Shown here: positions 1 to 40,936 of the stretch, piece after piece | Layout of the letters: every line of letters begins with the position of its first letter | Numbering within the stretch: position 1 is the first letter of the stretch | Notes under the pieces: model-generated | The model's input: the letters and a program-made list of their open reading frames with translations, nothing else | What the model was told of the DNA's origin: nothing | Databases searched by the model: none | Translations under genes and position numbers: made by a program | NCBI GenBank assembly: GCA_015490175.1 | Contig: WFYJ01000170.1 | Span: forward strand, 1-40,936 | Origin: Saprospiraceae bacterium | Lineage (GTDB): Bacteria; Bacteroidota; Bacteroidia; Chitinophagales; Saprospiraceae | Direction of reading: 5' to 3' | DNA length: 40,936 nucleotides

Positions 1-190
1 ACTCAACGCAATTCGGTTTGGGAATTTTTGACGATGGACGATGGTCAATGGACGATTTTCCGAGATGGAGAGAGGAGAGATGGAGTGAGGGAGTGACCGA
101 GCGCGCAAACTGCGTCAACGCTGCATCTTCTGCGGCCGAAGGCTGCGGTTTCAATGGATGAGGAACCGAAGAACCGAAGAACCGAGGATT
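1..190. repeat. Composite interspersed repeat, inverted copy
   Basis: This non-coding block carries short words that recur in other gaps of the window. Positions 1-56 match the reverse complement of about 18424-18487 with a few differences; for example GTCAATGGACGAT at 44-56 is the complement of 18424-18436. Positions 130-148 hold the reverse complement of a 19-base element also found at 718-736 and 25453-25471 and, shortened, at 18244-18258. Positions 160-191 are an 8-mer run (GAGGAACC, GAAGAACC twice, GAGGATTT). No ORF here looks real. I read it as a member of an intergenic repeat family; mobility is unknown. Confidence 0.7.
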
Positions 191-231
191 TCAGCAAATG
201 CCTCTCATATTCACAAACATCTGAAAATATG

Positions 232-273
232 AACATTAAACATTAAACATTAAACATTAAACATTAAACATTA
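232..273. repeat. Heptamer tandem repeat, six units
   Basis: Six perfect copies of the 7-mer AACATTA run without spacers and are followed by a partial unit. The array is AT-only apart from one C per unit, in contrast to the GC-rich surroundings. It lies between two related repeat blocks (1-190 and about 305-435). It is not CRISPR: there are no spacers. Such arrays are prone to copy-number slippage. Confidence 0.9.
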
Positions 274-304
274 AACTCTAAACCCTCAACACTATCCCCT
301 CAAC

Positions 305-435
305 CATTGCCACAGGATTTCCCGAACCACTTTGATCTGAGTATAAATCGGTCAAATCGGTACTCTTACACCCACTTTCCCTGCACGCAGTCTCTCCTTT
401 GCTCATTCACTCCATCACTCCATCACTCCCTCTCA
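305..435. repeat. Second, oppositely oriented repeat block
   Basis: Positions about 311-345 resemble 18463-18497 (a TTCCCGAACC word followed by TGAGTATA and CGGT). Positions 405-432 hold CACTCCAT-type runs that are the complement of the GGAGTGAGGGAGTG run at about 80-95. The block therefore looks like a diverged copy facing the one at 1-190, with the heptamer array between them. No coding sequence is supported in 1-531. Confidence 0.5.
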
Positions 436-531
436 AGAAATCGTCCCTTGTCGGAATTTCCGCAACCATGTGGCCTGTGCATATTGTTTGCAAGGCAAAA
501 GCGGTTTAACTTCGCAGCGCGCAATCGCGAT

Positions 532-604
532 GCGGCAGTAGCTCAGTTGGTAGAGCATCAGCTTCCCAAGCTGAGGGTCGCGGGTTCGAATCCCGTCTGC
601 CGCT
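532..604 (+). tRNA. tRNA-Gly (anticodon CCC)
   Basis: A 73-base cloverleaf can be drawn. The acceptor stem GCGGCAG pairs with CTGCCGC and is followed by discriminator U at 604. The D-arm is GCTC..GAGC, the anticodon stem TCAGC/GCTGA has loop TTCCCAA giving anticodon CCC, and the T-arm GCGGG/CCCGT has loop TTCGAAT. The 3' CCA is not encoded. It reads GGG glycine codons. A terminator-like hairpin follows at 615-648, so it is probably transcribed alone. Confidence 0.96.
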
Positions 605-614
605 CGACAAGCCA

Positions 615-648
615 AACGGGCATCAACCTGTCGCGGGTGATGCCCGTT
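615..648 (+). terminator. Hairpin downstream of tRNA-Gly
   Basis: AACGGGCATCA (615-625) pairs perfectly over 11 bases with 638-648, with a 12-base loop. A short T run (TTTT, 653-656) follows a few bases later. Its position just after the tRNA suggests a terminator, although the U-tract is weak. Confidence 0.6.
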
Positions 649-717
649 CGTCGTTTTGGGCAACCGATCAAACAGCCGGGGTTTGCGTTTTCACGCTCGA
701 AACCTCGCTCAATACCA

Positions 718-736
718 CCGCAGCCTTCGGCCGCAG
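718..736. repeat. 19-base intergenic repeat element
   Basis: CCGCAGCCTTCGGCCGCAG is identical to 25453-25471 and to the complement of 130-148, and near-identical to 18244-18258. It can fold as a tiny GCC-TTC-GGC hairpin. All copies lie outside genes. The rest of the 605-846 gap shows no gene. Confidence 0.8.
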
Positions 737-846
737 AGGGACAGTTTTTCGCACTTGCGCATGAGCCGGCTGTACGGCCTGCCACGCAAGTCTCAACATG
801 ACCGCGCCAGCGGCATCTCAACGGCGAAGTCTCCACCACCAGGCCT

Positions 847-2193
847 TCAATTACACCCCAGATCCTGCCGCGATTGCGGGTCGTTGTTGGGGAAGCACTG
901 CCCCGAGAGGATGGCTGCCGGCTGGTAGCGCATCAGGTCGGGATCGCGCAGGGCCGACTCGAGGAAAGCCGTAATGTCGTCGATTTCCTGCGGGGTGAGG
1001 TTGAGCGGTTGGAAGCCTTCGGCCAGTTGCGACACCGGCACGTTCGGGTTTTCCGGTACCGCCTCGTTTTTGTATGCCACCACGTCGCGCAGGCTGGTGA
1101 AGCTGGCCCCATGACCGTAGAAGGGCGAGTCGGCCAGGTTGTACAGTTGAGGCACCTTGAATTTGTACATGTCTTCGGTGCGCCCGGTGAAGCCGCCACG
1201 GCCGAGGTTGGCTGCGGCGCCGGGGCCCGCCTGAAAGACGGGATCGGGGTTTTCGTACAGGTCCTTCATGCCGATGGCGTGAAATTCCATGTTGGCAAGG
1301 GTGGGGCCGTTGTGGCAGGTGTAGCACTGCGCCTTGCCGAAGAAGAGGATGGCGCCCCGCTTTTCCTGCTCGGTCATGGCGCGACGGTCACCGCGCAGCC
1401 ACTGCTGGAAAGGCGCCCGGTTGGCGATGAGGGTGCGCTCGTAGGCAGCAATGGCCAGGCCGGCGTGTTCGCGGTCGTAGCGCTGGGGAGCGGGCACGTC
1501 CGGAAACGCCTGATCGAACAAGGTCTTGTAGCCCAGCGTATCCACGATGGTTTCGTTGATCATGAGACGGTGCACACCGATGCCGGCGATGGCCTGCGTC
1601 TCGAGCCCCTGATAGCCCAGGTGGTTGGTGGCCGGCGGCGTGCCATCGACCCACTTGTCTTCGGTGCCGAGGTTTTCACCCACGGCGCCCAGCTTGCCGT
1701 CCCACAGCATGAGTGCTTGCCAGGCCGTGTGCAAGGTAGTGGGCGTGCGTATGGGCTGCACGTCCAGCTCTTCGGGCAGGTAGTCGGGACGGGGGGCGCG
1801 CCCTTCGCCGCGCTGCCCGAAGCCCATGCCTCCTTCGGAAATGCCCTGATGGCGGTTGGCCTGGAAGCCCGCCGCCGCAAAATGGCAGGTCGCACACGAA
1901 TAGGTGCCTTTGCCGATGGGCTTCAGGGGCGCCAGCGCAAGGCCCGTTTCGTGATACAGCAGCCGACCCAGGGCCACCTTGGCGGCCGTCAGCGGATTCT
2001 TGGGATCCTGGGGGATGCGGTCGAAGTCGTCGCTCTCGGGAAGCAGGTAGAAATCGGGGCCTGCCCCATCGGAAGCGTTGGCGAGGGCCTGCTCGAGCTG
2101 CGCGTCGAGACTGTCGGCGCTCGCAGGATCTTTGGTGCACGACTGCCAGCTCCAGGCAGCGAGCAGCAGCAACAGGGAAATGCGTGTGTTCAT
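847..2193 (-). CDS. Di-haem cytochrome c peroxidase / MauG family lipoprotein
   Basis: A 448-residue protein with two c-type haem motifs, CATCH at residues 100-104 and CYTCH at 290-294, the layout of the bacterial di-haem cytochrome c peroxidase/MauG family. These periplasmic enzymes reduce H2O2 with electrons from small cytochromes or perform related oxidations. The N-terminus is a lipoprotein signal ending at Cys19 (WSWQSC), so it should be membrane-anchored in the periplasm. The start is the ATG directly before this signal. It stands alone on the minus strand, divergent from the str operon. Which reaction it performs (peroxidase or MauG-like oxidation) cannot be decided from sequence. Confidence 0.88.
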   Translation of the reverse strand: MNTRISLLLLLAAWSWQSCTKDPASADSLDAQLEQALANASDGAGPDFYLLPESDDFDRIPQDPKNPLTAAKVALGRLLYHETGLALAPLKPIGKGTYSCATCHFAAAGFQANRHQGISEGGMGFGQRGEGRAPRPDYLPEELDVQPIRTPTTLHTAWQALMLWDGKLGAVGENLGTEDKWVDGTPPATNHLGYQGLETQAIAGIGVHRLMINETIVDTLGYKTLFDQAFPDVPAPQRYDREHAGLAIAAYERTLIANRAPFQQWLRGDRRAMTEQEKRGAILFFGKAQCYTCHNGPTLANMEFHAIGMKDLYENPDPVFQAGPGAAANLGRGGFTGRTEDMYKFKVPQLYNLADSPFYGHGASFTSLRDVVAYKNEAVPENPNVPVSQLAEGFQPLNLTPQEIDDITAFLESALRDPDLMRYQPAAILSGQCFPNNDPQSRQDLGCN

Positions 2194-2381
2194 GTTCTCG
2201 GTTTAGGTATGAAAAGAGACCATTGACAATCGATGGGCAATTTTCGTTCCTTCAAAGTGCCAATGTCTGCAAAATCAGCAGGGAAATGCCAAATCTTCTC
2301 CCTGCAAATATGTTGCCGAGGAGAATTTTGAAGGGGTGCGGGCGGAACGCACAGATGCACAGGAAAATATTTGCCACACCG

Positions 2382-2414
2382 TTTGCAGAATTTTTTCTGA
2401 AAGTGCTACCTTTG
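2382..2414 (+). promoter_or_regulatory. Promoter of the str operon
   Basis: TTTG at 2382-2385, a 21-base spacer and TACCTTTG at 2407-2414 match the Bacteroidota primary sigma consensus (TTTG-N19-21-TAnnTTTG). It is followed at fixed distance by CTTTTCG (2421-2427), also found after the rplC and rplP promoters. The expected transcription start lies near 2420, giving a leader of about 125 bases before rpsL. Confidence 0.85.
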
Positions 2415-2477
2415 CGTTCGCTTTTCGCCAAGGTGTTTCCAGTTTGCAGAGGAAGGCCTTGAGGCATAAGGCAAAGG

Positions 2478-2501
2478 GCACCTGTGCCGGGTGCGTTTTT
2501 T
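2478..2501 (+). promoter_or_regulatory. Attenuator-like hairpin in the rpsL leader
   Basis: GCACC (2478-2482) pairs with GGTGC (2490-2494) around a 7-base loop and is followed by GTTTTTTG. The stem is short, so termination may be partial. It lies between the str promoter and rpsL, the position expected of a leader attenuator. The role is inferred. Confidence 0.4.
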
Positions 2502-2547
2502 GTTTGAAGCAAACTTTCAGAATCGAACCGGAAAATATTCGCTCAGT

Positions 2548-2922
2548 ATGCCTACGATCAATCAGTTGGTTCGCAAGGGTCGCAAGAAAGTGGTGACCAA
2601 GAGCAAGTCGCGCGCACTGGACGGCTGTCCGCAGCGTCGTGGCGTATGCACGCGTGTGTACACCACCACGCCGAAGAAGCCGAACTCGGCCCTGCGCAAA
2701 GTGGCCAAGGTGCGCCTCACCAATGGCACCGAGGTCATCGCCTACATCCCCGGCGAGGGGCACAACCTTCAGGAGCACTCCATCGTGCTGGTGCGCGGTG
2801 GCCGTGTGAAGGACTTGCCGGGTGTGCGTTACACCATCGTGCGCGGTGCGCTCGACACGGCCGGTGTGGCCGACCGCCGGCAAAGCCGCTCGCGTTACGG
2901 TACCAAGCGTCCCAAGAAGTAA
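2548..2922 (+). CDS. rpsL: Small ribosomal subunit protein uS12
   Basis: A 124-residue S12, full length for the family, starting at the ATG of [11 protein letters not shown]; upstream in-frame alternative starts fall in the leader. S12 sits at the decoding centre of the 30S subunit. The [11 protein letters not shown] stretch (residues 41-51) and the GGRVKDLPG loop (84-92) are intact, with Lys at the positions where streptomycin-resistance mutations usually occur. It is the first gene of the str operon, followed after 55 bases by rpsG. Confidence 0.98.
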
Positions 2923-2977
2923 TTGATGTAATGTTAGTCGTGTAGCTAACCGCTTGCGCTCAAAACTCAATCCTGAC

Positions 2978-3445
2978 ATGAGAAAAAGAAAACCAAAACC
3001 AAGAGTCCTTGCGCCCGATCCCCGCTACGGTGATCCCATGGTGACGCAGTTCGTCAACAACATGATGTGGGAAGGCAAAAAGAGCACGGCCTTCCGCGTG
3101 TTCTACAAGGCCATGGATATCGTCAAGGAGCGGACCAAGGAGAACGAATACGAAATCTGGAAGAAGGCGCTCAACAACGTCATGCCTCAGGTCGAGGTGC
3201 GCAGCCGCCGCATCGGTGGTGCGACCTTCCAGATCCCTGTGGAAATTCGTCCTGCCCGCCGCCTCTCGGTTGGAATGAAGTGGTTGATTCGGTTTGCGCG
3301 TCAGCGCAGCGGCAAAGGCATGGCAGAAAAACTGGCCGCCGAAATCATGGCTGCAAGCCGTGGCGAAGGCGCTGCCGTCAAGCGCAAGGAAGACACCCAC
3401 AAGATGGCAGAATCGAACCGCGCATTTGCTCATTTCCGCGTTTGA
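2978..3445 (+). CDS. rpsG: Small ribosomal subunit protein uS7
   Basis: A 155-residue S7, the normal bacterial length. It nucleates assembly of the 30S head by binding 16S rRNA. I chose the ATG of [11 protein letters not shown], preceded by TGAC; an upstream TTG would add eight non-homologous residues. The C-terminal RAFAHFRV end is typical. It lies between rpsL and fusA. Confidence 0.97.
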
Positions 3446-3495
3446 TTTGTTGTCTTATTGATATTTGATTCAATTTTTATTCTTCAAAAAGAGAC

Positions 3496-5631
<2,136 letters not shown>

Positions 5632-5646
5632 GTGAACAATCCCCCC

Positions 5647-5678
5647 GGAGCCAGGGCCAAATGGCTCCACTTTTTTTT
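5647..5678 (+). terminator. Terminator after fusA
   Basis: GGAGCCA (5647-5653) pairs with TGGCTCC (5662-5668) around an 8-base loop, followed by AC and eight Ts. This is a canonical intrinsic terminator. It lies only 45 bases before rpsJ, for which I found no clear promoter, so read-through may be needed for rpsJ. Confidence 0.85.
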
Positions 5679-5722
5679 GTCCATATTCAAGGTTCAAAAT
5701 CAGTCAATAATTTACAAGAGGC

Positions 5723-6031
5723 ATGAATCAGAAGATCAGAATCAAGCTGCGTTCGTACGACCACAATCTCGTGGACAAGTCCACCGAGAAGATCGTCAAG
5801 ACGGTGCGCAGCACAGGTGCGGTTGTGACTGGCCCGATTCCGCTGCCCACGAAGAAGGAGATCTTTACCGTGCTGCGCTCGCCGCACGTGAACAAGAAAT
5901 CTCGTGAGCAGTTCCAGTTGCGTACCCACAAGCGCCTGATCGAGATCTACACCCCGACACCCAAAACGGTCGAAGAGCTGTCGAAGCTGGAGCTGCCGGG
6001 TGGGGTGGACATCCAGGTCAAACTGATGTAA
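5723..6031 (+). CDS. rpsJ: Small ribosomal subunit protein uS10
   Basis: A 102-residue S10 ([20 protein letters not shown]), the usual length. It binds in the 30S head and is also the NusE partner in antitermination complexes. It lies after the fusA terminator and 299 bases before rplC, a wider gap than usual in S10 operons, and rplC has its own promoter. rpsJ may therefore be expressed by read-through from str. Confidence 0.97.
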
Positions 6032-6219
6032 TCCGGATTTTGTGCGAGGCTCCGCTGGTTCCCGGTGGGAATCATGAGCTACCGAGCAGGCGGATTTGTC
6101 GAGGCCCACGATGTGCCCCTGCACGTCCGCCAAACCCGAAACGGGATTTGCCTTGCCGGCAAAGTGAGGGCCGGCCATGAGCAACTACGCTTTTTTTGGT
6201 ATAAAAACGTGCAGATTGC
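6032..6219. other. rpsJ-rplC gap with short hairpins, no gene
   Basis: No convincing ORF. Short inverted repeats are present: TTCCC-GGT-GGGAA at about 6059-6071, a CAAACCCG/CGGGATTTG pairing with one bulge at about 6129-6149, and TTGCCGGCAA at about 6150-6161. A run of seven Ts occurs at 6191-6197 without a good stem directly before it. It may contain the 3' end of the rpsJ transcript; nothing more can be said. Confidence 0.35.
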
Positions 6220-6249
6220 TTGTAACTCGGCCCAAAAGCCGTAAATTTG
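6220..6249 (+). promoter_or_regulatory. Promoter upstream of rplC
   Basis: TTG at 6220-6222, a 19-base spacer and TAAATTTG at 6242-6249 fit the Bacteroidota consensus. CTTTTCGCC follows at 6256-6264, at exactly the same offset as in the str promoter. It would drive the S10 operon from rplC onward. Confidence 0.75.
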
Positions 6250-6330
6250 CGCGCCCTTTTCGCCGGCAGGTCCAGGCAAGCGCCTTTCGGGCTTCAGAAT
6301 CCTGAACCTTAAGTCAAAAATCTATTTCTG

Positions 6331-6957
6331 ATGAACGGTCTTATTGGCAAGAAAATCGGCATGACCAGCATCTTCGACGATGCGGGCCGCAATATACCCT
6401 GCACCGTGATCCAGGTGGGGCCTTGTGTGGTGACGCAGGTGAAAACGGTGGACACCGACAAGTACAATGCCATTCAACTGGCATTCGACGAAGCGAAAGA
6501 GAAGAACGTGACCCGCCCCATGCAGGGCCACTTCGCCAAGGCCGGCACCACGCCCAAGCGCAAGCTGGTCGAGTTTCGCGACTTCGACGCCGTGCAGAAA
6601 AACCTCGGTGAGGAAGTACGCGTCGAGGAGGTCTTTCAGGAAGGCGATACCATCAATGCCGTGGGCATCAGCAAGGGCAAAGGCTTCCAGGGCGTCGTGA
6701 AGCGCCACGGCTTCGGCGGTGTGGGGCAGCGCACCCACGGTCAGCACAACCGCGAGCGTGCTCCCGGTTCGATCGGTGCGTCGTCGTATCCTTCGCGCGT
6801 GTTCAAGGGCATGCGCATGGCCGGCCGCACGGGTGGCACGCGCGTCAAGGTGCGCAACCTGAAGGTGGTGCGCATCTTCCCCGAAAAGAACCTGATGCTG
6901 GTGAAAGGAGCCGTGCCGGGTCACAAGGGCGCTTACGTGATTCTGGAGAAGAAGTAA
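6331..6957 (+). CDS. rplC: Large ribosomal subunit protein uL3
   Basis: A 208-residue L3 starting [12 protein letters not shown]. It binds 23S rRNA near the peptidyl transferase centre and is an early assembly protein. The conserved internal loop with GHRxH-like [11 protein letters not shown] (residues about 130-140) and the HGFGG stretch are present. First gene after the rplC promoter, 71 bases before rplD. Confidence 0.97.
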
Positions 6958-7028
6958 GGATCAGCGCTCAGACTTTCAGACTTTGATTTGCGCCCTGCGG
7001 GGCGTGCTCATATCAAAACCTGTTTTCG

Positions 7029-7682
7029 ATGAAAATCGATGTGCTCAATATCCAAGGCGAAAAAACGGGCCGCCAGGTAGAATTGCCGGACGAAATTTTC
7101 GGCATCGAGCCCAACCAGCACGTGATGTGGCTGGCCGTGAAGCAATACCTTGCCAATCAGCGCCAGGGTACGCATAAGGCCAAGGAGCGCAATGAAGTGT
7201 CGGGCTCTACGCGCAAGCTGAAGCGCCAGAAGGGTACCGGTACGGCACGTTTTGGCGACATCAAGAACCCGCTGTTCCGGGGTGGTGGCCGCGTGTTCGG
7301 TCCGCGTCCGCGCGACTACAGCTTCAAGCTCAACAAGAAAGTGAAGCGTCTGGCGCGCAAGTCGGCTTTCTCGGCCAAGATGGCCGATGGTGCCGTGATC
7401 GTGGTAGAAGATTTCACCTTCGAGGCACCCAAAACGAAGGCCATGGTAGAGGTGCTGCGCAACCTGGACGCCTACGGCAAAAAAGCGCTGGTCGTCACGC
7501 CCGACCTGGACCAGACGGTGTACCTCTCGACGCGCAACATCCCCAAGGCGCAGGTGATGCGTGCCCAGGACGTACACACCTACGCCATCCTCGATGCCGA
7601 CAAGCTGATCCTGTCGGAGCACTCGATCGAGAAAATCGTGGAAACTTTTGCCGACAAGGCAAAGGATACGGCCAACGCCTGA
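7029..7682 (+). CDS. rplD: Large ribosomal subunit protein uL4
   Basis: A 217-residue L4 with the conserved loop region KQKGTGTARFGD (about residues 66-77) and GGRVFGPRPRDYSF. L4 lines the exit tunnel; in enterobacteria it also represses the S10 operon, but no such control can be read here. It lies between rplC and rplW. Confidence 0.96.
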   Translation: MKIDVLNIQGEKTGRQVELPDEIFGIEPNQHVMWLAVKQYLANQRQGTHKAKERNEVSGSTRKLKRQKGTGTARFGDIKNPLFRGGGRVFGPRPRDYSFKLNKKVKRLARKSAFSAKMADGAVIVVEDFTFEAPKTKAMVEVLRNLDAYGKKALVVTPDLDQTVYLSTRNIPKAQVMRAQDVHTYAILDADKLILSEHSIEKIVETFADKAKDTANA

Positions 7683-7742
7683 ATGCCATAGCGGCGTCGG
7701 ATACCACGTGGAATCATTAATGCTAAACGTCAAACGAGAATA

Positions 7743-8039
7743 ATGGCCAAGCAAATCCTGATTCGTCCGATCATCACGGAAAAAGCGACGCAGCAGTCCG
7801 AAAACCAGGGCAAGTACAGCTTCGTGGTGGACAAGCGCGCCAACAAGATCGAGATCAAGAAGGCCGTCGAAGACTTCTACAACGTGAAGGTGCAGTCGGT
7901 CAACACCCATATCCTGCCGGCCAAGGCCAAGCGTCGGCACACGCGTAGCGGCGTGCTGCTCGGGCGTGTGTCGGGCTACAAGAAGGCCATCGTGACGCTG
8001 GCTCCGGGTGAAGAGATCGATTTCTACGGCGACATCTGA
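7743..8039 (+). CDS. rplW: Large ribosomal subunit protein uL23
   Basis: A 98-residue L23 ([16 protein letters not shown]), normal length. It sits at the tunnel exit and is the docking site for trigger factor and SRP. The ATG is preceded by AATA; no Shine-Dalgarno sequence. It is followed after 46 bases by rplB. Confidence 0.96.
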
Positions 8040-8085
8040 TTCAAATTGTACACTCCAGGCGGAAGGCCTGAAAAAATACAGGACA

Positions 8086-8910
8086 ATGCCAACCAAGAAG
8101 TTCAAACCGGTCACGCCGGGTACTCGCTTTCGGATCGGCAATGCTTTTGCCGAGCTGACGACGGACAAGCCCGAGAAGAGCTTGTTGGCGCCACTCAGCA
8201 AGTCGGGAGGCCGCAACAACGAAGGCCATCGCACGGTGCGTCACCGCGGCGGCGGGCACAAGCGTCGCTATCGCATCATCGACTTCAAGCGCGACAAGGA
8301 AGGCGTTCCCGGCAAGGTGCGTTCGATTGAATACGATCCCAACCGCTCGGCATGGATTGCACTGATCGTTTATGCCGATGGTGAGAAGCGCTACATCCTG
8401 GCGCCCCAGGGCCTGAAGGTGGGCGACGAGGTGATGGCGGGCAAGGGTGCGCCCCCCAATACGGGCAACGCGCTGTACCTCAAGGAGGTGCCCCTCGGTT
8501 CGATCATCCACGCCATCGAGCTGACGCCGGGCAAGGGTGCGGCACTGGCTCGTGCGGCAGGTACCTATGCCACCTTGCTGAGCCGCGAAGATCGCTATGC
8601 CGTCATCAAGCTGCCCAGTGGTGAGGTGCGCCGCGTGCTGCTGACCTGCAAGGCCACCATGGGCGTGACTTCGAACCCCGACCACGGCCTCGAAGTGCTG
8701 GGCAAGGCCGGTCGCAAGCGCTGGCTGGGCCGTCGCCCGCGCACGCGCGGTGTAGCCATGAACCCCGTCGATCACCCCATGGGTGGTGGCGAAGGCAAGG
8801 CTTCGGGTGGTCATCCGCGTTCGCGCAAGGGGCTGTATGCCAAGGGCAAGAAGACGCGTAATCCGAAGAAGGCTTCGAGCAAGCTGATCATCTCGCGCCG
8901 CAAGAAGTAA
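8086..8910 (+). CDS. rplB: Large ribosomal subunit protein uL2
   Basis: A 274-residue L2, full length. It contacts 23S rRNA beside the peptidyl transferase centre and bridges to the 30S subunit. The conserved C-terminal region [14 protein letters not shown] is present, including the essential His. The start is the ATG of [12 protein letters not shown] after GGACA; a longer frame to 8008 overlaps rplW and lacks family similarity. Confidence 0.97.
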
Positions 8911-8979
8911 GCGCGATACTGATCAGCACCGCAAGGACTGATTTTCCGGAAGGAAGAAAATTCAAATAAACCAGCAACA

Positions 8980-9249
8980 ATGGCTCGTTCGATCAAAAAA
9001 GGCCCCTACGTTTTCCACAAGCTGCTCAAGAAAGTGCAGAAGGCACAGGCGTCGGGTCGCAAGAACGTGATCAAGACCTACTCGCGTGCTTCGATGATCA
9101 TCCCCGACATGGTGGGTCTGACCATCGCCGTACACAACGGCAAGACCTTCGTGCCGGTGTTTATCACGGAAAACATGGTAGGCCACAAGCTGGGTGAGTT
9201 TGCACCCACGCGTACGTTCCGCGGCCACGCAGGCAACCGCAAGAAGTAA
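8980..9249 (+). CDS. rpsS: Small ribosomal subunit protein uS19
   Basis: An 89-residue S19 ([11 protein letters not shown]), normal length, in the 30S head with S13. The ATG follows AGCAACA, an A-rich pre-start sequence typical of this window. The gap to rplV (102 bases) carries a short 8-mer repeat. Confidence 0.97.
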
Positions 9250-9254
9250 TGCTT

Positions 9255-9278
9255 GAGGAATCGAGGAATCGAGGAATC
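9255..9278. repeat. 8-mer repeat GAGGAATC, three units
   Basis: Three perfect tandem copies of GAGGAATC lie in the rpsS-rplV gap. The unit is close to the GAGGAACC/GAAGAACC run at 160-183 and to the TTCCTCGATT words near 18220 and 18382, which suggests the same repeat family has invaded the ribosomal operon. Confidence 0.8.
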
Positions 9279-9351
9279 GAAAGGCCGGGACCCGAACGCA
9301 GGCCGCGACAGGGCCTGATTCATTCGCTACTTAAGTTAATCAAGAAATACA

Positions 9352-9738
9352 ATGGAAGCAGTAGCCAAATTGAGAAACTGTCCCATGTCGGCGCGCAAGA
9401 TGCGCCTGGTGGCTGACAACATCCGCGGCAAGGACGTGGCCACCGCCCTCGATATCTTGCGCTTCAGCAAGCGCGAGGGGGCCTACTGGCTGGAGAAGGT
9501 CTTGTTGTCGGCCATCAGCAACTGGGAACAGAAGACCGGAGAGGACGCCGCCGAGTACGACCTGTACATCAAGAAGCTGCTCGTGGACGAGGGTCCTTTC
9601 CTCAAGCGCTTCCGCCCCGCCCCGCACGGTCGTGCGCACCGCATCCGCAAGCGCACCAACCACGTGACCATCGTGCTGGAGAACCGCGTGGCGCTCGAAG
9701 CGGCAGAAGACATGGTGACCTACGAAGAAGAGGAATAA
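9352..9738 (+). CDS. rplV: Large ribosomal subunit protein uL22
   Basis: A 128-residue L22 with the conserved MSARKMRLVADNIRGK start of the globular domain and the tunnel-lining beta-hairpin region RFRPAPHGRAHRIRKRTNH (about residues 84-102). Macrolide-resistance changes occur in this hairpin in other species; the sequence here looks unaltered. A short acidic C-terminus ends in EEEE-like residues. It is followed by rpsC. Confidence 0.96.
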   Translation: MEAVAKLRNCPMSARKMRLVADNIRGKDVATALDILRFSKREGAYWLEKVLLSAISNWEQKTGEDAAEYDLYIKKLLVDEGPFLKRFRPAPHGRAHRIRKRTNHVTIVLENRVALEAAEDMVTYEEEE

Positions 9739-9796
9739 ACAAGCAACATTATCAACGGGCGCAGCCCGCGAGGCTGTAGCACAATTGCCATAAAAT

Positions 9797-10537
9797 ATGG
9801 GTCAGAAAACAAATCCGATTGGTAACCGCCTGGGAATTATCCGTGGATGGGATTCCAACTGGTTTGCTACGGGCAAGCAGTACGCTGACAACGTGATCGA
9901 AGACGAAAAGATCCGTACCTACCTCAAGGCACGTGTGCAGCGTGGAGGTATTGCCCGCGTCATTATCGAGCGCTCGCTCAAGCGCATCACCGTCACCATT
10001 CACACTTCGCGTCCGGGCATCGTTATCGGTCGTGGGGGTAGCGAAGTGGACAAGATCCGCGAGGAGCTGCGCAAGCTGACGGGCAAAGACGTGCAGATCA
10101 ACATCATCGAGATCCGCAAGCCCGAGCTCGATGCCAACGTCGTGGCCGACAGCATCGCCCGCCAGATCGAAAACCGCGTCAACTACCGTCGCGCCACCAA
10201 GGCCGCCATCAAAGACACCATGCGTGCCGGCGCCGAGGGCATCAAGGTGCGCATCTCGGGTCGTCTGAATGGCGCCGAGATGTCGCGCACGGAGGAGTAC
10301 AAGGACGGTCGTACGCCGCTGCACACCTTCCGTGCCGATATCGACTACGCCCTCGACGAGGCCCTGACGGTCTATGGCAAGATCGGCGTGAAGGTCTGGA
10401 TCTGCCGCGGTGAGGTGCTCGGCAAGCGCGACCTGTCGCCCAATGCCGGCCTGACGACCAAGCGCGACCGTCGTGGTGGTCGGGGCGAGCGTCGCGGCGG
10501 GCGTGGCGAGCGCCGCGGTGGTGGCCGTCGGCGTTGA
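9797..10537 (+). CDS. rpsC: Small ribosomal subunit protein uS3 with RGG-rich tail
   Basis: A 246-residue S3. The N-terminal KH type II domain contains the nucleic-acid-binding loop IGRGGSE (residues about 75-81), and the C-terminal S3 domain follows. The last about 25 residues are an Arg/Gly tail with repeated RGGRGER units, an extension beyond the E. coli form (233 residues). S3 lines the mRNA entry channel and contributes helicase activity; the basic tail may add RNA contacts (inference). It ends the first half of the S10 operon; a new promoter starts within 50 bases. Confidence 0.97.
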
Positions 10538-10586
10538 CCGGCCGGGGTGCCCTTTCCCATTGCGTGCAAAAGAGCGCGTGCAGGCG

Positions 10587-10617
10587 TATGATTTTCAGTC
10601 AAAACGCCTTACCTTTG
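10587..10617 (+). promoter_or_regulatory. Internal promoter upstream of rplP
   Basis: TATG at 10587-10590 (one mismatch to TTTG), a 19-base spacer and TACCTTTG at 10610-10617. The next bases, CnnnnCTTTTTCG, match those after the str promoter, and AAGGGTGTTTC at 10632-10642 resembles 2430-2439. It would restart transcription in the middle of the S10 operon. Confidence 0.7.
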
Positions 10618-10687
10618 CCACGCTTTTTCGGAAGGGTGTTTCGCTGCTCCGCAAAACGCAGCATAAAGCCTTACAAATCAGCATGAT

Positions 10688-10710
10688 GCCGCCGCTGGCG
10701 GTTCTTTTTT
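10688..10710 (+). promoter_or_regulatory. Attenuator/terminator hairpin before rplP
   Basis: GCCGCC (10688-10693) pairs with GGCGGT (10697-10702, one G-U) around a 3-base loop, then TCTTTTTT. It ends 15 bases before the rplP start and lies downstream of the rplP promoter. It would therefore act on transcripts from that promoter as well as on read-through from rpsC, which is the geometry of an attenuator. Confidence 0.6.
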
Positions 10711-10725
10711 CAAAATACTACAGAG

Positions 10726-11148
10726 ATGCTTCAGCCTAAGAGAACAAAATACCGCAAGCAGCAGAAAGGCCGCAACAAGGGTAAAGCCGCCCGGGGGCAT
10801 TTGGTTTCGTTCGGCTCGTATGGCCTGAAGGCAGTAACGGGCGGTCGGATCACCAACCGCCAGATCGAGGCGGCTCGTATTGCCATGACGCGCCACATGA
10901 AGCGTGAAGGTAAAGTGTGGATCCGCATCTTCCCCGACAAGCCCATCACGGCCAAGCCGCAGGAAGTACGGATGGGTAAGGGTAAAGGTGCGCTGGACCA
11001 CTGGGTGGCCGAAGTCGAACCGGGCCGCATCATGTTTGAGATCGATGGTGTATCCTACGAGACGGCTGCCGAGGCCCTGCGCCTGGCCGCCCAGAAACTG
11101 CCGGTGCTGACGAAGATTTCGGTGCGCCCGGATTTGCTGAACCTGTAA
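10726..11148 (+). CDS. rplP: Large ribosomal subunit protein uL16
   Basis: A 140-residue L16 ([16 protein letters not shown]), normal length. It helps position aminoacyl-tRNA at the A site. The conserved [11 protein letters not shown] stretch (about residues 85-95) is present; the Arg that is hydroxylated in some species lies in this part of the protein. First gene after the internal promoter, 14 bases before rpmC. Confidence 0.97.
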
Positions 11149-11162
11149 AAAGCTGAATCGTA

Positions 11163-11435
11163 ATGGCTTCCAAAAAATTTCTCGAACTGCAAGGGTTTAC
11201 GGACGAGCAACTGACGGCCGAGCTGGAAGACCTCCAGGCGCAATATCAACGCCTGAAGTTCGACCATGCCGTCAAAGGCCTCGACAACCCGATGGTGCTG
11301 CGCGAAATGCGTCGCGACATTGCACGCCTGCACACCGAAATCCGCCGTCGCCAGCTTGCGGCCATGAGCGAAGAGCAACTGGCCAAGCGCAGCAAGCTGC
11401 GTGCGCGCCGCGCCCGCATCAAGAAACGCAAATAA
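11163..11435 (+). CDS. rpmC: Large ribosomal subunit protein uL29, long form
   Basis: A 90-residue L29; the E. coli protein has 63 residues. The family core (about residues 10-70, coiled helices with IARLHTEIRRRQ) is followed by a very basic extension ending RARRARIKKRK. L29 sits at the exit tunnel near L23. The extension is the only unusual feature. ATG start after CGTA; 14 bases from rplP. Confidence 0.93.
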   Translation: MASKKFLELQGFTDEQLTAELEDLQAQYQRLKFDHAVKGLDNPMVLREMRRDIARLHTEIRRRQLAAMSEEQLAKRSKLRARRARIKKRK

Positions 11436-11491
11436 ACCATTGGCCCTCGGGCTCAAGATAACCAAGCATGCAAGTAGCAAATTCGAATAGC

Positions 11492-11749
11492 ATGGCCGAA
11501 AGAAAACTCAGAAAGACGCGCGTAGGCACTGTCGTTTCCAACTCGATGGACAAGACCATCAGTGTGCTGGTAGAGCGTCGGGTGAAGCACCCCATTTATG
11601 GCAAGTACCTGACCAAGTCGAAAAAGTACCTGGCACACGACGAGAAGAACGAGTGCAATGTGGGCGACAAGGTGCGCATCATGGAAACCCGCCCGCTGAG
11701 CCGCCGCAAGTGCTGGCGTCTGGTAGAAATTATTGAACGCGCCAAGTAA
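11492..11749 (+). CDS. rpsQ: Small ribosomal subunit protein uS17
   Basis: An 85-residue S17 when started at [12 protein letters not shown]; an in-frame ATG at 11468 would add eight residues (MQVANSNS) without family similarity, so I prefer the inner start, but this is not certain. It binds 16S helix 11 early in 30S assembly. It lies between rpmC and rplN. Confidence 0.92.
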
Positions 11750-11772
11750 GGCTTCCAAAAAGCAAAACAACC

Positions 11773-12138
11773 ATGATCCAGCAAGAGACCCGCTTGAAAG
11801 TAGCTGATAACAGTGGCGCCAAAGAGGTGCTGTGCATCCGCGTGTTGGGGGGCTCGAAGCGTCGGTACGCTTCGGTGGGCGACGAAATCGTGGTGACGGT
11901 CAAAACGGCCACGCCCGGCGGCATCAAGAAAGGCACCGTATCCAGAGCGGTCGTCGTGCGCACCCGCAAGGAAGTGCGTCGCAAAGACGGCTCGTACATC
12001 CGCTTCGACGACAATGCCGTGGTCCTGCTCAATGCGGCCGGCGAGCCGCGCGGCACGCGCATCTTCGGGCCTGTGGCCCGCGAACTGCGCGAAAAGGACT
12101 ACATGCGTATCGTGTCGCTGGCACCGGAAGTGCTCTGA
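11773..12138 (+). CDS. rplN: Large ribosomal subunit protein uL14
   Basis: A 121-residue L14 ([19 protein letters not shown]), full length. It forms an intersubunit bridge and is the binding site of the silencing factor RsfS. The hallmark VADNSGAK (residues 10-17) is present. It begins the spc part of the cluster without a separate promoter. Confidence 0.97.
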
Positions 12139-12193
12139 CGCGCGCTGTCCGCCTGCTGCAGCCCATTACTGAACTCGAAACCTGCTATATAAA

Positions 12194-12538
12194 ATGAGCA
12201 AGAAAGCCAAAAAGACGCGTTTCGCACCCAAGCTCCACATCAAAAAAGGAGACCGCGTGCGTGTGATCGCCGGCGATTACAAGGGCGCCGAAGGGGAAGT
12301 GCTGGAAGTGTTTCCCAAGAAGAACCGCGCCATTGTCGAAAACGTCAACATCGTCAAGAAGCACCAGAAGCCGACACAGGACAACCCCGGCGGCATCGTC
12401 GAGATTCCGGCCCCGGTACACGTGTCCAACCTGATGCTGCTCGACCCCAAGACCGGCGAGCCGACCCGTGTGGGCCGCAAGCGGGTAGACGGCAAGCTGG
12501 TGCGCTATTCGAAAAAAACTGGTGAAATAATCAAGTGA
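12194..12538 (+). CDS. rplX: Large ribosomal subunit protein uL24
   Basis: A 114-residue L24 with the KOW motif in the N-terminal half ([18 protein letters not shown], about residues 16-33). It initiates 50S assembly near the tunnel exit. Its stop TGA shares one base with the rplE start (TGATG), implying translational coupling. Confidence 0.96.
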
Positions 12539-13101
12539 TGAAGTACATACCTCGTCTCAGAAAGAAATATCAGGAAGAAGTCGTGCCGGCCATGATGGAG
12601 GAGTTCAAGTACGGCTCCGTCATGGAGGTGCCGCGCCTGGTGAAGATCTGCATCAACCAGGGCTTGGGTGCTGCCACGCAAGACAAGAAGATCGTGGACG
12701 TGGCCATCGAAGAGCTGACGGCCATCGCTGGTCAGCGCGCCGTACCCACCAAGGCCAAGCGTTCGGTGTCGAACTTCAAACTGCGCGAAGGCATGACCAT
12801 CGGTGCGCGCGTGACGCTGCGTCGCGACCGCATGTGGGACTTCCTCGATCGCCTTATCTCGGTAGCGCTGCCGCGCGTGCGCGACTTCCGCGGAGTGAGC
12901 GACAAGAGCTTCGACGGCCGTGGCAACTATTCGATGGGCATCCAGGAACAGATCATCTTCCCGGAAATAGACCTGGACAAGGTGACGCGCATCAACGGCA
13001 TGGACATCACCATCGTGACCACCGCCAAGACCGATGCCGAAGCCTATCGCCTGCTCGATCTGCTGGGCATGCCGTTCAAGGGCAAAGGACAGTCGAACTG
13101 A
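12538..13101 (+). CDS. rplE: Large ribosomal subunit protein uL5
   Basis: A 187-residue L5 ([14 protein letters not shown]) that binds 5S rRNA and contacts the 30S head. The ATG at 12538 overlaps the rplX stop by one base; a GTG three bases earlier is possible but less likely. The [15 protein letters not shown] stretch is family-typical. Confidence 0.96.
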
Positions 13102-13127
13102 TTGCAAAAAATTCAAGCTGAAATACA

Positions 13128-13397
13128 ATGGCAAAGAAATCGGTAATCGCCAGGGAACGCAAGCGCGCGCGCATGGTGGCCAAGTATGCCGAGCTGCGCA
13201 AGCGCCTCAAGGAAGAAGGCAACTACGAGATGCTGGACAAGCTGCCGCGCAACGCCTCGCCGGTACGCCTGCACAACCGTTGCCGCCTCACGGGGCGCCC
13301 CAAGGGCTATATGCGCAAGTTTGGCCTGTGTCGGGTGAAATTCCGCGAGATGGCGCTCCAGGGCAAGATTCCGGGCATCACGAAGGCTTCGTGGTAA
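13128..13397 (+). CDS. rpsN: Small ribosomal subunit protein uS14, zinc-free form
   Basis: An 89-residue S14 of the long, zinc-independent type; it lacks the two CxxC pairs of the 61-residue zinc form. It lies in the 30S head. The C-terminal PGITKASW end is standard. The 108-base gap to rpsH contains words such as GAGTTTGGAGTTATCGG similar to the repeat family but no gene. Confidence 0.96.
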
Positions 13398-13505
13398 GCC
13401 CGATCTCCGGATTGCAACCTTTTTTTATAAACAGATCGAGGTTCGAGTTTGGAGTTATCGGTTTGTGCTGGATGCTTCAAACGGCTGAACTCTAAACCTT
13501 GAAAA

Positions 13506-13910
13506 ATGGCAGTAACAGATCCCATAGCAGATTATCTGACGCGCATCCGCAATGCGCAGCAGGCCCGCCACCGCATCGTGGAAATCCCTGCATCCAAACT
13601 CAAGAAAGCCATCACGGAAATCCTGTACGATCAGGGCTACATCCTCAAGTACAAGTTCGAAGAGGTGCCCGGAAAGGCCGGTATCATCAAGATCGCACTG
13701 AAGTACGATCCCGTGACGGGCGAGCCGGTCATCCGCGGCCTGAAGCGCGTCAGCAAGCCCGGCCTGCGTCAGTATGCCGGCGTCAAGGAACTGCCGCGCG
13801 TGATCAATGGCCTGGGCATCGCGATCATCTCGACCTCGAAGGGGGTGATGACCGACAAGCAGGCGCGCAAGGAGAACGTAGGCGGCGAAGTGCTGTGCTA
13901 CGTGTACTGA
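13506..13910 (+). CDS. rpsH: Small ribosomal subunit protein uS8
   Basis: A 134-residue S8 ([18 protein letters not shown]) that binds the central domain of 16S rRNA; in enterobacteria it is also the spc repressor. The C-terminal [26 protein letters not shown] is typical. A hairpin with U-tract follows within 35 bases. Confidence 0.97.
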
Positions 13911-13921
13911 TAAAAGGAAAC

Positions 13922-13943
13922 GGCCCTTGTGGCCTTCTTTTTT
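13922..13943 (+). terminator. Weak terminator-like hairpin between rpsH and rplF
   Basis: GGCC (13922-13925) and GGCC (13931-13934) form a 4-base stem with loop CTTGT, followed by TTCTTTTTT. The stem is short; it may be only partly active or tune expression of the genes from rplF onward. Confidence 0.4.
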
Positions 13944-13986
13944 GGCGAAAGCCTTCATTCTCTTAGCAAGGAAAAATCAAGATACG

Positions 13987-14541
13987 ATGTCACGAATAGG
14001 TAAGGCCCCCATTCCAGTGCCGCAGGGTGTGGAAGTGACGGTCAGCAAGGGCAACCTGGTCACGGTCAAGGGTCCCAAGGGGACGCTGACCCAGCAGGTG
14101 GATCCCGACCTGACGATCGAGATCGCCGACGGCGAGATCCGCGTCAAGCGCCCCACTGAGAGCAAGCGCCATCGCTCGATGCACGGCCTGTATCGCTCGC
14201 TGCTGGCCAACATGGTCGAGGGCGTGTCGAAAGGATTCGTCAAGGAGCTGGAGCTGGTAGGTGTGGGTTATCGCGTGTCGAACACGGGCCAACTGCTCGA
14301 GCTGACGCTGGGTTACTCGCACCCCATCTACTTCGTGCTGCCCGACGAGGTAAAGGTGGAAACGAAGATGGAGAAAGGGAAGAACCCCTACATCCGCCTC
14401 GAGTCGCACGACAAGCAACTGGTAGGGCAAGTGGCTGCCAAGATCCGCTCGTTCCGCAAGCCCGAGCCGTACAAGGGCAAGGGTATTCGTTACGTGGGCG
14501 AGGAGATTCGCCGCAAGGCCGGCAAGACGGCTGCCAAGTAA
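13987..14541 (+). CDS. rplF: Large ribosomal subunit protein uL6
   Basis: A 184-residue L6 ([17 protein letters not shown]) with the usual two similar domains; it lies near the GTPase centre. The ATG after GATACG is chosen; the frame extends upstream to 13927 through the hairpin region without similarity. The C-terminal [12 protein letters not shown] motif is intact. Confidence 0.97.
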
Positions 14542-14633
14542 CGATCGGGCTTCGGCCGCAAAGAATTTCCGGAATATCTGCGTTTTGGGTCTGGCCGCAG
14601 GGCCATTCACTAAAACACTCAAATCAACAAGCA

Positions 14634-14990
14634 ATGAGCATCGACAGGAATCTGAGAAGAAAGCGGATTCATTACCGCGTGCGCAAGAAGATAAGCGGCA
14701 CGCCCGAGCGTCCGCGCCTCAACGTCTATCGCAGCAACCGCTATATCTACTGCCAGGTGATTGACGACGTGAACGGGCACACGCTTGCTGCAGCCACCTC
14801 GCGCGAGCTGGTCAAGGACGGCCAAAAGCTGAACCTGACCGAACAGGCACGCGCCGTGGGCAAACTGATTGCCGAGCGCGCCAAAGCCAAGGGCATCGAG
14901 ACGGTCGTTTTCGACCGCGGAGGCTATCTGTATCATGGTCGCGTCAAGGCGCTGGCCGATGCGGCGCGTGAGGGGGGACTGAAATTTTAA
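14634..14990 (+). CDS. rplR: Large ribosomal subunit protein uL18
   Basis: A 118-residue L18 that binds 5S rRNA together with L5. The [20 protein letters not shown] stretch and C-terminal GGLKF are typical. It lies 92 bases after rplF and 22 before rpsE. Confidence 0.96.
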
Positions 14991-15012
14991 CAACTAACTT
15001 CATTCGAAGACA

Positions 15013-15531
15013 ATGGCAAAGAAAAAGGCAGGCAACGTCAAGCCTAACGAAACCGAACTCAAGGACAAGCTCGTTTACCTGAACCGCGTGGCCAAGGTGA
15101 CCAAGGGTGGTCGTACCTTCAGCTTCGCTGCCGTAGTCGTCGTGGGCGACGAGAACGGCACGGTAGGCCATGGGCTGGGCAAGGCACGGGAAGTGTCGGA
15201 AGCCATTGCCAAGGCCGTAGACGACGCCAAGAAGAACCTGGTGAAGGTGCCGGTGTACAAGGGCACCATCCCGCACGAGCAGGTGGGCAAGTACGGCGCT
15301 TCGCGTGTGCTGATCAAGCCTGCTGCCGACGGTACGGGTGTAATTGCCGGTGGCGCCATGCGCGCCGTGCTCGAAAGCGCCGGCATCCACAACGTATTGG
15401 CCAAGTCGCTGGGCTCGTCCAACCCCCACAACGTCGTCAAGGCCACGATCGATGCGCTGCTGAAGCTGCGCAGCCCCATCGAGGTGGCTCGCCAGCGCGG
15501 CGTCGATCTGGATAAAGTGTTCAACGGCTGA
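15013..15531 (+). CDS. rpsE: Small ribosomal subunit protein uS5
   Basis: A 172-residue S5 with the double-stranded RNA-binding domain in the N-terminal half and [13 protein letters not shown]-type C-terminal domain. It contributes to decoding fidelity and spectinomycin sensitivity. The ATG follows AGACA. The gap to rpmD (109 bases) has no gene. Confidence 0.97.
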
Positions 15532-15640
15532 ACAGGTGCTGCTGCCTTGGGCAGCGACCCTGCTCTCGTGCCGAACGGATATTTTCGCACGCTGCCGTCG
15601 GGTTCTGATCTGCCGGCAGGGTACGTCAAAAAACATAAGG

Positions 15641-15820
15641 ATGAAAAAGATCAAGATCACTCAGGTGCGCAGTGCCATTGACCGGCCCAAAGACCAGAAG
15701 GCCACGCTCAGGGCACTGGGGCTGCGCAAGATGCACCAGACGGTAGAGAAGGTGGCTACGCCGCAAATCATGGGTATGGTAGCCAAAGTGAGCCATCTGG
15801 TCAAAGTGGAAGAAGTTTAA
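15641..15820 (+). CDS. rpmD: Large ribosomal subunit protein uL30
   Basis: A 59-residue L30 ([16 protein letters not shown]), normal length. The ATG at 15641 is chosen because the frame upstream shows no similarity. It lies between rpsE and rplO, the standard spc order. Confidence 0.96.
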
Positions 15821-15873
15821 TTTGTACCTTGGGGCGCTGCTTCCGGGTATCACCAGAAAAACATAGCGAAGCA

Positions 15874-16320
15874 ATGAAATTGCACGATCTGAAACCGGCC
15901 AAAGGTGCTGTGAAACGCGACCGTCGTCTGGGTCGCGGCCAGGGTTCCGGAAAAGGGGGCACCGCCACGCGTGGCCATAAAGGCGACAAGTCGCGTTCGG
16001 GCTTCAAGAACAAGCGCAACTTCGAAGGTGGCCAGATGCCGCTGCAGATGCGCCTGCCCAAGCGTGGCTTCCACAGCCGCAATCGCGTCGAATACGTTCC
16101 GCTCAACCTGGAGCGTCTGCAAGCCATTGCAGACAAGTATCAGGTGACCACTATCGATCCCGAAACGCTCATCAAACTGGGTATCATCGGCAAGAACGAT
16201 CGCGTGAAGGTGCTGGCGCGGGGCGAGCTGAACGTGGCCCTTCAGGTGACGGCGCATGCCGCTTCCGAGAGCGCCAGGAAAGCCATCGAAGAAAAAGGTG
16301 GCACAGTCACAATCCTCTGA
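15874..16320 (+). CDS. rplO: Large ribosomal subunit protein uL15
   Basis: A 148-residue L15 with the Gly/Arg/Lys-rich N-terminal arm (GRGQGSGKGGTATRGHKGDKS) that threads into 23S rRNA and a C-terminal globular domain. ATG at 15874 after AGCA. It ends directly before a strong terminator. Confidence 0.97.
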   Translation: MKLHDLKPAKGAVKRDRRLGRGQGSGKGGTATRGHKGDKSRSGFKNKRNFEGGQMPLQMRLPKRGFHSRNRVEYVPLNLERLQAIADKYQVTTIDPETLIKLGIIGKNDRVKVLARGELNVALQVTAHAASESARKAIEEKGGTVTIL

Positions 16321-16332
16321 GCACGTACACGG

Positions 16333-16358
16333 AGCGAGCCCCTGGCGGCTCGCTTTTT
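16333..16358 (+). terminator. Terminator between rplO and secY
   Basis: AGCGAGCC (16333-16340) pairs with GGCTCGCT (16347-16354) around a 6-base loop, followed by TTTT. The stem is GC-rich and perfect. No clear promoter was found between it and secY, so secY may depend on partial read-through. Confidence 0.8.
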
Positions 16359-16397
16359 GTGCGCATGGCCTGCGCGGGCTTGTACAAATAGCTGCAA

Positions 16398-17765
16398 ATG
16401 AAAAAGTTAATCACTACCATTCAGAATATCTGGAAGATCGAGGAGCTGCGCACGCGCATTCTCTTCACCCTGGGAATGATCTTCGTTTACCGCTTCGGTT
16501 CGTTTGTGGTGTTGCCGGGCGTGGTGCCTTCCAGGCTGGAAGCGGCCAATGCGGCCTCCACCAATGACCTGCTCGGCCTGATCAACGTATTTACCGGTGG
16601 TGCTTTCAACAACGCCTCGGTATTTGCCCTTGGTGTGATGCCCTACATCACGGCTTCGATCATCGTGCAGTTGCTCGGCTTTGCCGTGCCCTACTTCCAG
16701 CGTTTGCAGCAAAAGGAAGGCGAGTCGGGCCGCAAGAAACTCAATCAGATCACCCGCATGCTGACGCTGGCCATCACGCTGGTACAGGGCGGCGGTTATC
16801 TGACTTATCTGAACGCTCAGGGTGCCGTGGATCCCACGCTGCCCAGCGGCATCTTCTGGGCCGCCAACATCATCATCCTCTCGGCCGGTACCATCTTCGC
16901 CATGTGGCTGGGCGAGCGCATCACCGACCGGGGCGTGGGCAACGGTATCTCGCTGCTCATTACCGTCGGTATCATTGCCTCGTTGCCGCTGGCCATCGTA
17001 GCCGAATTCGAGCTTCAGCTTGCCGGCAGCGGTATGATCATCTTCGTGCTCGAGCTGGCTTTGATGTACCTCATCGTGATGGCCACGGTGCTGATCGTGC
17101 AGGGCGTGCGCAAGATCCCCATCCATTTTGCCAAGCGCATGGTGGGCCGCGGCGCTACGGCCATGCCGGCTGCCGGCATCCGCGACTACATCCCCATCAA
17201 GGTGAATGCCGCCGGTGTGATGCCGATCATCTTTGCACAGGCCCTGATGTTTCTGCCGGCTACCATCGCCCAGTTCATCGCCGGCGATGATGCCACCCTC
17301 GCTTCGAGTGGGTTGTTGCGCACGCTGACCAATCCCTATTCGTTTGCTTCGAGCGTCATCACGTTCGTGCTGGTGGTCGTGTTCACCTACGTGTACACCG
17401 CTCTGATCGTCAACCCGCAGCAGTATGCCGAGTATCTGAAGCGTCAGAACGCCTTCATCCCCGGCGTCAAGCCCGGCAAACCGACGGCCGATTTCATCGA
17501 TGCCGTAGTGACGCGCATCACCCTGCCCGGCTCGATTTTCCTGGGCTTCATCGCCATCATTCCGGCCATTGCTGTGGCTGCAGGCGTCAACCCGACCTTT
17601 GCCCAGTTCTTTGGCGGCACCTCGCTGCTCATCCTTGTAGCCGTCGTGCTCGACACGCTGCAGCAAGTAGAGAGCCACCTGCTGATGCGCCGCTACGACG
17701 GTCTGGTCAAGTCGGGCCGCATCCAGGGCCGCAGCCGCATGCAGGGCATCGGCGCCAGCATGTGA
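16398..17765 (+). CDS. secY: Preprotein translocase subunit SecY
   Basis: A 455-residue polytopic membrane protein with ten predicted transmembrane helices, the channel of the Sec translocon in the inner membrane. The plug region and the cytosolic loop with RGxGNG-like DRGVGNGISLLI (about residues 177-188) are recognisable, as are the C-terminal tail QQVESHLLMRRYDG and GRSRMQGIG. Last gene of spc; followed by a terminator and repeats rather than directly by map or adk. Confidence 0.97.
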   Translation: MKKLITTIQNIWKIEELRTRILFTLGMIFVYRFGSFVVLPGVVPSRLEAANAASTNDLLGLINVFTGGAFNNASVFALGVMPYITASIIVQLLGFAVPYFQRLQQKEGESGRKKLNQITRMLTLAITLVQGGGYLTYLNAQGAVDPTLPSGIFWAANIIILSAGTIFAMWLGERITDRGVGNGISLLITVGIIASLPLAIVAEFELQLAGSGMIIFVLELALMYLIVMATVLIVQGVRKIPIHFAKRMVGRGATAMPAAGIRDYIPIKVNAAGVMPIIFAQALMFLPATIAQFIAGDDATLASSGLLRTLTNPYSFASSVITFVLVVVFTYVYTALIVNPQQYAEYLKRQNAFIPGVKPGKPTADFIDAVVTRITLPGSIFLGFIAIIPAIAVAAGVNPTFAQFFGGTSLLILVAVVLDTLQQVESHLLMRRYDGLVKSGRIQGRSRMQGIGASM

Positions 17766-17804
17766 TGCACATGCAGGACGTTCAGACACAAAAAACGACT
17801 TGGG

Positions 17805-17859
17805 GAAAGTCGTGCCGTGCCGGGAGAGCCAACTTCAGCGCGTCACGACTTTCTTTTTT
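17805..17859 (+). terminator. Terminator after secY
   Basis: GAAAGTCGTG (17805-17814) pairs perfectly with CACGACTTTC (17844-17853) and is followed by TTTTTTG. The 29-base loop is long, but the ten-base stem and U-tract are clear. It closes the spc transcript. Confidence 0.85.
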
Positions 17860-17904
17860 GTCAAAACTGTTGATTGTCATCTGTTTTTTGCCTTTCGGCA
17901 AACT

Positions 17905-18497
17905 ACAAGCAGGAGCTTTCAGAGTTCAGAGTTCAGAGTTTAATGTTTAATGTTTTTGTTGTTGATTATCAGTTTTTGTAAAATTATCGGTTCCTGAGGC
18001 CCCTGAAAAAACCCCAAATCTCACGCAACGCCGCAACAGCCTGTTTCCGGCGAGCCGGAAGACGCAACGATTCGCAATGTATTTTTTGTTTTAATTCAGT
18101 TTGTTATTTATGATGTTACGCGTCATCCCGACAACTCGGGATTGTCACTGCTTGCTCCCGGCAAGCCGGGACAGGCTCCGATTTTCGGGGCCGTCACGGA
18201 CTTTTTTCAGTAGGCTCGTTCCTCGATTCGTCAGCCATTGGAACCGCAGCCTTCGGCCACGGAGAGCCGCAGATGGACGCAGTTTGCGCGCGGTTTTTGG
18301 CCAGGTTGAGTGTTGAGCGTTGAGCGTTTGGGGTTTAAAGTTTTTCTTGTTGATTATCAGATTTTTTTGTAAAATCTTCGGTTCCTCGATTGCTCAATCA
18401 AAAATGTCCATGGACCATGGACCATCGTCCATTGACTGGCGTCCATTGACTGGCGTCAAGAATTCCCGAACCGTATTGCGTTGAGTATATCAGCGGT
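17905..18497. repeat. Repeat-filled secY-map gap with palindromes
   Basis: No gene is supported here. Two diverged copies of one unit are visible, at about 17920-17998 and 18300-18386: each has TTGAG/TTCAG-rich words, then TTGTTGATTATCAG, then TTTTTGTAAAAT and CGGTTCCT. A third copy is near 25372-25440. Three perfect small palindromic hairpins occur: TTCCGGC-GA-GCCGGAA (18045-18060), ATCCCGA-CAAC-TCGGGAT (18125-18142) and TCCCGGC-AA-GCCGGGA (18156-18171). A 14-mer is duplicated at 18427-18454, and 18424-18487 matches the complement of 1-56. Confidence 0.75.
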
Positions 18498-18541
18498 TGT
18501 CGTCGGCAAACTGTCCGGGACCGAAGTTGATTTTTGCACAC

Positions 18542-19360
18542 ATGGTGTACTACAAAACAGAAGAAGAAATAGCCCTGATTCGGGAGAGCTGCATGCTGGT
18601 GTGCCGCACGCTGGCACACGTGGCGTCGCTGTTGCGGCCGGGCGTGACGGGTGCCGAGCTCGACCGCGCGGCCGAGGAATTCATCCGCGACCATGGCGGC
18701 GTGCCGGGCTTCAAGGGCTACCGCGGTTTTCCTGCCACCCTTTGCTTTTCGCCCAACGAGGTGGTCGTTCACGGCATTCCCGACGACACACCCATCGAAG
18801 AGGGCGATGTGGTGTCGGTAGACTGCGGCGTGAAGATGAACGGTTTCTATGGCGATGCAGCCTACACCTTTGCTGTGGGCCCGGTGAGCGAAGAAGTGAT
18901 GCACCTGCTGCGCGTGACGAACACCTCATTGTACAAAGGCATCGAGCAGGCCGTAGCCGGCCGGCGCCTGGGCGATATCGGCCATGCCATCCAGCACTAC
19001 GTCGAGCAGGAGCACGGCTACAAGGTGGTGCGCGAGCTGGTGGGGCACGGCATCGGCAAGAACCTGCACGAAAGCCCGGAAGTGCCCAACTACGGGGCGC
19101 GCGGCCGAGGGATGAAGCTCAAGGCCGGACTGACCATCGCCATCGAGCCCATGGTCAACATGCAACGCCGCCATGTGGCGCAGGCCGAGGATGGCTGGAC
19201 CATCTTCGCGCGCGACCGGCGCCCCTCGGCTCATTACGAGCACACGGTAGCCGTGCGTGAGCATCAGGCCGAGCTGTTGAGCGATCACCGCCCCATCGAA
19301 GAGGCCATTGCGCAGAACGCTCATCTTCAGCCCATTGAGCTGCTCGAGCCCGTGCGCTGA
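18542..19360 (+). CDS. map: Methionine aminopeptidase type I
   Basis: A 272-residue type I methionine aminopeptidase that removes the initiator Met from nascent proteins, using two metal ions. The five metal ligands can be placed: Asp94 and Asp105 (VDCGV..GFYGDAA), His169 (VGHGIG), Glu202 (IEPMVN) and Glu233 (HYEHTV); His78 is the likely substrate-binding His. I chose the ATG at 18542; a longer frame from 18497 has no similarity. GATTTTTG at 18529-18536 resembles a -7 element, which would place the start of transcription at or near the ATG. Confidence 0.96.
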   Translation: MVYYKTEEEIALIRESCMLVCRTLAHVASLLRPGVTGAELDRAAEEFIRDHGGVPGFKGYRGFPATLCFSPNEVVVHGIPDDTPIEEGDVVSVDCGVKMNGFYGDAAYTFAVGPVSEEVMHLLRVTNTSLYKGIEQAVAGRRLGDIGHAIQHYVEQEHGYKVVRELVGHGIGKNLHESPEVPNYGARGRGMKLKAGLTIAIEPMVNMQRRHVAQAEDGWTIFARDRRPSAHYEHTVAVREHQAELLSDHRPIEEAIAQNAHLQPIELLEPVR

Positions 19361-19400
19361 GGCATCCCTCGGGTGGATCGCGAAAAGAAATTTCAAGGGG

Positions 19401-19430
19401 TTGGAAATTAGGTGGTTTTCCGTATCTTTG
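19401..19430 (+). promoter_or_regulatory. Promoter of infA and the alpha cluster
   Basis: TTG at 19401-19403, 19 bases and TATCTTTG at 19423-19430 fit the Bacteroidota consensus. It lies 18 bases before infA and would start transcription of infA-rpmJ-rpsM-rpsK-rpsD-rpoA. Unlike the str and S10 promoters it is not followed by the CTTTTCG box. Confidence 0.8.
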
Positions 19431-19448
19431 CCGTCCGAAATTTGAGCT

Positions 19449-19667
19449 ATGGCAAAACAGGAACTTATCAAGCAGGATGGTGTCATTGAAGAGGCGCTTT
19501 CCAACGCCATGTTTCGCGTGCGCTTGGAAAACGGGCACCTCATTACGGCCACCATTTCCGGCAAAATGCGCATGCACTATATCCGTATTCTTCCCGGCGA
19601 CAAGGTCAAGGTGGAAATGTCGCCTTATGACCTGACGCGCGGGCGGATCATTTACCGATACAAGTAA
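19449..19667 (+). CDS. infA: Translation initiation factor IF-1
   Basis: A 72-residue IF-1, the exact usual length: one S1/OB fold ([19 protein letters not shown]). It binds the 30S A site during initiation. Motifs [19 protein letters not shown] and [10 protein letters not shown] are standard. The leader is very short given the promoter at 19401-19430. Confidence 0.98.
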
Positions 19668-19692
19668 TCCTCAGCTCAAAAACGACACACTC

Positions 19693-19809
19693 ATGAAAGT
19701 ACGTGCTTCCGTGAAGAAACGCTCTGCCGACTGCAAGATCGTACGTCGCAAGGGCCGTATCTATGTGATCAACAAGAAGAACCCGAAGTTCAAGCAACGT
19801 CAGGGTTGA
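19693..19809 (+). CDS. rpmJ: Large ribosomal subunit protein bL36, zinc-free
   Basis: A 38-residue L36 ([17 protein letters not shown]..., ending KQRQG). The zinc form carries three Cys and one His as ligands; here only one Cys remains, so it is the zinc-independent type. It lies between infA and rpsM, 25 bases after infA, the standard order. Confidence 0.96.
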
Positions 19810-19841
19810 TTCCATCCATAACTTGAAAGAAAGACAGAATC

Positions 19842-20219
19842 ATGGCTCGTATAGTCGGTGTTGACTTGCCAAGGAACAAAAGAGGCGTCATTGCTCTGAC
19901 CTACATCTATGGTATCGGCCGCAGCCGCGCCAGGGAGATTCTGGACAAAGCCGGAATCGACGAGAATATCAAGGTGCAGGACTGGCCCGATGAAGCCGTG
20001 CGCGAAATCGCCCGCATCATCCAGAACGAGTACAAGGTCGAGGGTGAGCTGCGCTCGGAGGTACAGATGAACATCAAGCGCTTGATGGACATTGGCTGCT
20101 ACCGTGGGCTGCGCCATCGCAAGGGCCTGCCGGTACGCGGTCAGCGCACGCGTACCAATGCCCGCACCCGCAAGGGCAAGCGCAAGACGGTTGCCAACAA
20201 GAAGAAAGCCACCAAGTAA
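19842..20219 (+). CDS. rpsM: Small ribosomal subunit protein uS13
   Basis: A 125-residue S13 ([15 protein letters not shown]) that contacts tRNAs and forms bridges at the 30S head. The helix-hairpin motif [14 protein letters not shown] and the basic C-terminal tail ([15 protein letters not shown]) are present. First gene of the alpha group. Confidence 0.97.
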
Positions 20220-20279
20220 TATTTGCCGAAAGGCATGGACATATTCGTTATTGCCAATTTGTAAACAGCTCAATCAACA

Positions 20280-20678
20280 ATGGCAAAAGGAAGAGGAAGA
20301 AAAGCCGCTGCCAAGAAGCGCAAGGTCAAGGTGGATCCCGAAGGATACGCCTATATCCAGGCCACTTTCAACAACATCATCATCACGCTGACCAACAAGC
20401 AGGGTCAGGTGATCTCGTGGTCGTCGGCCGGCAAGGCGGGCTTCAGGGGGTCGAAGAAAAACACGCCCTATGCTGCCCAGGTTGCTGCTCGCGACGCGGC
20501 ACGCGTGGCGCACGAAGCCGGCATGCGTTCGTGCGAGGTGCTGGTGAAGGGGCCGGGCTCGGGCCGTGAGGCGGCTATCCGCGCCATCGACTCCGAAGGC
20601 ATCAAGGTGACGCGTATCAAGGACGTGACGCCCATTCCGCACAACGGCTGTCGTCCGCCCAAGCGCCGTCGCGTCTGA
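20280..20678 (+). CDS. rpsK: Small ribosomal subunit protein uS11
   Basis: A 132-residue S11 in the 30S platform. The [13 protein letters not shown] stretch, [14 protein letters not shown] and the C-terminal [15 protein letters not shown] are typical. The ATG follows AATCAACA. Standard position between rpsM and rpsD. Confidence 0.97.
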
Positions 20679-20719
20679 TGCTGTGCATCCAATCCTGAAT
20701 CGAAAACTTCAAACAAGAC

Positions 20720-21331
20720 ATGGCAAGATATACTGGTCCAAGAGCGAAAAAAGAGCGTGCCTTTGGCGAGCCGGTGTTTGGTGGGCTGCGTGCTTCCCAG
20801 CGCAAGGCATATGGCCCGGGGCAGCACGGCAACTCGCGCCGCCGTCGCCAGAAGTCGGAATATGCCCTTCAGTTGATGGAAAAGCAGAAGGCCAAGTACA
20901 CCTATGGCTTGCTGGAGCGCCAGTTCCGCAATCTTTTCGAAAAAGCCAGCCGCCGGGGCGGCGTAACGGGTGAGGTGTTGCTCCAGTTGCTGGAGTCGCG
21001 CCTGGACAACACGGTGTACCGTCTGGGCATTGCGCCGACGCGTCGCGCCGCTCGTCAGCTCGTTTCGCACCGCCACATTCTGGTCAACGGAGTGGTGACC
21101 AACATTCCCTCGATGTTGCTCAAGCCGGGCGATGTGGTTTCGGTACGCGGCAAGTCGCAGGGCATCGAAACGATTCGCGAGTGGGTCAATTCCAAGTCGG
21201 ACGTGCGCAAGTTCGGCTGGCTGGAATTCAACCGCGACAAGATGGAAGGCAAGTTCCTGGCCTATCCCACGCGCGATCAGATTCCGGAGAAGATCAATGA
21301 GCAGCTCATCGTCGAGCTTTATTCGAAATAA
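20720..21331 (+). CDS. rpsD: Small ribosomal subunit protein uS4
   Basis: A 203-residue S4, an early 16S rRNA binder. It has no zinc-type Cys cluster at the N-terminus. The S4 RNA-binding domain ([31 protein letters not shown]) lies at about residues 90-120. In enterobacteria S4 represses the alpha operon; not testable here. Followed after 167 bases by rpoA. Confidence 0.97.
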
Positions 21332-21498
21332 TCGCGTGTTTTTTTCGCTTTCCGGGGTGGCCTGTGCAGGTAGTGCGGGTGGCCCCGGAAGCGCGTATTT
21401 GAGGGCCGGCCTGTGTGTCGCTGTGGTCCGGACATGCGCAGGCCGGCGTTCCGATCGCACAGGCTTCCACTTTTTTTCAAGCAATATCCATACAGCTT

Positions 21499-22500
21499 AT
21501 GAGCAGCGTACTCAATTTCCAGATGCCCGACAAGATCGTGATGACCAAAGCCGATGATTTCGACGGCACGTTCGAATTCAAGCCGTTGGAGCCGGGCTTT
21601 GGTCAGACCATTGGCAACTCGTTGCGTCGGGTGCTGCTTTCTTCGCTCGAAGGCTTTGCCATCTCGGCGGTGCGCATCGCCGGCGTCGAGCACGAATTTT
21701 CCACCATCAAAGGGGTGGTACAGGATGTCGTCGACATCATCCTCAACCTGAAGCAGGTGCGGCTCAAGCAGCTCATTCAGGACGAGGACATGACCGAGGA
21801 GAAGATCTACATCACGCTGAGCGGCAAGGAAGAGTTTCGCGCCGGCGATCTGGACAGCTTCACCAATGTGTTCAAGGTGATGAACCCCGATCTGCTGATC
21901 TGCCAGATGGAGCCGTTCGTCAACCTGGAAATGGAGCTGACCGTGACCAAGGGACGTGGCTACAGCCCGGCCGAAGAGAACAAGCCCAAGGATGCCGCCA
22001 TCGGCGTCATCCCCATTGATGCCATCTATACGCCGATCAAGAACGTGGCTTATCGCGTGGAGAATACGCGTGTAGGCCAGCGCACCGACTACGAGAAACT
22101 CACCATCGAGATCAAGACCGATGGCACCATCCACCCGGAAGATGCCATCAAGGGGGCCTCGCGCATCCTCATCCAGCACCTGATGCTCATCACCGACGAA
22201 CACATCTCGTTCGATGAGCCGGGCAAGCGCGAGGCCGACGTGGTGGACGAGCACATCCTGCACATGCGCAAGCTGCTCAAGACGCCGCTCGAAGAGCTCG
22301 ACCTCTCGGTGCGCGCCTACAACTGCCTCAAGGCCGCCAAGATCAACACGCTGGCCGACCTGGTGAAGTACGACACGCACGAGCTGCTCAAGTTCCGCAA
22401 CTTCGGCAAGAAGTCGCTGGTGGAGATCGAAGAGCTGCTCCAGGAAAAGGGGCTGACCTTCGGCATGGACCTGTCGAAGTACAACCTCGACGAAGAGTAA
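21499..22500 (+). CDS. rpoA: RNA polymerase alpha subunit
   Basis: A 333-residue alpha subunit. The N-terminal dimerisation and assembly domain covers about residues 1-235 (PGFGQTIGNSLRRVLLSS), then a linker and a C-terminal domain (about 260-325) with LSVRAYNCLKAAKINTLADL, the part that contacts activators and upstream DNA. I chose the ATG of MSSVLNFQMPDK; the frame upstream to 21415 is unsupported. A strong terminator follows. Confidence 0.97.
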   Translation: MSSVLNFQMPDKIVMTKADDFDGTFEFKPLEPGFGQTIGNSLRRVLLSSLEGFAISAVRIAGVEHEFSTIKGVVQDVVDIILNLKQVRLKQLIQDEDMTEEKIYITLSGKEEFRAGDLDSFTNVFKVMNPDLLICQMEPFVNLEMELTVTKGRGYSPAEENKPKDAAIGVIPIDAIYTPIKNVAYRVENTRVGQRTDYEKLTIEIKTDGTIHPEDAIKGASRILIQHLMLITDEHISFDEPGKREADVVDEHILHMRKLLKTPLEELDLSVRAYNCLKAAKINTLADLVKYDTHELLKFRNFGKKSLVEIEELLQEKGLTFGMDLSKYNLDEE

Positions 22501-22505
22501 CACAC

Positions 22506-22540
22506 AGATGAGCGGGCCGGGCCTGCTCATCTTCTTTTTT
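22506..22540 (+). terminator. Terminator between rpoA and rplQ
   Basis: AGATGAGC (22506-22513) pairs with GCTCATCT (22525-22532) around an 11-base loop, followed by TCTTTTTT. It is a convincing intrinsic terminator, yet rplQ follows after 78 bases with no consensus promoter, suggesting reduced rplQ expression by read-through. Confidence 0.85.
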
Positions 22541-22618
22541 CACGTGGTGCAGTAACACAAGTAGGCTCTGGGCCGAAAGCGTGCTGCGAGGTTATCAAAT
22601 GGTAAAACGCAAATTGCA

Positions 22619-23113
22619 ATGAGACACCGCAAGAAGTTCAACCACCTGGGCCGCAAGAAGGGCCACCGCCGTGCATTGCTGGCCAACCTGGCCAATGCAC
22701 TCATCAGGCACAAGCGCATCACCACCACGCTGGCCAAGGCCAAGGCGCTGCGCCCCTATCTGGAGCCGCTGGTGACGCGTGCCAAAACCAACACCACGCA
22801 CAACCGCCGCGTCGTGTTCAGCTACCTGCAAGACAAGTATTCGGTGCAGGAACTGTTCGGCCCGATTGCCGAAAAGGTAGGTGACCGCCCGGGGGGCTAC
22901 CTGCGCATCATCCGCACCGGTTTCCGCAAGGGCGATGGTGCCGACATGGCGATGATCGAATTCGTCGATTTCAACGAAGTATATAACCCGAAAGCTGGGG
23001 ATCAGGGTGGTCGCAAGCGCCGTCGTCGTCGTGGCGGCAGCAAGCAGACGGCTGCCCCTGCTGCTGCACCCGCAGCACAGTCCGAGGCTCCTGCAGCAAA
23101 CGAGGAAGAATAA
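22619..23113 (+). CDS. rplQ: Large ribosomal subunit protein bL17 with extension
   Basis: A 164-residue L17. Residues about 1-120 are the family core ([31 protein letters not shown]-type start, split here by listing only its beginning: [15 protein letters not shown]). The last about 40 residues are extra: a basic stretch [10 protein letters not shown] then an Ala/Pro-rich acidic tail ending EEE. The extension's role is unknown. It is the last gene of the alpha group, closed by a 13-base-stem terminator. Confidence 0.95.
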
Positions 23114-23212
23114 TACCGATGATGGTGGTGCTGCACCCAAGCGGGCGCGGCACACGCCACACATCAAGGCATTTTCCGGTGCCGGGCAACAAGGCCGCCC
23201 GCGCACTGCTCG

Positions 23213-23260
23213 GCAGCGATGCAGGAGCCGCACGTTCGGCCTGCATCGCTGCTTTTGTTT
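23213..23260 (+). terminator. Terminator after rplQ
   Basis: GCAGCGATGCAGG (23213-23225) pairs perfectly over 13 bases with 23240-23252, loop of 14, followed by TTTTGTTT. It separates the alpha cluster from the rpsF operon whose promoter begins eleven bases later. Confidence 0.92.
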
Positions 23261-23270
23261 ACGCACCGGC

Positions 23271-23301
23271 TTTGACAAGGGACTGACAACCTTTACCTTT
23301 G
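23271..23301 (+). promoter_or_regulatory. Promoter of the rpsF-rpsR-rplI operon
   Basis: TTTG at 23271-23274, exactly 19 bases, then TACCTTTG at 23294-23301: the best consensus match in the window. A pyrimidine run TTTTTG starts at 23308, the same offset as the CTTTTCG box after other ribosomal promoters. The leader to rpsF is only about 20-25 bases. Confidence 0.9.
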
Positions 23302-23330
23302 CAGCCGTTTTTGATTTATTCACAGCCTGA

Positions 23331-23741
23331 ATGGCAAAAAAACTTCAACGTTCAATGCGTGACTACGAAGTGACTTTCATCGTGGATCCAGTACTGTCGG
23401 GCGATGAAATTAAAGCGACAGCTCAATCCTATGTCGATCACCTGAAAAAAGCAGGTTGCGAGATCGTACATGTGGATGAGATGGGATTGCGCGAGCTGGC
23501 GTATCCCATTAACAAGCGCTCAACGGGCGTGTACTACTGCATCGAGTTCAAGGCACCCGACGGATCGGTCATCGACCCGCTGGAGCTGGCCATGCGCCGC
23601 GACGAGCGCATCATGCGTTTCCTCACCGTCAAGCTCGACAAGTACGGTGTGAAGTTCAACGAGGACAAGCGCAAAGGACTCATCGGCAAGAAGCGCGACA
23701 AGGCCGAAGCCGACAAGCAGGAAGAAAAGAGCGAACAGTAA
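23331..23741 (+). CDS. rpsF: Small ribosomal subunit protein bS6
   Basis: A 136-residue S6, partner of S18 on the 30S platform. The core runs from MRDYEVTFIVDP to about residue 115, and the acidic/basic C-terminal tail (KKRDKAEADKQEEKSEQ) varies among species. Two starts are possible: ATG at 23331 (MAKKLQRSM...) or the inner Met nine codons later; I list the outer one. First gene of its operon. Confidence 0.95.
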   Translation: MAKKLQRSMRDYEVTFIVDPVLSGDEIKATAQSYVDHLKKAGCEIVHVDEMGLRELAYPINKRSTGVYYCIEFKAPDGSVIDPLELAMRRDERIMRFLTVKLDKYGVKFNEDKRKGLIGKKRDKAEADKQEEKSEQ

Positions 23742-23793
23742 TCGCTGATTCCGTTGGCAAGCGCTGTTTTTTTACTTCAAAAATCAAACGATC

Positions 23794-24060
23794 ATGGCAT
23801 CGAGAGACGATATCAAATTTCTCAGCAATCCGAATATCGGCCAGAAGCGCAAGAAGTACTGCCGCTTCAAGCGCTACGGCATCAAGTGGATCGATTACAA
23901 GAACCCCGAGTTCCTGCTCCAGTTCGTCAACGAACAGGGCAAGATCCTGCCGCGCCGCATCACGGGCAACTCGCTCAAGTATCAGCGTCGGGTGGCTACG
24001 GCCATCAAGCGTGCGCGCCACCTGGCGATGCTGCCCTATGTGGCCGACAACCTCAAGTAA
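23794..24060 (+). CDS. rpsR: Small ribosomal subunit protein bS18
   Basis: An 88-residue S18. The core KKYCRFKRYGIKWIDYKNPEF and the C-terminal helices RRVATAIKRARHLAMLPYV are typical. It forms a heterodimer with S6 and lies between rpsF and rplI, the standard order. Confidence 0.96.
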   Translation: MASRDDIKFLSNPNIGQKRKKYCRFKRYGIKWIDYKNPEFLLQFVNEQGKILPRRITGNSLKYQRRVATAIKRARHLAMLPYVADNLK

Positions 24061-24113
24061 GCCGGGCCTGGCCCCCTATGCTCATTTGTTGACTCGCTTT
24101 CAAAAAAGATAAA

Positions 24114-24560
24114 ATGGAAGTCATTCTTTTGCAGGATATCGAAAAGGTGGGGAAAAAGTTCGAGGTAGTGAAAGTGCGCGACGGTTACGGCCGCAACTAT
24201 CTCATCCCCAAAGGCATGGCGCTGCTGGCCAACAAGTCCAACATGCGCCGCCTCGAAGAATACCGCCGTCGGGAAGAGGCCCGGATGCGCCGCCTGCTCG
24301 AAGAAGCACGGCAACTGGCCGGCCAGCTCGAAGACAAGGTGCTGAAGATCGGTGCCAAAGTGGGCACCAGCGGCAAGATCTTCGGTTCGATCACCAACCT
24401 CCAGGTGGCCAATGCGCTCAAGGAGCAACTGGGCATCGAGGTGGATCGCCGCAAGGTCGAATTGCCCGAGGAGGTGAAGGAAGTGGGCGTTTATACCGCC
24501 GTGCTCAAGATTCACCCCGAGGTAGATACGCGCATCAGCTTCGAGGTGGTCGCCGAATAG
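24114..24560 (+). CDS. rplI: Large ribosomal subunit protein bL9
   Basis: A 148-residue L9: N-terminal domain MEVILLQDIEKVGKKFEVVKVRDGYG (listed by its start MEVILLQDIEKVGKK) with conserved YGRNYLIPKG, a long connecting helix rich in Glu/Arg (about 42-75), and a C-terminal RNA-binding domain. It protrudes from the L1 stalk side. Last gene of the operon, followed by a bidirectional terminator. Confidence 0.97.
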   Translation: MEVILLQDIEKVGKKFEVVKVRDGYGRNYLIPKGMALLANKSNMRRLEEYRRREEARMRRLLEEARQLAGQLEDKVLKIGAKVGTSGKIFGSITNLQVANALKEQLGIEVDRRKVELPEEVKEVGVYTAVLKIHPEVDTRISFEVVAE

Positions 24561-24595
24561 GCACCATCGTCGCGGCCCTTGCCGCAAGCGCAAAC

Positions 24596-24637
24596 AAAGC
24601 TGCATTCCCGTCCAACGGATCGGGGATGCAGCTTTTT
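24596..24637. terminator. Bidirectional terminator rplI / unknown gene
   Basis: A 15-base stem, 24596-24610 with 24621-24635 (one G-U pair), 10-base loop, followed by Ts on the plus strand; the AAAGC side gives U residues on the minus strand. It serves rplI and the convergent gene ending at 24667. Confidence 0.9.
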
Positions 24638-24666
24638 CTGTTCAGGAGGGTACACCCGTGAGGTGC

Positions 24667-25131
24667 TCATTTTTCGAGGCCGAACATCTGACGCATGGCT
24701 GCCCAGAGCGCTTTTTTGTGATTTACATCGCGGCTCAGCTCGGCCAGGGGAGCAGCAAAGAGGTACTGCGTGTCGTTCAACTCCACGGGCCGGTAGAGCG
24801 ATGCCTCGATTTGCAGGCCGATGGCTGCGGGCCGGCAACCAAAGGCCAGCACCTGTCGAAGGGCGTCCTGCTGGCGCCAGTGCTGCAGCGAGATACGTTC
24901 ACCTGTCCGCAGACCGACGACGTACACGTCTTTTTCCGGATCGAGATGGACGGCTTGAAGAATTTTCGCAATCAGCAGGCGGTGTGTTTCGGTCGCCCAG
25001 TCAGCGAGCGGCAGCACGACCAGTGCGCCTTTTCGGCCCTCTCCGGCCAGTATTTCGGGCGGACCTTCGGGGATTGAAAAAATCTTCAGGTTGAAGGGCA
25101 AGCTTGTCGGTGTTTTATTTTCTATTTTCAT
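24667..25131 (-). CDS. Unrecognised protein of 154 residues
   Basis: I do not recognise this family. The protein is soluble, without signal or membrane segments. It has an alpha/beta look: GALVVLPLADW, then a helix LLIAKILQAVHL, a strand DVYVVGLRTG, a strand QVLAFGCRP, and a C-terminal helix LWAAMRQMFGLEK. The strand-helix order and LW..M..MF ending recall small nucleotidyl/clamp-loader-associated proteins of Bacteroidota with a uracil-glycosylase-like fold, but this is only an impression. Codon use resembles its neighbours and it is opposed to rplI across a shared terminator, so it looks real. Start ATG directly after an AT-rich stretch. Confidence 0.75.
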   Translation of the reverse strand: MKIENKTPTSLPFNLKIFSIPEGPPEILAGEGRKGALVVLPLADWATETHRLLIAKILQAVHLDPEKDVYVVGLRTGERISLQHWRQQDALRQVLAFGCRPAAIGLQIEASLYRPVELNDTQYLFAAPLAELSRDVNHKKALWAAMRQMFGLEK

Positions 25132-25587
25132 TTTTTCAAAAAACTTTATTCTGTTTTTCAGGCATAAATATCTGTGAATTAGAATTTTTGGTAAAAATAG
25201 CTACATTTGCAAAGCCCTGAGCAGCGTCGAGACCTTCGACAAGTTCTTCCACATTACGGGCAGTCAGCGTCAGTGAGCGAAGGGCAAGATACGCACACGG
25301 TGGTGTCCTTGAACAGATGATCGCACATCCCGAAAATGAACCGGCTGCAAAAAGGTGAAGCACGCAAGGTTGAGCGTTGAGGGTGTAGGGTTGAGTTTTT
25401 TACATTGACTATCAAATGCTTGCTCAAATCCTCGGTTCCTCATCCATTGAAACCGCAGCCTTCGGCCGCAGAAAACGCAGTTTGAAATCAGTTGATCGGG
25501 GACACTACCCGCCCGCGCCCTTTGCCACGGAGGCCCTTCCCGATCGGGGTGCTCTGACCAGATTTAACCAACCAAAACCTGTTTGTG
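25132..25587. repeat. Gap with interspersed repeat copy before ilvE
   Basis: Positions about 25372-25500 hold another copy of the repeat family: TTGAGCGTTGAG words, a TTGACTATCAAA variant, CTCGGTTCCTCATCC and the 19-base element at 25453-25471, followed by AAAACGCAGTTTG. The part 25416-25471 matches the complement of about 130-190. TACATTTG at 25202-25209 resembles a -7 box without a good -33 element. No gene is supported. Confidence 0.65.
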
Positions 25588-26676
25588 ATGAAGTATCAGG
25601 TACGCGTTACGCGCACGACGGCTTCGCGCCTGTCCCGGGTCGATTTCGACAACCTGCCTTTCGGCAAATACTTTAGCGATCACATGTTCGTCGCCGAGTA
25701 TCGCGACGGCCAATGGCAGGATTTGCGCATCGAGCCGTTGTCGGAATTTGCGACGCACCCGGCCACCATGGCCTTGCACTATGGCCAGGCGGTATTCGAA
25801 GGCATGAAAGCTTCGAAGAGCCACGACGGCCGTCCGATGCTTTTCCGTCCGGAGATGCATGCCCGCCGCCTCAACTTTTCCGCCCGTCGGCTGGCCATGC
25901 CCGAGTTTCCCGAAGATCTGTTCGTAGAGGCCCTGCACATGCTCGTCGGCATCGATGCCGACTGGATCCCGCCGAAGAAAGGCAGTGCCCTGTACATCCG
26001 CCCGTTCATGTATGCCACCGACCCGTATGTGGGCGTGCGTCCGTCCGACACGTATCGTTTCGTGATCTTCACCTGTCCGGTAGGGCCGTACTACCCCAAG
26101 CCGGTGAGCCTGCTGGCCGAGACCCACTACATCCGCGCAGCTCGCGGGGGCACGGGCGAAGCCAAAGCGGCCGGCAACTACGCGGCGGCCATGCTGCCGG
26201 CCCGGCTGGCCAACGAGAAGGGCTACGACCAGGTGCTCTGGCTCGACGCCAGGGAGTTCAAGTACATCCAGGAGGTGGGCACGATGAATATCTTCTTCGT
26301 CATCGACGGCAAGGTGGTCACGCCCGATCCCGACCAGGAAGGCACCATCCTGCGCGGCATCACGCGCGACAGCATCATCCACATTTTGCGCGATGAGGGC
26401 TACGAGGTGGAAGAGCGCCGCATCTCGATCGACGAGGTGGTGGCAGCCCATGATGCCGGCAAGCTGCAGGAAGTGTTCGGCACGGGTACGGCCGCCGTCG
26501 TGGCCCACGTGCAAAAGATCGCCTACGAAGGCAAGGAGATGATCCTGCCGCCGGTGGAGGACCGCAAGATCAGTCCGTTTGCCAAGAGCTATATCGACGA
26601 GCTGCGTGCCGGCCTGCGCGAAGACAAGTTCGGCTGGGTGGTGCCCGTGCGCCTGCCCGAGTCGATCGACGTGTGA
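25588..26676 (+). CDS. ilvE: Branched-chain amino acid aminotransferase
   Basis: A 362-residue fold-type IV PLP enzyme of the long BCAT form (group II type). It interconverts leucine, isoleucine and valine with their 2-oxo acids using glutamate. The catalytic Lys is expected at residue 193 within GGTGEAKAAGNYAA; the substrate-pocket YGQAVFEGMKA lies at 65-75 and the PLP phosphate-binding GTGTAAVV near 300. The ATG at 25588 is preceded by GTG in frame; I prefer ATG. It stands alone between a repeat block and a hairpin. Confidence 0.95.
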   Translation: MKYQVRVTRTTASRLSRVDFDNLPFGKYFSDHMFVAEYRDGQWQDLRIEPLSEFATHPATMALHYGQAVFEGMKASKSHDGRPMLFRPEMHARRLNFSARRLAMPEFPEDLFVEALHMLVGIDADWIPPKKGSALYIRPFMYATDPYVGVRPSDTYRFVIFTCPVGPYYPKPVSLLAETHYIRAARGGTGEAKAAGNYAAAMLPARLANEKGYDQVLWLDAREFKYIQEVGTMNIFFVIDGKVVTPDPDQEGTILRGITRDSIIHILRDEGYEVEERRISIDEVVAAHDAGKLQEVFGTGTAAVVAHVQKIAYEGKEMILPPVEDRKISPFAKSYIDELRAGLREDKFGWVVPVRLPESIDV

Positions 26677-26705
26677 GTGAGCCGGTGGTTCCCTGAATAG
26701 CCGTG

Positions 26706-26745
26706 AAAAGCCCCCGGGCAGGTATCCACACCCGTCCGGGGGCTT
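26706..26745 (+). terminator. Hairpin after ilvE
   Basis: AAGCCCCCGG (26708-26717) pairs perfectly with CCGGGGGCTT (26736-26745), extendable by two pairs. There is no U-tract beyond TT, but four As precede it. It probably ends the ilvE transcript and insulates the accessory locus. Confidence 0.65.
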
Positions 26746-26787
26746 CGCGTATGGCAAGAAGTGCTAATTTTTGGGAAACAGGTAGTC

Positions 26788-27205
26788 ATGGCCGCAGATT
26801 TTCGGGATGCATGGATGCGTCACAAAGAGGATGGCGATTTGCTTTATAAAAAAAAGCGGTGGGCCAATGCCGATCACCTTTATGGGCTGGCCGTCGAGTG
26901 TGGACTCAAGGCCGTAATGCAGGCGCTGGGGATGGCGGTGAACCCCACAGGAGTGCCGGTGTCCAGGCAACACAGAGTGCACCTGCCCGATATCTGGTAC
27001 GCTTTCCATGCTTTTGTTTACAGGTCTTCCGGCAGCAGCGGTGCTTCCCTCTTTGAGTCATCCGTCTCCCTTTGATAGTTGGAACGTGCATCAACGCTAT
27101 GAGCCAAGGAGCAATTTCTCGCAAAAAACTGTGGAGGTGCACCGAAAGGGAGTGAAGGAAGTGGCACAATTGTGCCGCCAGGCAGATTTGTACGGATTTT
27201 TATAA
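26788..27205 (+). pseudogene. HEPN-like helical protein, frameshifted
   Basis: From ATG 26788 a protein starts MAADFRDAWMRHKEDGDLLY, followed by ANADHLYGLAVECGLKAVM, the pattern of HEPN-type or related helical nucleotide/RNA-binding proteins (RH..DA..L, then a helix with LA.EC.LK). This frame ends at 27075. The other half, PFDSWNVHQRYEPRSNFSQ and HRKGVKEVAQLC up to 27205, is in the next frame. Removing one base in the T-rich stretch near 27012-27019 joins them smoothly (HAFVTGLPAAAVLP...). The joined protein of about 138 residues ends 7 bases before the next gene. Either a broken gene, a sequencing indel, or a programmed frameshift. Family call is by pattern only. Confidence 0.65.
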
Positions 27206-27212
27206 AGAGGCA

Positions 27213-28493
27213 ATGAGATACGACGAAGTCATACCCGGGCTGGTGGCCATGCTCGAAAAAGAACCCTGGTTCCAGAGCTGGCCGCGCAGCAAGAAGCTGA
27301 TCGTCAATCGCGATGTGCGCGGGCGGATCGCGTTGATCATCCCCAAACAATTGAGAAAGGAGTTGGAGAAAGCTGTGATGGATTTTGCCCGGGAGCGGAT
27401 GGAAGCATTGCAACCCTGGGTGTATCCGGTAGTGGGGCGCGTGTTCAAAGAGGAAATTTTGCCTCCCCTCCCGAGCGCTCCCCAATTCGAAATCAACAAG
27501 AGATTTCCCCATGTTGTAGTGGTCGAGCGCCTGTTGCACGGCAATGAATGGGCCACTGTCGCATAACTTCGGCCCAATCGTCTTGTCTTTTTTTCCGTGA
27601 AGGGAGGTGTGGGCCGTTCTACGGCACTTGCCGCTATGGCCTGGTATCTGGCCGGCAAGGGCAAGCGCGTGCTGGTAGTTGATATGGACTTTCAGGCGCC
27701 GGGCGTGTCGGCCAACCTCTTGCCCGCAGAACAAATGCCCGAACCGGGGCTGGTTGACTGGCTGATGGAGGCAGTGGCAGGAAATGAAGAAGCAATACGG
27801 CCGGAGGAGGTCAGTAATGAAAGTCCGCTGGCAGCGAATTTGAGCGGGGCAATTCGTGTGGTGCCGGCCTATGGGCGAGCCGGCAAAGACTATGTGGCAA
27901 AGATGGGGCGGATTTTTTTGCCGGAGACCGATGCGGCCAATCCCGGAATCCGGAGCTGGACGTATCGGCTGGAAGTGAAAATTCTGAAGCGTCTGGAGAA
28001 AGCGTTTCGTCCCGACCTGGTTCTTTTCGATAGCCGGGCGGGAATTGACGACACGGCTGCAGCAGTAGTGACCAACCTTGGGGCAAAGGTCCTTTTGTTT
28101 GCGCTGGACTCGGCTCAGACCTGGCAAGATTACCGTGTGCTTTTCGACTGCTGGAACAGGTGGGGCAAGGCAGAGGACATTCGCGAGCACCTTCAGATGG
28201 TGGCCGGTCTGGTACCGCCCAAAACGCAAGCTCCCGCTTACCTTGCACGCTTTACCCAACAGTCCTATGGCCTGTTCCTGGAATATCTGTACGATGAGGT
28301 GCCGCCGGGCCAGATAGAGGAGAATTGGTTTTCTTTTGACCTGGAAGACGAGCATGCGCCGCACCATCCCTGGCCCGTGTACTGGCACGAAGGGCTGATG
28401 GCGCTTCAGGAATTCCATACCATGGGCAAGGATGAAATCACAATCGAAGCCGCTTATGGCTCTTTGTTCAGGAAGGTGAGTGAGTGGCTATAA
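27213..28493 (+). pseudogene. KGGVGR-type ParA/MinD-like ATPase, in-frame stop
   Basis: One reading frame runs from ATG 27213 to the stop at 28493, interrupted only by TAA at 27564-27566 (codon 118). The N-terminal part ends in a strand-rich segment PHVVVVERLLHGNEW; after the TAA the frame continues LRPNRLVFFSVKGGVGRST, a deviant Walker A in which the usual GK is GR (K130 to T137), with DMDFQAPG (Walker A') and LVLFDSRAGIDD (Walker B) following. The stop thus lies just before the P-loop strand. No good start exists between (a GTG at 27597 would start inside the strand). Without the stop it would be a 426-codon protein. Nonsense mutation is most likely; read-through or error are alternatives. 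It sits between the HEPN-like gene and a second ATPase. Confidence 0.8.
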
Positions 28494-28504
28494 ATGGAAG
28501 AGGA

Positions 28505-30010
28505 ATGACAGTGAACACTGAAAAGAAAAGCAAGGCTCGTCTTTTGAGGCACGCCATCCACGATTCCATACGCGAGACCTCGTTGCAAGCCGAGGAAATT
28601 TCGCCCAGAGGAATTTTTGTTCCTTCTTCGCACCGCAAAGCGCTGGCACCAGAAATCAAAGTAGTAAAAGGCATGCGGGGTGCAGGCAAGACTTTCTGGT
28701 GGCGGGCTATCCAGCATGCGGAAAACCGGAAGTATCTGGTCGAGGGTGCCGCGTTGTTCGAACTGGATCGGGTGGATGCCTGGGCCTGTTTTGGCGAACA
28801 ACCCGATGAAGCCTGGCCCGACCGCGACGAACTGGCCCGGCTGGCCGACAGGGGCTTTGCTCACCGGCTGGTGTGGAAAACCGTGGTGCTGCAAAGGTTG
28901 TGGCAAACACTCCCCGAGGAAATTGGCGCACAGGTAAAATTACCCTCGGAGTTCCCTTTTGCCAAGAGATGGGAGGAGCAATGCCGGTGGGTAGCGGAAC
29001 ATCCTTCGGAAGTGAAGCAGGCATTCATTGCATTCAACGAGGCATTGAAACGCCAGGACAGGCAATGGATGGGATTGTTCGATGCCCTGGACCGCACGGC
29101 TTCCTCATGGCGCGAAATGGACCAATGGATACAGGGGCTGCTGATGTGTGTGCAGGATCTGGAGCATTTTTATCAGATCCGGTTGAAGTGCTTTTTGCGC
29201 ACCGATCAGCTCGAAGGGCGCAACGTCACCGATTTTCCCGACAGCTCCAAGATCCTGGCCCGATCGATCGAGTTGCAGTGGACGCGCAGGGATCTGTACA
29301 ATCTTTTCTGGCACTATTTGCTGAATTTTTCCCTTGAGGAGGAAAGAAGGGCCGTAGAAGAGCTTTTGTTTTCCGTTGTGCCGCTTGCAGGCAGGACCCT
29401 GCCCGACGAATTTGGTGTGCACCGTATCCCGGAAAAAATTGCCCGCGAGGAGGAATTGCAGCGCAAGGCCTTCCACGAGCTGACGGGCCCTTACATGGGT
29501 ACCGATCATCGGAAAGCCTATCCCTATACCTGGTTGGTCAATCACCTTTCCGATGCCATGGGGCGCGTCAGTCCCCGCAGTTTTATCGTAGCGATCCGGG
29601 AAGCTGCAAAGGACACGGCAGAAGAGCATCCCGATCACGATTATGCCTTGCATTACAACAGCATCAAAAAAGGGGTACAACAAGCTTCGCGGCGTCGGGT
29701 GGACGAGCTGGCCGAGGATTATCCCTGGATACACCAACTGATGGCGCCGCTCGAAGGTCTTTCCGTGCCGGTGGAGTTTGGCGAGATCGAGCGCCGCTGG
29801 CTCAATGATGGTGTGCTCGATCGCTTGTCCGCCTCGAAAGAAGAGCGTTTGCCGCCCGAGCACCTCGAAGATGGGGCGCAAGGCGTGTGTGAGGATTTAC
29901 TCAACCTGGGAATTTTCCGACAAATCAGGGACGGACGGATTGATTTACCCGATATTTATCGAGTGGCATTCGGCTTGGGGCGGAAAGGTGGCGTTCGTCC
30001 GGTCAAGTGA
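28505..30010 (+). CDS. P-loop ATPase of a three-gene accessory locus
   Basis: A 501-residue protein with Walker A GMRGAGKT at residues 56-63, a likely Walker B LFDALDR at 191-197, and FLRTDQLE at 230-237 in the sensor position, resembling STAND/AAA+-type signalling ATPases. The C-terminal half (about 300-500) is helical and ends with a winged-helix-like stretch (EDLLNLGIFRQIRDGRIDLPDIYRVAFG, given here as EDLLNLGIF and LPDIYRVAFG). No membrane segment or known effector domain was recognised. The ATG at 28505 lies 11 bases after the KGGVGR gene stop; a GTG at 28484 would overlap that gene. It is intact, unlike its two partners. Function unknown; conflict or defence-type role is inference. Confidence 0.8.
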   Translation: MTVNTEKKSKARLLRHAIHDSIRETSLQAEEISPRGIFVPSSHRKALAPEIKVVKGMRGAGKTFWWRAIQHAENRKYLVEGAALFELDRVDAWACFGEQPDEAWPDRDELARLADRGFAHRLVWKTVVLQRLWQTLPEEIGAQVKLPSEFPFAKRWEEQCRWVAEHPSEVKQAFIAFNEALKRQDRQWMGLFDALDRTASSWREMDQWIQGLLMCVQDLEHFYQIRLKCFLRTDQLEGRNVTDFPDSSKILARSIELQWTRRDLYNLFWHYLLNFSLEEERRAVEELLFSVVPLAGRTLPDEFGVHRIPEKIAREEELQRKAFHELTGPYMGTDHRKAYPYTWLVNHLSDAMGRVSPRSFIVAIREAAKDTAEEHPDHDYALHYNSIKKGVQQASRRRVDELAEDYPWIHQLMAPLEGLSVPVEFGEIERRWLNDGVLDRLSASKEERLPPEHLEDGAQGVCEDLLNLGIFRQIRDGRIDLPDIYRVAFGLGRKGGVRPVK

Positions 30011-30031
30011 TTTGTTCTGCAAGACAGGCGT

Positions 30032-30062
30032 TGCCGTCAGGTCGGTCCAAGAGCTGACGGCA
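30032..30062. terminator. Hairpin between convergent genes
   Basis: TGCCGTCAG (30032-30040) pairs with CTGACGGCA (30054-30062) around a 13-base loop. It lies in the 60-base space between the P-loop ATPase and the caspase gene, which converge. There is no U-tract, so efficiency is uncertain. Confidence 0.5.
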
Positions 30063-30070
30063 GCGGGCAT

Positions 30071-31702
30071 TTACCACTTGCGCACCACGGCCACCGGCAC
30101 GGTGGTGTCGGCGGTGCCGGTGAGTACGGGTGTCTGCACGCCGGCGGTGTAGCGGCGCACTTCGCGATGTACGTACTGGAACGTCTCTTCGAGGGTGACG
30201 ATGCCGTCGGCGTTGCGGTCGGCCAGGCCCTTGAGCGCTTGGATGAGGAAGTAGCTGAAGACGCCCGAGCGCAGGTTGCTGTCTTCGAGCGAGATCTCCT
30301 CGCTGCGCGATGAGAGCATCAGCGCGATGCCGCCCTGGTCGGGGGTGAGCTGCCCGTACAGCTCGCTCAGGCGCGTGGGTGCCTTGGCGTGCTGGAGGGA
30401 GCCGCTGTGGCAGGCATCGCCCAGTACCAGCTTGAGGCGGGCCTGGCTGCGCTGCAATATTTCGAGGATCTCCTCGTGTGCCAGTTTGTGGAAGCTGCCG
30501 TCGTAGTCGGTAGGCAGGAACGCGCCTTCGATGCCGTGGCCCGAGAAGTAGAAGAGCACCACGTCGTTGTCGTCGGCGCGCAGCAGCACTTCCTGCAGGG
30601 CGCGCAGCACGTGCTCGCGCGTGGCTTCCTCGTCGATGAGGAGGGCCACCTGTTCGTCGGGCAGGGCGCCGCCTTCGGGGCTTTTGAGGAAGCTGTAGAG
30701 CCGGAAGGCGTCGTTGTCGGTGTAGTGGAGAGCCGGCTGGTGACTGTAGGTGGAAATGCCCACGATGACGGCCCAGGTGCGCGCTTCGGGGTCGCGCAGG
30801 GGCTCGACCTCGAGGCGCGGGTAGGGCGCATCGCGGGTGGCGATGATGCGCGTGGTCTGGCCCAGATCCCATTCGGCGGTGAGGATGCGGCCATCGGCAA
30901 AGGTCATGGTGCCCAGGCCGTCGGGCAGCGTGCGGTACCAGCCCCCTTTATAGTGGTCGCCATTGGCGTACCACACCTCGCCCTGTCCGCCCGGCAGGCC
31001 GTTCTTGAACGCGCCCACATAGACCGAGCCGTCGGCAAATACGTAGCGCCCCATCCCTTCAGCACAGTACTCGTTGTTGCAGTCGCGCAAGGGGCTTTTT
31101 GCGCTTTCGGTGACGGGTGCGTGCGCGTCGATGCGCCGGCCTTCGATCCACTTGCCGGTCCAGGCGGAGCCGTCGGCGGCCACCCATTTGCCTTCGCCGT
31201 GCTTTTTGCCCTGGTGCCATTGGCCTTCATAGCGCGTGCCGTCGGCATACTGGCGGATGCCGAAACCCTCGAACTGCCCGCGGACGAACTGTCCTTCGTA
31301 CCAGCCGCCATCGGCAAAGAAGTATTTGCCCTTGCCGTGTGGCAGGTCGTCTTTCCAGTTGCCTTCGTAGCGGGAGCCGTCGGCCCATTTCATCCTGCCG
31401 AAGCCGTTGCGGCGGTCGGCGCGCCACTGGCCGAGGAAGTCGTGCCCTTCGGCAAACTTCAGGCGCCCTTCGCCTTCGCGCAGCCCTTCCACGAACCAGC
31501 CCAGATAGACATCGCCACGGCGGTAGTAGCAGATGCCGCTGCCGTGCATCTTGCCGTTTTTGAACCAGCCTTTGTACACCGTGCCATCCGGAAGGCGCAG
31601 CTCGCCATACCCTTCGGTGCAGTCGCCTTTGAGGCACTGTGCAGGCAAGACGAGGGGGACAAAAACGGAGCAAAGGAGCGAAAGCAACAATAGCCTGACC
31701 AT
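30071..31702 (-). CDS. Secreted MORN-repeat caspase-like protease
   Basis: A 543-residue protein. Residues 1-22 are a Sec signal peptide (MVRLLLLSLLCSVF, ending LPAQ). About eight or nine MORN repeats follow between residues 40 and 275 (YKGWFKNGKMHG, YEGNWKDDLPHGKG, YEGQWHQGKKHGEG and others). A peptidase C14 (caspase/metacaspase) domain covers about 309-530, starting WAVIVGISTY, with catalytic His389 in SGHG and Cys431 in DACHSG. Inside it, residues 495-506 (DRNADGIVTLEE) match the EF-hand calcium loop pattern. The ATG at 31702 is chosen because it places the signal peptide at the N-terminus; the frame extends further upstream without similarity. It would act outside the cytoplasm. It converges on the three-gene ATPase locus. 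Confidence 0.9.
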   Translation of the reverse strand: MVRLLLLSLLCSVFVPLVLPAQCLKGDCTEGYGELRLPDGTVYKGWFKNGKMHGSGICYYRRGDVYLGWFVEGLREGEGRLKFAEGHDFLGQWRADRRNGFGRMKWADGSRYEGNWKDDLPHGKGKYFFADGGWYEGQFVRGQFEGFGIRQYADGTRYEGQWHQGKKHGEGKWVAADGSAWTGKWIEGRRIDAHAPVTESAKSPLRDCNNEYCAEGMGRYVFADGSVYVGAFKNGLPGGQGEVWYANGDHYKGGWYRTLPDGLGTMTFADGRILTAEWDLGQTTRIIATRDAPYPRLEVEPLRDPEARTWAVIVGISTYSHQPALHYTDNDAFRLYSFLKSPEGGALPDEQVALLIDEEATREHVLRALQEVLLRADDNDVVLFYFSGHGIEGAFLPTDYDGSFHKLAHEEILEILQRSQARLKLVLGDACHSGSLQHAKAPTRLSELYGQLTPDQGGIALMLSSRSEEISLEDSNLRSGVFSYFLIQALKGLADRNADGIVTLEETFQYVHREVRRYTAGVQTPVLTGTADTTVPVAVVRKW

Positions 31703-31879
31703 GGGACGTGTGTTTGTGTGTGTTCCGGGAAAAATGGTTGAAGTCGCGGTCAGACCATAGGCAGGCAAAAATTTGATGGCGTTTGGGCGTGGAAACTCTG
31801 ATGGCAGGTTGCTTATTGCGTTTTTCACTTGATGATAATTTGCCATATGTGGCCGTTTGTCGCCCGTTGGGCAGGAACG

Positions 31880-31911
31880 AAAAAGCGGTGTGCAGGGGAG
31901 CTGCACACCGC
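31880..31911 (-). terminator. Terminator of the barrel protein gene
   Basis: An 11-base perfect stem (31885-31895 with 31901-31911), 5-base loop, followed on the minus strand by TTTTT (plus 31880-31884). It ends the transcript of the gene that stops at 31966 and separates it from the caspase gene. Confidence 0.9.
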
Positions 31912-31965
31912 GGAGCGCAGTGTATGAAAATTGGATTCGGAATGACCGAGTGAGGATCCGGCTCT

Positions 31966-33168
31966 TCAGAAGCCGTACACGGCGGCCAGCAGGAATGAGG
32001 CCAGCACGTCGGCAGGTTGATGGTCGGCGTCGTAAAAGACGGGCTGGCTGGCGCGGTCGGCCCGCAGCTCGGGGATGAGCGTGAGCGGCCCAAGGGCAAT
32101 ATTTCCCGAAAGGGTGAATGCCGTGACGGAAGCGCGGCCCTCAGTGTCGTACTGGCCGATAGCGCCATATCCGCCTTCCGTCTCGGTGAAGTATTCGCCG
32201 CGCAGGCCCAGGGCGGCATTTGCCGAAAGGCGGTACTCGAGATAGGCCGCCATGCCGGCATAGCCGTAGGGCGTGCCCTCGACAGCGACGCGCCGGCCGC
32301 TGCTCCATTGCTCGCCGGGCCGCGTGGTGTTGATGCTGGCGTTGAGACCGACGTACCACTTGTCCGAGAGGTCGAAGCCGGCGGTGAGGTCGGCCTGCAG
32401 GAGCGGGCCTGCCGAGGCATCACCTTCGCTGGCCGTGGCGGCATCGAGCTTGCCGTCCTGGTCGCCGTACAGCAGGTTGAGGTAGATACCCTTGTATCCG
32501 AGCTGTGCGCCGACCGACCAGGTACCCAGCGGGTTGAACTCCGTCAGGTCGGTGGGGTTGAACAGCCCGACCATGAGGCTGAGGTCGTCGCCGAGGGCAA
32601 GGTCGGCCTTCAGGCCGGTATGCGAGAAGGGGCCGTAGGAGAACAGGTACGAGGTGGAGTAGTGGAAGTTGCCGGTGGGCGCAATCACTTCGTAGCCCAC
32701 GAAGGTGTTGAAGTTGCCGAGGGTGAGCGTCAGCCGCTCGGTGGGCCGGTACCACACGTAGAGCTGGTTGACGAGGTTGGCCGGCGCAGTGGACGCAAAG
32801 ACGGCCTCCTCGCCGCGAGGACCCACTACCAGGTCGGCTACCACGCCGCTTCGGTCGGTTTCCCAGGTGCCCACCACATTGATCATGCCAAGGCTGAAGC
32901 CCGGCCTGTCGGCAAAAGCGGTGGGCGGAATGACGGCTGCGCCATCGGCCACATTGGGTGCATTCAGGTTGGTGCGGAAGTACACATCGGCCGAACCCGA
33001 AAGCTGGAAGGCAGGCTCGTCGGCTTCTTTGGCCTCGGCCTCGGGAGTGGTCGTTTCGGCGGGAAGCGAAGGCGGCGCGAGGGCTGCGGCCACTTCCTGT
33101 GCGGCGAGGGGGTACGGCCTTGCGGCCAAAAACAGCAAGAGCGAGTAACACAGAGTGCGCACATTCAT
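31966..33168 (-). CDS. Outer-membrane beta-barrel porin-like protein
   Basis: A 400-residue exported protein. The signal peptide is MNVRTLCYSLLLFLAARPYPLAAQ-like (residues 1-23), then an acidic Ala/Pro/Glu-rich linker (about 25-50), then alternating aromatic/polar strands typical of an outer-membrane barrel, with GSADVYFRTN as first strand and C-terminal VYGF ending in Phe, the usual barrel signal. It resembles the Bacteroidota porin-like family often placed beside amt. It lies downstream of amt on the same strand and may help ammonium or methylammonium entry, but substrate is unknown. It has its own terminator. Confidence 0.85.
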   Translation of the reverse strand: MNVRTLCYSLLLFLAARPYPLAAQEVAAALAPPSLPAETTTPEAEAKEADEPAFQLSGSADVYFRTNLNAPNVADGAAVIPPTAFADRPGFSLGMINVVGTWETDRSGVVADLVVGPRGEEAVFASTAPANLVNQLYVWYRPTERLTLTLGNFNTFVGYEVIAPTGNFHYSTSYLFSYGPFSHTGLKADLALGDDLSLMVGLFNPTDLTEFNPLGTWSVGAQLGYKGIYLNLLYGDQDGKLDAATASEGDASAGPLLQADLTAGFDLSDKWYVGLNASINTTRPGEQWSSGRRVAVEGTPYGYAGMAAYLEYRLSANAALGLRGEYFTETEGGYGAIGQYDTEGRASVTAFTLSGNIALGPLTLIPELRADRASQPVFYDADHQPADVLASFLLAAVYGF

Positions 33169-33276
33169 GATGATCAGATTTTGAGGTGAACAAATGGATG
33201 AGCTGATCACCGGCTGACGCGACAGGTGCAAACGAACTGCGTGGCGCAGTGCGCGCCATTGCGTATGTTTGCCGTT

Positions 33277-33339
33277 GCGCAGAGATATCGGTCAACCGGT
33301 ATCGGAGCCTTCGCCTCTTCGGAGCGCGAGGGCTTTTTT
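33277..33339 (+). ncRNA. Candidate small RNA in the amt-porin gap
   Basis: TATGTTTG at 33264-33271 matches the -7 consensus TAnnTTTG (no good -33 element). About 63 bases follow that fold into two hairpins: GATATCGG-TCAA-CCGGTATC (33284-33303) and a 12-pair stem (33306-33317 with 33322-33334, one bulge) closed by a C-UUCG-G tetraloop and followed by TTTTT. The second is an excellent intrinsic terminator reading on the plus strand, where no protein gene lies upstream; both flanking genes are on the minus strand. The transcript is inferred. Confidence 0.4.
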
Positions 33340-33342
33340 ATT

Positions 33343-33373
33343 GGGGCAGGCAGCCCGACGGCGTGCCTGCCCC
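33343..33373 (+). terminator. Second hairpin in the amt-porin gap
   Basis: GGGGCAGGCA (33343-33352) pairs perfectly with TGCCTGCCCC (33364-33373), 11-base loop, followed by TTGGCTTTTGG. It lies directly after the terminator of the candidate small RNA. It may stop antisense transcription into amt; on the minus strand it is followed by As, so it is a poor amt terminator. Confidence 0.5.
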
Positions 33374-33411
33374 TTGGCTTTTGGTTGATTTTATACAGGT
33401 GGGCACGGTCT

Positions 33412-34677
33412 TTACACCGAAGCCATGCTCGAAAATTGAAGGGAGGGTTCGGTTGCAGGGCCGGGTTCGTAGGCTTCCAGATCGTGCTCGGTGATGTCGA
33501 GGCCTTTGATTTCCATCTCTTCCGAAACGCGGATGCCGATCGTGATTTTCAGCAGGTACATCAGGACAAAGGCAAACAGGAAGGTGAATGCTCCGATGGC
33601 CAGGGTGCCGTAAAGCTGTACCCAGAGCTGTTGCCAGCCCGCTTTGGCGCCGAAGATGCCGACGGCCAGCGTGCCCCAGATGCCGCACACGAGGTGTACG
33701 GAGGTGGCGCCCACGGGGTCGTCAATGCGGATGCGGTCGAAGAAGACGACCGCCAGCGGAATGATGGCGCCGGCAATGAGGCCGATGACGATGGCTTCGC
33801 CCGGGCTCATCAGGTCGGCACCCGCCGTGATACCCACCAGGCCGCCGAGGATGCCGTTGAGCACCATCGAAAGATCGTAGGCGCCGAAGAGCAGGCGCGA
33901 CAGGATGAAAGCGCCGATGGCGCCGGCGGCGCCGGCAAGGGCCGTGGTGACGAATACCAGCGATACGGCCATGGGATCGGCCGAGAGCACCGAGCCGCCG
34001 TTGAAGCCGAACCAGCCGAACCACAGCAGCATCACGCCAATGGTGGCCAGCGGCATGCTGTGCCCCGGGATGGGCTTGATCTTGCCATCCTTGCCGTACT
34101 TGCCCAGGCGCGGCCCCAGCAGCAGCACGCTGGCCAGTGCCGCCCAGCCGCCCACGGCGTGCACCAGCGTCGAGCCGGCAAAGTCGTAAAAGCCTGCCGC
34201 ATCGAGCCAGCCGCCGCCCCATTTCCACATGCCGGTGATGGGGTAGCTGATGGCCACGAAGACGGTGGCAAAGAGCAGAAAAGCCTCGAGCTTGATGCGT
34301 TCGGCCACGGCCCCCGACACGATGGTGGCCGCCGTAGCGGCAAACATGGCCTGGAAGATGAAGTCGGTCCAGTAGGTGTAGGCGCCGTCGGCGTAGGCCA
34401 TGCCGCCCGCTTCGCCTTCCGGCAAATGCAACCCGAAGCCGGCAAAGCCGAAAAAGCCACCCGCATTGGTGCCCGGGTACATGAGGTTGAAGCCAACGAT
34501 GTAATAGGTCAGCAGGCCGATGGCAATGATCATGGCGTTCTTGAACAGGATGTTGACTACGTTCTTGCGGCGCACCAGCCCGGCCTCGAGCGTGGCAAAG
34601 CCGAGGTGCATGATGAACACCAGGGTGGCCGCAATGAGGATCCAGAGGTTGTTGACGGTGAATAATGCCTCGTTCAT
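33412..34677 (-). CDS. amt: Ammonium transporter
   Basis: A 421-residue Amt/Rh-family channel-like transporter with about eleven membrane helices, importing ammonium across the inner membrane. The pore twin histidines are His173 (STLVHAVGGWAAL) and His328 (SVHLVCGIWG), and the Phe gate FQAMFAATAA lies near 108. The N-terminus lacks a signal peptide. The start ATG at 34677 is used. It follows a PII gene by 125 bases; two short hairpins lie in that gap (about 34725-34757). PII normally blocks Amt when nitrogen is plentiful. Confidence 0.96.
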   Translation of the reverse strand: MNEALFTVNNLWILIAATLVFIMHLGFATLEAGLVRRKNVVNILFKNAMIIAIGLLTYYIVGFNLMYPGTNAGGFFGFAGFGLHLPEGEAGGMAYADGAYTYWTDFIFQAMFAATAATIVSGAVAERIKLEAFLLFATVFVAISYPITGMWKWGGGWLDAAGFYDFAGSTLVHAVGGWAALASVLLLGPRLGKYGKDGKIKPIPGHSMPLATIGVMLLWFGWFGFNGGSVLSADPMAVSLVFVTTALAGAAGAIGAFILSRLLFGAYDLSMVLNGILGGLVGITAGADLMSPGEAIVIGLIAGAIIPLAVVFFDRIRIDDPVGATSVHLVCGIWGTLAVGIFGAKAGWQQLWVQLYGTLAIGAFTFLFAFVLMYLLKITIGIRVSEEMEIKGLDITEHDLEAYEPGPATEPSLQFSSMASV

Positions 34678-34802
34678 CGTTCGTCGGTTTTGATGTGAGC
34701 AAATGGCGTTCGGACAGCAGAACCGGCAGGTCCTGCCAGGGTGTGGCAAGTGCCACGAGGCATCTGGCTTTTATTGGTCGGGACGGGAAAGGGGAGGAGG
34801 CC

Positions 34803-35141
34803 TCAGAGCGCTTCGGCGCCGCGCTCCCCGTTGCGGATGCGGATCACTTCCTCTACGGGGTACACGCTGATCTTGCCGTCGCCGATTTCGCCCGTGCGGG
34901 CCGAAGAGAGGATCGCTTCAATGATGGCATCCACCTTCTCGTCTTCGCAGAGAATGTCGAGCTGCACGCGCCCGATGAAGCCCGCGTCGTAGGTGCTGCC
35001 GCGGTACACGATCCTGGGGCCGGTTTCCTGGCCGTACCCCTTGACGTCCTTGAAGGTGAAGAAGCGCACGCCGATGTCGGCAAGCGCATCGCGCACCTCC
35101 TCGAATTTCGACAGGCGAATGATGGCTTCGATTTTTTTCAT
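34803..35141 (-). CDS. glnK: Nitrogen regulatory protein PII (GlnB/GlnK)
   Basis: A 112-residue PII trimer protein sensing ATP/ADP and 2-oxoglutarate. T-loop residues 36-55 include Tyr46 and Tyr51, the latter being the uridylylation site in proteobacteria; the following DAGFIGRVQL differs from the E. coli VDFLPKVKI. The B-loop TGEIGDGKI and C-loop VIRIRNGE are intact. Its position directly upstream of amt on the same strand makes it the Amt partner, so the glnK name is preferred over glnB. Confidence 0.93.
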   Translation of the reverse strand: MKKIEAIIRLSKFEEVRDALADIGVRFFTFKDVKGYGQETGPRIVYRGSTYDAGFIGRVQLDILCEDEKVDAIIEAILSSARTGEIGDGKISVYPVEEVIRIRNGERGAEAL

Positions 35142-35526
35142 CGTTTCGTGATTTGACGGTTGCAGGTGAGGGGATCCCGCTCACCGATTTTCAGTGGCCA
35201 CTCGTGTAGTGTGTCTGGGGCTGGTGAAAATTCTGAAAGAGTGAATTTTCGGATTTCAAGGCGCCTGAAAACGGAAAATAGATTCCGTTGGGAATGATTT
35301 TCGCGATTTGACCCTGTCTGATTGCAATACAAATATCCTTTCGGAAAAAATTGCAAGCTCGTCCAAAATGGGTGTGTTTACGATGTTCAAAGTGGGTTTG
35401 TAGTTGTTTTCGATTGAAAATCAATGCATTGCGATTGAGTGACCTTAGTTTCGTTTTGAAACTAACTGATTTTTGTCAACAGCAGGCATTTGCATTGGGG
35501 CACGGGAGGGGCAGGGGCCATGGCGT
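35142..35526. other. Upstream region of the PII-amt operon, no gene
   Basis: The 385-base gap is AT-rich relative to its neighbours and holds no convincing ORF. On the minus strand GATATTTG (about plus 35331-35338) resembles a -7 box with one mismatch. It must contain the promoter of glnK-amt. No clear NtrC- or Fnr-type palindrome was seen. Confidence 0.4.
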
Positions 35527-36735
35527 TCAGGCGGATTTTGCCGCAAAGGCCGACCATGCGAGTAGTCCGATACCGAGGGGCAGGAGGAGGGTGAGGCCGA
35601 AGAGCACCTCGTAGGTGGCCGGCAGGAAGCCCAGGGCAGCCCAGAAGAAGAGTCCTTGCAGGAAGAGCCAGGTTTCGGTGCCGATCAGTCCGCCCACGAA
35701 CAGGGCGAGCCCCAGGCGTGCGGGGGCTGTGCGGGCGGGCCACATTTGCCGAAAGGCGGAAAATCCGAGCAGGCCGCAGGTCACCACGCCGAGCAGGATG
35801 AGGTGGATGAAGCCGATGACGAAGTTGCGGATGGTGTAGGCTACTTTGGCGATGAAGGGAATGACCACGGCCGTCTGGATGGCGATTTTGAGTACGAACG
35901 CCAGCAGGGCGATGCCGAGCAGCAGGCGCGTCGGGCCATCGAGGCGGGCGGCCACGGTGCGCCAGTGCGGGCGGATGAGCGCAAGGAAAAGACCGAGCGC
36001 CACGGCCTGTACGAGCACACCCGCGCTGTTGAGGGCGAAGAGCCAGGGCCTGGGCGTGGACCAGGTGACGGCCAGTGCGTAGGTCATGAGGCACGAGGCC
36101 GAAAGCCACCACAGAAAGCGGCGCACCCTGGCAGCAGGCAGCTCGATGCCCATGGTTTCCATCATGCGGAAGCCCAGCGCCACGATACCGAACAGGAACC
36201 AGCCGTTGAACTGGAAATGCAGGAAAAACTGCACGGCCATGTAGTACCATGCCGAGCCACGCAAATCGGTGAGCATGAGGGCCGGCATGGCCCAGAGAGC
36301 CAGTGTAGAGAGGGCCATGAAACCGATGGCCGCACGAGCGAGCATGCCCGCAGGCGTGCCTTTCGGCAAATGGGGCCACAGGCGCCGGGCAAAAGCATAG
36401 GCCAGCAACAGGAACAGAGTGGAAAACACGATGCTCCACAAGGCATAGCCCTGTGCCCAGAACGCCACGAACAAAGCCCAGGCACTCCCGATGAGGGCCA
36501 GGAACAGGTAGCGCCAGGAGCGCTCACGCGCCGTAGCCGGGACGAACTCGCGGTACAGCAGCAGGTACAGGGCAGGCCATGCCCAGCCCATCATGGCGAA
36601 ATGCGAATGGGCATGCAGCACGTTGTAGTAGTCCATCCACGGCAGCTCCACCACGAATGCCAGTCGCATCAGCGTGCCGGCCACGGCAGCAGTGAACAGG
36701 TTGAGCAGGAGCAACGGCCAGGCTTTCGCGGGCAT
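35527..36735 (-). CDS. Haem-copper-oxidase-like membrane protein
   Basis: A 402-residue protein with about 11-12 membrane helices. Near the N-terminus VLHAHSHFAMMGW (His41, His43, His45) resembles the haem-ligand helix of haem-copper oxidase/NO reductase subunit I. A second signature is HFQFNGWFLFGIVALGF near 170-190. The classical later His cluster for copper B and the second haem is not evident, and it is shorter than true subunit I, so it may be a degenerate or special-purpose relative (haem b carrier or NO-related). It lies third in the Rrf2-cytochrome c operon divergent from nosZ, suggesting a role in N2O or NO respiration. Confidence 0.7.
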   Translation of the reverse strand: MPAKAWPLLLLNLFTAAVAGTLMRLAFVVELPWMDYYNVLHAHSHFAMMGWAWPALYLLLYREFVPATARERSWRYLFLALIGSAWALFVAFWAQGYALWSIVFSTLFLLLAYAFARRLWPHLPKGTPAGMLARAAIGFMALSTLALWAMPALMLTDLRGSAWYYMAVQFFLHFQFNGWFLFGIVALGFRMMETMGIELPAARVRRFLWWLSASCLMTYALAVTWSTPRPWLFALNSAGVLVQAVALGLFLALIRPHWRTVAARLDGPTRLLLGIALLAFVLKIAIQTAVVIPFIAKVAYTIRNFVIGFIHLILLGVVTCGLLGFSAFRQMWPARTAPARLGLALFVGGLIGTETWLFLQGLFFWAALGFLPATYEVLFGLTLLLPLGIGLLAWSAFAAKSA

Positions 36736-36758
36736 GATTGTGTGTTTTTCCCGGGTGC

Positions 36759-36794
36759 AAAAGAGGGCGGAATGTGCAGTTACATACCGCCCTC
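36759..36794 (-). terminator. Hairpin between cytochrome c and oxidase-like gene
   Basis: GAGGGCGG (36763-36770) pairs with CCGCCCTC (36787-36794), loop 16. On the minus strand it is followed by TTTTGC (plus 36759-36762). It lies inside the operon and may lower expression of the third gene. Confidence 0.5.
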
Positions 36795-36807
36795 AGTTGC
36801 ACTTTAC

Positions 36808-37296
36808 TCACTTTTCGGCAACGGGCTTGCCATCGTTGTAAAACATGAATTCGAGCACGTCGCGGGCATCCTGTTCGGTGAGGTTCTGGTTGGGCATGCG
36901 CACCAGGCACTCCTTGAGCAGCTGTTGTGCCACGGGGTCTTTTTCGAGCATGGCGTCGGGGTCGGTGATCATGTTCATGATCCACACGGGCGAGCGGCGC
37001 TCGGTGACGCCCTTGAAGCCCGGCCCTACCACGCGCTGGTCGGTGAGTTTGTGGCAGGCGGCGCACTTCATCTCGTAGATGGCCCTGCCGCGTTCCACCA
37101 TGTCGGGGTCGAGCGGGTCGTTGAGCTGTACCTCCTTGATTTTGCCCACGACCACTTCGCCGCCGCTGTCGGCGGCCTGGTCGGCGAGCATGCTTTTGGG
37201 TTTGGAGGCGGGCTTGTCGGCCGTGCTGTTGTCGGCGTCGCTTCCGCAGGCCCAGACGAAGAGCCCCAGTACAGCGAGCATGGCAATCTTTTTCAT
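36808..37296 (-). CDS. Lipoprotein cytochrome c (mono-haem)
   Basis: A 162-residue c-type cytochrome. The signal ends at Cys17 (VWACGSD), a lipobox, so it is membrane-anchored in the periplasm. One haem site, CAACH at residues 78-82, and a likely axial Met134 (LVRMPNQNL). Small cytochromes of this kind flank nosZ in Bacteroidota and are thought to deliver electrons to it. It is 33 bases downstream of the Rrf2 regulator gene on the same strand. Confidence 0.9.
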   Translation of the reverse strand: MKKIAMLAVLGLFVWACGSDADNSTADKPASKPKSMLADQAADSGGEVVVGKIKEVQLNDPLDPDMVERGRAIYEMKCAACHKLTDQRVVGPGFKGVTERRSPVWIMNMITDPDAMLEKDPVAQQLLKECLVRMPNQNLTEQDARDVLEFMFYNDGKPVAEK

Positions 37297-37329
37297 AATC
37301 CTTCAGATTTTGTAAGGCAAATAAATTGA

Positions 37330-37755
37330 TCAGATCCTCATGGAAGAGTGCCTGAGGGTTTGCGCCAGCGCCTCGATGGTGTGCAGGCCAAACTGATACT
37401 CGAGGCTTTGCCGCATTACCGCCACGCTGGCATGGATGGGGCATGGTTGGGAAGTGTCGCATTCCGGCAGTCCCAGCATGCAGCCCTCGAACAGGCTTTC
37501 TCCGTCTATGGCTACGATCAACTCCTTGAACGTGCGCCGGCGCTGTACCCGGGTCAGATAAAAACCACCGTTGGGTCCTTTTAGCGAGCTGATGAAACCT
37601 TTGCGGGCCAGCTCTTGCAATGCCTTGGCCAGAAAGGCTCGTGGCAATTCCAGTGTTTCGGCCAGCCGATCGACGGAGAAATGTTTCGACTCGTCGCCTT
37701 CTGCGGCCATATATAGTACTGCTCTGATGGCATACCGTGCTTTGTGAGAGAGCAT
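37330..37755 (-). CDS. Rrf2-family regulator with three Cys
   Basis: A 141-residue Rrf2-type winged-helix regulator. N-terminal HTH MLSHKARYAIRAVLYMA and LPRAFLAKALQELARKG (about 37-53), then PNGGFYLTR wing. Cys92, Cys99 and Cys105 (GCMLGLPEC..QPCPIH) are placed as the Fe-S ligands of IscR/NsrR, so it probably senses NO, oxygen or Fe-S status (inference). The start is the inner ATG at 37755; the frame extends nine codons upstream. It is divergent from nosZ and first in the operon with cytochrome c, which fits a nos/NO regulator. Confidence 0.88.
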   Translation of the reverse strand: MLSHKARYAIRAVLYMAAEGDESKHFSVDRLAETLELPRAFLAKALQELARKGFISSLKGPNGGFYLTRVQRRRTFKELIVAIDGESLFEGCMLGLPECDTSQPCPIHASVAVMRQSLEYQFGLHTIEALAQTLRHSSMRI

Positions 37756-37827
37756 GTCTTCATCCGGTTTCAAGGTAGGCAAAGTCTTCTTTCCGGTGGC
37801 AAAGTACCGGTTTGTGGAAAGACTGGA

Positions 37828-37845
37828 TGTTGACGAAAGTCAACA
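37828..37845. promoter_or_regulatory. Crp/Fnr-type operator upstream of nosZ
   Basis: TGTTGAC-GAAA-GTCAACA is a perfect 7-base inverted repeat with 4-base spacer, close to the Fnr consensus TTGAT-N4-ATCAA with C/G at the inner position. Its centre lies about 65 bases before the likely nosZ transcription start and about 80 bases from the regulator start, so one Crp/Fnr-family protein could act on both. Confidence 0.8.
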
Positions 37846-37866
37846 ATGGTAATGACCAGGGTCAGT

Positions 37867-37895
37867 TTTGGGCCCCGGGACGCCCGCCATCTTTG
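37867..37895 (+). promoter_or_regulatory. Probable nosZ promoter
   Basis: TTTG at 37867-37870, 17 bases and CATCTTTG at 37888-37895 resemble the Bacteroidota consensus with one mismatch in the -7 box and a short spacer. Such imperfection fits an activator-dependent promoter; the Fnr-type site lies upstream. Confidence 0.5.
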
Positions 37896-37944
37896 CTATC
37901 GAAATAAAGACAAAGAAATCCTTTTTATTAAAACCAACTGATCT

Positions 37945-39936
37945 ATGAAGAACCTGATCGTCATCCGAAACCTCGCCCTGCTTTTTGCAGTGGCTGCAGG
38001 TGTGGCCTTGTGGTCTGGCTGTGGCCAGCAAGGTGCCCCTGCGGGCAAGAGCGGTGCACTGAGCAGCAGTGCCGCCGAGAAAGTGTACGTGGCTCCGGGA
38101 GAAAAAGACGAGTTCTACGCCTTCCTTTCGGGCGGTTTCTCGGGCCAGGTATCCGTACATGGTCTGCCTTCGGGGCGTTTGTTCAAGATCATTCCCGTCT
38201 TCTCGGTGGATGCCGAAAAGGGCTACGGCTTCAACGAGGAGACCAAGGCCATGCTGAACACGTCGCACGGCTTCATCCCCTGGGATGACGCGCACCACCC
38301 CGAGCTGTCGCAGACCAATGGCGAGACCGACGGGCGCTGGCTGTTCATCAACGCCAACAACACGCCGCGCATTGCCCGCATTGATCTGAGCACCTTCGAG
38401 ACGGTGGAGATCGTAGAGATCCCCAACAGCGGCGGCAACCACAGCTCGCCCTTCACTACCGAGAACACCGAGTACGTGGTGGCCGGCACCCGCTTCGGCG
38501 TGCCCTATCCGCAGCAGGACGTACCCATCAGCAGCTATGCCGAGAAGTTCAAGGGCATGCTGACCTACGTGAAGGTCGATCCTGAAACGGGGCACATGGA
38601 CATCGCCTTCCAGATCCTGCTGCCGGCCTTCGACTACGACCTGGCCCACTCGGGCAAGGGCAAGAGCCACGGCTGGACCTTCTTCACCACCTACAATACC
38701 GAGCAGAAGCATTCGCTGCTCGAGGTGGCCGCCTCGCAGCGCGACAAAGACTTCATCGCCGCCGTCAACTGGAAGAAAGCCGAAGAGTATCTCGCCCAGG
38801 GCAAATACCACGAGGTGCCGGCGCGCTATGCGCTCAACCGCTACGACGACGAAACGCACATGGCCACCTCGACCATCAAGGACAAGGTGAAAGTGCTGAT
38901 TCCGGAAGAGTGCCCCGGCATGGTGTACTTCCTGCCCACGCCCAAGTCGCCCCACGGCGTCGATGTCGATCCTACGGGTGAGTATATCGTGGGCAACGGC
39001 AAGCTGTCGGCCGACCTGACGGTACACAGCTTCACCAAAATGATGCAGGCCATCGAGAACGAGTCGTTCGAGACGGTCATCGAGGGCATTCCCGTGCTGA
39101 AGTACGAAGACGTGGTCGCCGGCGTGGTGAAGGAGGCCGGTCTGGGTCCGCTCCACACCGAGTTTGACGATCGCGGCTATGGCTACACCTCGTTCTTCAT
39201 CAGCTCCGAGGTGGTGAAGTGGAAAGTGGGCACCTGGGAAGTAGTGGACCGCGTGCCCACCTATTACTCGATCGGTCACCTCATGATTCCGGGCGGCGAC
39301 AGTCGCAAGCCGCAGGGCAAGTATCTCGTAGCCCTCAACAAGATCACCAAGGACCGCTACTTGCCCACCGGCCCCGAGCTCTGCCATGCCGCCCAACTGT
39401 ACGACATCTCGGGCGACAAGATGGAGCTGCTGCTCGACTTCCCGACCATGGGTGAGCCCCACTACGCTCAGGGCATCTCGGCCGACCGCATCATCCCGCG
39501 CCAGAAGAAGTTCTTCAAGCTCGAGGAGAACAAGCACCCCTACGCTGCCAAGGGTGAGAAGGAAGGCCGCGTCGAGCGCAAGGGCAACGAGGTGCACGTG
39601 TACATGACCACCATCCGCAGTCACTTTGCCCCCGACAACATCGAGGGTATCAAGGTGGGCGACAAGGTGTACTTCCACGTCACCAACCTCGAGCAAGACT
39701 GGGATGTGCCGCACGGCTTCGCCATCATGGGCGCCAACAATGCCGAGCTGCTCATCATGCCGGGCCAGACCGAGACACTGCTGTGGGAGCCCAAGGCCGA
39801 AGGCGTCTATCCGTTCTACTGCACCGACTTCTGCTCGGCACTGCACCAGGAGATGCAAGGCTATGTACGCGTCTCGCCGCGCAATGCCAATGTCGCCCTG
39901 AAGTGGTGGTTGGGTGAAGAAGAGCCCGTACAGTGA
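37945..39936 (+). CDS. nosZ: Nitrous oxide reductase, clade II
   Basis: A 663-residue periplasmic copper enzyme reducing N2O to N2. The signal is of Sec/lipoprotein type (lipobox Cys26, LWSGC) and has no twin-arginine motif, the mark of clade II NosZ. Copper-Z ligands include His117-His118 (DDAHHPELS) and further His in GNHSSPF, LAHSGKGKSHGW and SPHGVDV. The copper-A site near the C-terminus is Cys626, Cys630, His634 and Met637 (CTDFCSALHQEM). All key residues appear intact. First gene of its operon, followed by a membrane protein and nosL. Confidence 0.97.
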   Translation: MKNLIVIRNLALLFAVAAGVALWSGCGQQGAPAGKSGALSSSAAEKVYVAPGEKDEFYAFLSGGFSGQVSVHGLPSGRLFKIIPVFSVDAEKGYGFNEETKAMLNTSHGFIPWDDAHHPELSQTNGETDGRWLFINANNTPRIARIDLSTFETVEIVEIPNSGGNHSSPFTTENTEYVVAGTRFGVPYPQQDVPISSYAEKFKGMLTYVKVDPETGHMDIAFQILLPAFDYDLAHSGKGKSHGWTFFTTYNTEQKHSLLEVAASQRDKDFIAAVNWKKAEEYLAQGKYHEVPARYALNRYDDETHMATSTIKDKVKVLIPEECPGMVYFLPTPKSPHGVDVDPTGEYIVGNGKLSADLTVHSFTKMMQAIENESFETVIEGIPVLKYEDVVAGVVKEAGLGPLHTEFDDRGYGYTSFFISSEVVKWKVGTWEVVDRVPTYYSIGHLMIPGGDSRKPQGKYLVALNKITKDRYLPTGPELCHAAQLYDISGDKMELLLDFPTMGEPHYAQGISADRIIPRQKKFFKLEENKHPYAAKGEKEGRVERKGNEVHVYMTTIRSHFAPDNIEGIKVGDKVYFHVTNLEQDWDVPHGFAIMGANNAELLIMPGQTETLLWEPKAEGVYPFYCTDFCSALHQEMQGYVRVSPRNANVALKWWLGEEEPVQ

Positions 39937-39958
39937 TTTACTTCAGGTTTTTCAACCT

Positions 39959-39984
39959 GCCGGAGTGGCTGCGGCTGCTCCGGC
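39959..39984 (+). terminator. Hairpin between nosZ and next gene
   Basis: GCCGGAG (39959-39965) pairs with CTCCGGC (39978-39984), 12-base loop, followed by CCTTTCCC. The U-tract is poor, so it may be a processing or partial termination site that favours nosZ over downstream genes. Confidence 0.45.
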
Positions 39985-40014
39985 CCTTTCCCAAAACCGG
40001 CAAAAAACCACGTC

Positions 40015-40650
40015 ATGAAAAGGCTGCCGCAAATACTGATGCTGTTGGCGTCGCTCCTGCTCGCCGGGTTGTTCATCTGGCCCATGTGGCGTATCACGCT
40101 CGTGGCGCCGCAGTACCCCAACGGCGTGACGATGTACATCTACATCAACAAGATCGGAGGGGAAAGCGAGAGCACCCTGCAAAACATCAACATCCTGAAC
40201 CACTACGTGGGCATGAAACCCATCGTGCCCGAGTCCATCCCCGAGTTGCAGTACTTCCAGTGGATCGTGCTGGGCATGATCGTGCTGGGGCTGCTGGCGG
40301 CCATCGTCAACCGCAGGAGCGCTTTTCTGGCATGGGCCGTGGTCATGACCGTTCTGGCGGCAGCCGGCTTGTACGACTTCTACCTGTGGGAATACGACTA
40401 CGGCCACAACCTCAGCCCTGACGCGCCGATCAAGATTCCGGGTGCTTCGTACCAGCCGCCCCTGATCGGCACCAAGACCATTCTGAACTTCGTCGCCACT
40501 TCGCTGCCCCACACGTCAGGCATCATGGCCGGCCTGGCCATCGTACTGGCCCTGGCGGCCTGGTGGCTCAAGGGAAAAACCGAATCCGATGAAAAAGCTC
40601 CTGCTCGCCGCGCTCGCCGTGCTGGTGCACGCGTGCACGCCATCGCCTGA
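40015..40650 (+). CDS. Membrane protein of the nos operon
   Basis: A 211-residue protein with about four membrane helices: 5-24, then a periplasmic loop with YINKIGGESESTLQNINILNHYVGM (listed by NINILNHYVGM), 85-100, 105-122 and 170-190. It belongs to a type regularly found between clade II nosZ and nosL; the conserved loop NHYVGM and HNLSPDAPIKIPG suggest a metal or cofactor-related role, but function is unknown. Its basic tail (ARRARRAGARVHAIA) overlaps the start of nosL by 62 bases. Confidence 0.82.
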   Translation: MKRLPQILMLLASLLLAGLFIWPMWRITLVAPQYPNGVTMYIYINKIGGESESTLQNINILNHYVGMKPIVPESIPELQYFQWIVLGMIVLGLLAAIVNRRSAFLAWAVVMTVLAAAGLYDFYLWEYDYGHNLSPDAPIKIPGASYQPPLIGTKTILNFVATSLPHTSGIMAGLAIVLALAAWWLKGKTESDEKAPARRARRAGARVHAIA

Positions 40651-40936
40651 GCCGATCCACTACGGCGAGGCGCTGTGCCACTGGTGCAAGATGACCATCG
40701 TGGACCGGCAGCACGCCGCCGAAGCCGTCACGACCAAAGGCAAGGTGTATCAGTTCGACGCCATCGAGTGTCTGATGCAATACCTCGATGACCACGGCAA
40801 CGATGCTGACTTCGCCCTGCTGCTGGTCAACGACTTCAGCCGGCCGGGCGAGCTGACCGACGCGCGCACGGCTACCTATCTGGTCAGCGAGCAGATACCC
40901 AGCCCCATGGGGGCCTTCCTGTCGGCTTTCGCCAAA
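40589..40936 (+). CDS. nosL: NosL copper-binding lipoprotein, cut by window end
   Basis: The first 116 residues of NosL. MKKLLLAALAVLVHAC gives a lipoprotein signal with Cys16; then CHWCKM (Cys30, Cys33, Met35) is the copper(I)-binding site, followed by VYQFDAIECLMQYL. NosL is thought to supply copper for NosZ maturation. The frame is open to the last base, so the 3' end is missing. It starts inside the preceding gene in another frame. Confidence 0.93.
   Translation, partial: MKKLLLAALAVLVHACTPSPEPIHYGEALCHWCKMTIVDRQHAAEAVTTKGKVYQFDAIECLMQYLDDHGNDADFALLLVNDFSRPGELTDARTATYLVSEQIPSPMGAFLSAFAK

Follow-up and report, generated by a model that had tools for sequence, protein, structure and literature searches.

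An in-frame TAA in the ATPase gene of a putative phage-defence operon is probably a nonsense mutation in a decaying, horizontally acquired locus

A 40,936-nucleotide stretch of DNA from a Saprospiraceae bacterium (contig WFYJ01000170.1; hereafter the window) contains a reading frame, positions 27213–28493 of the forward strand, that is open throughout except for a single TAA codon. Does this codon mark a broken gene, a recoded one, two separate genes or simply a mistake in the assembly? A preliminary description of the locus, made from the sequence alone, offered a recent nonsense mutation, stop read-through or a base error. Translation agrees with that description on the basic facts: the TAA is the sole internal stop of a frame that ends with another TAA at 28491–28493, and both the strand LVFFSV and the loop KGGVGRST sit 3′ of it. 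The interrupted gene, gene B, is the second of three adjacent genes on one strand (Table 1).

Table 1. Coordinates of the features discussed, numbered from the first letter of the window
Feature	Coordinates	Strand	Basis
Segment missing from the same-genus genome G001	26675..30079	.	G001:C6 matches flank both sides, ~98 bp between them in G001
Gene A, PDC-M28A-like (HEPN-like), frameshifted	26788..27205	+	PDLC04558 in two frames
Frame-shift interval of gene A	27050..27069	+	Overlap of two tblastn pieces
Gene B N-terminal domain, 117 aa, ends in in-frame TAA	27213..27566	+	PDLC04559 positions 4-120
In-frame TAA, linker between N-terminal domain and ATPase domain	27564..27566	+	Linker variable across 14 relatives
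Gene B KGGVGR-type P-loop ATPase domain	27567..28493	+	NCBIfam NF047398; PDLC04559 128-430
Gene C, PDC-M28C P-loop ATPase, open	28505..30010	+	PDLC04561 E 1.5e-163, 5-479/480

The two halves of gene B match successive parts of the same PADLOC profile, PDLC04559 (PDC-M28B, 438 positions), with E values of 1.2e-11 for the part before the TAA and 3.3e-114 for the 308 residues after it. Homology to one profile on both sides of the stop excludes a chance open frame. The ATPase half also matches NCBIfam NF047398, the KGGVGR-motif variant AAA ATPase (E 5.3e-49; 167.1 bits, cut-off 90), and resembles members of that family except that it lies behind a stop codon, without a start of its own. The part before the TAA gave no match in Pfam or NCBIfam. 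Among solved structures, 14 distinct sequences were matched at E ≤0.01, including ArsA-, ParA- and MinD-like proteins, mostly around the P-loop; these matches carry no information on the stop.

Relatives of gene B were then the measure of its normal form. The window copy was aligned with 14 copies that have no break anywhere in the frame (one from L018, seven from genomes of family f38, one from G310 of the phylum sample and five from plasmids), and seven further plasmid copies were translated; in the latter the P-loop starts after 108–154 residues and there are no internal stops. For L065 and L066, which belong to the 14, the N-terminal part was missed by tblastn and recovered by the PDC-M28B profile, which matches these two and the seven additional plasmid copies in one stretch (profile positions 1–30 to 405–435). 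In G310, B and C share one frame. The count of 21 intact relatives is exclusive of two broken copies (L059 and L060), one cut by a contig end (L062), L061, L063 and the weaker family hits, which are distant or unread, and four unread plasmid hits of 16 (H6, H7, H15 and H16). In 21/21, the N-terminal and ATPase parts lie in one open frame. This result, together with the matches of both halves to PDC-M28B, bears out the earlier proposal that the two halves are one protein; relatives that encode them as separate genes were looked for in the 21 loci and were not found.

The same comparison bears on the idea that the frame holds two genes, a 117-residue protein and an ATPase with an independent start. 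The stop does fall between two domains, and a shorter PADLOC profile for B, PDLC04560 (327 positions), matches from just before the ATPase. Set against this are the single frame in the intact relatives and the position of the nearest start codon 3′ of the TAA, a GTG at 27597, which is at the P-loop and already past the first strand of the ATPase. Internal restart was rejected on the same ground, there being no table-11 start codon between the TAA and that strand. We regard two genes as the least probable account of the locus.

Read-through of the TAA, programmed or tolerated, would yield full-length B, and the single stop, the same frame on either side and the retention of conserved residues are what such an arrangement would look like. 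The stop, however, is present at this site in none of the 21 intact relatives, and the linker in which it lies varies in length and sequence in the alignment with the 14; a conserved recoding site was accordingly rejected. TAA is also a normal stop in this genome. It terminates 22 of the 46 open reading frames compared with the same-genus genome G001 (one of the 46, 307–801, overlaps a tRNA and is probably no gene), which rules out a change of genetic code. Among 38 tRNA matches in the assembly, which may be incomplete, none has the anticodon TTA that a suppressor would carry, but near-cognate reading of UAA does not need such a tRNA. Gene A, moreover, is broken as well. Neither read-through nor restart finds positive support here, and read-through to full-length B is accordingly very improbable. 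A variant in which a low and useful level of read-through gives mostly the N-terminal domain and little full-length ATPase, and so provides local control of a dangerous system, is just as hard to credit.

The neighbors of gene B place the stop in context. Genes A, B and C stand in the order of PDC-M28 (PDLC04558, PDLC04559 and PDLC04561), a system of PADLOC-DB, which holds known and candidate defence systems; PDC presumably means "phage defence candidate." With the pieces joined, all three window genes give near full-length matches. Gene C has no stop inside its frame; its score against the NCBIfam Sll1717 family, 69.1 bits, is under the cut-off of 75. Gene A, in contrast to intact members, is frameshifted: in the profile search, positions 1–85 of the 138 in PDLC04558 match in one frame and 85–137 in another, and tblastn with an intact gene A from an uncultured Rhodospirillales MAG (L018) places 26788–27069 in frame 1 and 27050–27202 in frame 2. 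This second lesion was absent from the preliminary description. The window copy thus differs from PDC-M28 by a frameshifted A and a nonsense codon in B, so two of its three genes are broken. Compared with the intact family, gene B carries a disabling lesion, as a pseudogene does. On descent, we class the operon as a broken member of PDC-M28, not a working one.

What an intact operon does is suggested by the family names, which point to candidate anti-phage defence. A HEPN-like character of gene A is hinted at by relatives: HEPN or HEPN_AbiV appears in three of the five A proteins scanned, always under the Pfam cut-off (best scores 15.2 bits vs 27.1 and 14.8 vs 22), and gene A is annotated HEPN in 2/12 plasmid records. 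The 5′ piece of the window gene A has no Pfam match. A second PDC-M28-like module is present in the same genome (L002, contig C159), in which a HEPN gene (PF05168, 29.8 bits vs a cut-off of 22), also matched by PDC-M28A, is followed by a protein that matches both PDC-M28B and PDC-M28C. The latter runs to 1014 aa in a single uninterrupted frame, and differs from the interrupted window copy in this and in its distant sequence (37% over 171 query residues). The gene adjoining the window operon (30071–31906, minus strand) encodes a product in which Pfam recognizes MORN repeats and a caspase domain, and a homolog occupies the same place in G001.

The most serious challenge to a real lesion is that the draft genome contains consensus base errors and that the operon of the organism itself is intact. 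The assembly is a draft of 291 contigs, and two lesions within ~0.5 kb could mark a single stretch of low coverage. We compared 78 open reading frames between G001 and G000, the window's genome: 41 lie in the window and the remaining 37 in three further stretches of 20 kb, with ~72.8 kb matched in all. The comparison flagged two, neither a break; one we take to be a shadow of an infA-like gene and the other the two ends of an S6-like gene. Two more matched in part, at stretch ends. With zero breaks, the 95% upper rate predicts 0.13 errors over 3.25 kb, so that two or more would occur with P ∼0.008, an estimate that assumes even coverage and is sensitive to conserved genes only. Base error is therefore unlikely, though it deserves more weight than the readings considered so far.

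Several observations describe how the operon came to be where it is. G001, the single same-genus genome compared, is collinear with the window, and its matches stop at 26674 and restart at 30080, so that ∼98 bp there correspond to 3,405 bp here. The two parts of B have GC3 values of 0.69 and 0.63, and C has 0.63, whereas 18 other window genes range over 0.65–0.85; codon adaptation is 0.43–0.46 in B and C against 0.43–0.74 in the same 18, which were chosen by hand and also served as the codon-adaptation reference, so that their own values lean high. Within B, codon adaptation is 0.461 before the stop and 0.432 after it (0.24–0.33 in the other two frames), and both values are under those of 17 of the 18 reference genes. 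The earlier statement that codon use is normal after the stop is consequently right if the yardstick is the remainder of the operon, and wrong if it is the host genes. The absence from collinear G001 and the low GC3 suggest that the operon was acquired.

The distribution of the family agrees with this. At 1e-20, six of 398 family genomes were matched, the window copy being the only strong one (the next best, G700, at 1e-45). Three of the 12 plasmid loci read carry BREX (pgl) genes next to the trio, and five have an integrase gene nearby; a phage or viral home was discarded, as there was no match in viral_contigs or phages. In L065, L066 and L068, from plasmids of Thiodictyon, Sphaerotilus and Streptomyces, A-B-C adjoins genes annotated as BREX (pglX, pglW). 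Taken together, the absence from G001, the composition, the rarity in the family and the plasmid context fit horizontal gain of the operon.

How long ago gene B was interrupted can be approached through residue conservation. The window copy retains 44 of the 48 columns (92%) that do not vary among the other 14. When each relative was left out in turn, the values were 48/49 for L064, 48/51 for L065, 48/52 for L066, 48/56 for L058, 48/57 for L068 and 48/59 for L067; L018 and the seven f38 copies, which are similar to one another, gave 48/48. Window B is within the range of its relatives, so either gene B was broken recently or its frame remains under constraint, and conserved columns look the same under both. 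The conservation and the codon bias kept past the stop are compatible with a functioning gene, too. A closer relative with the same insertion, from which the ancestral codon could be read, was looked for and not found: 15 of 100 relatives were matched at E 0.001, all of them distant (best 5.8e-11), and among the 398 family genomes the best match after the window was G700.

Damaged copies also occur elsewhere. Twelve of 395 genomes in the phylum sample were matched at 1e-20, the window's own included; leaving out the distant match G218 gives 11 genomes with close members. Lesions are present in four of these. One is the window's genome, with A and B affected. In G406 (L059), gene B is in two frames and then cut off mid-gene, and the sequence that follows resembles what we take to be an insertion-sequence transposase. 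G398 has a remnant with stretches of B and C only. In G379 (L054), gene A (2787–3200, minus strand) has two TGA codons at conserved Trp residues, which are TGG in the four relatives compared, while B and C are open. The other seven genomes have no stop in the frames read for A or B, nor in the matched span of C; in G457 that span is only partial, and a second copy cut by the contig end was not scored as broken. The break in G406 is near the same junction as that in the window (about residue 97 vs 117) and consists of a frameshift followed by truncation; with two cases only, we do not infer a shared hot spot. Some of these lesions could be errors, the other genomes being drafts too. According to the paper on the PADLOC web server, annotation as a pseudogene is common among putative defence genes and may reflect either errors or what is left of inactivated systems (PMC9252829). 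The window case shows no essential difference from pseudogenised defence genes in general.

The second lesion in the operon, the unbroken neighboring genes, the absence of the operon from G001 and the lesions in three other genomes together favor the first of the three options originally offered, with base error disfavored and read-through left without positive support. We conclude that the TAA is most likely genuine, a nonsense mutation of fairly recent date in gene B of a decaying PDC-M28 operon that was gained horizontally. The 44 retained columns fit a recent break. Translation would end at the TAA, setting the N-terminal domain free, and, with no start codon ahead of the first strand, no complete ATPase would be initiated downstream. 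With A broken too, the defence system would no longer work. If, as the family names imply, intact operons combine an RNase-like HEPN effector (A) with two ATPases (B and C) that detect the invader or regulate A, then loss of either the effector or its controller would leave the remaining genes free to drift.

The window TAA gives no sign of a new decoding mechanism; ordinary inactivation probably accounts for it. Within the library searched in full text, no paper names PDC-M28, KGGVGR or Sll1717, and searches on BREX with HEPN and on defence loss turned up nothing on the PDC-M28 family, which makes its intact members the more useful target. That 4/11 phylum-sample genomes with close members carry lesions, the window's included, suggests that damage to PDC-M28-type operons is not rare. 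The window adds a worked example of a candidate phage-defence operon gained from elsewhere and later disrupted.
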